From Streptomyces pacificus (GTDB lineage: Bacteria; Actinomycetota; Actinomycetes; Streptomycetales; Streptomycetaceae): 64,000 bases of DNA. Below the pieces are notes generated by a model. It was not told the origin of the DNA. It saw only the letters and a program-made list of their open reading frames with translations, and did no database searches. This document shows positions 1-64,000 of the stretch, piece after piece. How positions within the stretch are numbered: position 1 is the stretch's first letter; each line of letters starts with the position of its first letter. Location of the stretch: the NCBI RefSeq assembly GCF_011766325.1, contig NZ_BLLG01000001.1, positions 434,001 through 498,000 on the forward strand, given 5' to 3'. Both the position numbers and the translations under genes were made by a program.

Positions 1-1
1 C

Positions 2-649
2 AGGGCCGCCGTCGCCTCGCTCGCGCCGGGCCGCCTCGAGCCCTGGATCGCGGAGGCCGCCGGCCGGGGCGCCCGGATCTTCGCCGATGTCGGCTGGGAC
101 GAGTCCGGCCGATGGGATCTGCGTGCCCTGCACGACCTGGACCTGTGCGAGGCGTTCCTGCCCAACGCGGAGGAGGCGATGCGCTACACCCGTACCGACT
201 GCCCCCGCGCGGCCGCCCGGGTGCTGGCCGGGAAGGTGCCCCTCGCGGTCGTCACGCTGGGCTCCGACGGCGCGTACGCCGTGGACGGCGCATCGGGAGA
301 GTCGGCCGAGGTCCCGGCCATCGGGGTCGAGGTGCTGGATCCCACCGGTGCCGGCGACGTCTTCATGGCGGGCTTCGTCACCGGCACCCTCGCCGGCTGG
401 CCGCTCGCGGACCGGCTCGCTTTCGCCGGCCTGACCGCGGCGCTGTCCGTGCAGGAGTTCGGCGGCTCGCTGTCGGCACCGGGCTGGACCGAGGTGGCGG
501 CGTGGTGGCAGTACGTCCGGGGCTGCGAGGGACAGGAGCCCGAGGCGCTCGCCCGCTACGCCTTCCTGGCCGGGCTCCTTCCCGCCCCCGACCGCCCCTG
601 GCCGCTGCGCCGCGCGCTCCCGACGATCGGCTTCCGGCGGTCGGCCTGA
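2..649 (+). CDS. PfkB-family carbohydrate kinase, C-terminal part
   Basis: The reading frame is open from the first bases, so the N-terminus lies outside the window; 215 residues and the stop are present. The family phosphorylates sugars or nucleosides with ATP in the cytoplasm. The C-terminal signature is visible as DPTGAGDVFMAGF near residues 113-125, where the GAGD aspartate is the catalytic base of the ribokinase/PfkB fold. NAEEA and VVTLGSDGA upstream fit the nucleotide-binding part of the fold. The substrate cannot be told from this fragment. Not obviously co-transcribed with phoH, which starts 400 bases downstream. Confidence 0.85.
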   Translation, partial: RAAVASLAPGRLEPWIAEAAGRGARIFADVGWDESGRWDLRALHDLDLCEAFLPNAEEAMRYTRTDCPRAAARVLAGKVPLAVVTLGSDGAYAVDGASGESAEVPAIGVEVLDPTGAGDVFMAGFVTGTLAGWPLADRLAFAGLTAALSVQEFGGSLSAPGWTEVAAWWQYVRGCEGQEPEALARYAFLAGLLPAPDRPWPLRRALPTIGFRRSA

Positions 650-1052
650 CACCGCAGGAGACCCGGCGTTCCCGTTCTCGACCCGTTCCGCCCCCCCCGC
701 TCCCGTGTCCGCCCCGCGGCGCGGTCCCGTACCGGTCCACGCCGCCGTACCGACCTGCGTGCGCAACTCTGCTCCCGTCCCCGTCTTCTTCCCCGGCCCC
801 GGCCCCTCCCACCCCGGCCCCAGCCCGCACCGAGCCGCCCCGCACCGATCCGCGCCGCAGGACTGCCCGGTCCCGCCGCTCCGAGCCCCCGGAGGCGGGG
901 AGCCCTGAGCAGGGGATCCGGGGAGGCGGTCGTCCGGGGTGCGGAAAAGCGCTTAGGCACTGTCCGTGCGGGGTCGTACGCTGGTACCCCAGGGGTTGTC
1001 GAGCAGCGAGAACCCGGTAACGGGAGGTACGCGCAGGCCAGAGAGCCGGCCC
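650..1052. other. Intergenic region between sugar kinase and phoH
   Basis: About 400 bases with no convincing gene. The first 250 bases are C-rich and repetitive. The last 100 are more balanced and carry a candidate promoter (TTAGGC at 953-958, TACGCT at 977-982) and a GGGAGG stretch at 1022-1027 about 25 bases before the phoH start. Confidence 0.5.
953..982 (+). promoter_or_regulatory. Candidate phoH-operon promoter
   Basis: TTAGGC and TACGCT with an 18-base spacer, about 70 bases before the phoH start codon, resemble a Streptomyces vegetative promoter. Found by eye only. Confidence 0.3.
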
Positions 1053-2084
1053 ATGACTCAGACACCCACAGACCAGACCCTCGCGCCCGGGCGGGCACGA
1101 GCCCATTTCACCGTCCCCGCGAAGCACCCCATGGTGACCGTGCTCGGATCAGGCGACTCTCTGCTGCGCGTGATCGAGAAGGCGTTTCCGGCCGTGGACA
1201 TCCATGTCCGCGGCAATGTGATCAGTGCGGTCGGTGACGAGCGGCACGTCGCGCTGGTCCAGCGCCTTTTCGACGAGATGATGCTGGTGCTCCGCACCGG
1301 GCAGCCGATGACGGAGGACGCGGTGGAGCGCTCGATCGCCATGCTGCGCGGGGAGGACGGAGGCCCGGCGCTCGAGACCCCGTCCGAGGTACTCACCCAG
1401 AACATCCTCTCCAGCCGCGGCCGCACGATCCGCCCCAAGACGCTCAACCAGAAGCGCTACGTCGACGCCATCGACAAGCACACGGTCGTCTTCGGTATCG
1501 GACCCGCCGGTACCGGCAAGACGTATCTGGCGATGGCCAAGGCCGTGCAGGCGCTGCAGTCCAAGCAGGTCAACCGGATCATCCTCACCCGGCCCGCGGT
1601 CGAGGCGGGCGAGCGGCTGGGCTTCCTGCCCGGCACGCTCTACGAGAAGATCGACCCGTATCTGCGGCCGCTGTACGACGCTCTGCACGACATGATCGAC
1701 CCGGACTCGATCCCGCGCCTGATGGCCGCGGGCACGATCGAGGTGGCGCCGCTGGCGTATATGCGCGGCCGCACGCTCAACGACGCCTTCATCATCCTCG
1801 ACGAGGCGCAGAACACGAACCCCGAGCAGATGAAGATGTTCCTGACGCGTCTCGGCTTCGACTCGAAGATCGTGATCACCGGTGACGTCACCCAGGTCGA
1901 CCTGCCCGGCGGGACCAAGAGCGGTCTGCGCCAGGTCCGGGAGATCCTGGACGGCGTCCCGGACGTGCACTTCTCCCTGCTGACATCGCGGGATGTCGTC
2001 CGGCACAAGCTGGTGGGCCGTATCGTCGACGCCTACGAGCAGTACGACAGCCGCAGCGGCGGCAACGGCAGCAACGGGAAGTGA
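1053..2084 (+). CDS. phoH: PhoH-like ATPase
   Basis: 343 residues. PhoH-family P-loop ATPases bind ATP and are thought to act in RNA metabolism, often beside ybeY as here. The Walker A motif GPAGTGKT is at residues 150-157 and the Walker B-like FIILDEAQN near 245-253. The N-terminal 100 residues carry the KH-like domain of bacterial PhoH. The frame extends upstream to a GTG at 966, but ATG 1053 matches the usual actinobacterial N-terminus, which runs into the conserved block starting [14 protein letters not shown]. First gene of a run with ybeY, a CBS protein and an MmcQ-like gene. The biochemical role in Streptomyces is not established. Confidence 0.9.
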
Positions 2085-2098
2085 AACCGGTCAGCACC

Positions 2099-2596
2099 AT
2101 GTCGATCGACGTCAACAACGAGTCCGGCATCGAGGTCGACGAGCAGGCGATCCTCGACATCGCCCGCTACGCGCTCGCGCGGATGCGCATCCACCCGCTC
2201 TCCGAACTCTCGGTGATCGTCGTGGACGCCGAGGCCATGGAGCAGCTCCACATCCAGTGGATGGACCTGCCAGGGCCCACGGATGTCATGTCCTTTCCCA
2301 TGGACGAACTGCGTCCGCCCGCCAAGGACGACGAGGAGCCCCCCGAGGGGCTCCTCGGCGACATCGTGCTCTGCCCCGAGGTCGCGAAGAAGCAGGGCGA
2401 GGAGGCGCCGACCCGCCACTCCATGGACGAGGAGCTCCGGCTGCTCACCGTCCACGGGGTCCTCCACCTCCTCGGGTACGACCACGAGGAGGCCGACGAG
2501 CGCGCCGAGATGTTCGGTCTGCAGGCGGCGATCGTCGACGGCTGGAGGGCGGAGAAGGGCCTGACCGGACCGTCGCCGGCGCCGACCGTCTCATGA
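2099..2596 (+). CDS. ybeY: Endoribonuclease YbeY, rRNA maturation
   Basis: 165 residues. YbeY is a metal-dependent RNase needed for 16S rRNA 3' processing and ribosome quality control. The zinc-binding motif [11 protein letters not shown] is intact, with H119, H123 and H129 as ligands. The start is ATG 2099, which gives the usual N-terminus [10 protein letters not shown]. An in-frame GTG at 2081 that overlaps the phoH stop is a less likely alternative adding six residues. It follows phoH by 14 bases and overlaps the next gene by the ATGA at 2593-2596, so translational coupling is expected. Confidence 0.92.
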
Positions 2597-3861
2597 GCGT
2601 CCCGCTTGTCATCGGGGCCGTCGCCCTGGTCGTCGTCGCCTGGCTCGCGGCCTGCGCCGAGGCCGGCATCGCCCGTGTGTCCGGTTTCCGTGCCGCCGAG
2701 GCGCTGCGGTCCGGGCGGCGCGGCGCCGCCCGCCTGGCCCAGGTCGCCTCCGACCCCACGCGCTACCTCAATGTCGCGCTGCTCGTGCGGGTCGCCTGCG
2801 AGATGGCGGCCGGGGCCCTGGTCACCTACGCCTGCCTGCAGGAGTTCGACAAGACCTGGCAGGCGCTGACCGTCGCCATCGCCGTGATGGTCCTCGTCTC
2901 CTATGTCGCCGTCGGCGTCTCCCCGCGCACCATCGGCCGCCAGCACCCGCTCAACACGGCGACGGCCGCCGCGTACGTCCTGCTGCCGCTGGCCCGGATC
3001 ATGGGCCCGATCCCGCAGCTGCTCATCCTCATCGGCAACGCGCTGACGCCGGGCAAGGGCTTCCGCAAGGGCCCGTTCGCCAGCGAGGCCGAACTGCGCG
3101 CGATGGTCGACCTCGCCGAGCAGGAGTCCCTGATCGAGGCCGAGGAGCGGAAGATGGTGCACTCCGTCTTCGAGCTCGGAGACACCCTCGTCCGGGAGGT
3201 GATGGTCCCGCGGACGGACCTCGTGGCCATCGAGCGGTACAAGACCATCCGTCAGGCGCTCACCCTCGCCCTGCGCTCAGGCTTCTCCCGCATCCCGGTC
3301 ACGGGGGAGAACGAGGACGACGTCGTCGGGATCGTGTATCTGAAGGACCTGGTCCGCAAGACCCATATCAACAGGGGTGCGGAGACCGAGCTGGTCTCCA
3401 CGGCCATGCGTCCGGCGGCCTTCGTGCCCGACACCAAGAACGCGGGCGATCTGCTGCGCGAGATGCAGCAGGAGCGCAACCACGTCGCCGTCGTCATCGA
3501 CGAGTACGGCGGCACCGCCGGAATCGTCACGATCGAGGACATCCTGGAGGAGATCGTCGGCGAGATCACCGACGAGTACGACCGGGAGCTGCCGCCCGTG
3601 CAGGAACTCGGCGACTCGCGCTACCGCGTGACCGCCCGGCTCGACATCGGCGACCTCGGCGAGCTGTTCGGCCTCGACGCCTACGACGACGAGGACGTGG
3701 AGACCGTCGGCGGACTGCTGGCCAAGTCCCTCGGCCGGGTTCCCATCGCCGGTGCCAGCGTCCAGGTCGACCTCCCGGACGGCCGCGTCCTGCGGCTGAC
3801 CGCGGAGTCGCCCGCCGGCCGCCGGAACAAGATCGTCACCGTGCTCGTGGAACCGGCGTGA
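2593..3861 (+). CDS. CNNM/CBS-domain membrane protein (hemolysin C/CorC-like)
   Basis: 422 residues. The N-terminal 145 residues contain several hydrophobic segments (for example 3-22, 75-95 and 100-120) typical of the CNNM membrane domain. A pair of CBS domains follows (about 190-315, with REVMVPRTD at the start), and the C-terminal CorC/HlyC transporter-associated domain occupies about 330-415. Relatives are linked to magnesium or cobalt transport; 'hemolysin' is a historical label. It overlaps ybeY by four bases and the next gene by the GTGA at 3858-3861, so the run phoH-ybeY-this gene-mmcQ is probably one operon. The ion handled is not determined by the sequence. Confidence 0.88.
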
Positions 3862-4223
3862 GCGGCCCGCTGACGCCCCGCGGGCTGAGGGAGTTCTGCC
3901 TGGAGCAGAACGCCGCGGTGGAGGACTTCCCGTTCGGTCCCGATGTCTCGGTCTTCAAGGTCGCAGGGAAGGTGTTCGCCCTGTCCGCCCTGGCGGCCGT
4001 CCCGCTGGCGGTGTCGCTGAAGTGCGACCCGGACGAAGCGGTCCGGCTGCGCGCGGACTACCCGGCGATCGTCCCCGGCTACCACCTCAACAAGCGCCAC
4101 TGGAACACCGTCACGGTGGGGGAGCTCCCGGCCCGGATGGTCCGGGAGCTCATCGAGGACTCCTACGACCTCGTCGTCGCCGGCCTGCCGAAGGAGCGGC
4201 GGCTCCGCCTCGACCGCCCCTGA
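3858..4223 (+). CDS. MmcQ/YjbR-family protein
   Basis: 121 residues with a GTG start overlapping the preceding stop. The fold is the small CyaY-like MmcQ/YjbR domain: visible hallmarks are the early FPFGPDVSVFKVAGKVFAL block, SLKCDPDEA, and the GYHLNKRHWNTV segment before a C-terminal helix (residues about 90-121). The family is proposed to bind DNA, and no enzymatic activity is known. Last member of the coupled run that starts with phoH. The function is unassigned. Confidence 0.85.
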   Translation: MSGPLTPRGLREFCLEQNAAVEDFPFGPDVSVFKVAGKVFALSALAAVPLAVSLKCDPDEAVRLRADYPAIVPGYHLNKRHWNTVTVGELPARMVRELIEDSYDLVVAGLPKERRLRLDRP

Positions 4224-4426
4224 GGCCGTCCGCCGGAACCCCTGCGCCCGGCGGCCGGCCTCACCCTCCGCGGCCGGCCCGCACCCCCGCGGGGTTCGGC
4301 TGCGGACACCCCGCGCCCCCCGCACCGCCCCATCTGGCTTCCGTCGTGGGTTCCACCTGGGCCCGGCTGTGCGCCCGGTGCCGGCCGCCCGCCGGGCGGG
4401 TCCGTGCCGCGGACTATGCTCGTCCC

Positions 4427-4780
4427 ATGACCGACAGCCCCGGACCCGCCCCCGAAGACCGCAAGATCATTACGCTGGCGCGCAGCGCCCGCGCCCGCAA
4501 CGGCGTTCCCGAGGGCGCGGCGGTGCGGGACGAGACGGGGCGCACCTACGTCGCGGGCACGGTGGCGCTTGAATCGCTGCGGCTGACCGCTCTTCAGACG
4601 GCGGTCGCCATGGCCGTGGCCAGCGGCGCCACCTCACTGGAGGCCGCGGCGGTCGTCACCGACGCCGATTCCGTCGCCGACGCCGACCGCGCCGCCGTCC
4701 GGGACCTCGGGGGCCCCGGTACGCCGGTGCTGCTCGCCGGGCCCGACGGTGTGCTCCGGGCGACCCAGCCGGCGGGCTGA
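4427..4780 (+). CDS. Cytidine-deaminase-like protein
   Basis: 117 residues, ATG start. The small, Ala-rich sequence, including TLARSARARNGVPEGAAVRD and TYVAGTVALESLRLTALQTA, matches the short cytidine/deoxycytidylate deaminase-fold protein found between the corC-like gene and era in Streptomyces. The zinc-binding H/C-A-E and PCxxC motifs of active cytidine deaminases are not visible, so it may be a non-catalytic relative. It lies 200 bases after the MmcQ-like gene and may have its own promoter. Family assignment rests on overall resemblance and context. Confidence 0.7.
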   Translation: MTDSPGPAPEDRKIITLARSARARNGVPEGAAVRDETGRTYVAGTVALESLRLTALQTAVAMAVASGATSLEAAAVVTDADSVADADRAAVRDLGGPGTPVLLAGPDGVLRATQPAG

Positions 4781-5114
4781 CGCGCCCTTCAGCACATCCG
4801 GACACCGGCCCCTCCCCGTCCCTCCCCCTCCCCGCGCGCACCTGACGGCTTCCGGCTGCTTTCGGCCGCCGCATCGACAGGGCCGGACCCGTGCGGACCG
4901 GGCCGGGCGGTCGTGCCGCCGCTCCCCCGCGAGCCGCGGCGCCCGGCCGTGAGGTGCGCAGACCCGCCGACTGCCGTTCCCGCGCCCGTGACGGCCGGGA
5001 CGATGACATCAACTGATGGGCCATCAGTCGATGTGTCCGGATTCCCTTGACTTCTCCTCTCCCCGCCCCGTCAATGACGGCCACCCAGTTGAGGCAGAGC
5101 GAAGGGGGAAGCGC
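4781..5114. other. Intergenic region upstream of the WxL-type gene
   Basis: 334 bases without a gene. It contains the 7-3-7 palindrome at 5012-5028 and a possible promoter (TTGACT at 5047-5052, TCAATG at 5071-5076, 18-base spacer). A purine-rich GAAGGGGGAAG stretch just before 5115 serves as the ribosome-binding site of the next gene. Confidence 0.5.
5012..5028. promoter_or_regulatory. Palindrome ACTGATG-GGC-CATCAGT
   Basis: A perfect 7-base inverted repeat with a 3-base centre, about 20 bases before a TTGACT hexamer and 87 bases before the start of the secreted WxL-type gene. From memory, similar CTGATG/CATCAG dyads occur before genes for exported proteins in Streptomyces; I know of no assigned binding protein. 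Confidence 0.45.
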
Positions 5115-6452
5115 ATGGCATCCCTGCCATCCACACCACGAAGACGCCGCTGGACGGCGCTGCTGGGGGTGAGCGCGCTCATGGCCACCGGCGGCGGGTT
5201 CCTCGCGCCCTCCGCCGCGGCCCAGACGGGGACGGCCCAGGCGGTCGACTTCCCGACGCGCTGCATCCCTCCGCCGATCTCCGGCCTCCCGCCCATCAAC
5301 GGCACGACCACGGGCGAGATCACCGTCGACAACGCCGCGCCGAGAGTGGGCGACGAGGTCACCGTCACCTACACGGTCGCCAAGCCCGCCGCGGGCAACC
5401 CCGTCGACCTCGCCCTGCCCGCCGACATCATGACCCCCACCGGCACAGTGGCCCTCGGCGGTGCCCAGTCCGGCAGCGTCAGCGTCGCCGGGCCGAAGAA
5501 GAACCCGCCCGTCCCCGGCAAGGCACCGTTCCCGCCGTTCTCCATGACCGGCACCTTCACGGTCACCGCGCCCGGCTCGATCACTCTCTCCCCGGGCGAC
5601 TACAACATCCACACCAGCTACATCATGGAGTTGGACACGCCCTGCACGGTGACGGACCCGCCCGCGCCCGTCTCGCGGACGATCGTCGCCACCGAGCAAC
5701 CCGGCGCCAACGAACGGTCCATCCAACTCGGTACGGCCTCCGGGGGACCGGGCGACGAGGTGACCGTCACCGGTGCGAAGTTCACCCCGCTCGCGGACGT
5801 CACCGTCGCCGGCCGGGCCGGCCCGGCCGAGACCGGGGACAGGGTGACCGTCAAGGCGAGCGCGACGGGCACCTTCTCCACGCGGCTGGCGGTCGCCGAC
5901 AAGGCCACCACCGGGGTCGTCGCCTACGAGGGCACCGTGTGGAACGACGCCAAGGGCGCGGGCCCGGCGGCGTACACCGTCGTCGACGACACCCCCGTCC
6001 CCCCGGACAGCCAGAAGCTCTCCACGGCGATCACGGCAGGCACCCTGTCCATGACGCAGGCCGGTGACACCGTCCGGCTGACGTCCGTCGACTTCGGCAA
6101 GGGCGGCGCCGCCACCGGGGACCTCCACACGGTGACCGTCAAGGACTTCCGCGGTGGGCCCGCCGGCTGGTCCCTGACCGGCAAGGTCACCGACTTCACC
6201 GGCCCCGGCGGGAAGATCGACGCCGGCCGGCTGAGCTGGACACCCGCCTGCACCACCGAGGCCGGCAGCCCGAGCACCTGCGCGGCGGGCTCCGCCGGCG
6301 TCGTGGGCACCGCAGGCGCCACCCTGGCGTCCACGCCCGACGCGGCCCTCAGCGGCGGCGAGTTCACCGCGGGAGCGGAGGTTTCGCTGGACGTGCCGGC
6401 GTTCACCGCCCCCGGCGCCTACTCCGGCGTACTGACCCTCACCCTCACCTGA
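5115..6452 (+). CDS. Secreted WxL-domain-type surface protein
   Basis: 445 residues. Start ATG 5115 follows a GGGGGAAG ribosome-binding site; the frame extends upstream to 5016 but without a signal-like start. A classical signal peptide (basic RRRRW, hydrophobic core, cleavage near AAAQ at about residue 37) shows export. The mature protein has repeated Ig-like/beta-sandwich segments (about 55-180 and 195-300). The C-terminal domain (about 305-445) contains TVKDFRGGPAGWSLTGKV, a good match to the WxL signature (Asp-x-Arg-Gly ... Trp-Ser-Leu). WxL proteins attach non-covalently to the cell wall in Gram-positives. The next gene encodes the usual partner type, which supports the call. Confidence 0.78.
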   Translation: MASLPSTPRRRRWTALLGVSALMATGGGFLAPSAAAQTGTAQAVDFPTRCIPPPISGLPPINGTTTGEITVDNAAPRVGDEVTVTYTVAKPAAGNPVDLALPADIMTPTGTVALGGAQSGSVSVAGPKKNPPVPGKAPFPPFSMTGTFTVTAPGSITLSPGDYNIHTSYIMELDTPCTVTDPPAPVSRTIVATEQPGANERSIQLGTASGGPGDEVTVTGAKFTPLADVTVAGRAGPAETGDRVTVKASATGTFSTRLAVADKATTGVVAYEGTVWNDAKGAGPAAYTVVDDTPVPPDSQKLSTAITAGTLSMTQAGDTVRLTSVDFGKGGAATGDLHTVTVKDFRGGPAGWSLTGKVTDFTGPGGKIDAGRLSWTPACTTEAGSPSTCAAGSAGVVGTAGATLASTPDAALSGGEFTAGAEVSLDVPAFTAPGAYSGVLTLTLT

Positions 6453-6511
6453 CACCCACCGCGGGCCGGGCGCGCACCCGGCCGGCCCGCCCGACCCGGA
6501 GGACCGCACCC

Positions 6512-7570
6512 GTGCGAAGACTGCCCGCGCCCGGCCTTCGGCGCTCCGTGCTCCTGCTGCGGGAGCCTGCACGCGTCCTTCCGCGGCCCGCACCTCTCCT
6601 CCCGCTGCTTGCGACCCTCCTCGCGCTGGCCGCGCTCCTGCACGCCGCTCCCGGGGCCCCCGCCGCTCCCGGGGCCCCCGCCGCTCCCGCGGCCGACAAC
6701 GGTGAGTGGTCCGTCGAACCCGCGGCCTCAGGACCGGGCCGCCGCCCGTACTTCTACCTCTCCGCCGATCCGGGCACCACGCTCACCGACAGCGTCACCG
6801 TGACCAACAAGACCACCGCGCCGATGACGTTCCTGCTGTATGCGGCGGACGCCCACAACACCCCCAGGGACGGCGGCTTCGCCGTCCGCACCCGCCAGGA
6901 GAGGCAGCGCGGGGTCGGCGCCTGGGCCGAGCCTGACCGCGACAGGGTGACCGTGCCCGCCCGCTCCTCCGTCACCGTCCCCTACACCCTGACCGTCCCC
7001 GAGGACGCAGAACCCGGAGACCACCCGGGGGCGCTGGTCGCCCTCGACGAACGCGTCGCCGCCGGGCCCGGGGGAGCCGTGGGCGTCGGCATCCAGCGGG
7101 CCGTCGGCGCCCGCGTCCACCTCCGCGTGAACGGGCCGGCCGTGCCCGCGCTCGCCGTCGAGGACGTCCGCTACAGCGCGGACAAACCCCTGGTGCCGGG
7201 TACCGGCGACAGCAGCGCCCTGATCTCGTACACACTGCACAACCGCGGCAACGTCACCCTCGACCCGAAGGTCACCCTGCGTGCAGAGGGCCTCTTCGGC
7301 CGCACCCTGCTGGCCCGGGAGCTGACCGGAGTCCCCGGCGAACTGCTGCCCCGGCAGAAGATCCGGCTCACCGCGGACTGGGCCGGAGCCCCGCAGCTCG
7401 ACCGGGGCGAAGTGACCCTCACCGCGGCTGCGGGCGACGTCACCGGATCCGGCGCGGTGTCCTTTCTCGCCGTGCCCTGGCTGCTCGCGGCCGCCCTGGC
7501 CACCGCCGGTGCCGGGGCGCTCCTGCGGCTGTGGCTCCGGGCACGGCGCCGGGCCGTACGGGGAGGCTGA
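6512..7570 (+). CDS. DUF916-like membrane protein, partner of the WxL protein
   Basis: 352 residues, GTG start with GGAGGA eight bases upstream. An N-terminal signal/anchor with the repeated APGAPAAPGAP segment is followed by an extracellular domain (about 65-175, SVTVTNKTTAPMTFLLYAAD) of the kind found in the WxL-interacting DUF916 family. A second beta domain follows (about 185-310), then a C-terminal membrane helix (about 318-342) and an Arg-rich cytoplasmic tail. Such proteins sit in the membrane, face outward and bind peptidoglycan and WxL proteins. It lies 59 bases after the WxL gene, so the pair is probably an operon. Confidence 0.75.
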   Translation: MRRLPAPGLRRSVLLLREPARVLPRPAPLLPLLATLLALAALLHAAPGAPAAPGAPAAPAADNGEWSVEPAASGPGRRPYFYLSADPGTTLTDSVTVTNKTTAPMTFLLYAADAHNTPRDGGFAVRTRQERQRGVGAWAEPDRDRVTVPARSSVTVPYTLTVPEDAEPGDHPGALVALDERVAAGPGGAVGVGIQRAVGARVHLRVNGPAVPALAVEDVRYSADKPLVPGTGDSSALISYTLHNRGNVTLDPKVTLRAEGLFGRTLLARELTGVPGELLPRQKIRLTADWAGAPQLDRGEVTLTAAAGDVTGSGAVSFLAVPWLLAAALATAGAGALLRLWLRARRRAVRGG

Positions 7571-7931
7571 CGCCCGCCCTTCCGGCCGTCCCCGCCCGCC
7601 CCGTCCCCCGTCCTCCCGCCGGGGCGCGCGGGCTCGCGGAAACGAGCCGCCGCGGCGGTACGGGGCGGGTGCGGGACGGCGCCGGGAAGGCGGGGGACGC
7701 CCCGGCCACGTGCGGCCGGCGGGTGCGCTCGCCCAAGCGGCCTGCCGCCCGCCACCGCGCGCCGGCCCAGGGGCGGCGCGCGAACGCCGCCGGGGCGGGG
7801 CCCGGGGGCGTCCCGTACGGGCCGGGCCCCGGGGCCCCGGGGCATACTCGCCCCCCCCCGGCGGTCGCCCCGGTCCGCCCCGCCGGGCATCTGGTACGTC
7901 CACGCCCCGCGGATCGGGGAGAATGGCCCGC
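7571..7931. other. Very GC-rich intergenic region before era
   Basis: 361 bases, nearly all G and C, with no gene I can support. The reading frame of era is open across it, but nothing here resembles Era homologues. A GGGGAGA ribosome-binding site ends at 7922. Confidence 0.5.
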
Positions 7932-8879
7932 ATGAGCGTTCACACCCCCGGATCCGAGGCCCCGCACCGCGCCGGCTTCGCCTGCTTCGTCGGCCGCCCC
8001 AACGCGGGCAAGTCCACCCTCACGAACGCTCTGGTGGGCCAGAAGGTGGCCATCACCTCGACCCGGCCCCAGACCACCCGGCACACCGTCCGCGGCATCG
8101 TCCACCGGCCCGACCTGAACGCCCAGCTCGTCCTCGTGGACACCCCCGGCCTGCACAAGCCGCGCACTCTGCTCGGCGAGCGGCTGAACGACATCGTGCG
8201 CACCACCTGGGCCGAGGTCGACGTGATCGGCTTCTGCCTGCCCGCCGACCAGAAGATCGGCCCCGGCGACCGCTTCATCGCCAAGGAACTGGCCGGGATC
8301 AGAAAGACCCCCAAGGTGGCGATCGTCACCAAAACCGACCTCGTCGACTCCAAGGCCCTGGCCGAGCAGCTCCTCGCCGTCGACCGCCTGGGCAGCGAGC
8401 TGGGCATCGAGTGGGCGGAGATCGTCCCGGTGTCGGCCGTCGGCGACCGGCAGGTCACCCTGCTCGGCGACCTCCTCGTCCCGCTGCTCCCCGAGAGCCC
8501 CCCGCTCTACCCGGAGGGCGACCTCACGGACGAGCCGGAACAGGTCATGGTCGCCGAGCTGATCCGGGAGGCGGCGCTGGAGGGCGTACGCGACGAGCTG
8601 CCCCACTCGATCGCGGTGGTGGTCGAGGAGATGCTGCCGCGCGAGGGACGCCCGGCGGACCGGCCGCTGCTCGACATCCACGCCAACGTCTACATCGAGC
8701 GGCCCAGCCAGAAGGGCATCGTCATCGGCCCCAAGGGCAGCCGCCTCAAGGAGGTCGGGACCAAGTCCCGCAAGCACATCGAGGCGCTCCTCGGCACGCC
8801 GGTCTTCCTCGATCTGCACGTCAAGGTCGCCAAGGACTGGCAGCGGGACCCGAGGCAGCTGCGCAGGCTGGGCTTCTGA
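7932..8879 (+). CDS. era: GTPase Era
   Basis: 315 residues. Era binds 16S rRNA near its 3' end and assists 30S subunit maturation. GTPase motifs are visible: G1 GRPNAGKST, G3 DTPG and G4 TKTD, followed by the C-terminal KH RNA-binding domain with GIVIGPKGSRLKEVGTKSR. Two in-frame ATGs lie close together; 7932 is chosen because GGGGAGA is nine bases upstream, whereas 7923 would overlap it. Era, YbeY and PhoH lie in the same neighbourhood, all tied to rRNA processing. Confidence 0.95.
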   Translation: MSVHTPGSEAPHRAGFACFVGRPNAGKSTLTNALVGQKVAITSTRPQTTRHTVRGIVHRPDLNAQLVLVDTPGLHKPRTLLGERLNDIVRTTWAEVDVIGFCLPADQKIGPGDRFIAKELAGIRKTPKVAIVTKTDLVDSKALAEQLLAVDRLGSELGIEWAEIVPVSAVGDRQVTLLGDLLVPLLPESPPLYPEGDLTDEPEQVMVAELIREAALEGVRDELPHSIAVVVEEMLPREGRPADRPLLDIHANVYIERPSQKGIVIGPKGSRLKEVGTKSRKHIEALLGTPVFLDLHVKVAKDWQRDPRQLRRLGF

Positions 8880-8882
8880 CCA

Positions 8883-8899
8883 GGGTGCCGGTGGCACCC
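8883..8899 (+). terminator. Short hairpin after era
   Basis: GGGTGCC-GGT-GGCACCC directly after the era stop, between convergent genes. A 7-bp GC stem without a T-run. Confidence 0.4.
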
Positions 8900-9090
8900 C
8901 GCGGGTGGGGGCCGGCCCGGCCCCGTCCGGTGGCCACCAGCCCCGGCTCGGCAGCCGCCGGCCCGGCCCCGTCCGGGTGGGGCAGACCGCAGGGTCCCGG
9001 CCGGCACGCACCGGATCGGGGCCCGGCCCCCGGCGTGGCGGCAACTGCTCCCGGGCCTTAGGGCCTCCTGGCCGCCGTTCCTGCCGCGCC

Positions 9091-9357
9091 TCAGGCGCCT
9101 TCCTTCAGCAGCCGGGTGATCAGCTTCCGCTGCGCCTCGGACAGCCGCGGGTCCGCGCAGTACACCGTCCTGCCGTCGACCGTGAGCTGATACCGGAAGC
9201 CGTCCGGCACCCCCGCCGGCGGGCTGTCCCGGCCGTCCCTCATCGCCTGCTCGGCCAGGGCGTGCCACTCCTGGGCGTCGGGCCGCCCCGAGGTGTCCAT
9301 CGCGCGGACCCGCTCGATGCCGGCGAACCCGCCCGTGCGTCGTACCTGGATGCGCAT
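9091..9357 (-). CDS. Emfourin-like protealysin inhibitor
   Basis: 88 residues. Emfourin is a small protein inhibitor of protealysin-type M4 metalloproteases, encoded directly downstream of the protease gene, as here (117 bases after the M4 stop). Matching features are the N-terminal MRIQVRRTGGFAGI segment, a central ALAEQ region, and FRYQLTVDG before the C-terminal helix (about 72-86). ATG 9357 is chosen because the sequence resembles the family from there on. The linked pair suggests an intracellular or non-classically exported protease kept in check. Confidence 0.85.
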   Translation of the reverse strand: MRIQVRRTGGFAGIERVRAMDTSGRPDAQEWHALAEQAMRDGRDSPPAGVPDGFRYQLTVDGRTVYCADPRLSEAQRKLITRLLKEGA

Positions 9358-9473
9358 GCCTCCTGTTCTAGTACGGATCGCGGTCGGCCGGCAGGCGTAC
9401 CGGTCCGGGTCGGCGGGCGTATACCGGTCGGGGTCGGCGGGTGCACCGGATCCCGCGGCCGGGCACGTCGACC

Positions 9474-10562
9474 TCACTCGGCGCGCACACCGACCTGGGA
9501 CCACGCCTTGACCACGGCCTCGCGCTCCTCGCCTCTGCCGTAGCGCGCCGTGGCCGCCGCGACCGTCTCCCCGGCGAAGTCGGTGAACGACGCGTCGGCC
9601 CGCAGCCCTCCCGAGGTCATCGTGTCGTACCAGATCCGGCCGGCCCGCTCCCACGCCTTGCCGCCCAGCTGGACGGCGAGCAGGTGGAAGGCGTGGTTGG
9701 GGATGCCCGAGTTGATGTGGACACCGCCGTTGTCCCGGCCGGTGCGGACATAGTCGGCCATCGTCGCAGGCTGGGGGTCCTTGCCGAGGACGTCGTCGTC
9801 GTACGCCGTGCCCGGCGCCTTCATCGACCGCAGCGCCACCCCGCCGACCCCGGGGGCCAGCAGCCCGGCACCGATGAGCCAGTCGGCCCGGTCCGCGGTC
9901 TGGCCCAGCGTGTACTGCTTCACCAGGGAGCCGAAGACGTCCGACACCGACTCGTTCAGCGCACCGGGCTGGCCGAAGTAGGCGAGGTTCGCCGAGTGCT
10001 GGGTGAAGCCGTGCGCCAGTTCGTGGGCGATGACGTCGACCGGCCCGGTGAAGTCGAGGAAGATCTCGCCGTCACCGTCGCCGAAGACCATCTGCTCGCC
10101 GTTCCAGAACGCGTTGCCGTAGTCCTCGCCGTAGTGCACGGTGGCGTCGAGCGGCAGCCCTGCGCCGTCGATCGAGTCGTGGCCGTACGCCGTCAGCAGC
10201 AGCTCGAACGTCGCGCCGAGGCCGGCGTACGCGCGGTTGACGGTGGCGTCCCGGACGGGCCCGTCGCCTTCGGAGCGCACCCGTGTGCCGGGCAGCACGG
10301 TCCTGTTCCCGGCGTCGTACAGGGTGCGCTGCGGGCCGGGGACGACCTCCTGGGCCGGGGGAGGGGCGCCGGTGACGGTGGTGAGGCGGCGGCCGGTGCG
10401 GTGCGCGGCGTCCGCCACCAGTGTTCGACGGGCCGCAGCGGCGACGGCCGGGTCACCGGCACGGGCCAGCCGGTCGAGCAGATGCGGCGGCACGATGCCG
10501 CAGAAGACGGGCATGGGGCGGGAGACGGGCATGAGGCGGGAAGCGGGCATGAAGGAGTCCAT
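9474..10562 (-). CDS. Protealysin-type M4 metalloprotease
   Basis: 362 residues from ATG 10562. Zinc metalloprotease of the thermolysin family: HELAH (about residues 180-184) supplies two zinc ligands and the catalytic Glu, and NESVSDVFG (E about 204) the third ligand. VHINSGIPNHAF carries the catalytic His region. Instead of a signal peptide and long FTP/PepSY propeptide there is a short N-terminus with IVPPHLLDRLA, the propeptide motif of protealysin-like enzymes. The exact start is uncertain: GTG 10598 and ATG 10550 are also in frame, and the repeated MP-x-S/V-R segment makes the choice hard. The emfourin gene follows. Confidence 0.88.
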   Translation of the reverse strand: MDSFMPASRLMPVSRPMPVFCGIVPPHLLDRLARAGDPAVAAAARRTLVADAAHRTGRRLTTVTGAPPPAQEVVPGPQRTLYDAGNRTVLPGTRVRSEGDGPVRDATVNRAYAGLGATFELLLTAYGHDSIDGAGLPLDATVHYGEDYGNAFWNGEQMVFGDGDGEIFLDFTGPVDVIAHELAHGFTQHSANLAYFGQPGALNESVSDVFGSLVKQYTLGQTADRADWLIGAGLLAPGVGGVALRSMKAPGTAYDDDVLGKDPQPATMADYVRTGRDNGGVHINSGIPNHAFHLLAVQLGGKAWERAGRIWYDTMTSGGLRADASFTDFAGETVAAATARYGRGEEREAVVKAWSQVGVRAE

Positions 10563-10721
10563 GTCCGGCAATGTGGCACTGCGCCGTGCAGTTGTCACCG
10601 GTTGCCACGATGACGGATCAAATAGAGTGATCTGTCATATCCGGGCGTTGCTGTTCGATCGTCCCGCATACTGAAACGGGGCCGGTGCCCGGGCCCGGGC
10701 TCCGCTAGGCTCATCCGCATC

Positions 10722-10748
10722 ATGCGTTTCGGGCTGCTTCTTCTTAGC

Positions 10749-10769
<21 letters not shown>
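10722..10769 (+). CDS. leuL: leuA leader peptide, 15 residues
   Basis: The short frame reads MRFGLLLLSRRGEGL. It has five leucines out of 15, four of them consecutive, and three use CTT, a rare codon in high-GC Streptomyces. It ends 114 bases before leuA and overlaps the first arm of a long hairpin. This is the classic design of transcription attenuation: ribosome stalling at Leu codons during leucine starvation would change which RNA structure forms. Confidence 0.75.
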
Positions 10770-12653
<1,884 letters not shown>

Positions 12654-12686
12654 CGCCCCCGGCCCCTCGGGGCCTCCCGCGGCCCG

Positions 12687-12721
12687 CCGAACCCCGCCAC
12701 CCGCACAGGGGCGGGGTTCGG
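12687..12721 (+). terminator. leuA terminator
   Basis: A perfect 12-bp GC-rich stem (12687-12698 with 12710-12721) and an 11-base loop, 33 bases after the leuA stop. Confidence 0.7.
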
Positions 12722-12824
12722 CCATGTCCGGGTGATGTGGCGTCCGGATACTGACGCCACCTCCGCGATGTGGCTAACATCACGTCAACGCGGCAATGTT
12801 GCCGGAGGGTCACGGAGGTGCGAC

Positions 12825-13544
12825 GTGCTGCCAGCCCGCGGACAGAGCGGCCGGAAACCGCCCATCCACGGCTATCGTGGACTTCGTGTCTTCGGGACGC
12901 GCACCTCGTGGACCACGGTCGGCGACGGCGAGTTCTTCTGCCCCGAATGCGGAGGGGACCGCAACTACCGCCGCCGCACCGGCCGTCGCCGCTTCACCGT
13001 CCTCGGGGTCCCCGTCCTCCCGCGCGGACACGCCGGTCCGGTCGTCGAATGCACCGCCTGCCACAGCCACTTCGGCACCGACGCCCTGGACCACCCCACC
13101 ACCGGCCGCTTCTCCGCGATGCTCCGCGACGCCGTGCACACCGTCGCGCTCGCCGTCCTCGCCGCCGGGGGAACCTCCGCCCGCCCGGTCCGGCGGACCG
13201 CGGTCGCCGCGGTCCGTGCCGCCGGGATCAGCGACTGCACCGAGGACCAGCTGACGGCCCTGGTGGAGGCACTCGCCGCCGACACCGGCCGCTTCATCGC
13301 CGACGCGGGACCCTGCGGCGCGGCCCTCGCCATCGAACTCCACGAGGCGCTGGAGCCGCTCACCCCGCATCTGGCCCCGGCCGGCCGCGAGTCGATCCTG
13401 CTGCAGGGCGCGGGCATCGCCCTCGCCGACGGGCCCTACACCCCGGCGGAGCGGGAGGTACTGACCACGGTCGGCAGCGCGCTGCAGCTGTGCGCCGACG
13501 ACACGGCACGCCTGCTCGCCGCCGCCCGCACGCCGTCCCCGTAG
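12825..13544 (+). CDS. TerB-like protein with zinc ribbon
   Basis: 239 residues, GTG with GGAGG six bases upstream. Near the N-terminus two CxxC pairs (FCPECGG and ECTACHS) form a probable zinc ribbon, with VLGVPVLPRGH between them. The rest (about 100-239) is an all-helical TerB-type domain with ALVEALAADTG and a terminal ADGPYTPAEREVL segment. TerB domains occur in tellurite-resistance and other stress or surveillance proteins, but the activity is unknown. No other ter genes are nearby, so it stands alone. Confidence 0.75.
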   Translation: MLPARGQSGRKPPIHGYRGLRVFGTRTSWTTVGDGEFFCPECGGDRNYRRRTGRRRFTVLGVPVLPRGHAGPVVECTACHSHFGTDALDHPTTGRFSAMLRDAVHTVALAVLAAGGTSARPVRRTAVAAVRAAGISDCTEDQLTALVEALAADTGRFIADAGPCGAALAIELHEALEPLTPHLAPAGRESILLQGAGIALADGPYTPAEREVLTTVGSALQLCADDTARLLAAARTPSP

Positions 13545-14285
13545 CCGTAGGGGCATCCCGGCCCCGGTCCCCGGCCTCTCGGCACGTACGCCGTCCAGCC
13601 GGACAACCGGCGCCGATCGGCATCCCGGCCGTGCGGCGTACGTCCGGCCGCGCGGTGCACGACGGCTGCCGACCGGCCGGATCTCCGTCGCCGTCTCCGT
13701 CGCCGCACGGAAGACCGTACGCCCGGCCCGGTCGGGAGGGAGCTCCGCGTGGGCAGAGTGCCCGGGAACGTGTGGACGCGGGCGCGAGCGGCACGGACCT
13801 GCCGGCGGCCCTCGGCGGCCCTCGACGGCCCTCGGCGCCCTCCGGCCCCGAGGCCGGCGGGGGAGCGGTGGGGAAGGACGGCCGGACGGGCGGCAGACGG
13901 GCACCCGGAACCGATCGGGCCGGCCCGTCGTCCTGGACAGTGATCGTCACCGGCCCACAGGCGTCGGCGGATGCCTCCGCCGGAGCCGGGCGCGGGGCCG
14001 GACAGCGGCCGCGCGCCCGGTCGACAGGCCGTGGACCGGCAGCACCGCGGGCCCGGAGGTTCGCGATGCAGACGCAGACGCAGACGCACGGGCACGAGGG
14101 GGGGAGCAGGCACCGGGGCAGACAGAGGCAGAAGCAGCCAGCCAGCCAGTCAGTCAGCACGCACGCACCGGGGGCGACGGCACCGCTCGGAGGAGGGGTG
14201 CCACGCGGCCGGAGGCGACCGCGGAACGCAGCGGTACCCGGCCGCATGCGGGCCGGGGCGCCGCAGACGAGAGGAAAGCACGACC
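13545..14285. other. 740-base region without a supported gene
   Basis: High GC. Several open frames exist, but none has a convincing start, domain or codon pattern. Positions about 14065-14165 hold short simple repeats (CAGACG units, then CAGC/CAGT units). The end holds GAGGAAAG at 14271-14278, the ribosome-binding site of the beta-lactamase gene. Confidence 0.5.
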
Positions 14286-15254
14286 TTGGAAACCTCACGG
14301 GCCCAACGGACCCGCCGCACACTGCTCACCGCCGGTGCGGCGGCCGCACTGGCCGCGAGCCTGCCCTCGGCCGCGGTGGCGGCCACGGAGCGACGGGACG
14401 GGCCATCCGCCGGCGGACCGCACGGCGCCGACCGGCACGGCAGGTCCCGAACCGACGGGATCTCCCTCCGTCTCAGCGAACTCGAGCGGACGCACTCCGC
14501 CCGGCTCGGAGTCTTCGCGCGCAACACCAGGACGGGCAGGACCGTGGCCCACCGCGCCGACGAACTCTTCCCCATGTGCTCGGTGTTCAAGACACCGGCC
14601 GTCGCGGCCGTCCTCAGGGACCTCGACCGCAACGGCGAGTTCCTCGGCAAGCGCATCCACTACACCGAGCAGGACACCGAGGAGTCCGGCTACGCCGTCA
14701 TCACCGGCCGTGCGGAGAACCTCGCCAACGGCATGACCGTGGAAGAGCTCTGCGACGCCGCGATCCGCTACAGCGACAACGCCGCGGCCAACCTCCTGCT
14801 GCGCGAACTCGGCGGCCCCTCCGCCGTCACCGGCTTCTGCCGCTCCCTCGGGGACGACGTCACCCGGCTCGACCGATGGGAGCCCGGGCTGAACTCGGCC
14901 GAGCCCTGGCGTGCCGAGGACACCACCGATCCGCGGCACATCGCCGAGACCTACTCCCGGCTCGTCCTCGGCGACGCACTCGCCGGCCCGGACCGGCAGC
15001 GGCTGACCGGATGGCTGCTGAACAACACCACCGGGACGCTGCGCCTGCGCGCGGGACTCCCCGACGACTGGACCCTGGGGGACAAGACGGGCGCCGGCGC
15101 ATACGGCACGAACAACGATGTCGGTATCGCCTGGACCCCCGACGGTTCCCCCGTCGTCCTCGCCGTCCTGACGACCAAGCCGCAACCCGATGCCGCCCCC
15201 GACAACGAACTGGTCGCCCGCACGGCCCAACTGCTCGCCGACGAACTCGGCTGA
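14286..15254 (+). CDS. Class A beta-lactamase, Tat-exported
   Basis: 322 residues. It would hydrolyse beta-lactams outside the membrane. The start is a rare TTG at 14286, chosen because GAGGAAAG is seven bases upstream and the protein then opens with a twin-arginine signal (RTRRTLLTAGAAAALAA, cleavage near AVAA at about 33). All class A motifs are present: S99-V-F-K102, S163-D-N, E199-P-G-L-N203 and K267-T-G. A cysteine directly precedes the active serine, as in several carbapenem-hydrolysing class A enzymes, but that does not settle the spectrum. No regulator gene is adjacent. Confidence 0.9.
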   Translation: METSRAQRTRRTLLTAGAAAALAASLPSAAVAATERRDGPSAGGPHGADRHGRSRTDGISLRLSELERTHSARLGVFARNTRTGRTVAHRADELFPMCSVFKTPAVAAVLRDLDRNGEFLGKRIHYTEQDTEESGYAVITGRAENLANGMTVEELCDAAIRYSDNAAANLLLRELGGPSAVTGFCRSLGDDVTRLDRWEPGLNSAEPWRAEDTTDPRHIAETYSRLVLGDALAGPDRQRLTGWLLNNTTGTLRLRAGLPDDWTLGDKTGAGAYGTNNDVGIAWTPDGSPVVLAVLTTKPQPDAAPDNELVARTAQLLADELG

Positions 15255-15423
15255 CAGCCTCCGCCCGGCGGCCTTTTCGTGCGCTGAGCCCCGAAATCCC
15301 CGTCCCGAGCGGGCGCGTCGGACGTCGCAGGGGCCAGAATGTCACCCACAGGTGCGGCGTGGGCACGGACCAGGGCGCCGGCCGCAGGGGAGAGGGAACC
15401 GGGACGGGGGAGGCGTGCTGCGC

Positions 15424-17721
15424 ATGCGTGCGACTGCCGTGCTGGTCACGGGATCGGCGCTGCTGCCGGTTCCCCTCGCGCTCGCCCTGCACGCGGCTGC
15501 CTGCGGCACGTCCGCTCCCTCCCCGCTCCTCGACCCGCCGGCGTCCTTCCTCTGGCCGCTCGCGGCAGCAGCGGCCGCGGGCGCCGCGGTGCGCCTGGCC
15601 CGGGGCCGGCGGCCCCGCGGGGTGCCGCCGGTCCCGGCCGCCGGCCCCGCGGCGCCCACCCCGGCCACCGCTCCCTCCCCGCCGGAACCGAGTGAACTCC
15701 CACCCCCCGTGGACCACTTCACCGGCCGGACCGCCGAGACCGAAGCGCTCCTGCGCCTGGTCCGGGCCGGCCACCGCGCCATCGCCGTGACCGGTGCGCC
15801 GGGCACCGGGAAGTCCGCGCTCGCCGTCCGCCTCGCCCATGAACTCGGGCCGCTGTTCCCCGACGGGCGGCTGTACGCCGAACTCGGCGGCGGTCACGGC
15901 GAACCGCCGCCGCCCGCCGCCGTGTTGTCCGGATTCCTCGCCGCCCTCGGCGCCCCCGGCGAGGAGCGGTCGGGCACGGTCGCCGACCTGACTGCCCGCT
16001 TTCGCGGCCGTACAGCGGGCCGGCGGATCCTGCTGCTCCTGGACGATGCGGCGGACGCCACGCAGGCCCGCGCCCTGCTGCCGGCGGGTGAGCACTGCCT
16101 GGCCCTCATCACCAGCCGCGACGCGCTCCGGAACCTGCCCGAGGCCGCGCCCGTCCCCCTCGGCCCGCTCACCGAAGCCGATGCGCTCGCCCTCCTCGCC
16201 GCCGTCGGCGGGGCCGCGGCCGGCTCCGCCGACACCGACCACGCGCGGACCGCCGTCCGTACCTGCGGGCTGCTGCCGCTCGCCGTCCGCGCCGCGGCGG
16301 GCGTGTCGCGCTCCCAGCCGGCCGGACGGCTGCCGGCCCTGGCGGCCCGCCTCACCGCCGAACGCGACCGTCTGCACCATCTGCGCATGGACCACCTCGC
16401 CGTCCGCGCCGCCTTCGAAACCGCCTACGCGGCATTCGGCGCGGCCGACCGGGCCCTGCTGCGCGCGCTCGGCGCCTGCCCGGCGGGCCGCGTCACCGTG
16501 CGGATCGCCGCCGCCGTCGCGGACCTCGACCCCGCCGAGGCACGGAGCGGCCTCCAGCGCCTCGCCGACGCCCAACTCGGCCGACCGGTCGGCCCCGAGG
16601 CGTACCGGCTGCACGACCTGGTCCGTATGCTCGCCGCGGAGCGCCTCGACCACGAAACGGCACCCGCCGACCGGCGGGCGGCATTCGCACGGATCCTGGC
16701 GGCCTGCACCGAGGACGCCGCCGCCCAGCGCAGCCGTGCTCAGGGCAGCCGTGCCCAGGGCAGCCGTGTCTGGGGCGCCGCAGAGCAGCTCGCCGTCCCC
16801 CGCCTCGTCCGCGCGGCCGTCCGTGAAGGACTGCCCGGCCACGCCCGTGCGCTCGCCGTCGCCGCCGACCCCTGGCTGGCCGGCCGGCCGGGGCAGGACC
16901 CACGCGCCGCCATGTGGACCGCCGTGCTCGAAGCGGCCCGCCGCTCAGGAGAGCAGGGCTGGGCGGAGCAGGCACTGCGCGGCCTCGGCTCCGCGTACGC
17001 GGAAGAAGGACGGCTCGACCAGGCCGTGGACCATCTGCGCATGGCGGCGGGCCTCGGCCCGCACGCCGCCGTGCGCACCGGGCAGGCCACCACCCGGCGG
17101 CTGCTGGGGGTGGTCCTGCACGACGCGGGCCGCTATGAGGAGGCCCTGCGGGAGCTGAACACCGCCGCGCAGGACTGCCGGGAGGCGGGTGACACCGAGG
17201 CCGAGGCGGAGGCCCTGCTCCGCCTCGGCGCGCTCCACCTGGACAGGCGCCGCCCCGACGAGGCCATCGACTGCCTGGAGCGGGCGCTGCCTCTGCTCGC
17301 CCGCCACCGCGGCGGCGACCCGGTGGCGCTCGCCGACACCCGGCGCCGACTCGGCACGGCCTACGCCCAGGCCGGTGGTCTCGTGCCCGGTGAGCGCCAT
17401 CTGCGTGCCGCTCTCGCGCTCTACCGCCGGGAAGGCCAGTCGGCGGGGGAGGGCAGGGCGCTGAGCGAGCTGGGGCGCCTGGAAGAGCGGCGCGGCGCCC
17501 ACGGCGCGGGAGTGGAACTGCACCGCGCGGCGCTGGCCGCCTTCGAACACGCCGGTCTCGGCGCCGGGGTCGCGTCGTCCGCCGAGGCGGTGGGCGACAG
17601 CCTGCTGCTGCAGGGGGACCCGTCGGGGGCCGGCGTGGAGTACCGCAGGGCCGCCGACGCCCACCGACTGCTGGGTGATCATGTCCGCGAGGCCGAGGTC
17701 CGGCGCAAGCTCGGGGTCTGA
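15424..17721 (+). CDS. Membrane-anchored STAND (NB-ARC-like) ATPase with TPRs
   Basis: 765 residues. ATG 15424 has GGGGGAGG at a good distance; GTG 15415 is too close to it. Two hydrophobic segments (about 4-26 and 42-58) and a Pro/Ala linker (66-95) precede an NTPase core with Walker A GAPGTGKS (124-131) and Walker B ILLLLDD (202-208). A winged-helix-like region follows (about 330-420), then tetratricopeptide repeats (about 500-760). The architecture resembles the AfsR/SARP STAND proteins without the DNA-binding domain. A 15-bp tandem repeat encodes SRAQG units near residue 437. The role is unknown; signalling from the membrane is an inference. Confidence 0.8.
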   Translation: MRATAVLVTGSALLPVPLALALHAAACGTSAPSPLLDPPASFLWPLAAAAAAGAAVRLARGRRPRGVPPVPAAGPAAPTPATAPSPPEPSELPPPVDHFTGRTAETEALLRLVRAGHRAIAVTGAPGTGKSALAVRLAHELGPLFPDGRLYAELGGGHGEPPPPAAVLSGFLAALGAPGEERSGTVADLTARFRGRTAGRRILLLLDDAADATQARALLPAGEHCLALITSRDALRNLPEAAPVPLGPLTEADALALLAAVGGAAAGSADTDHARTAVRTCGLLPLAVRAAAGVSRSQPAGRLPALAARLTAERDRLHHLRMDHLAVRAAFETAYAAFGAADRALLRALGACPAGRVTVRIAAAVADLDPAEARSGLQRLADAQLGRPVGPEAYRLHDLVRMLAAERLDHETAPADRRAAFARILAACTEDAAAQRSRAQGSRAQGSRVWGAAEQLAVPRLVRAAVREGLPGHARALAVAADPWLAGRPGQDPRAAMWTAVLEAARRSGEQGWAEQALRGLGSAYAEEGRLDQAVDHLRMAAGLGPHAAVRTGQATTRRLLGVVLHDAGRYEEALRELNTAAQDCREAGDTEAEAEALLRLGALHLDRRRPDEAIDCLERALPLLARHRGGDPVALADTRRRLGTAYAQAGGLVPGERHLRAALALYRREGQSAGEGRALSELGRLEERRGAHGAGVELHRAALAAFEHAGLGAGVASSAEAVGDSLLLQGDPSGAGVEYRRAADAHRLLGDHVREAEVRRKLGV

Positions 17722-17922
17722 GCAGGGCGGATGCGTTCCGCTCACCCGCCGGCTCACCTCGCGGGCCGGGGTTCGTTTTCGGCCTGATGATGGCATGTTC
17801 CGCCAACTCCTCTCCACGGCCCTCTCACCCTGGGTAGCGTTCGCGTCACCTGTCGGCCGCGCGGTCAGTCCGTCCGTGCACCGGCATCCGACCGTATGCA
17901 CTGATGAGGAGTGAGCGCAGCG

Positions 17923-18297
17923 ATGGCCAACGTGGAGACTTCCCTGAAAGAGTCCATGACATCGATCGAGGGGGCGCTGGGGGTGGCGCTCGTGGACTAC
18001 ACCAGCGGGATGGCTCTGGGAACCCTGGGCGGCGGCAAGGACCTCGACCTGGCGGTGGCCGCGGCCGGCAACACGGACGTGATCCGTGCCAAGACCCGCA
18101 CCATGGAGCACCTCGGACTCACCGACGACATCGACGACATCCTGATCACCCTCGGCACCCAGTACCACCTCATAAGGCTGCTGAAGGGCCGCGGAGGCAA
18201 CGGCCTCTTCCTGTACCTGGTCCTCGACAAGGGCAACGCCAACCTCGCCATGGCCCGCCACCAGCTCAAGCGCATCGAAGCCGACCTCGAGCTGTAG
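17923..18297 (+). CDS. Roadblock/LC7-like conserved Streptomyces protein
   Basis: 124 residues, ATG 17923 with GAGGAG 11 bases upstream. The GVALVDYTSGMALGTLGGG stretch at residues about 20-38, followed by a long helix and further strands (DDILITLGTQYHLI, LFLYLVLDK), fits the small alpha/beta roadblock fold. In Streptomyces such proteins modulate small GTPases and sensor kinases. No MglA-type GTPase or kinase lies beside it, and the next gene is an ArsR regulator. The assignment is by fold pattern only. Confidence 0.65.
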   Translation: MANVETSLKESMTSIEGALGVALVDYTSGMALGTLGGGKDLDLAVAAAGNTDVIRAKTRTMEHLGLTDDIDDILITLGTQYHLIRLLKGRGGNGLFLYLVLDKGNANLAMARHQLKRIEADLEL

Positions 18298-18330
18298 CGC
18301 CCTGACGATCTTCTCGTCTCCGGCTGCCCA

Positions 18331-18354
18331 CGAATTGAAGAAATCTGCAATTCG
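18331..18354. promoter_or_regulatory. Dyad CGAATTG-N10-CAATTCG
   Basis: A perfect 7-base inverted repeat with a 10-base centre, 90 bases before the ArsR gene in an AT-richer patch. It could be the operator of that repressor or a weak hairpin after the roadblock gene. Confidence 0.4.
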
Positions 18355-18444
18355 CGAGATCCCGATGGGCTGAACCCTCTGGGAGGGGGGCGCCCGGAGG
18401 CGGGAGGATCGGCCCGTAATCGTCGATTCACCAGGAGCGATCAC

Positions 18445-18777
18445 ATGCAGGTACCGCTGTACCAGGCCAAGGCGGAGTTCTTCCGCATGCTCGGGCACCC
18501 CGTCCGCATCAGGGTGCTGGAGCTTCTGCAGAACGGTCCGGTCCCAGTGCGCGACCTGCTCACGGCCATCGAGGTCGAACCGTCCAACCTCTCCCAGCAA
18601 CTGGCCGTGCTGCGCCGCTCCGGCATCGTGGTGTCGATACGCGACGGCTCGACCGTCAGCTACGCCCTCGCCGGTGGCGACGTCGCGGAACTGCTGCGCG
18701 CGGCGCGCCGGATCCTCACCGAACTCCTCGTGGGCCAGAACGAACTCCTGGAGGAACTCCGCCAGGCCGACGTATGA
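18445..18777 (+). CDS. ArsR-family winged-helix regulator
   Basis: 110 residues, ATG with AGGAG seven bases upstream. The domain has the ArsR/SmtB layout: FRMLGHPVRIRVLELLQNG, the recognition region EPSNLSQQLAVLRRSGIVVS, then the wing and a dimerising C-terminal helix. The alpha-3 metal-site motif ELCVCDL is replaced by PVPVRDL, and there are no cysteines, so it is not a classical metal sensor. No transporter or enzyme target is adjacent. The dyad at 18331-18354 is a candidate binding site. Confidence 0.85.
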   Translation: MQVPLYQAKAEFFRMLGHPVRIRVLELLQNGPVPVRDLLTAIEVEPSNLSQQLAVLRRSGIVVSIRDGSTVSYALAGGDVAELLRAARRILTELLVGQNELLEELRQADV

Positions 18778-18849
18778 GACGGGCCGGCCGGGGCGGCGGC
18801 CCACCGGACCCGCCCCGGTACCGCCCGGCCGGTGCGGGACAATGGCCCC

Positions 18850-19713
18850 ATGACCCTGTTCCGCGACGACGGCATCGTGCTGCGCACCCAGAAGCTGGGC
18901 GAGGCGGACCGCATCATCACGATCCTCACCCGCGGGCACGGGCGGGTTCGCGCCGTCGCCCGCGGAGTGCGCCGCACCAAGTCGAAGTTCGGCGCCCGCC
19001 TCGAACCGTTCTCACACGTCGACGTGCAGTTCTTCGCCCGCGGCAGTGACCTGGTCGGCCGCGGCCTGCCGCTGTGCACCCAGTGCGAGACCATCGCCCC
19101 GTACGGCAGCGGCATCGTCACCGACTACGCCCGCTACACCTCGGGCACCGCCATGCTGGAGACCGCGGAACGCTTCACCGACCACGAGGGCGAGCCGTCC
19201 GTCCAGCAGTATCTGCTGCTGGTCGGCGGGCTGCGCACCCTCGCCCGCGGAGAGCACCCGCCGCACCTCGTCCTCGACGCGTTCCTGCTGCGCTCCCTTG
19301 CCGTCAACGGCTACGCTCCGTCGTTCTCCCACTGCGCGCGCTGCGGGATGCCCGGGCCGAACCGGTTCTTCTCCGCCGCCGGGGGCGGCGTCGTCTGCGG
19401 CGACTGCCGCGTCCCCGGCAGCGTCGTACCCTCCGCCGAGGCGATCGGCCTGCTCGGTGCGCTGCTGACCGGGGACTGGGACACCGCGGAGGCGTGCGAG
19501 GCGCGCCACGTCAGGGAAGGCAGCGCACTGGTGTCCGCCTATCTGCACTGGCACCTGGAACGCGGCCTGCGCTCGCTGCGGTACGTGGAGAAGCACTCCG
19601 GGAAGCACGCAGGCGGGCACCCCGACAAGCGCCCCGGCGCCTACCCCGACAGCATGCCGACAAGCATGCCCACGAACATGCCGACGAACATGCCGACAAG
19701 CACGCCGAGATGA
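18850..19713 (+). CDS. recO: DNA repair protein RecO
   Basis: 287 residues from ATG 18850. RecO works with RecF/RecR to load RecA in gap repair. The N-terminal OB fold ([20 protein letters not shown]) and a C-terminal zinc finger, with cysteine pairs at HCARCG and VVCGDC, are visible. After the normal end near residue 248 there is a 40-residue tail rich in His, Lys and Gly that ends in a run of MPT-S/N units encoded by a 12-bp tandem repeat. The tail is probably dispensable. It lies 16 bases before uppS. Confidence 0.93.
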
Positions 19714-19729
19714 AGTGAGTGTGACCCCC

Positions 19730-20569
19730 ATGGCACGAAGCGGAATCCTGGGACGATCCCGCCGCGAGTACAAGGTCCCCGAGCCGCACCCGTCCGGGGC
19801 GCTCCCCCCGAGGCTCCCCGCCGACCTCGTGCCGAAGCACGTCGCCGTCGTCATGGACGGCAACGGGCGCTGGGCCAGGGAGCGCGGTCTGCCGCGCACC
19901 GAGGGCCACAAGGTCGGCGAGGGCGTCGTGCTCGACGTACTCAAGGGCTGTCTGGAGATGGGCGTCAGGAACCTCTCCCTGTACGCCTTCTCCACCGAGA
20001 ACTGGAAGCGCTCCCCGGAGGAGGTGCGCTTCCTGATGAACTTCAACCGGGACGTCATCCGCCGCCGCCGCGACGAGATGGACGCACTCGGCATCCGTAT
20101 CCGCTGGGTCGGCCGCATGCCCAAGATGTGGAAGTCCGTCGTCCAGGAACTCCAGGTCGCCCAGGAGCAGACCAGGGCCAACGACGCCATGACGCTCTAC
20201 TTCTGCGTCAACTACGGCGGGCGCGCCGAGATCGCCGACGCCGCGAAGAAGATCGCCGAGGACGTGGCCGCCGGCCGACTCGACCCCTCCAAGGTCAGCG
20301 AGAAGACGCTGCAGAAGTACCTGTACTACCCCGACATGCCGGACGTCGACCTCTTCCTCCGGCCGAGCGGCGAGCAGCGCACCTCCAACTACCTCATCTG
20401 GCAGAGCAGTTACGCCGAGATGGTCTTCCAGGACGTGCTGTGGCCCGACTTCGACCGCCGCGACCTGTGGCGTGCGTGCCTGGAGTACGCCCAGCGCGAC
20501 CGCCGCTTCGGGGGCGCCGTCCCCAATGAGGAACTCGCCCGCATCGAGAAGGAACTCGACAAGAGGTAG
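19730..20569 (+). CDS. uppS: Isoprenyl transferase (undecaprenyl diphosphate synthase family)
   Basis: 279 residues from ATG 19730; an in-frame GTG at 19715 would add five. Cytosolic cis-prenyltransferase that elongates isopentenyl units to the lipid carrier for peptidoglycan. The signature [13 protein letters not shown] contains the catalytic Asp; STENW and the C-terminal [14 protein letters not shown] (isopentenyl-diphosphate binding) are intact. Streptomyces carry more than one such enzyme, so the exact chain length is not certain. It follows recO closely, a conserved actinobacterial order. Confidence 0.92.
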
Positions 20570-20688
20570 ACCCCGCACACGCGCGGCGGGAAGACCGCAC
20601 GGACACCGCCGCCCGCACCGGCACACCCCGCGACGAGCCCCGTGAACGAGCTTCATGAGGAGCCCCACGACAGGCACCGGACGGCGCA

Positions 20689-20737
20689 GGGCCCGTAGCG
20701 CCGACGATTCCTCAGAACCGCCGGCCGCTACGGGCCC
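20689..20737. terminator. Hairpin between uppS and zur (distal)
   Basis: A perfect 12-bp stem, 20689-20700 with 20726-20737 and a 25-base loop, between convergent genes. Confidence 0.5.
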
Positions 20738-20752
20738 CGGACACAGCGTCTC

Positions 20753-20783
20753 GCGCGCCCCCGCCACCGGGGCCGGGGCGCGC
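20753..20783. terminator. Hairpin between uppS and zur (proximal to zur)
   Basis: GCGCGCCCC at 20753-20761 pairs with GGGGCGCGC at 20775-20783 across a 13-base loop. It ends 25 bases from the zur stop and may serve both convergent genes. Confidence 0.55.
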
Positions 20784-20807
20784 TACCTCAGGTCACCGGC
20801 CGAACGC

Positions 20808-21218
20808 TCAATTCTTCGCGCACTCCGCACAGGTACCGAAGATCTCCACCGTGTGGGCCACGTTCACATAGCCGTGCTGCGTCGCGATGGTCTCCGCCCA
20901 CTGCTCCACCGCAGGGCCCTCGACCTCGACCGCCTTGCCGCACACCCGGCACACCAGATGGTGGTGGTGCTCACCCGACGCGCAACGCCGGTACACCGAT
21001 TCGCCCTCGCTCGTGCGCAGCACATCGACCTCGCCGGCATCGGCGAGCGACTGCAGCGTCCGGTAGACCGTCGTCAGGCCGACCGAATCGCCGCGGTGCT
21101 TGAGCATGTCGTGCAGTTCCTGCGCACTGCGGAACTCGTCCACCTCGTCCAGCGCCGCCGCCACCGCGGCCCGCTGCCGGGTCGACCGGCCGCGCACGGG
21201 GGGTCCAGCCGTCGCCAC
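20808..21218 (-). CDS. zur: Zinc uptake regulator, Fur family
   Basis: 136 residues. The GTG start is supported by AAGGAGG upstream. Fur-family winged helix (residues about 8-75, GLTTVYRTLQSL recognition helix) with a C-terminal metal domain: GEHHHHLVCRVCGK and a terminal CAEC form regulatory and structural zinc sites. It is called Zur rather than Fur because the next genes on the same strand are the zinc importer znuBCA. When zinc is replete it would repress high-affinity uptake through the boxes at 24004-24040. Confidence 0.92.
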   Translation of the reverse strand: MATAGPPVRGRSTRQRAAVAAALDEVDEFRSAQELHDMLKHRGDSVGLTTVYRTLQSLADAGEVDVLRTSEGESVYRRCASGEHHHHLVCRVCGKAVEVEGPAVEQWAETIATQHGYVNVAHTVEIFGTCAECAKN

Positions 21219-21282
21219 AGGTACCTCCTTACGTTCCGCCGCTCCTCGTCGGCCATTCTGCCAGGCCCGCCCGCGGGCCAGG

Positions 21283-22188
21283 TCAGACCGCGGCATCACC
21301 CGCCGGGCGCCGGGTCGCCGGAACGTCCACATCGCACTCCGCGCCCGCGCTCCCCGCAGCAGCAGCGGGCACCTTCGACCGCCGCCGCGCCAGCGGCGCC
21401 GCCAGCGCCGTGAACAGCACGAACACCGCGATCGCCAGCAGCACGATCGTCGCACCCGGCGGCACGTCCCGGTAGTACGAGGTCACCGTGCCGGCCAGTG
21501 TCACCGCCACCCCGGTCGCCACCGACACCACGAACGTCACCGCGAACGAGCGGGTCACCTGCTGTGCCGCCGCCACCGGCACCACCATCAGCGCGCTCAC
21601 CAGCAGCAGCCCGACGACCCGCATCGCGACCGTCACCGTCACCGCGGCGGTCACGGCCACCAGCAGATTCAGGGCCCGCACCGGCAGGCCTGTGACCCGG
21701 GCGAACTCCTCGTCCTGGCTGATCGCGAACAGCTGCCGCCGCAGCCCCACCGTCACCAGCAGGACAAATCCCGCCAGCAGGCAGATCGCGACGACGTCGT
21801 CGTCCGAGACGGTGGACAGCGAACCGAACAGGTACGACGTCAGATTGGCGTTGGAGCCCGTGGCGCTGAGGTTCATCAGCATCACACCGCCCGCCATACC
21901 GCCGTAGAAGAGCATGGCCAGCGCGATATCGCCACGGGTCCGCCCGTAGGCCCGGATCAGCTCCATCGCCACCGAACCGGCCACCGCGACCAGCGCCGCC
22001 ATCCACACCGGGTTCGTGGCCAGGAGGAAGCCGAGGCCGACACCGGTCAACGCGACATGGCCGATGCCGTCGCCCATCAGCGCCTGCCGGCGCTGCACCA
22101 GATGAATGCCCACGGCCGGGGCCGTGACACCCACCAGCAACGCGGCCAGCAGCGCCCGCTGCATGAAGGGGTCCTGAAGGAATTCCAT
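21283..22188 (-). CDS. znuB: Zinc ABC transporter permease
   Basis: 301 residues with eight or nine hydrophobic segments between about residues 10 and 268, of the ABC-3 permease family. HLVQRRQALMGDGIGHVALTG is the conserved block after the first helix. A hydrophilic Arg/Ala-rich tail of about 30 residues ends the protein. Two bases separate it from znuC, and it sits between znuC and zur, so znuA-znuC-znuB-zur is probably one transcription unit. Confidence 0.9.
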   Translation of the reverse strand: MEFLQDPFMQRALLAALLVGVTAPAVGIHLVQRRQALMGDGIGHVALTGVGLGFLLATNPVWMAALVAVAGSVAMELIRAYGRTRGDIALAMLFYGGMAGGVMLMNLSATGSNANLTSYLFGSLSTVSDDDVVAICLLAGFVLLVTVGLRRQLFAISQDEEFARVTGLPVRALNLLVAVTAAVTVTVAMRVVGLLLVSALMVVPVAAAQQVTRSFAVTFVVSVATGVAVTLAGTVTSYYRDVPPGATIVLLAIAVFVLFTALAAPLARRRSKVPAAAAGSAGAECDVDVPATRRPAGDAAV

Positions 22189-22190
22189 GA

Positions 22191-23015
22191 TCAGGTCAGC
22201 AGTCCCGTGCGGAGCGGCTCGTCGGCCGCATGCGGATGTACGTGGTCGTGACCGGGCAGCGCATGCTGGCCCACGGCACGCGGGGGTGGTCCGTCATGGA
22301 CGACGCAGCCGTCCCGCAGCACCACCGCCCGGTCGATCAGCGGCTCGAGCGGCCCCAGCTCATGGAGTACCAGCAGCACCGTCGCCCCCGCGGCGACCTG
22401 CTCCCGCAACGTCCCGGCGAGCACCTCCTGACTGGTGAGGTCCACACCCGCCATCGGCTCGTCCATGACGAGCAGTTCCGGCTCGGCGGCCAGCGCCCGG
22501 GCGATCAGCACCCGCTGGTGCTGCCCGCCCGAGAGCGCGCCCACCGGGTCCCCGGCCCGGTCGGCGAGCCCGACGATCCCGATCGCCCGCCTTACCGCCG
22601 CACGGTCGCGCTTCGACAGCAGCCCCAGCCTTGCGTGCGACAGCCGGCCGGACGCCACCACCTCGCGGACCGTCGCCGGCACCCCGCTCGTCGCCGTGGT
22701 GCGCTGCGGCACATAGCCCACCCGCGACCATGCGCGGAAACGGCGCAGTTCCGTACCGAACAAGGCCACCGAACCGGCCGTGAGCGGCACCTGGCCGATC
22801 AGCGAGCGCACCGCCGTCGACTTGCCCGAGCCGTTCGCGCCGAGCAGCGCCACCACCTCACCGCGCTCCACGGTGAGGTCGACCCCGCGCAGCACGGGAC
22901 GTGAGCCCAGTGTCGCCCGGGCTCCGCGGACGGATATGACGGGATCTGCGGTCGGCTCCACGGGTTGCGCCTCCGATGCTCCTCGTGCCGATACGGCGGG
23001 GGTCGCTGCTGTCAC
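22191..23015 (-). CDS. znuC: Zinc ABC transporter ATPase
   Basis: 274 residues, GTG start overlapping the znuA stop by four bases. Walker A GANGSGKS, signature LSGGQHQR, Walker B LLVMDEP and H-loop LVLHE are intact, so it should hydrolyse ATP to drive import. The C-terminal tail is His-rich (GHDHVHPH), possibly zinc-binding. It pairs with the ZnuB permease and ZnuA lipoprotein. Confidence 0.92.
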   Translation of the reverse strand: MTAATPAVSARGASEAQPVEPTADPVISVRGARATLGSRPVLRGVDLTVERGEVVALLGANGSGKSTAVRSLIGQVPLTAGSVALFGTELRRFRAWSRVGYVPQRTTATSGVPATVREVVASGRLSHARLGLLSKRDRAAVRRAIGIVGLADRAGDPVGALSGGQHQRVLIARALAAEPELLVMDEPMAGVDLTSQEVLAGTLREQVAAGATVLLVLHELGPLEPLIDRAVVLRDGCVVHDGPPPRAVGQHALPGHDHVHPHAADEPLRTGLLT

Positions 23016-24004
23016 TTGGCGCCGAGCGCCTTCTGCAGCGCGGCGAGGTTGGACTCCATCACCGCCAGGTAGTCGTCACCCCTGGACTTGTCCGTGATGC
23101 CCTCCAGCGGATCCAGGACGTCCGTCCGCAGGCCCGTGTCCGCGGCGAGTGCCTTCGCCGTGCGGTCACTGGCCAGCGTCTCGAAGAAGACGGTGGACAC
23201 CTTCTCCTGCTCGGCGACCGACTGGAGCTCCTTGATCCGGGCCGGACTCGGCTCCGACTCCGGGCCGATACCGGCGATGCCGTGCTGGTCCAGGCCGTAC
23301 CGCTCGGCCAGGTAGCCGAAGGCGGAGTGGGCGGTGATGAAGGTCCTGGTGGTGGTGTTCCGCAGGCCGTCGGCGAACTCGGTGTCCAGCGCCTTCAGCT
23401 TGCCGACCAGTGTCTCGGTGTTCTTCCGGTAGTCCGCGGCACGGTCCGGGTCCGCCTTCGCCAGCGAGTCCCCGACGCCCTGGGCGACCTCCGCGTACTT
23501 CACCGGGTCCAGCCATATGTGCGGGTCGCCACCTGCCTCGGCGCCGTGCTCCCCGCCCGCCTGGTCCTCGTCCGCATGCTCCTCGTCCTCGTGGCCGTGG
23601 TCGTGACCGACGTCGGTGCCGTGGTCCTCCAGTGTCGTCAGCGTCGCGGCATCGACGGTGTGCTCGACCCCGGACTGCGCGATCGCCTCGTCGACGGCGG
23701 GCTGCACGCCCTTCAGATAGAGGATGTAGTCGGCCTGGCGGAGCTGCGACGCCTGCCGGGGCTGCAACTCCAGGTCGTGCGGCTCGACCCCCGGCTGCGT
23801 CAGCGTCCTGACCTCGACGTGGTCGCCGCCGATCTGCTCGACCAGGTACTGCATCGGGTAGAACGACGCGACCACGTCCAGCTTGCCGCCGTCCTCGCCG
23901 CCACCCGCTGCCGAGGAGGTGCCCGAGCAGGCCGAGAGTGTGACAAGCCCCAGCACGGTCGATCCGGCGAGAGCGGCGGTGGATATACGGCGGCGTACGT
24001 TCAT
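23012..24004 (-). CDS. znuA: Zinc-binding lipoprotein of the ZnuABC importer
   Basis: 330 residues. A lipoprotein signal ends at LSAC with C26 as the lipidation site. The cluster A-I metal-binding fold is indicated by VVASFYPMQYLVEQIGG, GVEPHDLELQPRQ (His ligand), the His/Asp-rich loop HDHGHEDEEHADED (zinc capture), and FITAHSAFGYLAERYGL. Starts at 24013 and 24022 are also in frame; 24004 gives the most typical signal peptide. A strong Zur-like box ends exactly at this start codon, so the transcript may have a very short leader. Confidence 0.92.
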   Translation of the reverse strand: MNVRRRISTAALAGSTVLGLVTLSACSGTSSAAGGGEDGGKLDVVASFYPMQYLVEQIGGDHVEVRTLTQPGVEPHDLELQPRQASQLRQADYILYLKGVQPAVDEAIAQSGVEHTVDAATLTTLEDHGTDVGHDHGHEDEEHADEDQAGGEHGAEAGGDPHIWLDPVKYAEVAQGVGDSLAKADPDRAADYRKNTETLVGKLKALDTEFADGLRNTTTRTFITAHSAFGYLAERYGLDQHGIAGIGPESEPSPARIKELQSVAEQEKVSTVFFETLASDRTAKALAADTGLRTDVLDPLEGITDKSRGDDYLAVMESNLAALQKALGAK

Positions 24005-24040
24005 GACAGTCATTTTCAACAAATGTGGAAACGATTGTCA
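24004..24040. promoter_or_regulatory. Two Zur-like boxes at znuA
   Basis: Read on the znuA strand, TGAAAATGACTGTCA (24018-24004) matches the Streptomyces Zur consensus TGAAAATGATTTTCA at 13 of 15 positions. TGACAATCGTTTCCA (24040-24026) matches at 11 of 15. The boxes start 22 bases apart, placing dimers on the same face of the helix. Confidence 0.75.
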
Positions 24041-24217
24041 ATTGAATCATCGATCGCGATCAGACGGTGACCGCCGGCCCCGCCTTCTCCTCGACGCGGC
24101 CCGTGCGCGCCCTCCCCGTGGCTGCGGCGGATCGTGAGCCACCCCGCCACCCCGCCACCCCGTCGCCCGCCACCTGCCGGCCGCGCCCGCATGCCCTTCC
24201 GCGCCCGCACCGCACCA

Positions 24218-24310
24218 GACCGGCACTGGACCGGACCGGCACTGGACCGGACCGGACGGGACCGGACGGGACCGGCATCGAACCGGACGGGACCGGACAT
24301 GATCGGACGG
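24218..24310. repeat. Degenerate GGACCGG tandem repeat
   Basis: Repeated ACCGG(A/C) cores, including two copies of CCGGCACTGGACCGGA followed by several GGACGGGACC units. It looks like a slippage-generated array. Confidence 0.6.
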
Positions 24311-24390
24311 GGCGGACACGGGCACCGCACCCCGGATCCAGCGGCGCGTCCCGGGCCCCTCCACTGCCCTGAACGGGGTGGCGAACCGAT

Positions 24391-24421
24391 TTGATACAGG
24401 GGGTACGGGCGCCGGTAATCT
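24391..24421 (+). promoter_or_regulatory. Candidate glyS promoter
   Basis: TTGATA (24391-24396) and TAATCT (24416-24421) with a 19-base spacer, 40 bases before glyS. Confidence 0.35.
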
Positions 24422-24460
24422 GAGGCATTCGCACTTCGTCGTCGTAATGAAGAGAGCACC

Positions 24461-25843
24461 GTGGCCGCCGACAAAATCGACACGATCGTCAACCTGAGCA
24501 AGCGCCGTGGGTTCGTCTACCCCAGCAGCGAGATCTACGGTGGCCAGCGCGCCGCCTGGGACTACGGACCGCTGGGCACCGAGCTCAAGGAGAACATCAA
24601 GCGCCAGTGGTGGCGCTACATGGTCACCTCGCGCGAGGACGTCGTCGGTATCGACTCGTCGGTGATCCTGGCGACCGAGGTCTGGGAGGCCTCCGGCCAC
24701 GTCGCCACCTTCACCGACCCGCTCACCGAGTGCACCTCCTGCCACAAGCGCTTCCGCGCCGACCACCTCGAAGAGGCCTACGAGGAGAAGCACGGCCGCA
24801 GCCCCGCCGGCGGCCTGGCCGACATCAACTGCCCGCACTGCGGTACCAAGGGCCAGTTCACCGAGCCCAAGCAGTTCTCCGGTCTCCTCTCCACCCACCT
24901 CGGCCCCACCCAGGACTCCGGCTCCGTCGCCTATCTGCGCCCCGAGACCGCCCAGGGCATCTTCACCAACTTCGCCCAGGTCCAGCAGACCTCCCGCCGC
25001 AAGCCGCCCTTCGGTATCGCCCAGCTCGGCAAGTCCTTCCGCAACGAGATCACCCCCGGCAACTTCATCTTCCGCACCCGCGAGTTCGAGCAGATGGAGA
25101 TGGAGTTCTTCGTCAAGCCCGGCGAGGACGAGCAGTGGCACGAGTACTGGATGGAGCAGCGCTGGAACTGGTACACCGGCCTCGGACTCCGTGAGGAGAA
25201 CATGCGCTGGTACGAGCACCCCAAGGAGAAGCTCTCCCACTACTCCAAGCGCACCGCCGACATCGAGTACCGCTTCCACTTCGGCGGCAGCGAGTGGGGC
25301 GAGCTCGAAGGCGTCGCCAACCGCACGGACTACGACCTCGGCGCCCACTCCAAGGCCTCCGGCACCGATCTGTCGTACTTCGACCAGGAAGCCGGCGAGC
25401 GCTGGACGCCGTACGTCATCGAGCCCGCCGCCGGCGTCGGCCGCACCATGCTCGCCTTCCTCCTCGACGGCTACAACGAGGACGAGGCGCCCAACGCCAA
25501 GGGCGTCATGGAGAAGCGCACCGTCCTGCGCCTCGACCACCGCCTCGCCCCGGTGAAGGTCGCGGTCCTGCCGCTGTCCCGCAACCCCCAGCTCTCCCCG
25601 AAGGCCAAGGGCCTCGCCGCCGACCTCCGGCAGAACTGGAACATCGAGTTCGACGACGCCGGCGCCATCGGCCGCCGCTACCGCCGCCAGGACGAGATCG
25701 GCACCCCGTACTGCGTCACCGTCGACTTCGACACCCTCGACGACAACGCCGTCACCGTCCGCGAGCGCGACACCATGAAGCAGGAGCGCGTCTCGCTGGA
25801 CCAGATCCAGGGCTATCTCGCCACCCGCCTCCTCGGCTGCTGA
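24461..25843 (+). CDS. glyS: Glycine--tRNA ligase, dimeric class II type
   Basis: 460 residues, GTG start. It charges tRNA-Gly in the cytoplasm. Class II motifs are recognisable: motif 2 [19 protein letters not shown] and a motif 3 region ending [13 protein letters not shown]. The N-terminal [13 protein letters not shown] and an insertion with two CxxC pairs (CTSCHK, CPHCGT), probably a zinc knuckle, are typical of the actinobacterial enzyme. The C-terminal anticodon-binding domain covers about 355-455. A long hairpin follows. Confidence 0.96.
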
Positions 25844-26203
25844 CGTCCACCGTCGCGACGGCGGGGGCCCCCGGTTCCGGACCCGGAACCGGGGGCTTCG
25901 CGCACACGGGCCCCATGGCGCCGACCACCGCAGGCGGGCCCCATGGCGCCGACCACCGGTAGGCGGGCCGGCCCGGTGCCGACCGCCCGGCACCGCCCGG
26001 CACCGGCCGGCTGGGGCTGGCGGCCGGTGCCGGCGCGGACATGACCCCGGGCCGGGCTGGAAAACCAGGTGTTCGATCAAGCCGGACTCGGTACCGTCGT
26101 CGCATGTCCTCCTTCGTGCTGATCTACGAGTGAGAGTGCGGCGGGCGCGTCCCGTCCCCACCAGCTGAACCTCAGACCACTTTCCACACGAGGGGAGAAC
26201 CCC
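25844..26203. other. Intergenic region after glyS
   Basis: 360 bases. It contains the glyS terminator (25867-25896), a directly repeated CCCCATGGCGCCGACCACCG segment (about 25911-25962) and a 9-codon frame at 26104-26133 (MSSFVLIYE) of unknown significance. Confidence 0.5.
25867..25896 (+). terminator. glyS terminator
   Basis: Near-perfect inverted repeat (25867-25880 with 25883-25896). The innermost bases form the loop, leaving about a 12-bp stem, 24 bases after the stop. Confidence 0.75.
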
Positions 26204-26419
26204 GTGGCCAAGAGCCGCAACAACCTTCTCGGCGTCGGCGGGCAGCGCGGGAGGCTGTCCCGAGCCGACCGGCGGGACGACGGCCCGGCGGGCCGGGCAG
26301 ACCGCCGGGCGGCCGCCGAGCAGAAGCAGGAACTCCTGCGCAGGATGCGTGAGCGCGCTCGGCCCGCCGGCGACGCCCGCGGCGAGGCGTCCCGGACCGA
26401 GGACAGCGCACAGGACTGA
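26204..26419 (+). CDS. Small DUF6243-type Streptomyces protein
   Basis: 71 residues, GTG start with GAGGGGAG upstream. MAKSRNNLLGVGGQRGRLSRADR followed by a charged Arg/Ala/Glu helix (AAAEQKQELLRRMRERAR, about 36-53) matches a small basic protein conserved across Streptomyces. No function is known; there is no signal peptide or membrane segment. Confidence 0.75.
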   Translation: MAKSRNNLLGVGGQRGRLSRADRRDDGPAGRADRRAAAEQKQELLRRMRERARPAGDARGEASRTEDSAQD

Positions 26420-26449
26420 CACCTGCACGCCGCGGGTGCCCGGTTCACG

Positions 26450-26490
26450 CCGCAGGTGCCCGGACCACCCGGTGGTCCGGGCACCTGCGG
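26450..26490 (+). terminator. Long hairpin after the DUF6243 gene
   Basis: A perfect 20-base inverted repeat, 26450-26469 with 26471-26490, 30 bases after the stop. Confidence 0.75.
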
Positions 26491-26557
26491 CTTCGCGGAT
26501 GCGGTCGCGGAATCCGGAGCCATGATGGAAGGGGCGTACCTACCGGAGGTGTGTGAC

Positions 26558-26803
26558 ATGGCGGAGCTGGACCGCGGAGTGCCGCCCGAGCGGCTGGAGG
26601 ACGGGCTGCTGCTGAGGGAGCTGGAGGCCATCCACCGCACGCGCCACGAGACCCTGCTGTACGGCTCCGACGATGCCCTGGAGACCCACACCTCCCGGAT
26701 GGGCGCTCTTGAGGCCGAGTACCTCCGCCGCCATCCCCGGCGGGCCACGTCGAAGGGCCGGACCCGGGAGGGCGCAAGGGCCCGGACGTGCGGTGACGCC
26801 TGA
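26558..26803 (+). CDS. Small DUF6158-type Streptomyces protein
   Basis: 81 residues. ATG 26558 has GGAGG eight bases upstream; earlier in-frame ATGs (26522, 26525) lack one. Recognisable blocks are GVPPERLEDGLLLRELEAIH, the RHETLLYGSDDALETHT segment and AEYLRRHPRR near the end. It is all-helical and charged, conserved in Streptomyces, with no known function. Confidence 0.7.
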   Translation: MAELDRGVPPERLEDGLLLRELEAIHRTRHETLLYGSDDALETHTSRMGALEAEYLRRHPRRATSKGRTREGARARTCGDA

Positions 26804-27003
26804 GGCGGGCTCCGCGGCAGCGGTGTCCGTCCCGGCCTCGCCCCTGACGCTGGTGCACGCCGGCCGGCCGCCGTGCGGCGCGCGCCCCGGATCCGCCGCC
26901 GGCGGTCGCACCCCTCACTTGCCCATGCGCCCCGGCGGCCCCGCGCCGGCACCCCGTCCGGTGGCCATGGATGGTGTGTCCCACCGTGCGCGACAATGGC
27001 GCA

Positions 27004-28149
27004 ATGACCACGCTCGCCCCGTCCCCGACGCTGTCCATCGGCCCGCATGCCGTGCGGCCCCCGGTGGTGCTCGCACCCATGGCCGGCATCACCAATGCGC
27101 CGTTCCGTACCCTCTGCCGCGAGTTCAGCGGGGGCAAGGGGCTGTTCGTCAGCGAGATGATCACGACCAGGGCGCTGGTCGAGCGCAACGAGAAGACGAT
27201 GCAGCTCATCCACTTCGACGCGTCGGAGCGGCCGCGTTCGATCCAGTTGTACGGGGTGGACCCGGTCACGGTCGGCAAGGCCGTCCGCATGATCGTGGAC
27301 GAGGACCTGGCCGATCACATCGATCTGAACTTCGGCTGCCCGGTGCCCAAGGTGACGCGCAAGGGCGGCGGCTCGGCGCTTCCGTACAAGCGGAACCTGC
27401 TGCGGGCGATCCTCCGCGAGGCGGTCGGGAACGCCGGGGGCCTGCCGGTCACCATGAAGATGCGCAAGGGTATCGACGACGGTCACACCACCTATCTCGA
27501 CGCGGGGCGGATCGCGGTCGAGGAGGGTGCCACGGCCATCGCGCTGCACGGGCGCACGGCGGCTCAGCACTACGGCGGCACGGCGGACTGGGGCGCGATC
27601 GCCCGGCTGAAGGAGCATGTGCCGGAGATCCCGGTGCTGGGCAACGGCGACATCTGGTCGGCGGACGACGCGCTGCGGATGATGCGGGAGACGGGTTGCG
27701 ACGGGGTGGTCGTGGGGCGCGGCTGTCTGGGCCGGCCGTGGCTGTTCGGCGATCTGGTCGGCGCCTTCGAGGGGTCGGCGGCGCGTGCGCGGCCGTCGCT
27801 GCGGGAGGTCGCGGAGGTGATGGTGCGCCATGCGCGGTTGCTGGGGGAGTGGATCGGGGACGAGTCCCGTGGCGTGATCGACTTCCGTAAGCATGTGGCG
27901 TGGTACCTGAAGGGGTTCGCGGTCGGGTCGCAGATGCGCAGGGAGCTGGCGGTCACCTCGTCGCTGGAGGAGCTGACCGCTGGGTTGGGCATGCTGGACC
28001 TGGAGCAGCCGTGGCCGTCGGGGGCGGACGGCCCGCGCGGGCGTACGTCGGGGAACGGCCGGGTGGTGCTCCCGGACGGCTGGCTGAGGGATCCGTACGA
28101 CTGCGCGGGTGTGGGCGAGGACGCCGAGCTGGACACGTCCGGGGGCTGA
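27004..28149 (+). CDS. dusB: tRNA-dihydrouridine synthase
   Basis: 381 residues, ATG start. FMN enzyme that reduces uridines in the tRNA D-loop. LAPMAGITNAPFR (FMN binding), DLNFGCPVPKVTRKGGGSAL with the catalytic Cys, and ALHGRTAAQHYGG with phosphate-binding residues are all in place on a TIM barrel. The C-terminal helical domain recognises tRNA (about 260-340). The last 45 residues are a variable tail ending in acidic residues. Monocistronic; a regulatory-looking region follows. Confidence 0.92.
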   Translation: MTTLAPSPTLSIGPHAVRPPVVLAPMAGITNAPFRTLCREFSGGKGLFVSEMITTRALVERNEKTMQLIHFDASERPRSIQLYGVDPVTVGKAVRMIVDEDLADHIDLNFGCPVPKVTRKGGGSALPYKRNLLRAILREAVGNAGGLPVTMKMRKGIDDGHTTYLDAGRIAVEEGATAIALHGRTAAQHYGGTADWGAIARLKEHVPEIPVLGNGDIWSADDALRMMRETGCDGVVVGRGCLGRPWLFGDLVGAFEGSAARARPSLREVAEVMVRHARLLGEWIGDESRGVIDFRKHVAWYLKGFAVGSQMRRELAVTSSLEELTAGLGMLDLEQPWPSGADGPRGRTSGNGRVVLPDGWLRDPYDCAGVGEDAELDTSGG

Positions 28150-28257
28150 CCGGGAGGCGCTCGGCGAGGCCCGGCAGGGTCCGGGTGCGAGCGGGTCCGG
28201 ATGAGGGGATCCGGTCGTCCCGGCGGCGTGATTCTCACCACCCCTGATAGAGGTTAC

Positions 28258-28269
28258 GCTCAAATGAGC
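28258..28269. promoter_or_regulatory. Dyad GCTCA-AA-TGAGC, copy 1
   Basis: A 5-2-5 inverted repeat preceded by AGAGGTTAC. The same combination recurs at about 28331-28349 as AGAGGTTAACTCAAATG. Confidence 0.45.
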
Positions 28270-28292
28270 ACTCCTGGGGTTGCTGTGACTTC

Positions 28293-28323
28293 GGAAGGGG
28301 TGGCACGCAGTGCCACCCCTTCC
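28293..28323 (+). terminator. Strong hairpin between dusB and ppdK
   Basis: A perfect 14-bp stem, 28293-28306 with 28310-28323, and a GCA loop. It lies between the two GCTCA dyads and could be an independent terminator or part of the ppdK leader. Confidence 0.65.
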
Positions 28324-28358
28324 GTATTCAAGAGGTTAACTCAAATGCCTTGAACGCT

Positions 28359-28370
28359 GCTCATTTGAGC
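28359..28370. promoter_or_regulatory. Dyad GCTCA-TT-TGAGC, copy 2
   Basis: The reverse-complement copy of the dyad at 28258-28269, 101 bases downstream and 200 bases before ppdK. Confidence 0.45.
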
Positions 28371-28572
28371 GGAGATGTTCCGCTTCGGGTCAAGGGCTCT
28401 TCGAGGGGTGAAGGTGCGTCGAGTCACCGCTGCACGGTCAGAGACCTGGGATCTGCTGGCGGACGGGTGGTTACGGCCGAATGACGGACAAGTGGACGTA
28501 CCCACGTTCCTTCGATCTGGGTATGTTCCTCGCCGTCAGGGCAGCCACCGAGTCCTCGAGGAGTCGAGACCC

Positions 28573-31281
28573 GTGTCGGAAATCAGAGATCAGAAGTTCG
28601 TCTACGACTTCACCGAGGGCAACAAGGAGCTCAAGGACCTCCTCGGTGGCAAGGGCGCGAACCTCGCCGAGATGACCAACCTCGGTCTGCCCGTCCCTCC
28701 GGGCTTCACCATCACCACCGAGGCCTGCAAGGTCTACCTCGACAGCGGCGAGGAGCCCGCGGCACTGCGTGACGAGGTGAGTGCGCACCTCGATGCGCTG
28801 GAGCAGCGCATGGGCAAGAAGCTCGGCCAGGCCGACGACCCGCTGCTGGTGTCCGTGCGCTCCGGCGCCAAGTTCTCCATGCCGGGCATGATGGACACCG
28901 TCCTGAACATCGGCCTGTCCGACGCGTCGGTGGAGGGCCTCGCCCGGCAGGCCGGCGACGAGCGGTTCGCGTGGGACTCCTACCGCCGGCTCATCCAGAT
29001 GTTCGGCAAGACGGTCCTCGGCGTCGACGGCGAGCTGTTCGAGGACGCCCTGGAGGCGGCCAAGGAGGCCAAGAAGGTCACGGTCGACACCGACCTGGAC
29101 GCCGCCGACCTGAGGAAGCTGGTCAAGCAGTTCAAGAAGACCGTCACGTCGGAGACCGGCCGCGACTTCCCGCAGGACCCGCGCGAGCAGATGGACCTGG
29201 CCGTCAAGGCCGTCTTCGACTCCTGGAACGGGGACCGGGCGAAGCTCTACCGCCGCCAGGAGCGCATCCCGCACGACCTCGGCACCGCGGTCAACATCTG
29301 CTCCATGGTCTTCGGCAACCTCGGCCCGGACTCCGGCACCGGCGTCGCCTTCACCCGCGACCCCGCCTCGGGCCACCAGGGCGTCTACGGGGACTACCTG
29401 CAGAACGCGCAGGGCGAGGACGTCGTGGCCGGCATCCGCAACACCGTGCCGCTCGCGGACCTGGAGTCGATCGACAACAAGTCCTACGACCAGCTGATGC
29501 AGATCATGGAGCGGCTCGAGACGCACTACAAGGACCTCTGCGACATCGAGTTCACCATCGAGCGCGGCCGGCTGTGGATGCTGCAGACCCGGGTCGGCAA
29601 GCGCACCGCGGGCGCCGCCTTCCGGATCGCCACCCAGCTGGTGGACCAGGGGCTCATCGACGAGGCCGAGGCCCTGCAGCGGGTCACCGGCGCCCAGCTG
29701 GCGCAGCTGATGTTCCCGCGCTTCGACGAGACGGCCCGGGTCGAGAGGCTCGGCCGGGGCATCGCCGCCTCCCCGGGCGCTGCGGTCGGCAAGGCCGTCT
29801 TCGACTCCTACACGGCGGTCAAGTGGTCGCGCTCCGGGGAGAGGGTCATCCTGATCCGCCGCGAGACCAACCCGGACGACCTCGACGGCATGATCGCGGC
29901 CGAGGGCATCCTGACCTCCCGCGGCGGGAAGACCTCGCACGCCGCCGTCGTCGCCCGGGGCATGGGCAAGACATGCGTCTGCGGCGCCGAGGAGCTGGAG
30001 GTCGACACCAAGCGCCGCCGGATGACGGTGAGCGGCACGGTGGTGGAGGAGGGCGACGTCGTGTCCATCGACGGCTCCACCGGCAAGGTGTACCTCGGCG
30101 AGGTCCCGGTCGTGCCGTCCCCGGTGGTGGAGTACTTCGAGGGCCGGATGCACGCGGGTGCCGACGACGCCGACGAACTGGTCCGGGCCGTGCACCGGAT
30201 CATGGCCTACGCGGACCGGATGCGCCGGCTGCGGGTGCGGGCCAACGCCGACAACGCCGAGGACGCGCTGCGCGCCCGCCGCTTCGGTGCGCAGGGCATC
30301 GGGCTGTGCCGTACGGAGCACATGTTCCTCGGTGAGCGCCGCGGGATGGTGGAGAAGCTGATCCTGGCCGACACCGACGCCGAGCGGGAGGAGGCGCTGA
30401 AGGCGCTGCTGCCGCTGCAGAAGAGGGACTTCGTCGAGCTGTTCGAGGCGATGGACGGGCTGCCGGTGACGGTGCGGCTGCTGGATCCGCCGCTGCACGA
30501 GTTCCTGCCGGACATCACCGAGCTCTCGGTGCGCGTGGCGCTCGCCGAGGCCCGCAAGGACGCCAACGAGAACGACCTGCGCCTGCTGCAGGCCGTGCAC
30601 CGGCTGCACGAGCAGAACCCCATGCTGGGCCTGCGCGGAGTCCGTCTCGGCCTGGTGATCCCGGGGCTGTTCACGATGCAGGTGCGGGCCATCGCGGAGG
30701 CCGCGGCGGAGCGCCGCGACGGCAAGGGCGACCCGCGTGCCGAGATCATGATCCCGCTCGTGGGCACCGTGCAGGAGCTGGAGATCGTACGGGAGGAGGC
30801 CGAGCAGGTCATCGCCGAGGTCGAGGCGGCCACGGGCGTGGAACTGAGACTGGCGCTCGGCACGATGATCGAACTGCCTCGCGCGGCACTGACGGCCGGT
30901 CAGATCGCGGAGGCCGCGGAGTTCTTCTCCTTCGGTACGAACGACCTCACCCAGACCGTCTGGGGCTTCAGCCGGGACGATGTGGAGGCCTCGTTCTTCA
31001 CGGCGTACCTGGAGAAGGGCATCTTCGGTGTCAGCCCGTTCGAGACGATCGACAAGGACGGTGTCGGCTCGCTGGTGCGCAACGCGGTGGCGGCAGGGCG
31101 GGCCACCCGCCCGGACCTGAAGCTCGGTGTGTGCGGCGAGCACGGCGGCGACCCGGAGTCGGTGCACTTCTTCCACGAGGCCGGACTGGACTACGTCTCC
31201 TGCTCGCCCTTCCGGATCCCCGTGGCACGGCTGGAGGCGGGCCGTGCGGCGGCCCGGCCCTCCGGCAGCGACAGCCGCTGA
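28573..31281 (+). CDS. ppdK: Pyruvate, phosphate dikinase
   Basis: 902 residues, GTG with GAGGAG nine bases upstream. It interconverts pyruvate, ATP and phosphate with phosphoenolpyruvate, AMP and pyrophosphate at the glycolysis/gluconeogenesis node. The N-terminal ATP-grasp part (LLGGKGANLAEMTNLGLPVP), the central phosphohistidine domain with GGKTSHAAVVARGMGK (catalytic His), and the C-terminal PEP/pyruvate barrel with GTNDLTQTVWGF and KLGVCGEHGGDP are complete. Length is normal. The 420-base upstream region with two dyads and a hairpin suggests regulation. Confidence 0.95.
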   Translation: MSEIRDQKFVYDFTEGNKELKDLLGGKGANLAEMTNLGLPVPPGFTITTEACKVYLDSGEEPAALRDEVSAHLDALEQRMGKKLGQADDPLLVSVRSGAKFSMPGMMDTVLNIGLSDASVEGLARQAGDERFAWDSYRRLIQMFGKTVLGVDGELFEDALEAAKEAKKVTVDTDLDAADLRKLVKQFKKTVTSETGRDFPQDPREQMDLAVKAVFDSWNGDRAKLYRRQERIPHDLGTAVNICSMVFGNLGPDSGTGVAFTRDPASGHQGVYGDYLQNAQGEDVVAGIRNTVPLADLESIDNKSYDQLMQIMERLETHYKDLCDIEFTIERGRLWMLQTRVGKRTAGAAFRIATQLVDQGLIDEAEALQRVTGAQLAQLMFPRFDETARVERLGRGIAASPGAAVGKAVFDSYTAVKWSRSGERVILIRRETNPDDLDGMIAAEGILTSRGGKTSHAAVVARGMGKTCVCGAEELEVDTKRRRMTVSGTVVEEGDVVSIDGSTGKVYLGEVPVVPSPVVEYFEGRMHAGADDADELVRAVHRIMAYADRMRRLRVRANADNAEDALRARRFGAQGIGLCRTEHMFLGERRGMVEKLILADTDAEREEALKALLPLQKRDFVELFEAMDGLPVTVRLLDPPLHEFLPDITELSVRVALAEARKDANENDLRLLQAVHRLHEQNPMLGLRGVRLGLVIPGLFTMQVRAIAEAAAERRDGKGDPRAEIMIPLVGTVQELEIVREEAEQVIAEVEAATGVELRLALGTMIELPRAALTAGQIAEAAEFFSFGTNDLTQTVWGFSRDDVEASFFTAYLEKGIFGVSPFETIDKDGVGSLVRNAVAAGRATRPDLKLGVCGEHGGDPESVHFFHEAGLDYVSCSPFRIPVARLEAGRAAARPSGSDSR

Positions 31282-31372
31282 TCCATCCGGCCGCACCCGC
31301 GGCCGGCCCCGGCCCCGGGGCCGTCGGTGGTCCCCGACCCTCACCGACCGGCCGGCGGTCCCGGTGCACCAC

Positions 31373-31423
31373 GAGACGGGCGGGACGGGCACCTTGTGCG
31401 GAGGTGCCCGTCCCGCCCGTCTC
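31373..31423 (+). terminator. ppdK terminator, 22-bp perfect stem
   Basis: 31373-31394 pairs perfectly with 31402-31423, loop of seven bases, followed by CTTTGG. A second stem (31419-31431 with about 31450-31462) overlaps its 3' end. Confidence 0.8.
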
Positions 31424-31516
31424 CTTTGGCGGTGCCGCCCGCCGGCGCGCCGCCGAAGGAGACGGGCCGGGCGGAGGCATAGGTGATTCGCGCCATTCGT
31501 TGAGCAAAGAACAGGC

Positions 31517-31556
31517 GGAGCGCGGCCGACGGATCCCCACCCGCCGGCCGCGCTCC
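31517..31556. terminator. Hairpin upstream of the winged-helix gene
   Basis: A 12-bp perfect stem (31517-31528 with 31545-31556) with a 16-base loop. Function unclear; possibly a second terminator. Confidence 0.4.
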
Positions 31557-31706
31557 ATTCCCGATGTCGGACACGGAGCCGCAACCTCCGCCGACCGCCG
31601 CCAGGCGTGGAAAGCCCCCCACGGTCTTTGCCTCGCCCCTCGGTACCCGAAGGTTTCGTGCCCGACGTCGTACAGCTTTTCGGTTCGCTGCCCTGTTACG
31701 CGATGC

Positions 31707-31726
31707 GTTTCAACTGTGGCTGAAAC
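31707..31726. promoter_or_regulatory. Dyad GTTTCA-N8-TGAAAC
   Basis: A perfect 6-base inverted repeat, 74 bases before the start of a winged-helix regulator. Candidate autoregulatory operator. Confidence 0.45.
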
Positions 31727-31799
31727 ACCGTGGTAACGTCCTGTGATTGCATGCATACTCAGTGACGGGGGCGATTGCGGATGCAACAGTGGGGGTTCC

Positions 31800-32858
31800 G
31801 TGCTGCGAATCCACTTCACCGGTGACGACCTCGCCAGGGTGCGGATGGCGGCCAGACCGGATGTTCTGTGGGAAACGATTCTGAGTTTCCACCGCCTGAG
31901 GGACCGGCGCGGCGCCACCGTCTTCGGCGAATGGCGGACGGAGACCCGGGCCCGGCTGAACGGCGAAACCCGGCTCCTCTCGGCGCTCGTCCCGCAGCGC
32001 GGCTATTTCCCGGACTTCCTCACTCCGCCCGAGGCGCTGGAGGGACTGGAGGAGGGACTTCAGGCGGTGCGGGCGACGCCGGGGCCCAGACTCGCGGCGG
32101 AGCTGGCGCTCCTCGCGGCGGAGCGGCCGCACGCCGTACCCGCGGGCCGGCTCTCCGGCCTCGCCGAAGGCGCCGACGGGCCGATGGACCGGCTCGTCGG
32201 GGTGCTCCGCAGCTACCACCGCTCCGCGGTCGAGCCGTACTGGGCGCACATCCAGGCGGCGGTGGAGGCCGATCGGGCCGTGCGGGGCCGGGCCCTGCTC
32301 GACGGGGGCGCGGACGAGCTGCTGGCCTCGCTGCCGCCGATGCTGCGCTGGCGCGGGCCGGTGCTGGAGGCCGACTACCCGGTGGAGCGCGAGCTGCGGC
32401 TCCGCGGGCGCGGGCTGCTGCTGCAGCCGTCGTACTTCTGCCGCGGCACGCCCGTGGTCCGCCGGGACCCCGAGCTGCCGCCGGTGCTGGTCTACCCCGT
32501 GACGCACACCGGGTCGCCGATGACCTGGGAGGGGGGCGGGATGTCGCTGGGAAGGCTCATGGGGCACACCCGCTCGGCGGTGCTCCGGTCCATCGGCAGC
32601 GGCTGCACCACGAGCGAACTCGCCCGCCGGGCGGGGGTGTCGCTCGCCTCCGCCAGCCAGCACGCCTGCGTCCTGCGGGAGGCCGGGCTCGTGGTCACGC
32701 TGCGGAACGGGAACGCCGTGCTGCACACGATGACACCGCTGGGCACGGCCCTGCTGAGAGGCCGCGCCCAGCGCGATCCGGAGCCGCCGGGAGCGCTTGC
32801 GACCGGACCGCTTGCGACCGGACTCACGTCCGCAGCGGTGCCGTCGCCTCGCAGGTGA
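31800..32858 (+). CDS. Winged-helix regulator, DUF5937/ArsR-like
   Basis: 352 residues from GTG 31800, chosen because MLRIHFTGDDLARVR is the usual beginning of this Streptomyces family. The N-terminal 235 residues form the uncharacterised DUF5937-type sensory domain. The C-terminal 90 residues hold a winged helix with TTSELARRAGVSLASASQHA as the helix-turn-helix and NAVLHTMTPLG in the wing. The last 25 residues are a low-complexity tail with a repeated ATGPL. Target genes are unknown; it is not coupled to the nitrite reductase operon, which is convergent. Confidence 0.75.
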   Translation: MLRIHFTGDDLARVRMAARPDVLWETILSFHRLRDRRGATVFGEWRTETRARLNGETRLLSALVPQRGYFPDFLTPPEALEGLEEGLQAVRATPGPRLAAELALLAAERPHAVPAGRLSGLAEGADGPMDRLVGVLRSYHRSAVEPYWAHIQAAVEADRAVRGRALLDGGADELLASLPPMLRWRGPVLEADYPVERELRLRGRGLLLQPSYFCRGTPVVRRDPELPPVLVYPVTHTGSPMTWEGGGMSLGRLMGHTRSAVLRSIGSGCTTSELARRAGVSLASASQHACVLREAGLVVTLRNGNAVLHTMTPLGTALLRGRAQRDPEPPGALATGPLATGLTSAAVPSPRR

Positions 32859-33007
32859 TGCCGCCGGCCGGGCCGCTGCCGGCGCCCCGCCGGCCGCAGG
32901 CGCGCGGCCGCCGCCCGTCCGGCGCGAGGGGCGGGGCCGGTGGCCCTCGGGGCCGATCGCGTCCCGGCCGGATGCCGCCGTACCGCGGGGCCCGCCCGCC
33001 GTCCCCG

Positions 33008-33355
33008 TCAGACCCGGCGCACCGCGTATACGGGCACCGAGACCCCGTCGTCGTCCAGGCAGCGGCCCGTGGCCAGGTCGAACCGCTGCTTCAGCAGCGG
33101 GGAGGCGACGAAGGGCCGCCCGTCGGCGGAGCCCAGCAGGCCCCGGGACAGGACCTGCGCGCCGGTGAACGGGTCGCGGTTGCCGATCGCGTACGCGGTC
33201 CCGGCACGGTCCAGGAAGACCGCGGCCTGCCGGCCGCCGGGGAGCAGGGCCGCCATGCCGCGGCCCGGGGTGAGCCGGGCGATCTCGCAGACGGGCAGCC
33301 AGCTGCCGGACAGTTCGATCTGGAGCGTGAGGGGGGGTGCGTCCTGGACCGTCAT
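33008..33355 (-). CDS. nirD: Nitrite reductase small subunit
   Basis: 115 residues, ATG overlapping the nirB stop by four bases. NirD has a Rieske-like fold without iron ligands and accompanies NirB in cytoplasmic NAD(P)H nitrite reduction to ammonium. CEIARLTPGRGMAALLPGGRQ and the central AIGNRDPFTGAQVLSRG block (replacing the cluster-binding loop) match the family. Last gene of the FAD-reductase-nirB-nirD operon. Confidence 0.9.
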   Translation of the reverse strand: MTVQDAPPLTLQIELSGSWLPVCEIARLTPGRGMAALLPGGRQAAVFLDRAGTAYAIGNRDPFTGAQVLSRGLLGSADGRPFVASPLLKQRFDLATGRCLDDDGVSVPVYAVRRV

Positions 33356-35862
33356 CGGGCGGGTGTCCCTTCCGGTGTGAGTACGGTGAGGTCGGGCTTG
33401 ATCTGCTCCCGCTCGGGGACGAACCTCACGGAGGGGTCCGGTGCCCCCGGGGCGTTGACGAACGACACGAAGCGGCGCAGCCGGTCCGGGTCGTCGAGGG
33501 TCTCGGCCCATTCGTCGCGGTAGCCGGCCACATGGCGGGCCATCATCGCCTCCAGTTCGCCGCAGAGCCCGAGCCGGTCGTGCACCACGACGTCCCGCAG
33601 GTGGCCGAGTCCGCCCTCCAGGCGCTCCAGCCAGACCGAGGTGCGCTCCAGGCGGTCCGCGGTGCGGATGTAGAACATCAGGAACCGGTCGATGAGCCGG
33701 ACGAGTTCGGCGTCGGACAGGTCCTGGGCGAGCAGGTCCGCGTGGCGCGGGGTGGCCCCGCCGTTGCCGCCCACGTACAGGTTCCAGCCGTGGGCGGTGG
33801 CGATCACGCCGAAGTCCTTGGACTGGGCCTCCGCGCACTCGCGGGCGCAGCCGGAGACCGCCGACTTCAGTTTGTGGGGGGCGCGCAGGCCGCGGTAGCG
33901 CAGTTCGAGGTCGATCGCCATGCGGACGCTGTCCTGCACCCCGTATCGGCACCAGGTCTGCCCCACGCACGACTTGACCGTGCGCAGCGACTTGCCGTAG
34001 GCGTGGCCCGACTCGAAGCCGGCGTCGACCAGCCGCGTCCAGATGGCGGGCAGCTGGTCCACGCGGGCGCCGAACATGTCGATCCGCTGACCGCCGGTGA
34101 TCTTCGTGTAGAGGCCGAAGTCGCGGGCCACCTCGCCGATCACGATGAGTTTCCCGGGGGTGATCTCGCCGCCGGGGATGCGCGGCACGATCGAGTAGGA
34201 GCCGTTGCGCTGGAGGTTGGCGAGGAAGTGGTCGTTGGTGTCCTGCAGGGCGCCCTGCTCGCCGTCGAGGATATAGCCGCCGCCGAGGCCGGCCAGGATG
34301 GAGCCGACGGCGGGCTTGCAGATCTCGCAGCCGTCGCCGCCGCGGGCCTCCTCGCGCCCGTGGGAGTCGAGCAGTTCGGCGTATGTGGCGAGGCCGAGGG
34401 TGCGGGCGATCTCGTACAGCTCGCTGCGGGTGTAGGAGAAGCAGCCGCACAGGCCCTGGTCGGCGGCCCCCGGCAGCAGCCGGCCGATGACCTGGACGCA
34501 GCTTCCGCAGCCCGTGCCCGCCCTGGTGCACTTCTTCACCTCGGGCAGGGTGGTGTGGGCGCGGATCTGAGCCTTGGTGACGTTGTGGCAGGAGCAGACC
34601 ACGGCCTCGTCGGGCAGCGCGGACGGGCCGAGGGCCGCGGGCGCCCCGGTGCCTGCGGGCAGCACCAGCTGCTCGGGCGGTACGGGGGGTACGGAGCCGG
34701 TGAGGGGGCGGAGCATGCCGTAGGACGCGGCGTCGCCGACGAGGACGCCGCCGAGCAGCGCGCCGTCCGCCGCGACCACCAGCTTCTTGTAGACCCCGGA
34801 GCGGGAGTCGGAGTAGACCACGTCGAGGCAGCCGTCGGCCGTGCCGTGCGCGTCCCCGAAGGAGGCCACGTCCACGCCGAGGAGCTTCAGCTTGGTGGAG
34901 GTGTCGGCGCCGGTGAAGACGCTGCCGGAAGCCTCGCCGGCGAGGACGTCCGCGACGGTCTTGGCCATCTCGTAGCCGGGTGCGACGAGCCCGTAGACCC
35001 GCCCGTCCGCGGCGAGGGCGCACTCGCCGATCGCGTACACGTCGGGGTCGGAGGTGCGGCAGTGCGCGTCGACGGCGATGCCGCCGCGCTCGCCGACGGC
35101 GAGGCCGGTGTCGCGGGCCAGCCGGTCGCGGGGGCGCACGCCGGCGGAGAAGACCACCAGGTCGGCGGCGAGCGACGAGCCGTCGGAGAGGTGCATGCCG
35201 GTGACGGCGGGGCCGTCGGCGACGATCTCCCGGGTGCCGGTGCCGGTGTGGACGGTCAGGCCCATGTCTTCGATGGTGCGCAGCAGCGCGGCACCGCCGC
35301 CGTCGTCGACCTGCACCGGCATCAGCCGGGGCGCGAACTCCACGATGTGGGTGTCCAGGCCCAGGCCCTTGAGCGCGCCGGCCGCCTCCAGCCCGAGGAG
35401 TCCGCCGCCGACGACCACCCCGGTGCGGGAGGTCTTGGCGTACTCCTCGATCGCGAGGAGGTCCTCGATGGTGCGGTAGACGAAGCAGCCCTCGGCGTCG
35501 CGGCCCGGGACGGGCGGCACGAACGGGTGGGAGCCGGTGGCCAGGACGAGCGAGTCGTAGGGAAAGGTCCGCCCGCTGCGGGAGGTGACCGTGCGGGCGG
35601 CGCGGTCGATGTGCTCCGCCGGGTCGTCCAGATGGAGTTCGATGCCGTGCCGGGCCAGGAACCCGTCCTCGACGAGGGACAGCTCGTCGGGCGTCCGGCC
35701 GGAGAAGTACGAGGTGAGCCGGACCCGGTCGTAGGCGGGGCGGGGCTCCTCGCACAGCACGACGACCCGGGCGCGACCGGTGACCCCCCGCTCGGCGAGG
35801 GCCTCCAGGAAGTGCTGGCCGACCATCCCGTGGCCGACGAGCACGATCGTGGGGGTGGTCAT
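33352..35862 (-). CDS. nirB: Assimilatory nitrite reductase large subunit
   Basis: 836 residues, ATG 35862 with GGAGG eight bases upstream. It transfers electrons from NAD(P)H to nitrite, giving ammonium. Domains in order: FAD/NAD-binding (VLVGHGMVGQHFLEAL; VVVGGGLLGLEAAGAL), a BFD-like [2Fe-2S] domain with CSCHNV and CTRAGTGCGSC, and the siroheme/[4Fe-4S] half with SCVGQTWCRYG and GCARECAEA. All cluster cysteines are present. One base separates it from the upstream FAD reductase gene. The chelatase at 44870 could supply siroheme. Confidence 0.95.
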   Translation of the reverse strand: MTTPTIVLVGHGMVGQHFLEALAERGVTGRARVVVLCEEPRPAYDRVRLTSYFSGRTPDELSLVEDGFLARHGIELHLDDPAEHIDRAARTVTSRSGRTFPYDSLVLATGSHPFVPPVPGRDAEGCFVYRTIEDLLAIEEYAKTSRTGVVVGGGLLGLEAAGALKGLGLDTHIVEFAPRLMPVQVDDGGGAALLRTIEDMGLTVHTGTGTREIVADGPAVTGMHLSDGSSLAADLVVFSAGVRPRDRLARDTGLAVGERGGIAVDAHCRTSDPDVYAIGECALAADGRVYGLVAPGYEMAKTVADVLAGEASGSVFTGADTSTKLKLLGVDVASFGDAHGTADGCLDVVYSDSRSGVYKKLVVAADGALLGGVLVGDAASYGMLRPLTGSVPPVPPEQLVLPAGTGAPAALGPSALPDEAVVCSCHNVTKAQIRAHTTLPEVKKCTRAGTGCGSCVQVIGRLLPGAADQGLCGCFSYTRSELYEIARTLGLATYAELLDSHGREEARGGDGCEICKPAVGSILAGLGGGYILDGEQGALQDTNDHFLANLQRNGSYSIVPRIPGGEITPGKLIVIGEVARDFGLYTKITGGQRIDMFGARVDQLPAIWTRLVDAGFESGHAYGKSLRTVKSCVGQTWCRYGVQDSVRMAIDLELRYRGLRAPHKLKSAVSGCARECAEAQSKDFGVIATAHGWNLYVGGNGGATPRHADLLAQDLSDAELVRLIDRFLMFYIRTADRLERTSVWLERLEGGLGHLRDVVVHDRLGLCGELEAMMARHVAGYRDEWAETLDDPDRLRRFVSFVNAPGAPDPSVRFVPEREQIKPDLTVLTPEGTPAR

Positions 35863-35863
35863 C

Positions 35864-37090
35864 TCAGAGTCCTCCATCGGTGGTGAGCAGGTGGAGCAGG
35901 GGTGCGTCCGGGAGCGGCTCGCCGCCCTCCCAGGCCCGGGCGAGCGCGCCGACGGAGGCGAGGTCGCCGAGGAGTACGCCGCCGACGAGCCGGTCGCCGC
36001 GGACGACGACCTTCCGGTAGGCGCCGCGGGTGGCGTCGGCGAGGCGGACGACGTCGTCCCCGGGCCGCGGCGAGGGCTCCCCGAACGCGGCGATGTCGAA
36101 GGCGCCGGCGGATCCGAGGGTGAGCCGGGTGAGGGACCGGGTGCCGGTGTAGCGCCGGCCCCCCGGTCCCGTGTCCGGTACGGGTCCGGCCGCCAGGACC
36201 GAGGCGAGCACGTCGGCCTGCTCCAGGGCGGGGGCCGCCAGCCCGTAGACGGTGCCGGCGTGTTCGGCGCAGTCGCCGACGGCGTGGACGCGCGGGTCGG
36301 ACGTGGTCAGGGTGTCGTCGACGACGACACCCCGGCGGACCGCGAGGCCGGCGTCCGCCGCGAGGCCGGCGCGGGGCCGGACGCCGCAGGCGAGGACGAC
36401 GTGGTCGGCGTCGAGGACGAAGCCGTCGGCGAGTTCGACGCCGGTGACGGCACCGCCGCGGTGGCGCAGCCCCCGGGCGTGGCACTCGGTGTGGACCTCC
36501 GCGCCGAGCCCCTCCAGATGGCGGCGCACCAGGCCGCCGCCCTCCGGGTCGAGATGGCGGTCCATCAGGGTGGGTCCCTGGTGGGCGACGACCACGTCCG
36601 TACCGCGTTCCGCCAGCGCCCGCGCGGCCGAGACGCCGAGCAGCCCGCCGCCGACGACGACCGACCGGCTGCCGGGCCGGGCCGCGGCCGCCAGCGCCTG
36701 GCAGTCGTCGAGGGTGCGGAAGGGGTGCACGCCGCCGGGCAGCCCGCCGTCGAGCCCCCGCAGCGGCGGCAGCACCGGGTTCGAGCCGGTCGCCAGCACC
36801 AGGTGGTCGTACCCCGCGACCGTGCCGTCCGCGCAGTGCACGGTCCGCGCCCGGCGGTCGATCCGCACCGCCCGCACCCCGTGCCGCACCGCCGCCGCGT
36901 CCCCCGGGACCGGGGGCAGCGCGATCACCTCGGGGCCGTACCGGCCTGCCAGGACATCGGCCAGCAGCACCCTGTTGTAGGGGGCGTGCGGCTCCTCGCC
37001 GAGCAGCGTGACGTCGTACGCCGGCGCGAGCTGCCGCGCCAGCCGCGCTCCCGCCATCCCGGCGCCGACCACCACGATCCTCGCATCCAT
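35864..37090 (-). CDS. FAD/NAD(P)H-dependent oxidoreductase of the nitrite reductase operon
   Basis: 408 residues, ATG start. It resembles the N-terminal flavoprotein half of NirB: FAD fold IVVVGAGMAGARLARQL, NAD fold SVVVGGGLLGVSAARAL, and VHAVGDCAEHAGTVYGLA for the second FAD contact. There is no [2Fe-2S] or siroheme domain. The likely role is electron transfer to nitrate or nitrite reductase (compare NasB-type reductases). First gene of the operon; the GlnR-like site at 37113-37139 is just upstream. Confidence 0.82.
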   Translation of the reverse strand: MDARIVVVGAGMAGARLARQLAPAYDVTLLGEEPHAPYNRVLLADVLAGRYGPEVIALPPVPGDAAAVRHGVRAVRIDRRARTVHCADGTVAGYDHLVLATGSNPVLPPLRGLDGGLPGGVHPFRTLDDCQALAAAARPGSRSVVVGGGLLGVSAARALAERGTDVVVAHQGPTLMDRHLDPEGGGLVRRHLEGLGAEVHTECHARGLRHRGGAVTGVELADGFVLDADHVVLACGVRPRAGLAADAGLAVRRGVVVDDTLTTSDPRVHAVGDCAEHAGTVYGLAAPALEQADVLASVLAAGPVPDTGPGGRRYTGTRSLTRLTLGSAGAFDIAAFGEPSPRPGDDVVRLADATRGAYRKVVVRGDRLVGGVLLGDLASVGALARAWEGGEPLPDAPLLHLLTTDGGL

Positions 37091-37112
37091 GGATGCAGAC
37101 TGAGGGGTGGGT

Positions 37113-37139
37113 GTTACCCGTCGGCATCCCGGTTGTTTC
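37113..37139 (-). promoter_or_regulatory. GlnR-like half-sites upstream of the nir operon
   Basis: GTTAC, GCATC and GTTTC at 11-base phasing (37113, 37124, 37135). The outer two resemble the GTnAC and GaAAC half-sites of the actinobacterial nitrogen regulator GlnR, in mixed orientation; the middle one is degenerate. Confidence 0.45.
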
Positions 37140-37282
37140 CCGCGCGGAACACTGCCCTCAGCCCCCGCCCGCCCGGGGTGTGAGGGGCCCGGCCGGCGGC
37201 CGCGGCCCGGGGAACCTCAGAGGCAGCTCAAGACTCACGGGTTCGATGGACGGTGCATGCATCGTCTCCGTAGGGTCACCCC

Positions 37283-38062
37283 ATGCCTGACATATCGCTG
37301 ACCACCCTCGTCCTCCTGTGTGTCGCCGCGCTGGCGGCCGGCTGGATCGACGCGGTGGTCGGCGGCGGCGGGCTGCTGCTCCTCCCGGCGCTGCTGCTCG
37401 GCATGCCGCAGGTGCCCGCCGCGCAGATCCTCGGCACCAACAAGGCGGTCGCCATCGTCGGCACCACCGGCGCTGCGGCCACCTACGTCCGCAAGGCCCC
37501 GGTGCAGGTGGGAACGGCGCTGCGCATCGGACTGACCGCGCTCGCCGGCTCCATGGGCGGGGCGTTCTTCGCGGCGGGCATCGGCAGCGACGTGCTCCGG
37601 CCGGTGATCATGGTGGTGCTGCTGGGCGTCGCGGCGTTCGTCCTGCTGCGCCCGTCCTTCGGCACCCATGGGGACCGGGGGCCGGTCACCCGCGCCCGGA
37701 TCGCCACCGCGGTCGTCCTCGTCGGCGGCGGGATCGGCTTCTACGACGGCCTGTTCGGGCCCGGTACCGGCACCTTCCTGGTGCTCGCCCTGACCGCCGT
37801 ACTCCATCTGGACCTGGTCACCGCCTCCGCCACCGCCAAAATCGTCAACGTGTGCACCAACGCGGGCGCCCTCGCGATGTTCGCCTACCAGGGGACGGTG
37901 CTGTGGCGACTGGCCGCGCTGATGGCGGTGTTCAACCTGGCGGGCGGCATGTTCGGGGCGTGGACGGCTCTGCGCAGGGGTGCGGAGTTCGTCCGCGGCG
38001 TGCTGCTCGTGGTCGTGTTCTCGCTGGTCGCGAAGCTGGCGTTCGACCAGTGGTCGGGCTGA
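37283..38062 (+). CDS. TauE/SafE-family membrane permease
   Basis: 259 residues with about eight hydrophobic segments (for example 5-40, 72-118, 137-170, 185-235). The family signature appears twice: AGWIDAVVGGGGLLLLPALL near residue 19, and GFYDGLFGPGTGTFLVLAL near 153. It is a putative anion exporter, often for sulfite or organosulfonates. Beside nitrite reductase it might move nitrite or sulfite, but this is only context. It is divergent from the nir operon with a 190-base shared upstream region. Confidence 0.88.
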   Translation: MPDISLTTLVLLCVAALAAGWIDAVVGGGGLLLLPALLLGMPQVPAAQILGTNKAVAIVGTTGAAATYVRKAPVQVGTALRIGLTALAGSMGGAFFAAGIGSDVLRPVIMVVLLGVAAFVLLRPSFGTHGDRGPVTRARIATAVVLVGGGIGFYDGLFGPGTGTFLVLALTAVLHLDLVTASATAKIVNVCTNAGALAMFAYQGTVLWRLAALMAVFNLAGGMFGAWTALRRGAEFVRGVLLVVVFSLVAKLAFDQWSG

Positions 38063-38125
38063 GGCCGGGCCCTGGCCGCGTTGAGGCCGGGCTCTGGCCG
38101 GGCTGAGGCCGGGTCCTGGTCGCGC
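38060..38125. repeat. Three 22-bp tandem repeats
   Basis: Units begin TGAGGCCGGG at 38060, 38082 and 38104. The first T-G-A is the stop codon of the permease gene, so each unit carries a potential stop. Confidence 0.75.
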
Positions 38126-38224
38126 CGGGAGCTCGCGGGGAGCGCGGTCCGGCGGCCGCACGCGGGTTCGGGGCCACGACGAAGCCGACGGGGGCGACTC
38201 CGCCGGCCCGGGAAGGGGGAAGCT

Positions 38225-38265
38225 CCCCGCCCCCGTCAGCTGGACGAAGCGTGACGGGGGCGGGG
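38225..38265. terminator. Hairpin between convergent genes
   Basis: A 14-bp perfect GC-rich stem (38225-38238 with 38252-38265) and a 13-base loop, 45 bases before the stop of the minus-strand gene at 38311. Confidence 0.7.
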
Positions 38266-38310
38266 ACGGCGGTCCGAGGGACGGTGGAGGCCGAGCGCGA
38301 ACGCTCTCCG

Positions 38311-38814
38311 TCAGCCCTGCGCGCCGCTCGCCCGACGGCGCAGGAGCCAGGTCCCGCCGACGGCGGCCGCGGCCGGGACGGCCGCCCCCGCCGCGATCTG
38401 GGTGACGCCGGGGCCGGCGCTGCCGCCGGCTCCCGTCGTCACATGGCCGCTCGGTTCATACCCGTGGGCCCGCACCACGAGATCCCCGGGGGCCTTCTTG
38501 CCGTTGTCGCGGAGCGCGGAGACCGGGTACGTCCCCGGCCGGGTGTCCCCGGATGCGGTGAACCCGCCGACCGCGGAGCCCGCCGCACCCTCGCCGGCGC
38601 CCGGTGCCGGATCGAACCCGCCCATGTCGAGCGCCCCGGCGTCGCCCGCACCGTGACCGTGCCTGCCGCACGCGCTGGTATGCGCGGTCACCGAGGCGCC
38701 GGCGGTGCTTCCGGCGGGGGCGGGGTCCGCCGCCCAGGCCCCGGGCGCCGCCGCCGCACCGGCGCAGGCGGCCACCGGTGCGGGTCCGGCCGGCACGCGG
38801 GCGGTGGTGCGCAT
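38311..38814 (-). CDS. Small exported surface protein with C-terminal anchor
   Basis: 167 residues, ATG with GGAGG upstream. An N-terminal signal peptide (about 1-28, ends AWA), a mature region with TRPGTYPVSALRDNG (beta-rich, Ig-like), then a Gly-rich segment and a C-terminal hydrophobic stretch (about 138-156) followed by LLRRRASGAQG. This layout is common in Streptomyces cell-surface proteins. No LPxTG motif is visible, so it is probably membrane-anchored rather than sortase-linked. Function unknown. Confidence 0.65.
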   Translation of the reverse strand: MRTTARVPAGPAPVAACAGAAAAPGAWAADPAPAGSTAGASVTAHTSACGRHGHGAGDAGALDMGGFDPAPGAGEGAAGSAVGGFTASGDTRPGTYPVSALRDNGKKAPGDLVVRAHGYEPSGHVTTGAGGSAGPGVTQIAAGAAVPAAAAVGGTWLLRRRASGAQG

Positions 38815-39266
38815 GACGTCCTCCGGGGTGTTGGCGATGCCGCCGGACCGTGGTGCCGGAGGCCGTTCCTACACCTCAAGAGGTAAGGCGCAGTCAGCCC
38901 GCCACGCCTGCTGATGGGCGATCAGATTCGCCCGCACCGTACGGCGTGTCGTATTGATCCGGGGTTGTCGCCGCAGGTCACGGCGGTGCGATTGCGCCAT
39001 TGGCCGGGCGGAGTGAATGACCGCGCCGAACGAGTGAGAGGGCGGGCGGCCCGCTGCGGACGCCCCGCGGGGCCCGTTCGGGCCCTGTCCCCGCCGGCCG
39101 CCGCAGCCGCCTCGGCCGGTCGCCGCACCAGCTCTTCGCCCCCCTGCGGACTCCTCCCGCGGACTCCTCCCGCGGACTCCGTCGTGCCGGTCCGGTGAAC
39201 CGGTGCGACGTCCTGCGCCGTCATCAGTGCCGCCGCCGGATCCGCACCGGTGCCGGCGAGCGGTGC
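38815..39266. other. Intergenic region before soxR
   Basis: 450 bases. Positions 38880-39020 are less GC-rich and probably contain the promoter of the surface-protein gene (minus strand). The rest is GC-rich with a short direct repeat (CCGCGGACTCCTCC) near 39150-39185. No gene supported. Confidence 0.5.
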
Positions 39267-39722
39267 TCAGTCCTCGATCAGACGGCGGGGGCCGGGTCCG
39301 TGCGCGGCCAGCTCGTCGGCGGGGTTGGACAGCGCGCACCGGTCCAGCGACAGGCAGCCGCAGCCGATGCACTCGGTGAGGTTGTCCCGGAGCCGCTGGA
39401 GCGTCCGGATCCGCCCGTCCAGGTCCTCGCGCCAGCACTCGGAGATCCGGGCCCAGTCCTCCCGGGTGGGCGTGCGGTCGTCCGGCAGCAGCCCCAGCAC
39501 CTCGCGGATGGTGGCCAGCGGGATGCCGAGCCGCTGCGAGGTCCGGATGAACGCGACCCGGCGCAGCGTGTCCCTGCTGTAGCGGCGCTGGTTGCCGGAG
39601 GTGCGGCGACTGGTGATCAGCCCTTCGCGTTCGTAGAAGCGCAGTGCCGAGGGGGCGACCCCGCTGCGCTCCGCAAGCTGACCGACCGTGGCTTCCTTGG
39701 TGTTCCAGGCGAGATGCGACAT
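39267..39722 (-). CDS. soxR: Redox-sensitive transcriptional activator SoxR
   Basis: 151 residues. MerR-family regulator with an N-terminal winged helix (TVGQLAERSGVAPSALRFYE), a dimerisation helix and the [2Fe-2S] motif CIGCGCLSLDRC (C-x2-C-x-C-x5-C) intact. In Streptomyces SoxR responds to redox-active compounds such as endogenous quinones rather than to superoxide in general. It is divergent to an FMN reductase across 54 bases holding a MerR-type dyad, so that reductase is a probable target. Confidence 0.94.
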   Translation of the reverse strand: MSHLAWNTKEATVGQLAERSGVAPSALRFYEREGLITSRRTSGNQRRYSRDTLRRVAFIRTSQRLGIPLATIREVLGLLPDDRTPTREDWARISECWREDLDGRIRTLQRLRDNLTECIGCGCLSLDRCALSNPADELAAHGPGPRRLIED

Positions 39723-39741
39723 GCCCCCAGCCTAGTGCTTG

Positions 39742-39761
39742 ACTTCAACAATGATTTAAGT
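39742..39761. promoter_or_regulatory. Probable SoxR operator
   Basis: ACTTCAA-N6-TTTAAGT, a 7-6-7 dyad with one mismatch, centred in the 54-base gap between soxR and the reductase. It overlaps TTGACT at 39739-39744, the likely -35 element, as expected for MerR-family control. Confidence 0.6.
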
Positions 39762-39776
39762 ATCACGCTGATCCGT

Positions 39777-40565
39777 ATGAACCAGACCGCGCAGGCATCC
39801 GCCGCCCCGTCCGTATCCGCCGCTCCGTCCGCCGCGGGGGACCCGTCCGTCCCGGGGGACCCGTCCGCAGAAGGGTCCGCGCCCGCCCCCAGCGACGGGT
39901 ACGCCCCCGGACCCACCGCCAGGACCGCCTTCAGTACTGCTGCCAAGACCGCTGCCGGGGCCAAGACCGCTGCCGGGAGCGGGGCAGCCGACCCGCTGAG
40001 GCTGGCCCTGATCGTGGGCAGCAACCGGGAGGGCCGCTTCGCGCCGGTCGTGGCCGGCTGGTTCCTCGACCGGGCCGGTGCGCGCGACGACTTCTCGGTC
40101 GATGTCGTCGACCTCGCCGATGTGGAGCTCCCCACCGTGCTCTCCGGCCGCCCGGGCGCCGCCGTACACGCCGAACTCGCCAAGGTCTCGCCCCGCCTCG
40201 GGGACGCCGACGCCTTCGTCGTCCTCACCCCCGAGTACAACCACTCCTTCCCCGCCGCGCTGAAGAACCTCATCGACTGGCACTTCACCGAGTGGCAGGC
40301 CAAGCCCGTCGGCTTCCTCTCCTACGGCGGCGTCTCCGGCGGGCTGCGCGCCGTGGAGCAACTGCGCCAGGTCTTCGCCGAGATGCACGCCGTCACCGTC
40401 CGGGACACCGTCTCCTTCGCCAACGCCTGGCGGCAGTTCGACGACGAGGGGCGGCACCGGGATCCGGCGGCGCCGGAGGCCGCCGTCACCTCGATGCTCG
40501 ACCAGCTCGCCTGGTGGGGCGCGGCGCTGCGGGAGGCCAAGTCCCACCGGCAGTACGGGGGATGA
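39777..40565 (+). CDS. NADPH-dependent FMN reductase family protein
   Basis: 262 residues from ATG 39777. The flavodoxin-like domain begins near residue 75 with LRLALIVGSNREGRFAPVV (phosphate loop) and includes FVVLTPEYNHSFPAALKNLI and FLSYGGVSGGLRA, typical of NADPH-dependent FMN or quinone reductases. The first about 74 residues are low-complexity Ala/Pro/Ser/Lys with repeated GDPS and AKTAAG units, unlike usual homologues. A later start may be used, but no obvious one has a good ribosome-binding site. Divergent to soxR. Confidence 0.85.
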   Translation: MNQTAQASAAPSVSAAPSAAGDPSVPGDPSAEGSAPAPSDGYAPGPTARTAFSTAAKTAAGAKTAAGSGAADPLRLALIVGSNREGRFAPVVAGWFLDRAGARDDFSVDVVDLADVELPTVLSGRPGAAVHAELAKVSPRLGDADAFVVLTPEYNHSFPAALKNLIDWHFTEWQAKPVGFLSYGGVSGGLRAVEQLRQVFAEMHAVTVRDTVSFANAWRQFDDEGRHRDPAAPEAAVTSMLDQLAWWGAALREAKSHRQYGG

Positions 40566-40776
40566 CGGCGCCGGGTCCCTCTCGCCGGCCCCGCCGTGTG
40601 CCCTGCGCCAGGCGGGCGCCCGGTCGGGCCCCGCGGCGGGCCGGCCCGGGGACGGCGGGGCCGGGCGGGCGCTGGATCACCGGGCCGGTCGGTGGTAGAC
40701 GTACGGCCGTGGGCCCGGCTCCTGCCGGGACCGAAGCCGCGCGGACGTGCCGGTCTGCGCCGAACGAGGAGTGTGC

Positions 40777-41103
40777 GTGAGCCGGGCCCTTACCGTTGTG
40801 ACCACGACCGACAGCGCCGCCAAGGCCGAGGAGCTGGCCCGCGGCGCGGTGGAGGCGAGACTGGCCGCCTGCGCGCAGATCTCGGCGCCGGTCACCTCCG
40901 TGTACCACTGGCAGAACGCCGTCGAGACCGGTGAGGAGTGGCAGGTCCTGCTGAAGACCACCGAGGAGCGCTACGACGCGTTGGAGGCGCATCTGCTGGC
41001 CCACCACGACTACGACACCCCCGAGATCCTCGCGACGCCGGTCCTCCGGGGCAGTGCGGATTACCTGGCGTGGATCGCGTCGGAGACCGCAGAGCGGGCG
41101 TGA
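40777..41103 (+). CDS. cutA: CutA1 divalent-cation tolerance protein
   Basis: 108 residues, GTG with GAGGA six bases upstream. Small trimeric alpha/beta protein, conserved but of uncertain molecular role; linked to copper tolerance in E. coli. LTVVTTTDSAAKAEELARGA, the ARLAACAQI Cys-containing segment, SVYHWQNAVETGEEWQVLLKT and the end ADYLAWI are family hallmarks. Convergent with nitrate reductase. Confidence 0.92.
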   Translation: MSRALTVVTTTDSAAKAEELARGAVEARLAACAQISAPVTSVYHWQNAVETGEEWQVLLKTTEERYDALEAHLLAHHDYDTPEILATPVLRGSADYLAWIASETAERA

Positions 41104-41151
41104 GGCCGGCGCGGGCCCCCGCCGTACGCCCGCGTCGGCCGTGCCGCCCCG

Positions 41152-43395
41152 TCAACCCGTCGCCCGTTCCGGGTGCGCCGGGTGTGCCGGGTGTGCCGGG
41201 TCCTCCCGGTGTTCCGGACGCTCCAGGCGCACCGCGCAGACCTTGAACTCCGGCATCCGCGACGTCGGGTCCAGGGCCGGGTTGGTCAGTGTGTTGGCGC
41301 GGCCCGCCCCCGGCCAGTGGAAGGGCATGAACACCGTGTCGGGGCGGATCGCCTCGCTCACCCGGGCCGGCGCCACCGCCCGCCCGCGGCGTGAGACCAC
41401 CGCGACCGCCTCGCCCTCCGCGACCCCCACGCGTGCCGCGAGCTGTGGATGCAGTTGGACGAACGGTCCCGGGGCGGCCTCGTTCAGCTCGTCCACCCGG
41501 CGGGTCTGCGCCCCCGACTGGTACTGGGCCACGACCCGCCCGGTGGTCAGTACGACGGGGTACTCGGCGTCGGTGGGCTCGGCGGCCTCCCGGTGCACCA
41601 CGGTGACGAACCTCGCCCGCCCGTCCGGCGTCGCGAACCGGTCGAGGAACAGCCGCGGTGTGCCCGGATGCGGCTCCCCGCACCCCGTCCCCCCTGTCCC
41701 GGACGCCCCCTCTGTCTCCTCTGTCCCCTCTGTTCCCCCTGTCCCGGACGCCCCCTGTCCGGCCCTGCCCGGCTCCGGGCAGGGCCAGAACACGCCCTGC
41801 TCCTCCTCCAGCCGCCGGTAGCTGATGCCCGCGTAGTCCGCGGGGCCTCCGGAGGAGGCGCGCCGCAGTTCGCCGAAGACCTCCTCCGGGTCCGTCGGGA
41901 ACCCCTTCCCGTACCCCAGCAGCCCGGCGAGGCCGTGGAGGACCTCCAGGTCGCTGCGCACCCCCGGCGGCGGTGCCAGCGCCCGGCGGCGCAGCAGCAC
42001 CCTGCCCTCCAGGTTCGTCGTCGTCCCCGTCTCCTCCGCCCACTGGGCCACCGGCAGGACCACGTCGGCCAGTTCCGCGGTCTCCGACAGCACCACGTCG
42101 GCGACGGCGAGGAAGTCCAGGGAGCGCAGCCGTCCCTCCACATGCCCGGCCCTGGGCGCGGACACCACCGGGTTGGACCCCATCAGCAGCAGCGCCCGTA
42201 CGTCCCGGCCCAGCGCGTCGAGCAGTTCGTACGCGCTCCGGCCGGGTCCTGGCAGCGAGTCGGGGTCCACTCCCCACACCCCGGCCACGTGTGCGCGCGC
42301 CAGCGGGTCGTCGAGCCTGCGGTACCCGGGGAGCTGGTCGGCCTTCTGGCCGTGCTCCCGGCCGCCCTGCCCGTTGCCCTGCCCGGTGAGGCAGCCGTAA
42401 CCGGCCAGCGGACGGCCGGCGTTGCCGGTGGCGAGAGCGAGGTTGATCCAGGCGCCGACGGTGTCCGTGCCCTTGGACTGCTGCTCCGGCCCGCGGGCGG
42501 TGAGGACCATCGCGTTCGGGGCGTCGCAGAAGGCGGCCGCGGCCGCCCGCAACTGCGGCACGCCCACCCCGGTGATCCGCTCGACCAGCTCGGGCCAGTG
42601 CGCCATGGCGGCCGCCCTCGCGTCCTCCCACCCGGTCGTGCGCTCCCGGATGAACTCCTCGTCGGTGCGGCCCTGTGCGACCACCAGGTGCAGCAGCCCG
42701 AGCGCGAGCGCGAGGTCGGTGCCGGGCCGCGGCGCGAGATGCAGGTCGGCCTGCTCCGCGGTCTTCGTGCGGCGGGGGTCGACGACGATCAGCGTGCCGC
42801 CGTTGTCCTTCAGTTCGGTGAGGTACCGCAGCGCGGGCGGCATGGTCTCGGCGAGGTTGGAGCCGACGAGAAGGACGCAGCCGGTGTGCGGGACGTCCTC
42901 CAGGGGGAAGGGCAGCCCCCGGTCCAGCCCGAACGCCCTGCCGTGCGCGGCCGCGGCCGAGGACATGCAGAAGCGCCCGTTGTAGTCGATCTGGGAGGTG
43001 CCGAGTACCACCCGCGCGAACTTGCCGAGCGCGTAGGCCTTCTCGTTGGTCAGGCCCCCGCCGCCGAACACGCCCACGGCGTCGGCCCCGTGCCGAGCGC
43101 GGGCGCGCCGCAGTCCGTCGGCGGTGGCACGGAGAGCCTCCTCCCAGGCGGCCGGTTCGAGCCTGCCTGTGGCGGGGTGTCGGACCAGGGGGCCGGTCAG
43201 CCTGACCCGGGAGGAGAGCACCGCGGGTGCTGTACGTCCCTTGCCGCACAGGGCGCCCCGGTTGACCGGGAAGTCGTCCCGATCCACGACCTCGACCGTC
43301 TGCCCCGAGCGGCGCAGGTTCATCCCGCACTGCAGCGCGCAGTAAGGGCAGTGGGTCGGGACGGAGGCGGGCGCCGGGGCCGGTGCGTGGGACAT
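41152..43395 (-). CDS. nasA: Assimilatory nitrate reductase, molybdopterin subunit
   Basis: 747 residues, ATG start. It reduces nitrate to nitrite in the cytoplasm. The N-terminal [4Fe-4S] ligands are visible in HCPYCALQCGMNL and CGKGR, followed by the molybdopterin oxidoreductase core (QIDYNGRFCMSSAAAA; PRRTKTAEQADLHL) and the C-terminal dinucleotide-binding domain. A Gly/Thr/Glu-rich insert (about residues 535-565) and a PAHPAH tail are encoded by short DNA repeats and look expendable. There is no C-terminal [2Fe-2S] domain, so electrons probably come from a separate reductase or ferredoxin. Confidence 0.92.
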   Translation of the reverse strand: MSHAPAPAPASVPTHCPYCALQCGMNLRRSGQTVEVVDRDDFPVNRGALCGKGRTAPAVLSSRVRLTGPLVRHPATGRLEPAAWEEALRATADGLRRARARHGADAVGVFGGGGLTNEKAYALGKFARVVLGTSQIDYNGRFCMSSAAAAHGRAFGLDRGLPFPLEDVPHTGCVLLVGSNLAETMPPALRYLTELKDNGGTLIVVDPRRTKTAEQADLHLAPRPGTDLALALGLLHLVVAQGRTDEEFIRERTTGWEDARAAAMAHWPELVERITGVGVPQLRAAAAAFCDAPNAMVLTARGPEQQSKGTDTVGAWINLALATGNAGRPLAGYGCLTGQGNGQGGREHGQKADQLPGYRRLDDPLARAHVAGVWGVDPDSLPGPGRSAYELLDALGRDVRALLLMGSNPVVSAPRAGHVEGRLRSLDFLAVADVVLSETAELADVVLPVAQWAEETGTTTNLEGRVLLRRRALAPPPGVRSDLEVLHGLAGLLGYGKGFPTDPEEVFGELRRASSGGPADYAGISYRRLEEEQGVFWPCPEPGRAGQGASGTGGTEGTEETEGASGTGGTGCGEPHPGTPRLFLDRFATPDGRARFVTVVHREAAEPTDAEYPVVLTTGRVVAQYQSGAQTRRVDELNEAAPGPFVQLHPQLAARVGVAEGEAVAVVSRRGRAVAPARVSEAIRPDTVFMPFHWPGAGRANTLTNPALDPTSRMPEFKVCAVRLERPEHREDPAHPAHPAHPERATG

Positions 43396-43418
43396 GGGTC
43401 CCAGGGTGCGCCGTCCGT

Positions 43419-43445
43419 GTTACGGCGGCCCACCCGCCGCATTAC
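43419..43445 (-). promoter_or_regulatory. GlnR-like half-sites upstream of nasA
   Basis: GTTAC at 43419 and ATTAC at 43441 are 22 bases apart with a degenerate 5-mer between them, the spacing of successive GTnAC boxes in GlnR sites. They lie 24-50 bases before the nasA start. Confidence 0.5.
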
Positions 43446-43494
43446 GGCCTCGGTACGCCGCCCTCCCGGGGCCGGGTGGGCGGCGGTGAGCGGT

Positions 43495-43837
43495 TCAGGG
43501 TGCGCCGGCCGCCGCGGCCAGGGCCTCGGTGACACCGGGCTCGCGGGGCCCCAGGAAACGCGGGTCCGGCCGGAGCGCGACGTCCAGCGCCGCCTTGCCG
43601 GCCGCGAACGGCACGGCCCGCCGCCTGCCCCGTGTGGTCCGGGGGCACGAGTCGGCCGGGCGCGAGCCGGTCCCGTACGAGCCGGTCCCGTATGAGCCGG
43701 TCCCGTATGAGCCGGTCCCGTATGAGCCGGTCCCGGAGCCCGCCGGTCCCGAGCACGCGCCGCCGTGCCGTGCCCGGTACGTTCCCGTGCCGCACGGTGC
43801 CGTCCGGCACCCGCCGCCGCGGCGAGAGCTTCCGCAT
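43495..43837 (-). pseudogene. Possible decayed small gene with tandem repeat
   Basis: ATG 43837 has GGGGGG upstream and opens MRKLSPRRRVPDGTVRHG. A different frame ends at the TGA at 43497-43495 and reads FAAGKAALDVALRPDPRFLG then a helical Ala-rich end; this has strong GC3 bias and looks like a genuine C-terminus. The two frames meet around the 15-bp repeats. One frameshift would explain it, but no homologue is recognised, so this is tentative. Confidence 0.35.
43664..43738. repeat. Five 15-bp tandem repeats
   Basis: Unit GAGCCGGTCCCGTAT repeated from 43664 to 43738 with one or two variant bases in the first and last copies. On the minus strand one frame encodes YGTGS units and another RDRLI units. 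Confidence 0.85.
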
Positions 43838-44048
43838 CGATACCCCCCTGGTTCGTCTGCCCCTCCCCTCCCGCGTTCGGCGGGGCGCGATGGTTCGCCC
43901 CGTCCGGGTCGATGTGAGCGGGCACACCCGGGGTCTCACCGTTTCGACGGTCGGGGGACACCCGCAGATACCGTAAAGAGGGGCGGAACAGCGCTCTTAG
44001 ATCCCTCGCACCCGGCCGGTGCGGCGGGGAGTAAGGCATGATCGGGGC

Positions 44049-44750
44049 ATGCTCGCCGTCTCCGCCAGGAACAACGCCGAATGGTGCCACGCCATGTGCC
44101 GTGCGCACGGGATACCCGGGGTGTTCGGTGACCGCGCATGGACCAGTGAGCGGCGCACCCCGCCGCGGTACCCGGACGCCGTCACCCTCGCCCCCGACGC
44201 CACGGCCCGCGAGGTGCTGGGGCAGGTGGACCGTACGGCGGCGGGCTGCTCGGTCAAGGACAGCTTCGGAAGGCTGGACCTGTCGGCCGACGGGTTCGAG
44301 GTGGCCCTCCAGGCACGCTGGATCCACCGGCCCGCCATGCTCGCCGCGCCGGTCGCGCCCGGCGGCGTCGTCTGGCGCCCCGTGCGGACCGCTCCGGATC
44401 TCGACCGCTGGGAGGCCGCCTGGTCGGGGGGCGACGCGGCGCTGGCCGGGCTCTTCCGCCCGCGCCTCCTGTCCGACCGCAGCGTCACCGTCCTCGCCGG
44501 CACGGCCGGCGGAGGCAGCCGCACCGTCGCCGGCGCCGTGGTCATCCGCAGCGAGTACGCCGTCGGCCTCTCGAACGTCTTCGCCGCGGACGGCGACCTC
44601 GACCTCGCCTGGTCCGGCTGCCTCGCCACGGTCGCCCGCCTCTGGCCCGGCATGCCCGTCGTCGGCTACGGGCACGGGGAGGACCTGTCGGCTGCGGCCA
44701 GGCAGGGCTGTGTGCCCGGACCCGAGCTGCGGGTGTGGCTGGCGGACTGA
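44049..44750 (+). CDS. Conserved Streptomyces hypothetical protein
   Basis: 233 residues from ATG 44049. Notable segments are [19 protein letters not shown] near the start, [20 protein letters not shown] in the middle, and [17 protein letters not shown] near the end. The alternation of strands and helices with a C-terminal VGYGHGEDL loop recalls GNAT-like folds, but no acetyl-CoA motif is certain. No signal peptide or membrane segment. Divergent from the nitrate reductase region. I cannot assign a function. Confidence 0.7.
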
Positions 44751-44869
44751 GGCAGTACCCGGAGCGGCCCGCCCCCCGGCGTGGCGCCCCCGCGCCCCGG
44801 TGAGGTGGTGGTGGACACCCGTCATCACGGCGCAACGGCGTGGCAATCCGCGCCCGCCAGTATCGGCCC

Positions 44870-45979
44870 ATGGAGTCGTCACACCGCCCCGAGTCGCCGC
44901 TTGCGGACTCGCTGCCCCGCGAGTCACCGCTCTCGGGCGCCCCGCCTCTCGACAGCACCGCCCGGCTGCTCACCCGTGTCACTGCGCAGCCCGGGGCCCA
45001 GCTCCGCCATGTCCGGCTGGGCGGAGGGCGCAGACCCATGCCCCCTCCCGGCCCTCCCTGCCCTTCCGGCCTCCCGCCCGCCGCCGCGGGTGGCCCTCCC
45101 ACGGCCCCGACGGCCACCGCGCAGTGCGGCGCGGCCGGCCCCCAACCCGTCGCCGTACCCGGCGCTGCCGCCGCGCCGGCTGCCCCGGTACCCGCGGCAC
45201 CCGCCGCTCCCGTATCCCGCGCCGCTCCCGTATCCCGCGTCGCCCCCGTACTCGTCGCCGTCGCCCACGGCAGCCGGGACCCCCGCGCCCTGCGGACCGT
45301 CAGCCGCCTGCTGGAGCGCGTCCGGGAGCTGCGCCCCGGCGCCGACGTGCGGCTCGGGCACATCGAACTCGACACCCCGCTGCTGGCCGACACCCTCGCC
45401 GGGCTGCGGGGCCGCGCGGCCGTACTCGTGCCGCTGCTGCTGGGACGCGGCTGCCACGTCGGGCACGACATCCCGGCCGCCGCGACCGCCGCCGGGGTGC
45501 GCGCCCGGCTCGCGCCCCCGCTCGGACCGCACCCCCTGCTCGTCGAGGCACTCCGCGACCGGCTCGTGGAAGCCGGCTGGCCGGACGCGGGAACCGCTGT
45601 CCGCAGCGCCGGGGTGGTCCTCGCCGCGGCCGGCTCGCGCGACCCGGCCTCGGCCGCGGACGCCCGGCGCACCGCCGCCCTGCTCACCGAGCGCCTCGGC
45701 GGCGTGCCCGTCGTCCCCGCCTACGCCTCCGCCTGCTCGCCCACCGTCCCCGAGGCGCTGCGGGCGCTGGCGGCGCGCGGCCGGCACCGGGTCGCGGTCG
45801 CCTCCTACTTCACCGCGCCCGGCCGGTTCGCCACGGCATCCCGCAACGCGGCGCCGTGGGTCGCGGCCGCCCCCCTCGGCGACCACCCCGCGCTCGCCCG
45901 GCTCGTCCTCCACCGCTACGACGCGGCCCGGGACGCCCCGTACCCGGCGGCAGTCCCGTACCCGGCGGCCGCCTCCTGA
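44870..45979 (+). CDS. CbiX-type sirohydrochlorin chelatase
   Basis: 369 residues from ATG 44870. After a 130-residue low-complexity Pro/Ala N-terminus, the chelatase domain begins with [18 protein letters not shown] (metal-binding His) and continues with [35 protein letters not shown] and a second half with [14 protein letters not shown] and [15 protein letters not shown]. It would insert iron (siroheme) or cobalt into sirohydrochlorin. Placement beside nitrate and nitrite reductase genes favours siroheme for NirB. The N-terminal extension is not part of the family fold. Confidence 0.82.
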
Positions 45980-46017
45980 GCCACGCCGCCGAGACGGCCC
46001 GCGTTACCGTCAGGGGC

Positions 46018-47358
46018 ATGGAAGGCACCACGAGCACACCCACCGGTCCCGGCGAGAGCTGCGACTACGACGACGCGGCCACCGCGCGCTGGGCGCCCGA
46101 GCCCGACAAGCGCCCCGGCCGCACGGCCTTCCAGCGCGACCGCGCGCGGGTGCTGCACTCCGCTGCACTGCGCCGGCTCGCCGGCAAGACGCAGGTGGTC
46201 ACGCCCGGTTCGCGGAGCGCGGCCTGGGACCCGAGCCCCCGTACCCGGCTGACGCACTCCCTGGAGTGCGCCCAGGTCGGCAGGGAGCTGGGCGCGGCCC
46301 TGGGCTGCGACCCCGATCTGGTGGAGGCCGCCTGCCTCGCCCACGACCTGGGCCATCCGCCCTTCGGGCACAACGGTGAGCAGGCCCTCAACGAGGTCGC
46401 CCGGGACTGCGGCGGCTTCGAGGGCAACGCCCAGTCGCTGCGGCTGCTCACCCGGATCGAGCCCAAGGCCTTCGTCCGCTCCGGAACGGACACCTCCACG
46501 ACCGGTGCGGCGGGCGGCGAGCTGGTCGGCGTCGGCCTGAACCTCACCCGCGCGGCGCTCGACGCGGCCACCAAGTACCCCTGGAGCCGGGGCGGCCACC
46601 CCACCGACCCCGGCTCGCCCAAGTTCGGTGTGTACGAGGACGACCAGCCGGTCTTCGCCTGGGTGCGGGAGGGCGCCCCGGCGTACCGCAAGTGCTTCGA
46701 GGCCCAGGTCATGGACTGGGCCGACGACGTGGCGTACTCCGTGCACGACTTCGAGGACGGTCTGCACGCGGGACACGTCGACCCGAACATGCTGCTGTCC
46801 GAGAGCGAGCGCGGCGCGATCTGGGCGGTCGCCGTCGGCCGCTATGTGCCGGGCGACACCGATCCGCAGGCCCTCGCCGACGCCCTCGACCGCCTCGTCG
46901 GCCAGGAGTGGTGGCCGCACGGCTACGACGGCTCGGCCGTCGCCCAGGCCCGGCTCAAGAATGCCACCAGCCAGCTCATCGGCCGCTTCTGCCTGGCCGC
47001 CGAGGGCGCCACCCGGCAGGCGTACGGCACCGGCAGGCTCACCCGGTACGCAGCCGAACTGGTGGTCCCGGAGCGGACCCGTCTGGAGTGCGCGGTGCTC
47101 AAGGCGGTCGCGGACCGCTATGTGATGCAGCGCGCGGAGCAGGAGGCGCTGCGCGCGGACCAGCGCATCGTCGTCGCCGAACTGGCCGAGGCCCTGGCCG
47201 CCCGGGCGCCCGGAGGCCTGGACCCTCAGTTCCGGGCGATGTTCGCCGGCGCCCGGGACGACCGGGCCCGCAAGCGGGTGATCGTCGACCAGATCGCCTC
47301 CCTCACGGACGCCTCCGCCCGCGCGCTGCACGCCAGGCTGCGCCGGGGCGCCCGGTGA
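46018..47358 (+). CDS. dgt: Deoxyguanosinetriphosphate triphosphohydrolase-like protein
   Basis: 446 residues, ATG start. HD-domain phosphohydrolase that removes triphosphate from dNTPs. [27 protein letters not shown] (first His of the HD site), [17 protein letters not shown] (His-Asp pair) and [18 protein letters not shown] are intact. Directly before a flavoprotein gene and dnaG, a conserved actinobacterial order linking it to DNA replication. The strand orientation is shared, but 230 bases separate it from the next gene. Confidence 0.93.
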
Positions 47359-47584
47359 TCCGGCGGGGTCCCCGTGCCCGCCCGCGCGCCCCCGCGCTGC
47401 GCTGCGCGCCGGATCGTGCGCCCGCGTCCACCGGTCCGGAACAGGCCCTTCCGGTATGCCCGCCGGGGCGCCCCTCTTCCGCCACCACGGTCCGTGCGGG
47501 ACGCTCGCAGTGAGGCGGCGTAGCGTGTTGTGGCATCCCGGAGGACACCTCCGGGACCTCCGGCCGTGAACAGGGAGGCATCAA

Positions 47585-48853
47585 GTGGTCGACGCACATC
47601 GGACTTTCGTCATCGTGGGCGGGGGACTCGCCGGGGCCAAGGCGGCGGAGACCCTCCGTGACGAGGGCTTCACCGGCCGGGTGATCATCATCGGTGACGA
47701 ACGCGACCACCCGTACGAACGGCCGCCGCTCTCCAAGGGATATCTGACCGGCAAGGACCAGCGGGACTCCGTCTTCGTCCACGAACCCGCCTGGTACGCC
47801 CGGCACGACGTCGAGCTGCACCTCGGCCAGACCGTCACCGCCGTGGACCGGGAGGACCGCTCCGTACTGCTCGGTGACGGCACCGCCGTGCACTACGACA
47901 AACTGCTGCTCGCCACCGGCGCCGAGCCCCGCCGTCTCGAAGTGCCGGGGACGGACCTGGCCGGCGTCCACCATCTGCGCCGGCTCGCCCACGCCGACCG
48001 GCTGCGCCAGGTCCTGGCCGCCCTCGGCCGCGACAACGGCCATCTGGTGATCGCCGGGGCGGGCTGGATCGGGCTGGAGGCCGCGGCTGCCGCCCGCGGC
48101 TACGGGGCCGAGGTCACCGTCGTCGAACCCGAGCCCACTCCGCTGCACCAGGTCGTCGGCCCCGAGCTGGGGCAGCTCTTCGCCGACCTGCACCGGGAGC
48201 GAGGGGTCCGCTTCCACTTCGGCAGCCGGCTCTCCGAGATCGTCGGACAGGACGGCATGGTGCTCGCCGCCCGCACCGAGGACGGCGACGAGCACCCCGC
48301 CCACCACGTCCTCGCCGCGATCGGCGCCGCCCCCCGCACCGCTCTCGCCGAGACCGCGGGACTGGCGCTCGTCGACCGCGCACACGGCGGCGGCGTCGCC
48401 GTGGACGCCTCCCTGCGCACCTCCGACCCGGACATCTACGCCGCCGGCGACGTCGCTGCCGTCCACCACCCGCTGCTCGGCATCCGGCTGCGCGTGGAGC
48501 ACTGGGCCAACGCACTGCACGGGGGCCCCGCCGCGGCCCGCGCCATGCTCGGCCGCGAGGTCTCCTTCGACCGGGTCCCGTACTTCTTCTCCGACCAGTA
48601 CGACCTCGGCATGGAGTACTCCGGCTGGGCCCCGCCCGGCAGCTACGACCAGGTCGTGCTGCGCGGCGACGCGGGCAAGCGCGAGTTCATCGCCTTCTGG
48701 CTCAAGGACCGCAAGGTCCTCGCCGGGATGAACGTGAACGTGTGGGACGTCACAGGGGACATCCAGCAGCTGGTCCGCTCCCGCAGCGCCGTCGACACGG
48801 ACGCCCTCGCCGACCCGGGCACTGCGCTCAGCGCTGTCGCACCCGCCCCTTAG
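47585..48853 (+). CDS. Ferredoxin-reductase-type FAD oxidoreductase
   Basis: 422 residues, GTG with GGGAGG upstream. Two Rossmann folds: [17 protein letters not shown] (FAD) and LVIAGAGWIGLEAAAAA (NAD). PYERPPLSKGYLTGK and DIYAAGDVAAVHHPLLG, then VEHWANALHGG, are typical of the rubredoxin/ferredoxin reductases that feed monooxygenases and P450s. No ferredoxin or P450 is adjacent. It is related in architecture to the reductase domain of the protein at 61357. Nine bases separate it from dnaG, so co-transcription is likely. Confidence 0.88.
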   Translation: MVDAHRTFVIVGGGLAGAKAAETLRDEGFTGRVIIIGDERDHPYERPPLSKGYLTGKDQRDSVFVHEPAWYARHDVELHLGQTVTAVDREDRSVLLGDGTAVHYDKLLLATGAEPRRLEVPGTDLAGVHHLRRLAHADRLRQVLAALGRDNGHLVIAGAGWIGLEAAAAARGYGAEVTVVEPEPTPLHQVVGPELGQLFADLHRERGVRFHFGSRLSEIVGQDGMVLAARTEDGDEHPAHHVLAAIGAAPRTALAETAGLALVDRAHGGGVAVDASLRTSDPDIYAAGDVAAVHHPLLGIRLRVEHWANALHGGPAAARAMLGREVSFDRVPYFFSDQYDLGMEYSGWAPPGSYDQVVLRGDAGKREFIAFWLKDRKVLAGMNVNVWDVTGDIQQLVRSRSAVDTDALADPGTALSAVAPAP

Positions 48854-48862
48854 GATTCACCC

Positions 48863-50770
48863 GTGGCGGGACGGATCAACGACGACGACGTGAAGGCGGT
48901 GCGGGACGCGGTCCCCATCGACTCCGTCGTGTCCGAGTACCTCCAGCTGCGCAACGCGGGCGGCGGCAACCTCAAGGGCCTGTGCCCGTTCCACGACGAG
49001 AAGTCCCCCTCCTTCCAGGTCAGTCCGGGCAAGGGCCTCTTCCACTGCTTCGGCTGCCAGGAGGGCGGGGACACCATCGCCTTCGTGATGAAGATCGACC
49101 ATCTGTCGTTCTCCGAGGCGGTCGAGCGCCTCGCGGCCCAGGCCGGCATCACCCTGCGCTACGAGGAGGGCGGGTACAACCCGGCCCATCAGCGCGGTGA
49201 GCGCATCCGGCTGGTGGAGGCCCACCGGGTCGCGGCCCGGTACTACGCCGAGCAGCTCGACGGCGCCGAGGCCGAGACCGGCCGGAGGTTCCTCGCGGAG
49301 CGGGGCTTCGACCAGGCGGCCGCGCAGCACTTCGGCGTGGGCTACAGCCCGGCCGGCTGGGACCACCTCACCCGCTTCCTGCGCGGCAAGGGCTTCTCCG
49401 ACAAGGAGCTGCTGCTCTCCGGTCTCTCCCAGGAGGGCCGCCGGGGCCCCATCGACCGCTTCCGCGGCCGGCTGATGTGGCCGATCCGGGACATCTCGGG
49501 CGACGTGGTCGGCTTCGGCGCCCGCCGGCTCCGCGACGACGACAACGGCCCGAAGTACCTGAACACCCCGGAGACCGCGATCTACCGCAAGTCCCAGGTG
49601 CTCTACGGCATCGACCTGGCGAAGAAGGAGATCGCCAAGTCCAGCCGCGCCGTGGTCGTCGAGGGGTACACGGACGTGATGGCCTGCCACCTCGCGGGCG
49701 TCACGACGGCGATCGCGACCTGCGGCACCGCCTTCGGCGGCGACCACATCAAGATTCTGCGCCGGCTGCTGATGGACAACGGCAGCGCCAAGGTGATCTT
49801 CACCTTCGACGGCGACGCGGCCGGCCAGAAGGCCGCGCTCCGGGCCTTCGAGGACGACCAGAAGTTCGCCGCCGAGACCTTCATCGCCGTCGCCCCGGAC
49901 GGCATGGACCCGTGCGACCTGCGGCTCGCCAAGGGCGACGAGGCCGTGCGGGAGCTGGCCGAGCCGCGCGACCAGCTGTTCGAGTTCGCGATCCGGCAGA
50001 TCGTGAAGGCGTACGACCTGGAGACCCCGGTCGGCAGGGCCGCGGCCCTCGACGAGGCGGCGCCCATCGTCGCGCGCATCAAGAACAGCGCATCCCAGCA
50101 CGAGGTGGCCGTCCAGCTGGCCGGCCTGCTCGGCATCCTCGACACGCAGTTCGTGGTGCGCCGCGTCGCGCAACTCGCCCGGTGGGCGCGGGAGCGGGGG
50201 ACCGGCGGCGGACGGGGGCCCGCCCCCGCACCCCACTCCCCGCGGTACGGCACCGCCCCCCCCGCCCCGCGCCCGGACGGGCCGGCGCTCAATCTGCGCA
50301 GTCCCGCCCACCGCACCGAGCGCGAACTGCTGAAGCTCGCACTCCAGCATCCGGAGCTGGTATCGCCCGCCTTCGACGCCTACGGGGCGGACGAGTTCAC
50401 GGCCCCGCCGTACGCCGCCGTACGCCGGGCGATCGCCGACGCGGGCGGCGCGGAGTTCGGTGTGCCGGACCCTCCCGCCTATCTGGCCCGCGTCCGGGAA
50501 GCCGCGCCCGACGACTCCGTCCGCGCGATGGTCACCGAACTCGCGGTGGAATCCGTCCACTCCAGAACCATCGACGAGAGCTACGCGGGCGTCCAGCTCG
50601 TCCAGGTCCGGCTGCGCGCCGCCGACCGCCGCATCCGCGAGGTCCAGGGCACCCTGGCCCGTGTCGGTGCCCAGGCCGACCCCGAGCGGATCGCCGCCGT
50701 GCAGAACGACCTCTGGGTCCTCCAGCAGTACGCCCAGTCGCTCCGCAACCGCGGCGCGGACGCGCTCTGA
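48863..50770 (+). CDS. dnaG: DNA primase
   Basis: 635 residues, GTG start. It makes RNA primers at the replication fork. N-terminal zinc-binding domain with CPFHDEKSPSF and HCFGCQEGG (CHC2-type), TOPRIM catalytic core with VVEGYTDVMA and FTFDGDAAGQKA, and a C-terminal helicase-binding domain (about 450-630) after a Pro/Gly-rich linker. Complete and of normal length. It lies between the flavoprotein gene and an hrdA-like sigma factor gene. Confidence 0.96.
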   Translation: MAGRINDDDVKAVRDAVPIDSVVSEYLQLRNAGGGNLKGLCPFHDEKSPSFQVSPGKGLFHCFGCQEGGDTIAFVMKIDHLSFSEAVERLAAQAGITLRYEEGGYNPAHQRGERIRLVEAHRVAARYYAEQLDGAEAETGRRFLAERGFDQAAAQHFGVGYSPAGWDHLTRFLRGKGFSDKELLLSGLSQEGRRGPIDRFRGRLMWPIRDISGDVVGFGARRLRDDDNGPKYLNTPETAIYRKSQVLYGIDLAKKEIAKSSRAVVVEGYTDVMACHLAGVTTAIATCGTAFGGDHIKILRRLLMDNGSAKVIFTFDGDAAGQKAALRAFEDDQKFAAETFIAVAPDGMDPCDLRLAKGDEAVRELAEPRDQLFEFAIRQIVKAYDLETPVGRAAALDEAAPIVARIKNSASQHEVAVQLAGLLGILDTQFVVRRVAQLARWARERGTGGGRGPAPAPHSPRYGTAPPAPRPDGPALNLRSPAHRTERELLKLALQHPELVSPAFDAYGADEFTAPPYAAVRRAIADAGGAEFGVPDPPAYLARVREAAPDDSVRAMVTELAVESVHSRTIDESYAGVQLVQVRLRAADRRIREVQGTLARVGAQADPERIAAVQNDLWVLQQYAQSLRNRGADAL

Positions 50771-51141
50771 CGAGCCGCGCCGGGCCCCCTGGCGCCGGGC
50801 CGTGGCGCAACGGGCCGTCGGACCGGCCGGGAGACGCGGCCCGGTCCTGCGCCCCGGCACCCTGCCGGGGCGGACCGCGCGCAGCACCCGGTCCGCCGGT
50901 CACCGCGCGGTCACACCACGGGCGCAAAAAGTCACCGCACGCCCCTCGTGGCAGTGATGTGCCGTACTCCACACTGGGGTGCGGTGCCTGAGTCCCCGGA
51001 GCGCGGCCGGCCCACGGCAGGTGGGCCACCCAATCCCGCGGATCCGCTCATCGTGTAAGGGACGGACGGCGGCCCGGCCGCCGTCCCCGTCCCGCTGCCG
51101 CCTGCCCCCGACCGGCAGCATCCACTCTGGAGGTCGCCCCC
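50771..51141. other. Intergenic region upstream of the sigma factor gene
   Basis: 371 bases. The middle part (about 50925-51060) is less GC-rich and probably contains the promoter, but no confident -35/-10 pair was found. CTGGAGG at 51128-51134 is the ribosome-binding site for 51142. No gene. Confidence 0.5.
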
Positions 51142-52248
51142 GTGCAGACCCGCACCCCGACCGAAGCCGAGCCGTTCGCGGCGGTCCCGCCGCAGAGCCG
51201 GGCAGCGCACCACCCCGAGAACGAGCCCCTACCGGTGCCGGACGGCAGGGAGGCAGCAGACGGAGCAGCAACGGACGGCCCGCCCGAGCCCGTCGGGTCC
51301 CCCGGGCCGCGGGCCCGCGGGGACGCGGGCAGCCATCCGCCCTCCTCCGACCTGTTCCGGCAGTATCTGCGGGAGATCGGGAGGATCCCGCTGCTCAGCG
51401 CGGCCGAGGAGGTGGAGCTCGCCCGCCGGGTGGAGGCGGGTCTCTTCGCCGAGGAGAAGCTGGGCAGCACCCCCGACCTCGACTCCCAGCTCGCCCACGA
51501 CCTCGACCGGCTCGTGGTCATGGGCCGGATGGCCAAGCGCCGGCTCATCGAGGCCAATCTGCGGCTCGTCGTGTCCGTCGCCAAGCGGTACATCGGGCGC
51601 GGGCTGACCATGCTCGACCTCGTACAGGAGGGCAACCTCGGGCTGATCCGCGCCGTGGAGAAGTTCGACTACGCGCGCGGTTTCAAGTTCTCCACGTACG
51701 CGACCTGGTGGATCCGCCAGGCCATGTCACGGGCTCTCGCCGACCAGGCGCGGACCATCCGTGTCCCCGTCCACGTCGTGGAGCTCATCAACCGCGTCGT
51801 GCGGGTCCAGCGGCGGCTGCTCCAGGAACGCGGCTGCGAACCCACGGCCGAGGAGGTCGCCGCCCAGCTCGACCTGGCGCCGGAACGCGTCGGCGAGGTC
51901 CTGCGGCTCGCCCAGGAACCGGTGTCGCTGCACGCGCCGGTCGGCGAGGAGGATGATGTCGCCCTCGGCGACCTCATCGAGGACGGCGACGCCGCGTCAC
52001 CCGTGGAATCCGCCGCCTTCCTGCTGCTGCGGCAGCACCTCGAAGCCGTGCTCTCCACGCTCGGTGAACGGGAGCGGAAGGTGGTGCAGCTGCGCTACGG
52101 GCTGGCCGACGGCCGCCCCCGCACCCTGGAGGAGATCGGCCGGATCTTCGGCGTCACCCGTGAACGCATCCGCCAGATCGAGTCCAAGACCCTCGGCAAG
52201 CTGCGCGACCACACCTACGCCGACCAGTTGCGCGGCTATCTCGACTGA
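51142..52248 (+). CDS. hrdA: RNA polymerase sigma factor, sigma-70 family group 1/2 (HrdA-like)
   Basis: 368 residues, GTG start. Region 1.2 ([20 protein letters not shown]), region 2 ([38 protein letters not shown]), region 3 and region 4.2 ([20 protein letters not shown]) are complete and closely match principal-sigma-type recognition residues, so it should read vegetative-like promoters. The N-terminal 60 residues are short and variable, unlike the long HrdB. The position next to dnaG is that of hrdA in Streptomyces, which is why this symbol is given; hrdC or hrdD cannot be fully excluded. Confidence 0.85.
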
Positions 52249-52276
52249 CGGCGACGGTGACGGTGACGGTGACGGT
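52247..52276. repeat. GACGGT hexamer tandem repeat
   Basis: Five units of GACGG(C/T) starting within the stop codon of the sigma factor gene. Simple sequence repeat. Confidence 0.8.
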
Positions 52277-52350
52277 GGGGACGCGACATGGCGGATGCCG
52301 GGCCGCTCCGACTCTCCGGCCGGAGCGCCCGGCCTCCGCCCCGAGGCGGC

Positions 52351-54276
52351 TCAGTCGACCTCGGCGACCGCCTGAGCGAACTGCGCCGCGTACAGCCGTG
52401 CGTACGCGCCCCCCGCCGGCAGCAGCTCCTCGTGCGTGCCCTGTTCGACGAGGGCACCGTTCTCCATCACCAGGATCACGTCCGCGTCCCTGATGGTGGA
52501 GAGCCGGTGTGCGATGACGAACGACGTGCGCCCGTGGGCGAGCCGGGCCATCGCCTTCTGGATCAGCACCTCGGTGCGGGTGTCGACCGAGCTGGTGGCC
52601 TCGTCCAGCACCAGGATCGCCGGGTCGGACAGGAACGCCCGGGCAATCGTGATCAGCTGCTTCTCTCCGGCGCTGACAGCGGCCCCCTCGTCGTCGACGA
52701 CCGTGTCGTAGCCGTCGGGAAGGGTCCGCACGAAGCGGTCGGCGTGGGCCGCCCGCGCCGCCGCCTCGATCTCCTCACGGGTGACCTCGCGGGAGGCGCC
52801 GTAGGCGATGTTCTCCGCTATCGTGCCGCCGAACAGCCAGGTGTCCTGCAGCACCATCCCGATCCCGGCGCGCAGGTCGTCCCGGGACATCGCGGCGGCG
52901 TCGACCCCGTCCAGGGTGATCCGGCCGCCGGTCACCTCGTAGAACCGCATCAGCAGATTGACCAGCGTGGTCTTGCCCGCCCCCGTCGGGCCGACGATCG
53001 CGACCTTCTGACCCGGCTCGACCGCAAGCGACAGATCCTCGATGAGCGGCTTCAGCGGGTCGTAGCGGAAGGAGACCCGCTCCAGTGCGACCGCGCCCCG
53101 GGCCTGCCCGGGACGGGCCCCGCGGACCGGGTCCGGGGCCTGTTCCTCGGCGTCCAGCAGATCGAAGATCCGCTCGGCGGACGCCACCCCGGACTGCACC
53201 AGGTTCGCCATCGACGCCACCTGCGTCAGCGGCATCGAGAACTGCCGCGAGTACTGGATGAACGCCTGCACCTCGCCGATCGTCAGCGTGCCGGACGCGA
53301 CCCGCAGCCCGCCGACGACCGCCACCAGCACATAGTTGAGGTTGGAGACGAAGTACATCAGCGGCTGCATGACCCCGCTGCCGAACTGGGCCCGGAACCC
53401 CGCCTCGTACAGTGCCTCGTTCTGCTCGGCGAACTCCTGTGCCGCCTGCCCCTGGCGCCCGAAGACCTTCACCAGGGTGTGGCCGGAGTACATCTCCTCG
53501 ATGTGCGCGTTGAGCCGGCCCGTGGACTGCCACTGCCGGACGAACTGTGGCTGGGAGAGCTTGCCGACCCGCGCGGCCACCGCCACCGAGAGCGGCACGG
53601 TCACCAGCGCGACCAGGGCCAGCAGCGGCGAGATCCAGAACATCATCGCCAGCACCCCCACGATCGTCAGCAGGGAGTTGATCAGCTGCCCCATCGACTG
53701 CTGCATCGTCTGCGAGATGTTGTCGATGTCGTTCGTCGCCCGGCTCAGCACCTCACCGCGTCTGGCCTGGTCGAAGTACGACAGCGGCAGCCGCGCGAGC
53801 TTCGCCTGCACCTCCTCGCGCATCCGGTACATCGTCCGGTTGATGACCCGGGTCGACGCCCGTGTCGACACCAGCATCAGCAGGCCCGCTGCCGCGAACA
53901 CCGCGAGCGCCACGAGCAGCACCCCGCCGACCGTCGTGAAGTCGATTCCGCGGCCGGGGGTGAAGTCCACTGCGGACAGCATGTCCGCCAGGCCTCCGTC
54001 ACCGCGCTCACGCAGCCCCTCGACAGCCTCCTCCCGGGACAGTCCGTCCGGCATCTCGCGCCCCACGACACCCGCGAAGACCAGGTCGGTGGCCTTGCCG
54101 AGGATCCAGGGACCGGCCACCGACAGCGCCACGCTCCCCACGCCGGCCGCGACCATCACCCACAGGGCCGCCTTCTCCGGGAGCAGCTGCCGCAGCAGCC
54201 GCCGTCCCGAGCCCTTGAAGTCCATGCTCCGCTCGCCGGACTGGCCCATCATCATGCGTCCACCGGGACCGGCCAT
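52351..54276 (-). CDS. ABC exporter half-transporter, canonical ATPase site
   Basis: 641 residues, ATG start overlapping the upstream gene's stop by one base. Type IV exporter with six membrane helices (about 38-330) and a C-terminal ATPase: Walker A GPTGAGKT, a signature VSAGEKQ that deviates from LSGGQ, Walker B ILVLDEATSSVD with catalytic Glu, and H-loop IAHRLST. An extracytoplasmic loop of about 50 residues (MPDGLSREEAVEG onwards) lies between helices 1 and 2. It forms a heterodimer with the next gene product. The substrate is unknown; multidrug or lipid export is typical. Confidence 0.88.
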   Translation of the reverse strand: MAGPGGRMMMGQSGERSMDFKGSGRRLLRQLLPEKAALWVMVAAGVGSVALSVAGPWILGKATDLVFAGVVGREMPDGLSREEAVEGLRERGDGGLADMLSAVDFTPGRGIDFTTVGGVLLVALAVFAAAGLLMLVSTRASTRVINRTMYRMREEVQAKLARLPLSYFDQARRGEVLSRATNDIDNISQTMQQSMGQLINSLLTIVGVLAMMFWISPLLALVALVTVPLSVAVAARVGKLSQPQFVRQWQSTGRLNAHIEEMYSGHTLVKVFGRQGQAAQEFAEQNEALYEAGFRAQFGSGVMQPLMYFVSNLNYVLVAVVGGLRVASGTLTIGEVQAFIQYSRQFSMPLTQVASMANLVQSGVASAERIFDLLDAEEQAPDPVRGARPGQARGAVALERVSFRYDPLKPLIEDLSLAVEPGQKVAIVGPTGAGKTTLVNLLMRFYEVTGGRITLDGVDAAAMSRDDLRAGIGMVLQDTWLFGGTIAENIAYGASREVTREEIEAAARAAHADRFVRTLPDGYDTVVDDEGAAVSAGEKQLITIARAFLSDPAILVLDEATSSVDTRTEVLIQKAMARLAHGRTSFVIAHRLSTIRDADVILVMENGALVEQGTHEELLPAGGAYARLYAAQFAQAVAEVD

Positions 54277-56009
54277 CAGACCGCCTCCGCCTCTGTCAGC
54301 TGGGAGAGGACGATCTCCCGGTATGTCTCGTTACCGTCCATCAGTTCGTGATGGCGGCCCGTGCCGACGACCCGGCCCTCGTCGAGGACCACGATCCGGT
54401 CGGCATCGCGGATGGTCGACACCCGCTGGGCGACGATCACGACCGTCGACTCGGCCGTCTCCAGTGCCAGAGCGCCGCGCAGCGCCGCGTCCGTCGCGTA
54501 GTCCAGCGCGGAGAAGGAGTCGTCGAACAGATAGATCTCAGGCCGCTGTACCAGCGTGCGCGCGATCGCGAGCCGCTGCCGCTGGCCGCCCGACACGTTC
54601 GTGCCGCCCTGGGACACGGGCGCCTCGAGTCCACCGTCAAGCTCGCGCACGAAGTCCGCGGCCTGCGCGACCTCCAGCGCCCGCCACAGCTCCTCGTCAC
54701 TCGCGCCGGGGTTCCCGTAGCGCAGGTTCGTCGCGACCGTCCCCGAGAACAGGTACGGCTTCTGCGGCACCAGCCCCACGGTCCGCGCCATCAGCGCCGG
54801 ATCCAGCTCCCGTACGTCGACACCGCCCACGAGGACCTCGCCGCCGGTGACATCGAACAGCCTGGGCACCAGCCCCAGCAGGGTCGACTTGCCGCTGCCC
54901 GTCGAGCCGATGACCGCGGTCGTCTCCCCGGGCCGGGCCACCAGGTCCACCCCGTACAGCACGGGCTGCTCCGCGCCCGGATAGCGGAACCCGACATCCC
55001 GGACCTCCAGATGGCCGCGCCGCGCCGTCTCGCGGACCGGGGCGGCCGGCGGCACCACACTCGACTCGGTCGTCAGGACCTCCGCGATGCGCTCGGCGCA
55101 GACCTCGGCGCGCGGCACCATCATGAACATGAAGGTGGCCATCATCACGGCCATGACGATCTGCATCAGATAGGCGAGGAAGGCGGTGAGGGCGCCGATC
55201 TGCATGGCGCCGGCGTCGATGCGGTGGGCGCCGAACCAGACGACGGCGATACTCGACACGTTCACGACGGTCATCACGATGGGGAACATCAGGGCCATCA
55301 GACGGCCCGTCGCCAGCGAAACGTCCGTCAGCTCGGCGTTCGCCAGGCGGAACCGCCCTGCCTCGTAGCCGTCCTTCACAAAAGCCCTGATCACACGGTT
55401 GCCGGTGATCTGCTCCCGCAGCACCCGGTTGACCGTGTCGAGCCGCTCCTGCAGGGTCCGGAACAGCGGCCGCATCCTCCTGACGATCAGCGACACCGAG
55501 ACACCCAGTACCGGTACGACCGCGAGCAGCACCGCCGACAGCGGCACGTCCAGGGAGAGGGCCAGCACGACGCCGCCGACGCACATGATCGGCGCGGAGA
55601 CCATCAGCGTGAACGCCATCAGCACCAGCGTCTGGACCTGCTGGACGTCGTTGGTCGTCCGCGTGATGAGCGACGGCGCGCCGAAGTGCGCCACCTCGCG
55701 GGCCGAGAACGACTGGACCCGGTCGAACACCGCGGCCCGTACGTCCCGTCCCAGCGCGGCGGCGGTCCGCGCGCCGTAGTACACGGCTCCGATGCTGCAG
55801 ACGACCTGGACGACGCTGATACCGGTCATCAGCGCGCCGAACGTGAGGATGTAACCGGTGTCTCCCGTAATGACACCGTTGTCGATGATGTCCGCATTGA
55901 GTGTGGGCAGATAGAGCGTGGCGCCGGTCTGGAGCAGCTGCAGCGCCACCAGCACGGTGATCGCCTGCCGGTGGGGACGCAGGAACGTCCGGAGGAGTCG
56001 TATGAGCAC
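54276..56009 (-). CDS. ABC exporter half-transporter, degenerate ATPase site
   Basis: 577 residues from GTG 56009; the frame extends to 56051, but MLIRLLRTFLRPHRQ is the usual start. Six membrane helices, then an ATPase domain with Walker A GSTGSGKS and signature VSGGQRQR. Walker B ends in FDDSFSALD (Asp in place of the catalytic Glu) and the H-loop reads VAQRVST (Gln instead of His). One of the two composite ATP sites should therefore be non-hydrolytic, as in known heterodimeric exporters. Partner of the overlapping gene. Confidence 0.88.
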   Translation of the reverse strand: MLIRLLRTFLRPHRQAITVLVALQLLQTGATLYLPTLNADIIDNGVITGDTGYILTFGALMTGISVVQVVCSIGAVYYGARTAAALGRDVRAAVFDRVQSFSAREVAHFGAPSLITRTTNDVQQVQTLVLMAFTLMVSAPIMCVGGVVLALSLDVPLSAVLLAVVPVLGVSVSLIVRRMRPLFRTLQERLDTVNRVLREQITGNRVIRAFVKDGYEAGRFRLANAELTDVSLATGRLMALMFPIVMTVVNVSSIAVVWFGAHRIDAGAMQIGALTAFLAYLMQIVMAVMMATFMFMMVPRAEVCAERIAEVLTTESSVVPPAAPVRETARRGHLEVRDVGFRYPGAEQPVLYGVDLVARPGETTAVIGSTGSGKSTLLGLVPRLFDVTGGEVLVGGVDVRELDPALMARTVGLVPQKPYLFSGTVATNLRYGNPGASDEELWRALEVAQAADFVRELDGGLEAPVSQGGTNVSGGQRQRLAIARTLVQRPEIYLFDDSFSALDYATDAALRGALALETAESTVVIVAQRVSTIRDADRIVVLDEGRVVGTGRHHELMDGNETYREIVLSQLTEAEAV

Positions 56010-56398
56010 GGCTGTCTCTCGGTTCGGGGGCATGCACGGGGTCGCCCCCATACTCCGTTACCGGAGTGTCGGGTGCCCAAGGGTTTTCGCCAAGCCCCGG
56101 TCAAGAACGCCCGGGTGGACGGACGACCGGGCGGTCTCCGGGCGGACCGGGCAGTCCTGGGCGCGCGGGCGGCAGTCCGGGCAGTGGGAAGTCCGGGCAG
56201 TGGGAAGTCCGGGGCGGAAGTCCTGGTGGGCCCGGCCCGTCCAGGCCCACCCGGACTTCCGCCCATGGGCACGCATACGGGACGGGCCGCCCCTGCCGAC
56301 CGACGGGCCGCCCCGGCGGAAGGAGTACGGGCCACCGGGGCGCGGACCCGGGGCCGCCCCGCCGGCGGAGCATCAACCGGCCGCGGCCCCCTCGCCGG
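56010..56398. other. Intergenic region with repeats
   Basis: 389 bases. It includes two or three copies of a GTCCGGGCAGTGGGAA unit (about 56175-56212), the long hairpin at 56212-56264 and GC-rich sequence. No gene. Confidence 0.55.
56212..56264. terminator. Long hairpin after the FGGY kinase gene
   Basis: 20-base arms 56212-56231 and 56245-56264 pair with one mismatch and a 13-base loop. It may terminate the minus-strand kinase gene 135 bases away. Confidence 0.55.
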
Positions 56399-57838
56399 TC
56401 AGGGGTTGAACGCCCCCGGGTGGATCTGCTCGCGCGTCGCCGCGTACTGCTGGCGCACGGCCTGGCCGACGGCGAGTTCCTCACCCGCCTCGAAGACCTG
56501 CGCCGCCGCGCCCTGCCAGGACGGCGGGGTGTGCGGGTCGAGCGTCCCCTGCGCCGCGCCGAGTGCCCACGCCGCCTGCCGGGCCGCCCCTCGCGCCGCG
56601 TAGTCGGCGGGCTGCGGCACGACGACCTGCGCGGCGAAGATCGCGGGGGCGCCCGCCTGGACCGCCGGCAGCTCCGCGGCCTGCCCCAGCAGGAACACCC
56701 GGCGCACCACCACGCCCCGACCGCGCAGGACGTCCAGCGCGTCGGCCAGCGAGCACAGCATGCCCTCGAACGCGGCACGTGCCAGGTGCTCGGGCTTCAT
56801 CGACTCGCGCCGCAGTCCCGTCAAGGTGCCTGCGGTGTGCGGCAGATGCGGGGTGCGCTCACCCTCCAGATAGGGGAGCAGGACCAGGCCGGAGGCCCCG
56901 GGGGTGGACTTCATGGCGAGCGCCGACAGCTCGGACAGATCCTCGACGCCGAGCATCTCGGCGGTACCGCGCAGCGCGCGCACCGCATTGAGCGTGTGCA
57001 CCACCGGCAGATGCATCCCGGTCGCGTCGGCGAACGAGGTGATCATTCCGGCGGGGTCCGTGAGCGCCTCATGATGGACCGCCATCACGGAACCGGTGGC
57101 TCCGAGGGACACCACCGCGTCGCCCGTGCCGAGCCCCAGCCCGAACGCGGCCGCCATGGTCTCGCCGGTGCCGGCCGAGATCAGCAGCCCCTCGGGGGTC
57201 GTACCGGCGGCGTCGGCCGGCCCCAGCACCTCGGGCAGCGCCGCCTCGTGGCCGAGCGCGAGCTCGACGAGATCGGGGCGGTACGAGCCCGTGCCCGCTG
57301 ACCAGTACCCGGTCGCGGACGCGGCACCGCGGTCCGTCGTCCTGCGCGCGGGCCGGCCCAGCAGCTGCCACACCAGCCAGTCGTGGGGCTGGAGCACCAG
57401 CGAGGTGCGCCGGGCGGCCTCCGGTTCGTTCCGCGCCAGCCAGCGCAGCTTCGACACGGGCAGCCCGGCCTGGGGCACGGAGCCGACGGCCTCGGCCCAC
57501 GCCTGCCGCCCGCCGAACGCCTCGACCAGGTCGGCGGCCGCGGCCTGGGCGCGTTTGTCGTTGCCGACCATCGCGGGCCGCACCGGCCCGCCGGCGGAGT
57601 CCAGCGGTATCAGACCGTGCTGCTGCGCGGACACCCCGATGGCCTGCACTCCTTCGAGCAGGCCCCCGGAGGCGGCCTCGCCCAGCGAGAGCAGCCACAC
57701 CTGCGGATCGACGTCCGTGGCCTTGGCCTCGACGGGGTGCGGTGCGTACCCCTGGCGCAGCACGGCGCCCGTGTCCGCGTCGCAGACGATGATGCGTGTG
57801 AATGCGGACGAACTGTCCAGCCCGGCAACTATCCCCAT
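56399..57838 (-). CDS. FGGY-family carbohydrate kinase, xylulokinase-like
   Basis: 479 residues from ATG 57838; the frame is open for 44 more codons upstream, but MGIVAGLDSSSAFTRIIV is the proper start of the actin-like ATPase fold. SAQQHGLIPLD, the catalytic-region GNDKRAQ, TDRGAASATGYW, and SLGATGSVMAVHH with SAGTGETMAAAFG are FGGY landmarks, closest to D-xylulose kinases. It would phosphorylate a pentulose. No sugar transporter or isomerase is adjacent. Confidence 0.85.
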   Translation of the reverse strand: MGIVAGLDSSSAFTRIIVCDADTGAVLRQGYAPHPVEAKATDVDPQVWLLSLGEAASGGLLEGVQAIGVSAQQHGLIPLDSAGGPVRPAMVGNDKRAQAAAADLVEAFGGRQAWAEAVGSVPQAGLPVSKLRWLARNEPEAARRTSLVLQPHDWLVWQLLGRPARRTTDRGAASATGYWSAGTGSYRPDLVELALGHEAALPEVLGPADAAGTTPEGLLISAGTGETMAAAFGLGLGTGDAVVSLGATGSVMAVHHEALTDPAGMITSFADATGMHLPVVHTLNAVRALRGTAEMLGVEDLSELSALAMKSTPGASGLVLLPYLEGERTPHLPHTAGTLTGLRRESMKPEHLARAAFEGMLCSLADALDVLRGRGVVVRRVFLLGQAAELPAVQAGAPAIFAAQVVVPQPADYAARGAARQAAWALGAAQGTLDPHTPPSWQGAAAQVFEAGEELAVGQAVRQQYAATREQIHPGAFNP

Positions 57839-58104
57839 GCCCTCAGATTCTGCCGCACTCGCGTCACTGCCACGGCCGAGGGCCGCGGAACGGGGCCCAG
57901 GCCCCGGACGGGCCATGCCCGAGCCCGGGGCGGGCGGTCGGTCCCGCGCCGGGCAGGGTCCGCCCGCCACGGTGCGGCGCGGCGTCCGGTGCGGTGCCTC
58001 GCAACCGGACCGGCCTCCTCCGGACCGGCCTCCTCCGGACCCGCCCGGTGGGCCCGGCAGCGTCGCGAGTCACCGCGCCGGTGCGAACGCCGCCTGACGC
58101 GGCA

Positions 58105-58404
58105 CTAGGTATTGCTCGTGCCCCAGTCGTCCCCGCCCCCCTGGCTCCGTTCCCGCAGCGAGCGCACCCGCTCGGCCACCGCGTCCGGCATCCGGTCGCC
58201 GACCCTGTCGCTCACCACGTGCAGAGCCTTCCCCGCCATCTCGCGGCCGGACTGCGCGGCGGACTCCGCCGCATTCCGCACGGCGGGGTTCTGCGCGAAC
58301 TCCCGTGCCGTCTTCTTCATCTGCTCGTACCGCTCGTGCCCGGCCCGTGCGCCGAGCACGTATCCCACACCGAGTCCGGCCATGAACGTGAGCCGGTAGC
58401 GCAT
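58105..58404 (-). CDS. YtxH-like small membrane-associated protein
   Basis: 99 residues, ATG 58404 with GAAGGG upstream. MRYRLTFMAGLGVGYVLGARAG is a Gly-rich hydrophobic segment, followed by RYEQMKKTAREFA and a long charged helix. This is the YtxH pattern: an N-terminal membrane anchor and a general-stress-like cytoplasmic helix. Function unknown. Single gene between the kinase and the tRNA cluster. Confidence 0.8.
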   Translation of the reverse strand: MRYRLTFMAGLGVGYVLGARAGHERYEQMKKTAREFAQNPAVRNAAESAAQSGREMAGKALHVVSDRVGDRMPDAVAERVRSLRERSQGGGDDWGTSNT

Positions 58405-58656
58405 GGCTGCCACCCTTCGCAGGCGTCGTCACCGACGCCGATTCGATACGGACCGTGAGGCTGCGGTGCTCGCCTACCCGCGCGGCCCCGAGATCACCCT
58501 GCGATCACCCCGGGCGCCTGTCCGGAGCTCAGCGCGTGGTCACCGGGGGGAACCGATTGGCGGAGCACCCCCCTGCTTGCGCTAATGTATGTGTCGCAGC
58601 GAGCGGGCGCCGCCCGGGACCACCCGGGGTGGGTACGTTCGGTGCACACGCGGCAA

Positions 58657-58729
58657 TCCCCTGTAGCTCAATTGGCAGAGCAGCCGGCTGTTAACCGGCA
58701 GGTTACTGGTTCGAGTCCAGTCGGGGGAG
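58657..58729 (+). tRNA. tRNA-Asn (GTT), copy 1
   Basis: 73-base cloverleaf: acceptor TCCCCTG/CGGGGGA, D-arm GCTC...GAGC, anticodon loop CTGTTAA with anticodon GTT, T-loop TTCGAGT between ACTGG and CCAGT. The 3' CCA is not encoded. Confidence 0.95.
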
Positions 58730-58734
58730 CGCGA

Positions 58735-58807
58735 TCCCCTGTAGCTCAATTGGCAGAGCATTCGGCTGTTAACCGGAGGGTTGCTGGTTCGAGTCCAGCC
58801 GGGGGAG
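58735..58807 (+). tRNA. tRNA-Asn (GTT), copy 2
   Basis: Nearly identical to copy 1, five bases downstream. Differences lie in the anticodon stem and variable region (TTCGG/CCGGA) and one T-stem pair. Anticodon GTT. The 3' CCA is not encoded. The pair is probably one transcript ending at 58844. Confidence 0.95.
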
Positions 58808-58819
58808 CAGAAGCGAAAG

Positions 58820-58844
58820 AGGGGCCCCTTGGGGGGTCCTTTTT
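58820..58844 (+). terminator. Terminator of the tRNA-Asn pair
   Basis: AGGGGCCCC paired with the GGGG-GGTCCT segment (one mismatch) and followed by a run of five T, 12 bases after the second tRNA. Confidence 0.75.
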
Positions 58845-58984
58845 CATGTCGCGGCCCGGGGAACCGCGCGGACGGGCAGCGCCGTCCTCATGATCGTGGC
58901 GTTGCCGACCATCCGAAGCAGGAGATCGTATGAGCGGCTATGCTGCGGCAGACGGCGCGCACAAGTGTGCGCGACGCGCCGTTG

Positions 58985-59058
58985 GGGGCGGTAGCTCAGC
59001 CGGTTAGAGCAGCGGACTCATAATCCGTCGGCCGTGGGTTCGAGTCCCACCCGCCCCA
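58985..59058 (+). tRNA. tRNA-Met (CAT)
   Basis: 74 bases: acceptor GGGGCGG/CCGCCCC, D-arm GCTC...GAGC, anticodon loop CTCATAA (CAT), T-arm GTGGG-TTCGAGT-CCCAC, discriminator A. Anticodon CAT also occurs in tRNA-Ile2, but the sequence fits elongator tRNA-Met. CCA is not encoded (CCG follows). Confidence 0.9.
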
Positions 59059-59061
59059 CCG

Positions 59062-59756
59062 AGAAGACGTTCTGACCCGCGGAGACGCCCTTGAGGGGGT
59101 GTTTCCGCGGGTGGCGATCGCCCCGCATCGGCGTGGCGAAGGGGGCGACTCCGGTCTGTCCTGCTTCGTTGCGGTGGCTGCGCTCCCTCGCCGTCGTCCG
59201 TCGCCGTCATCCGCCGTGTCGGGGCGGACGGCCATGCGAGGGGTGAGGGCGGCGGCCAGGCGGATCTCCTCGAACCGGTCGGTCAGGTACGTCGCGCGGG
59301 CGGCCTCGGGTACCCGGGTGGAGTCGGTCCGGTGGCCGAGAGCGCGCAGGGTGTGCGCGGCGTGTTCTCCCAGTGCGGGGCCGTCGAGCAGGGTCGCCCA
59401 GGCCGACACCGGGGCGGCCGCCGCGTCGAGCAGGGCGCGCCGACGGGCCGCGTCCGGCCCGGCGGGGGGTGCCGGCGAGCGCGGTGAGGAGTTCGGGCCA
59501 GCCGTCGGCGCCGCGACCGGACAGCCAGTCGCCGAGCGTCTTGCGGGCCGCACCTGACGGCCACCGCGTCGGCCGGCCGGGCCAGGAGGGAGCCGAGGAG
59601 ATCTGGGCCGAGTCCGGCCAGTCCTCCCGGGGTCCCTTCGTACAGGACGACGGCGGCCGGTCCCTCGACGAGCGCGCCGCCCTCCTCCGGGAGCAGGCCG
59701 GCGGCCAGCGCGAGCCGGACGAGCGGTTCGTCGGCTGTCTGCCCTGCGTCGTTCAT
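59062..59756 (-). pseudogene. Frameshifted gene of unknown function
   Basis: The start ATG 59756 opens MNDAGQTADEPLVRLALAAG and continues convincingly to LARPADAVAV (about 59570). Coding character then moves to a second frame (KTLGDWLSGRGADGWPELL, about 59550-59475) and, at a run of six G near 59463-59468, to a third frame (RRALLDAAAAPVSAWATLL, then LTDRFEEIRLAAALTPRM). Two frameshifts therefore break one helical protein of about 220 residues. The third frame has no stop before the tRNA-Met gene, so the true end is unclear. No family recognised. Sequencing errors in GC runs are possible. Confidence 0.6.
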
Positions 59757-60613
59757 CGCTGCTGCGAACGGTGCGAACCAAGCAGATCCGGGCGTGGATC
59801 TCAAAGATCCCGCCTTCGGATCCCGGTATTGCGATTTCTTTACCCGTTGGGAGGATCGCAGGTCGGATGGGTTTCCCGGGTAACCCCACCGCAACCGGAC
59901 CGGAAATGCGGGGTGATTCATGTCACCCGAGGAGGCGGTATGCAGAGCGGGAGCGGTGCAATCGACATCCGCATAGCGTCAGCGGTACTCGCCTCTCCGT
60001 GTGGCCCCTGCACATCGACCGTCATGGCCGGGGTTGCGGGAATTCCGTCACGGCTTGTTCGCGAGGTCCCGTCCGGCCCTGTCCGGTCCTGTCCTGAGAG
60101 CTGACCGGATCTCGTGTGCGGGCCTCGTTCGACTGCGCCGGCGGACTGCCGCAAGGAGAGGGGTGTGCTGTGCGATGCATGCAGTGGCGAGCTGCGAGCG
60201 GACAGGGGCCGTCGGACGAATTCACCTTCGCCGTCCGCCCTGTTTCGACGACTTCCCGGTACTCCCGGAAGCGAGTTGCGAACCTCACAGGAACCGAGGC
60301 GAACTCTCCCCCGGAGACTTTTCATGCCATGTCTGACATGGGCCGGTCTTGTCTCCGTTCGAGGTAATCATTCGGGTTGATATGCCCCGATTCGTGATCC
60401 CGCGATCGTCGAAAGTGGAGTCGTTCTCCATGGCTCGGTGATCAGACCCCCGGAAAGGTGGGTCGTGTATGGTCGCCGCTTCGGTTGCCGACGGTCTTGC
60501 CGCTCCGGAGATTCCCGAAGGAAGGGTGGATGAAATCGTTCAGAATTCTCGGAAGATGACCTGACGGAGAGTTGGTTCCCTCGACACGAAACAGTTGACC
60601 AAGGATCTCAGGC
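59757..60613. other. AT-richer, gene-poor region
   Basis: 857 bases with markedly lower GC than the surroundings. It contains a palindromic CATG-TCTGA-CATG (about 60334-60346), a possible 31-codon frame (60469-60564) and the ribosome-binding site AAGGA at 60601-60605 for the next gene. No larger gene has support. Confidence 0.5.
60469..60564 (+). CDS. Possible small ORF, 31 residues
   Basis: ATG preceded by GGAAAGGTGG at suitable distance; reads MVAASVADGLAAPEIPEG then RVDEIVQNSRKMT and stops 49 bases before the membrane protein gene. Codon third positions are only about 58% G/C, unlike core genes, so it may be a foreign or leader peptide, or chance. Confidence 0.3.
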   Translation: MVAASVADGLAAPEIPEGRVDEIVQNSRKMT

Positions 60614-61360
60614 ATGACCCGTACCTCGTCATCGTGCTCCGTTCGGAGCGCCGGACATGTGATCTCCGCACTCGCCGTATCGCTGCTGATCCTCGCAGTG
60701 GCCCTCAGTCAGTCCCCGGAGGCCTCCGCGGCAACGGCCGATCCGATTCCCGGCTCCCCCCTCGACGCCCATCAGAAGGGACTCCGCTATGACATCGGCG
60801 TCCATGAGATCGCCCGGCTGGCGGCGCTCATCGCCTACGGACTGATGGTGGCCACCGTCGTATTCGGCGTAGTGCTGCGGCTGAGATTCATGCAGCACGC
60901 GGTGAGCCGGGCGACGGTCCACGGAGCACATATGACGATGGGGCTGTCCGCGCTGATCTTCGCCGGTGTGCACGGCATGTCCTTCGTCTACCAGCCGGTC
61001 TGGGGCATCGGGCCGACCGAGCTCGTGGTGCCGTTCGCCGGGGGGCTCCAGAGGATCCCCGTGGGACTCGGAGTCCTCGGGATCGAGTTGGGCATCGCGG
61101 TCGGTTGCTCCCTGCTGCTGCAGCGCAGGTTGGGCTACCACCGATGGCTCAGGTTCCATCAACTCGCCTACGCCGCTTTTCTGCTGATGTGGCTTCATAT
61201 ATTCCTGGTGCACCCGGAGCCGCGCCATCCCGGCTTTGTCGCGGCTTCCGTGGCGGGCGGCGCCGGCGCCTGCCTCCTGGCGTTCCTCATCAGGGTCCTC
61301 CCCTCGCGCTCCCGATTGCGCGAGCGCACTGCCGCAGTCCCCTCGGAGGTCGTACCGTGA
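60614..61360 (+). CDS. Ferric-reductase-like heme membrane protein
   Basis: 248 residues, ATG with AAGGA eight bases upstream. An N-terminal signal/anchor (about 13-38) is followed by about six hydrophobic segments (about 65-90, 105-125, 130-150, 155-175, 185-205, 210-230). Histidines sit inside helices in the ferric-reductase/cytochrome b pattern: VHGAHMT, FAGVHGMSF, YHRWLRFHQLAY and WLHIFLVHPEP, suitable for two b-type hemes. It would carry electrons across the membrane. Its stop overlaps the start of the ferredoxin-reductase gene by GTGA, so the two are coupled. Confidence 0.78.
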   Translation: MTRTSSSCSVRSAGHVISALAVSLLILAVALSQSPEASAATADPIPGSPLDAHQKGLRYDIGVHEIARLAALIAYGLMVATVVFGVVLRLRFMQHAVSRATVHGAHMTMGLSALIFAGVHGMSFVYQPVWGIGPTELVVPFAGGLQRIPVGLGVLGIELGIAVGCSLLLQRRLGYHRWLRFHQLAYAAFLLMWLHIFLVHPEPRHPGFVAASVAGGAGACLLAFLIRVLPSRSRLRERTAAVPSEVVP

Positions 61361-63117
61361 CGATTCCCGCCCGTGGCCCACAGACCGGACACCACCTCGG
61401 TTCACAGCTCCGGAGCGCCCCACCCGCACCCTCCGGCGCGGCATCCGGGCGAGCCGCCGGCGCTCGGCCCACCTCGACGACGGCGCCACCCCGCAACCCC
61501 GCGCAGAGCGGCCTCGGGCCTACGGGCTCTGAGGGGCGGTCGCCGCAGATGCCTCCCGGGCAGCACCCCGTGGATCCCGTCCGGCACTCGGGCCCGCCTG
61601 CCCCGTCGCTCGTCCCGGAACCGGCCCCGGTGCGGCTCAGCGTCGACAACGGCCGTTGCCGTGTCTACGGCATCTGCCAGCAAGAAGCCCCCGAGCTCTT
61701 CCGCGTCTCGCAGAGCGGATCGCTCCACTACACGCGGAGCGTCCCCGCGGAGTTCGCGGCGAAGGCCAGGCAGGCGGCGCGCTGCTGCCCCATGCAGGCG
61801 ATCGAGACCGTCCGGCGCCCCCCACACACGCCGCGGCCTTCGCAGGACGGGAACGGAGCCGCACCACGCACACGCCGGCACCGACCGCAGCGCGTCGTCG
61901 TGGCGGGCGGCGGCCTCGCCGGGCTCAGCGCAGCGGCCCGGCTGCGCGAGCGCGGCTTCGAGGGGGAACTTGTCGTCGTGGGCGAGGAGCGCAGAAAGCC
62001 CTACAGCAGACCTCCGCTCTCCAAGCAGTACCTCTCGGGCGACCTCCGCGCGGAGCAACTGGCACTGACCACCGACGAGTCCGTCGACGCGCACTGGCTC
62101 CTCGACACGCCCCTGGTGAGCCTCGATGCGTACGGCAGGTCGGTGCAGCTCAGAGGCGGCGAGCGGCTGCCCTTCGACGGGCTGGTGCTCGCCACGGGGG
62201 TGGACGCCAGGCGGCTACCCGAGACGCCGCTGTTCAGCGATCGCATACGCACCATCCGGACCCTCGAGGACGCCGCGGTGGTGCAGCACGCCATGCGGGT
62301 GGCGAGAGCCCGCCGGCTCGTCGTCCTGGGAGGCGGGTTCATCGGCTGCGAACTGGCCTGCACGGCCCGCCGTCAGGGGATGGACGTCACCCTCGTCGTG
62401 CACAGCACGCCGCTGCTCCGACGTGCGCTCGGCTCCCGTGTCGGGGAGGTGGTCGGGTCGATCCAGGAACGCGCCGGTGTCGAACTGAAGCTCGGTACGG
62501 GCGTCGACGAGTGGCGGGACGAAGGGGTCGGGCTGTCGCTGAGGCTGGGATCGGGTGAAGTCCTCGAGTGCGACTTCGTCGTGCTCGGCCTGGGCGGCGT
62601 CCCCCGCACCGAATGGCTGCGGGACAGCGGACTCGAGGTCTCCGACGGAGTGCTGTGCGGTCCGACCTGCCATGCGGTGGACGTGCGGGGGAACACGATG
62701 CCCTGGATCGTCGCCGCCGGGGATGTCGCACGATGGCCCAACACGCGCTTCGACACCGTCCCCCGGCGCGTCGAGCACCACATCCACGCGGTCGAGATGG
62801 GGCAGCACGCCGCCGACTCGCTCCTGCGCGGTCCCGGAAGCGCGGCCCGGTTCAGCCCGGTACCGCGTTTCTGGTCGGAGCAGCACGGGGTTCGGATCCA
62901 GGCCGTGGGCATGCCCGGGCTGGCGGACGGCGCCACGGTGGTCGAAGGCTCGCTGCGCAAGGAGCGGTTCGTGACCCGCTACACCCGGGCTACCCCGCGA
63001 GGCCACCAGATCGTGGGCGCTGTCGCGTTCGACATGCCGCTGGAACTGCTCGGGCACAGGGACTCCATCGGGGATGTCCTTGCCGGGCAGCCCCCGACGC
63101 ACACCGGGAAGGTCTGA
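61357..63117 (+). CDS. Ferredoxin-FAD reductase fusion protein
   Basis: 586 residues, GTG start overlapping the preceding stop. After an 85-residue low-complexity N-terminus comes a P450-type ferredoxin domain (about 90-150): SVDNGRCRVYGICQQEAPELF-like spacing with C101 and C107, and CCPMQAI (C143/C144), probably a [3Fe-4S] or [4Fe-4S] cluster. The rest (about 178-586) is a ferredoxin reductase with FAD fold VVVAGGGLAGLSAAARL, RPPLSKQYLSGDL and NAD fold LVVLGGGFIGCELACTA. Electron flow NAD(P)H to FAD to cluster to the membrane heme protein is the likely scheme. Confidence 0.85.
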   Translation: MTIPARGPQTGHHLGSQLRSAPPAPSGAASGRAAGARPTSTTAPPRNPAQSGLGPTGSEGRSPQMPPGQHPVDPVRHSGPPAPSLVPEPAPVRLSVDNGRCRVYGICQQEAPELFRVSQSGSLHYTRSVPAEFAAKARQAARCCPMQAIETVRRPPHTPRPSQDGNGAAPRTRRHRPQRVVVAGGGLAGLSAAARLRERGFEGELVVVGEERRKPYSRPPLSKQYLSGDLRAEQLALTTDESVDAHWLLDTPLVSLDAYGRSVQLRGGERLPFDGLVLATGVDARRLPETPLFSDRIRTIRTLEDAAVVQHAMRVARARRLVVLGGGFIGCELACTARRQGMDVTLVVHSTPLLRRALGSRVGEVVGSIQERAGVELKLGTGVDEWRDEGVGLSLRLGSGEVLECDFVVLGLGGVPRTEWLRDSGLEVSDGVLCGPTCHAVDVRGNTMPWIVAAGDVARWPNTRFDTVPRRVEHHIHAVEMGQHAADSLLRGPGSAARFSPVPRFWSEQHGVRIQAVGMPGLADGATVVEGSLRKERFVTRYTRATPRGHQIVGAVAFDMPLELLGHRDSIGDVLAGQPPTHTGKV

Positions 63118-63338
63118 TGAAGAGGCGTGACCAGCGCCGGCGCCGAGCCCGGCAGTCGTTCCACGGCGGGCCACTGCGCCAGGCGCTCAACCTGCCCGCG
63201 CGTCTCGGTGTGCGCTGGCTCGTGATATCCGTCATCGTGGCGATCGCCATGGCGCTCTACGCCTACGTCATGATCACCGCATCGCCCATGCCCCCCGGTC
63301 GGGCCCCCGCGGGCACGTCGCCCGCCGCGTCCCCCTGA
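63117..63338 (+). CDS. Small single-span membrane protein
   Basis: 73 residues; ATG overlaps the preceding stop by one base (TGATG), so it is coupled. A very basic N-terminus (MKRRDQRRRRARQS) precedes one membrane helix (about 34-56, WLVISVIVAIAMALYAYVMI) and a Pro/Ala-rich outside tail. By orientation rules the N-terminus is cytoplasmic. Probably an accessory subunit of the heme/ferredoxin-reductase complex. No family recognised. Confidence 0.65.
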   Translation: MKRRDQRRRRARQSFHGGPLRQALNLPARLGVRWLVISVIVAIAMALYAYVMITASPMPPGRAPAGTSPAASP

Positions 63339-63839
63339 GGAACACCGGGCCGGGCAGCGGCACCAGACGGGCGATTCCCACCAGATGCCACCCGACGGCA
63401 GGCACCCCGGTGGCCGACACCGAGCGGTGCCGGTCCTTGCGCGCCGCGGCAACCGGCTGGATCGACGACCATGCCCGGCCGACGCGTGCTCGGGTACGGC
63501 TTCTGTTCTCCCACCGGGCTGCGTCGGCACGGGGCTACCTCGGCACCGGGCCGCGTCGGCACGGGGCTACCTCGGCACCGGGCTGCGTCGGCACGGGGCT
63601 ACCCCGCCCTCCCGGCCGACCACTGTCCGCGGGCCCGCGGACGCCCGAGACGTCAGGTGGTGCGGCGCCGGGGTCGTTCACATCCTCGCGGACCGCCCAC
63701 CCGAAGGCCCATCGGGTGGGTTCGTCCGCCGCTTTCCCCCTTACGTGCCGGCGGGCTTGGCTCTAGTCTCGACCAATCGCTTGCGAGTTACCTGCCGGTT
63801 AACAAGTCATTGAGCGTGCCCCCGGGCCCGGAGGTCGAT
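63339..63839. other. Intergenic region before the acyl-CoA synthetase gene
   Basis: 501 bases. It contains a 32-bp tandem repeat (63513-63602) and, from about 63740, an AT-richer promoter-like part before the GTG at 63840. No gene supported. Confidence 0.5.
63513..63602. repeat. 32-bp tandem repeat, 2.8 copies
   Basis: Units beginning ACCGGGC(T/C)GCGTCGGCAC start at 63513, 63545 and 63577; the last is truncated. Near-identical copies. Confidence 0.8.
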
Positions 63840-64000
63840 GTGAGTTCCGCCCAGTCCCTTCTCGAAAACCGCCCCGTCTCCGTGGCGCATCTGTTCCTGT
63901 CCAGAGTCGCGGCCACGCCCGACCGGGAGGCCTACCGCCATCCCGTGCCGATCGCCGGCCAGGCCGCTTCCGGCGCTTCCGGCTCTTCCGGCTCTTCCGG
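63840..64000 (+). CDS. AMP-dependent acyl-CoA synthetase-like protein, N-terminal fragment
   Basis: 53 complete codons to the window end, GTG with GAGG five bases upstream. VSVAHLFLSRVAATPDREAY is the usual beginning of the long-chain fatty acid-CoA ligase family (ANL superfamily). Then a Gly/Ser/Ala-rich run (ASG/SSG units from 9-bp repeats) interrupts the expected sequence. The ATP-binding motifs lie beyond the window, so the substrate cannot be judged. Confidence 0.7.
   Translation, partial: MSSAQSLLENRPVSVAHLFLSRVAATPDREAYRHPVPIAGQAASGASGSSGSS

Follow-up and report, generated by a model that had tools for sequence, protein, structure and literature searches.

Ferric-reductase-domain (FRD) proteins move electrons across membranes in iron uptake, defense and signaling. 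The window analyzed here, a stretch of 64,000 nucleotides from the 6.7-Mb genome of Streptomyces pacificus, encodes a protein of this kind in overlapping frames with a P450-type ferredoxin–reductase fusion and a small membrane protein, which raises the question of what such a redox module does next to a membrane cytochrome. We favor, with a probability of about 0.68, a dedicated transmembrane electron-export chain, in which electrons would pass from NAD(P)H to the ferredoxin, on to two hemes in the membrane and from there to an acceptor outside.

Three overlapping genes

All three genes lie on the forward strand and encode an FRD cytochrome (gene 1, 60614-61360, 248 amino acids), a ferredoxin–ferredoxin reductase fusion (gene 2, 61357-63117, 586 amino acids) and a small membrane protein (gene 3, 63117-63338, 73 amino acids). 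Gene 2 starts at the GTG of a GTGA overlap with gene 1 (61357-61360, forward strand) and gene 3 at the ATG of a TGATG overlap with gene 2 (63115-63119, same strand), and both the outer coordinates and the overlaps agree exactly with the first-pass annotation. The overlaps suggest that translation of the three genes is coupled, and a purine-rich stretch lies 5′ of each of the three start codons. The next gene downstream, which had been called acyl-CoA synthetase-like, does carry an AMP-binding domain (PF00501), and we rejected it as a member of the operon because it starts ~500 bases 3′ of gene 3, outside the overlapping set. Alignment of the upstream DNA of the four subgroup A members (the window and three related loci, described below) revealed no clear common control site; a short upstream stretch is common to the window and one of the others (L070).

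A short FRD cytochrome

Gene 1 matched the Pfam family Ferric_reduct (PF01794) at 31.1 bits, above the curated cut-off of 28, and all five operon cytochromes scanned (the window's and four others) exceeded this cut-off. We aligned the cytochromes of 22 loci, corresponding to the 24 loci described below minus two duplicates (L034, 99.8% identical in DNA to L032 over the operon part, and L084, 100% identical to L037), revealing 20 invariant columns. Four of these are His residues that we propose as heme ligands, arranged as pairs in two helices: H106 (60929-60931) with H120 (60971-60973), and H182 (61157-61159) with H195 (61196-61198), all on the forward strand. Their spacing is NOX-like, with 13 residues between the first two and 12 between the second two. 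The first-pass annotation had likened these helix-embedded pairs to those of ferric reductases and had named their loss in homologues as grounds for giving up that reading; each of the four is kept in 22 of 22 cytochromes, the window's included. Loop Lys and Arg residues number eight on the side of H106 and H182, which we placed inside, and three on the other side, with helix limits set by hand from the model and hydropathy. One-domain bacterial FRD forms are mostly without one or both inner heme ligands, and few short ones keep all four, in the part of a survey of these proteins drawn on here (PMC3591440).

By sequence, gene 1 gave no match among solved structures at E ≤ 1. An AlphaFold2 model built from six sequences was modest (pLDDT 68.1, pTM 0.56), and Foldseek returned no match to it at E ≤ 0.001, with STEAP2 in the top row at 0.037. 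Structural comparison of this modest model placed STEAP1 (Z = 11.9), STEAP4 (11.3) and STEAP2 (11.3) at the head of the ranking, and further FRD rows comprised SpNOX (9.7), DUOX1 (9.3) and NOX2 (8.8) as well as NOX5, with unrelated helical proteins in the same Z range (6w6x at 10.5 and the de novo design 8tn1 at 9.5). With Z below 13 for a helical bundle and a modest model, the first rank of STEAP and NOX proteins is suggestive only. Overall, gene 1 looks like a short FRD cytochrome that would hold two hemes.

A P450-type ferredoxin fused to its reductase

Behind a Pro-rich N-terminal extension of ~90 residues, gene 2 encodes a ferredoxin domain (61630-61818, forward strand; Fer4_13 and Fer4_15) with the motif C101-x2-Y104-x2-C107...C144-P, followed by an FAD/NAD(P)H ferredoxin reductase domain of the BphA4/putidaredoxin reductase type (61888-63114, forward strand; Pyr_redox_2 and Reductase_C), to which BphA4-type and putidaredoxin reductases come closest in sequence among solved proteins. 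These domains and the motif bear out the earlier description of gene 2 as a P450-type ferredoxin joined to an FAD/NAD reductase, and they provide what characterizes a class I P450 chain, namely a CXX?XXC(X)nCP ferredoxin together with a reductase. Two of the cysteines named at the outset, C101 (61657-61659) and C107 (61675-61677), stand as given; the third, left as C143/144, is C144 (61786-61788; all on the forward strand, initiator Met counted), since the residue before it varies among relatives (C, L or V) and only 'CP' is constant.

The C-x2-[Y/F]-x2-C...C-P motif was present in all 22 loci read (19 with Tyr and 3 with Phe), a count that takes in three loci (L033, L037 and L085) read from printed frames beyond the pattern of our script. 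One of these, L033, comes from a metagenome-assembled genome and has an in-frame stop within the ferredoxin. P450 ferredoxins of the CXX?XXC(X)nCP type carried a [3Fe-4S] cluster in all cases examined, and a ferredoxin–reductase fusion is known in M. xanthus, according to the part of PMC6237146 drawn on here. Judging from its motif, the gene 2 ferredoxin probably carries [3Fe-4S] as well. Because the M. xanthus fusion is known, the fusion itself is not new; what is new here is its partner, an FRD cytochrome. The second NAD(P)-binding motif of the reductase differs between subgroups, so the electron donor may be either NADH or NADPH.

Distribution and subgroups

The order cytochrome–ferredoxin–reductase was kept in 24 of 24 loci (22 of 22 without the two duplicates) from several actinobacterial families, the named ones being two from Mycobacterium and others from Kitasatospora, Microbacteriaceae, Frankia and Gandjariella. 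One locus (L088) is cut off where its contig ends; the reductase there is incomplete and comes in two pieces. The synteny anticipated for all three genes holds for this core order, whereas the fusion and gene 3 occur only in the window and three other loci.

These four make up subgroup A (window, L070, L071 and L072), with a fused gene 2 followed by gene 3. Subgroup B (L031, L069, L032/L034, L033, L035, L036, L037/L084 and L085) has separate ferredoxin and reductase genes and is accompanied by BlaI and a peptidase, and subgroup C (the nine Frankia-type loci L086 to L094) has separate genes and, in the loci read, a ferredoxin with a long N-terminal extension; L038 consists of the core only. Of the 22 loci read, the four of subgroup A have ferredoxin and reductase fused, and the other 18 encode them separately. 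In Frankia-type loci, the cytochrome and ferredoxin genes seemed to be separated by an additional gene, but in the three of these loci read for this purpose (L087, L089 and L094) it proved to be the long N-terminal extension of the ferredoxin frame, which is Pro-rich in L094 and L089.

Overall, the unit is rare, because few genomes matched in surveys of its genus, class and phylum. Within the genus, 6 of 392 genomes had a cytochrome match at E < 1e-75, with the next best at 6e-23; within the class, 11 of 394 genomes matched at E ≤ 1e-30, the window's own genome included and the other ten belonging to one family; and among 346 genomes of the phylum, no cytochrome match at E ≤ 1e-30 appeared beyond the window's own genome. 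Scanning genome contigs with a single protein as query gave no match, and the three-protein alignment as query gave six loci; a scan of viral contigs gave no match.

Ten of the 24 loci (8 of 22 once duplicates are removed), none of them in subgroup A, have genes for BlaI and an M48/M56-like peptidase beside the operon, and nine of the 24 (7 of 22) have an MFS transporter gene there. One of the BlaI/peptidase-linked loci lies on an annotated 19.7-kb plasmid of Mycobacteroides abscessus, and another plasmid match of gene 1 was found in Mycolicibacterium aubagnense (31.5% over 52%). In group B, L031 and L035 have nearby genes that we take to resemble an arsenic operon. Searching the flanks of the window, L070, L071 and L072 with a simple gene caller revealed no common acceptor gene; the sole flanking family common among these four was a transporter-like pair shared by L070 and L071, and BlaI, peptidase and MFS neighbors were absent from the subgroup A flanks examined.

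A small single-span protein in subgroup A

Gene 3 had been described as a 73-residue single-span protein with no known family, and this description holds: it matched no Pfam, PHROG or PADLOC family (E ≤ 0.01 for the latter two), and an NCBIfam match lies below threshold (12.2 bits versus a cut-off of 100). Lys and Arg residues number 11 before the one predicted span and 1 after it; the Arg-rich N terminus is predicted to be cytoplasmic and the conserved TAxPMPPxxAPA to face outward. Homologues that are 51 to 66% identical sit directly 3′ of gene 2 in L070, L071 and L072, overlapping it by 1 or 4 bases, and 30 columns are invariant across the four proteins. At E < 1e-36, gene 3 was detected in 4 of 392 genomes of the genus, which are exactly those with a subgroup A cytochrome; the same search gave two weak matches besides, at E = 8e-4 (G018 and G170). 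Inspection by eye of 15 other loci revealed no gene-3-like small protein 3′ of the reductase. The flavinylation motif SGA[S/T] is absent from the window's gene 3 and was not seen by eye in L071 or L072, and one SGAS occurs in the tail of the L070 protein. Gene 3 may act as a single-span partner of the subgroup A cytochrome, contributing to its stability, to docking or to acceptor access.

Comparison with other FRD genes of the genus

As a control, we used 52 other FRD loci from the same genus, drawn from two surveys in which many sites were found twice, each with 1.5-kb flanks. An operon-type reductase was found in none of the 52 at E ≤ 1e-3 within these flanks, whereas 51 had ApbE and 23 had a NuoF-like protein (E ≤ 1e-5). 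Conversely, neither ApbE nor a NuoF-like protein was found in any of 23 operon loci at E ≤ 1e-3, using one query each from L012 with its domains checked, and on these counts we rejected the operon as an ApbE cluster. The ApbE matches of the window's own genome sit on a contig other than the operon's. A weak ferredoxin-like match (27–31% identity, E ≤ 1e-3) was present in 4 of the 52 control loci. As judged from gene content, the cytochrome–reductase pairing is specific, because the other FRD loci of the genus go without this reductase and nearly always have ApbE.

An FRD row for the cytochrome tree was obtained from 46 of the 52 control loci (E ≤ 1e-4), of which 32 were kept after dropping repeats. 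The 22 operon cytochromes and these 32 other rows split on one branch (100/99); because the labels come from similarity searches, this split demonstrates the coherence of the group without testing it independently. The reductase tree, which leaves out L032, L084 and L088, likewise split 21 operon reductases from 6 others (99/100). Both trees recovered subgroups A and C, and B was not one group among the reductases. Together, the two trees suggest that the operon units were inherited together.

A putative electron route and its alternatives

As far as sequence goes, the conserved His residues, the synteny and the specific pairing support the compact NAD(P)H-to-membrane-heme chain that the first-pass annotation had put forward. 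The reductase part of gene 2 would oxidize NAD(P)H via FAD and pass single electrons to the fused ferredoxin, with its probable [3Fe-4S] cluster, which would dock on the cytoplasmic face of the gene 1 cytochrome. Each electron would then enter the inner heme (H106/H182), cross to the outer heme (H120/H195) and leave for an acceptor beyond the membrane, most likely a small oxidant of the envelope such as a metal ion. We make this guess because FRD relatives reduce metals and because group B adjoins BlaI, a membrane peptidase and a transporter; the hint of a metal ion is a weak one, coming from the neighbors of group B and not from those of subgroup A. A fuller picture, which we offer tentatively and regard as somewhat doubtful, is an undescribed three-component enzyme of the FRE/NOX kind, in which a BphA4-type reductase would hand electrons to a [3Fe-4S] ferredoxin and the ferredoxin to a two-heme FRD cytochrome, joined in the window's subgroup by a dedicated small single-span subunit with a p22phox-like role. 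Elsewhere in actinobacteria, such an enzyme would be carried partly on mobile DNA and would act as an inducible, BlaI/peptidase-controlled surface reductase of toxic metals or other oxidants.

It is unlikely, although worth weighing, that the same chain works as a split NADPH oxidase whose outer heme reduces oxygen to superoxide for signaling or competition. The four His residues are as in NOX enzymes, and SpNOX, DUOX and NOX2 are among the matches of the gene 1 model. At the position four residues after H120, which corresponds to the oxygen signature His-119 of NOX enzymes in the part of PMC3591440 drawn on, eight of the nine Frankia-type relatives have His and L089 has Gln, but all four subgroup A proteins, the window's included, have Phe. 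The BlaI/MFS linkage of another subgroup suggests, indirectly, an inducible resistance role rather than an oxidase.

Less credible still is a role of the chain in supplying electrons to a redox enzyme outside the cytoplasm whose gene lies elsewhere; the FRD protein MsrQ is known to do this for MsrP (PMC5676040, in the part drawn on). The window's genome does contain three Oxidored_molyb matches, but none of the three is on the operon's contig. Gene 1 itself was rejected as an MsrQ, scoring 9.5 bits against the NCBIfam MsrQ equivalog, for which the cut-off is 130, and the first heme His, which is Arg in MsrQ/YedZ according to the same portion of PMC3591440, is His in 22 of 22 gene 1 relatives.

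We think it very unlikely that gene 2 serves a P450 in the usual way, its place beside a membrane cytochrome being incidental, even though its domains are those of class I partners. A P450 motif was found in 2 of 23 operon loci, at 3.7 and 5.2 kb from the operon, but was absent from the stretches examined in the other 21, the 64-kb window among them; the synteny and the parallel grouping of cytochrome and reductase also argue for a partner within the operon. Finally, b-type cytochromes can in principle run in either direction, but a reverse flow, with electrons from the outer face or quinol reducing ferredoxin or NAD+ inside, is highly improbable given that BphA4 and putidaredoxin reductase normally oxidize NAD(P)H and that no electron-donor gene was found in the flanks of the window, L070, L071 and L072.

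Relation to known systems

The proposed electron-export chain shares an FRD cytochrome and a likely cytosolic NAD(P)H input with MsrQ-like/ApbE flavinylation clusters, which are common in actinobacteria and some of which are thought to draw electrons from NAD(P)H (PMC8238504, in the sections drawn on). A small Ser-rich single-span protein can occur in those clusters as well. Unlike them, the operon would take its input from a P450-type ferredoxin and a BphA4-type reductase; the FRD clusters covered in section 10 of PMC8238504 contain either a fused PF00175 domain or a NuoF-like protein, and the operon's pair is not mentioned in that portion of the paper. SpNOX and FRE proteins likewise have the FRD domain and two His pairs in NOX-like spacing, but gene 1 is FRD only and lacks the fused FNR-type FAD/NADPH domain of NOX enzymes: the operon's flavin domain is unfused and belongs to another family (Pyr_redox_2), and a ferredoxin is inserted in the chain.

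In the MsrPQ system, a separate soluble flavoprotein, Fre, may reduce an FRD membrane protein (PMC5676040, same part), but no MsrP is linked to the operon and the MsrPQ system has no ferredoxin. The class I P450 system FdR1/Fdx3/CYP147G1 of Mycobacterium marinum resembles gene 2 in its CxxYxxC...CP ferredoxin and adjacent reductase (PMC6237146, in the part drawn on), whereas the partner in the operon is a membrane FRD cytochrome instead of a P450. A search of the open-access literature gave no description of the operon, alone or together with the BlaI/peptidase/MFS set. Electron export by FRD proteins is known as a kind, and it is the P450-type input module that we did not find described in the open-access literature searched. 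Taken as a whole, the gene content most likely represents a split version of an FRE/NOX-like system that would receive its electrons through a P450-type module.

If this reading is correct, FRD proteins in some actinobacteria would be driven by a further kind of cytosolic input, one borrowed from P450 chemistry, and ferredoxin/reductase pairs otherwise annotated as P450 partners would gain a function. In one subgroup, the recurrent presence of BlaI, membrane peptidase and MFS transporter genes beside the operon opens an experimental way to find the natural signal and acceptor of the chain.

Genomic context of the operon and its relatives

Three tRNA genes (Asn, Asn, Met; window 58657-59060) lie ~1.6 kb upstream of the operon and mark a possible insertion hot spot, and short GC-rich direct repeats (tcggcacggggctacc; window 63500-63620) lie downstream of gene 3, ahead of the acyl-CoA synthetase gene. 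Two ferredoxin-reductase-like flavoproteins are encoded elsewhere in the window, at 35864-37216 (-) and 47570-48853 (+), and both fall outside the operon's branch in the reductase tree.

Outside the operon group, the FRD cluster at L012, a locus of the window's own genus, encodes ApbE, a NuoF-like protein (identity checked with Pfam) and a Ser-rich single-span protein with the C-terminal end SGAS, and also includes a ferredoxin-like gene; L011 and L014, from the same genus, contain similar genes. Within the window's own subgroup, genome G327 (L072) arranges the operon head to head with a second FRD-like gene (L072 8167-8997, (-)), which is 31% to an operon cytochrome and had no match in a Pfam search at 1e-3. 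The ferredoxin of a Mycobacterium metagenome-assembled genome (L033 3030-3224) has an in-frame stop, reflecting either decay or sequence error.

One relative, with its neighbours, is carried on a 19.7-kb Mycobacteroides abscessus plasmid (L032; NZ_CP063325.1, 6213-15095), where TauE/SafE, BlaI, M56-like peptidase and MFS genes accompany the operon and a MerR regulator and heavy-metal P-type ATPase adjoin this gene set. L034, a Mycobacterium contig, has an operon part almost identical in sequence to that of the plasmid. Mutually related repeat-protein families occur near the operons of an own-genus genome (L031 13406-19816) and Kitasatospora humi (L035 2678-16231); the sole repeat protein scanned (L031 13406-14977) contains a BNR repeat. 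These repeat proteins and the operon are possibly cargo of the same island.
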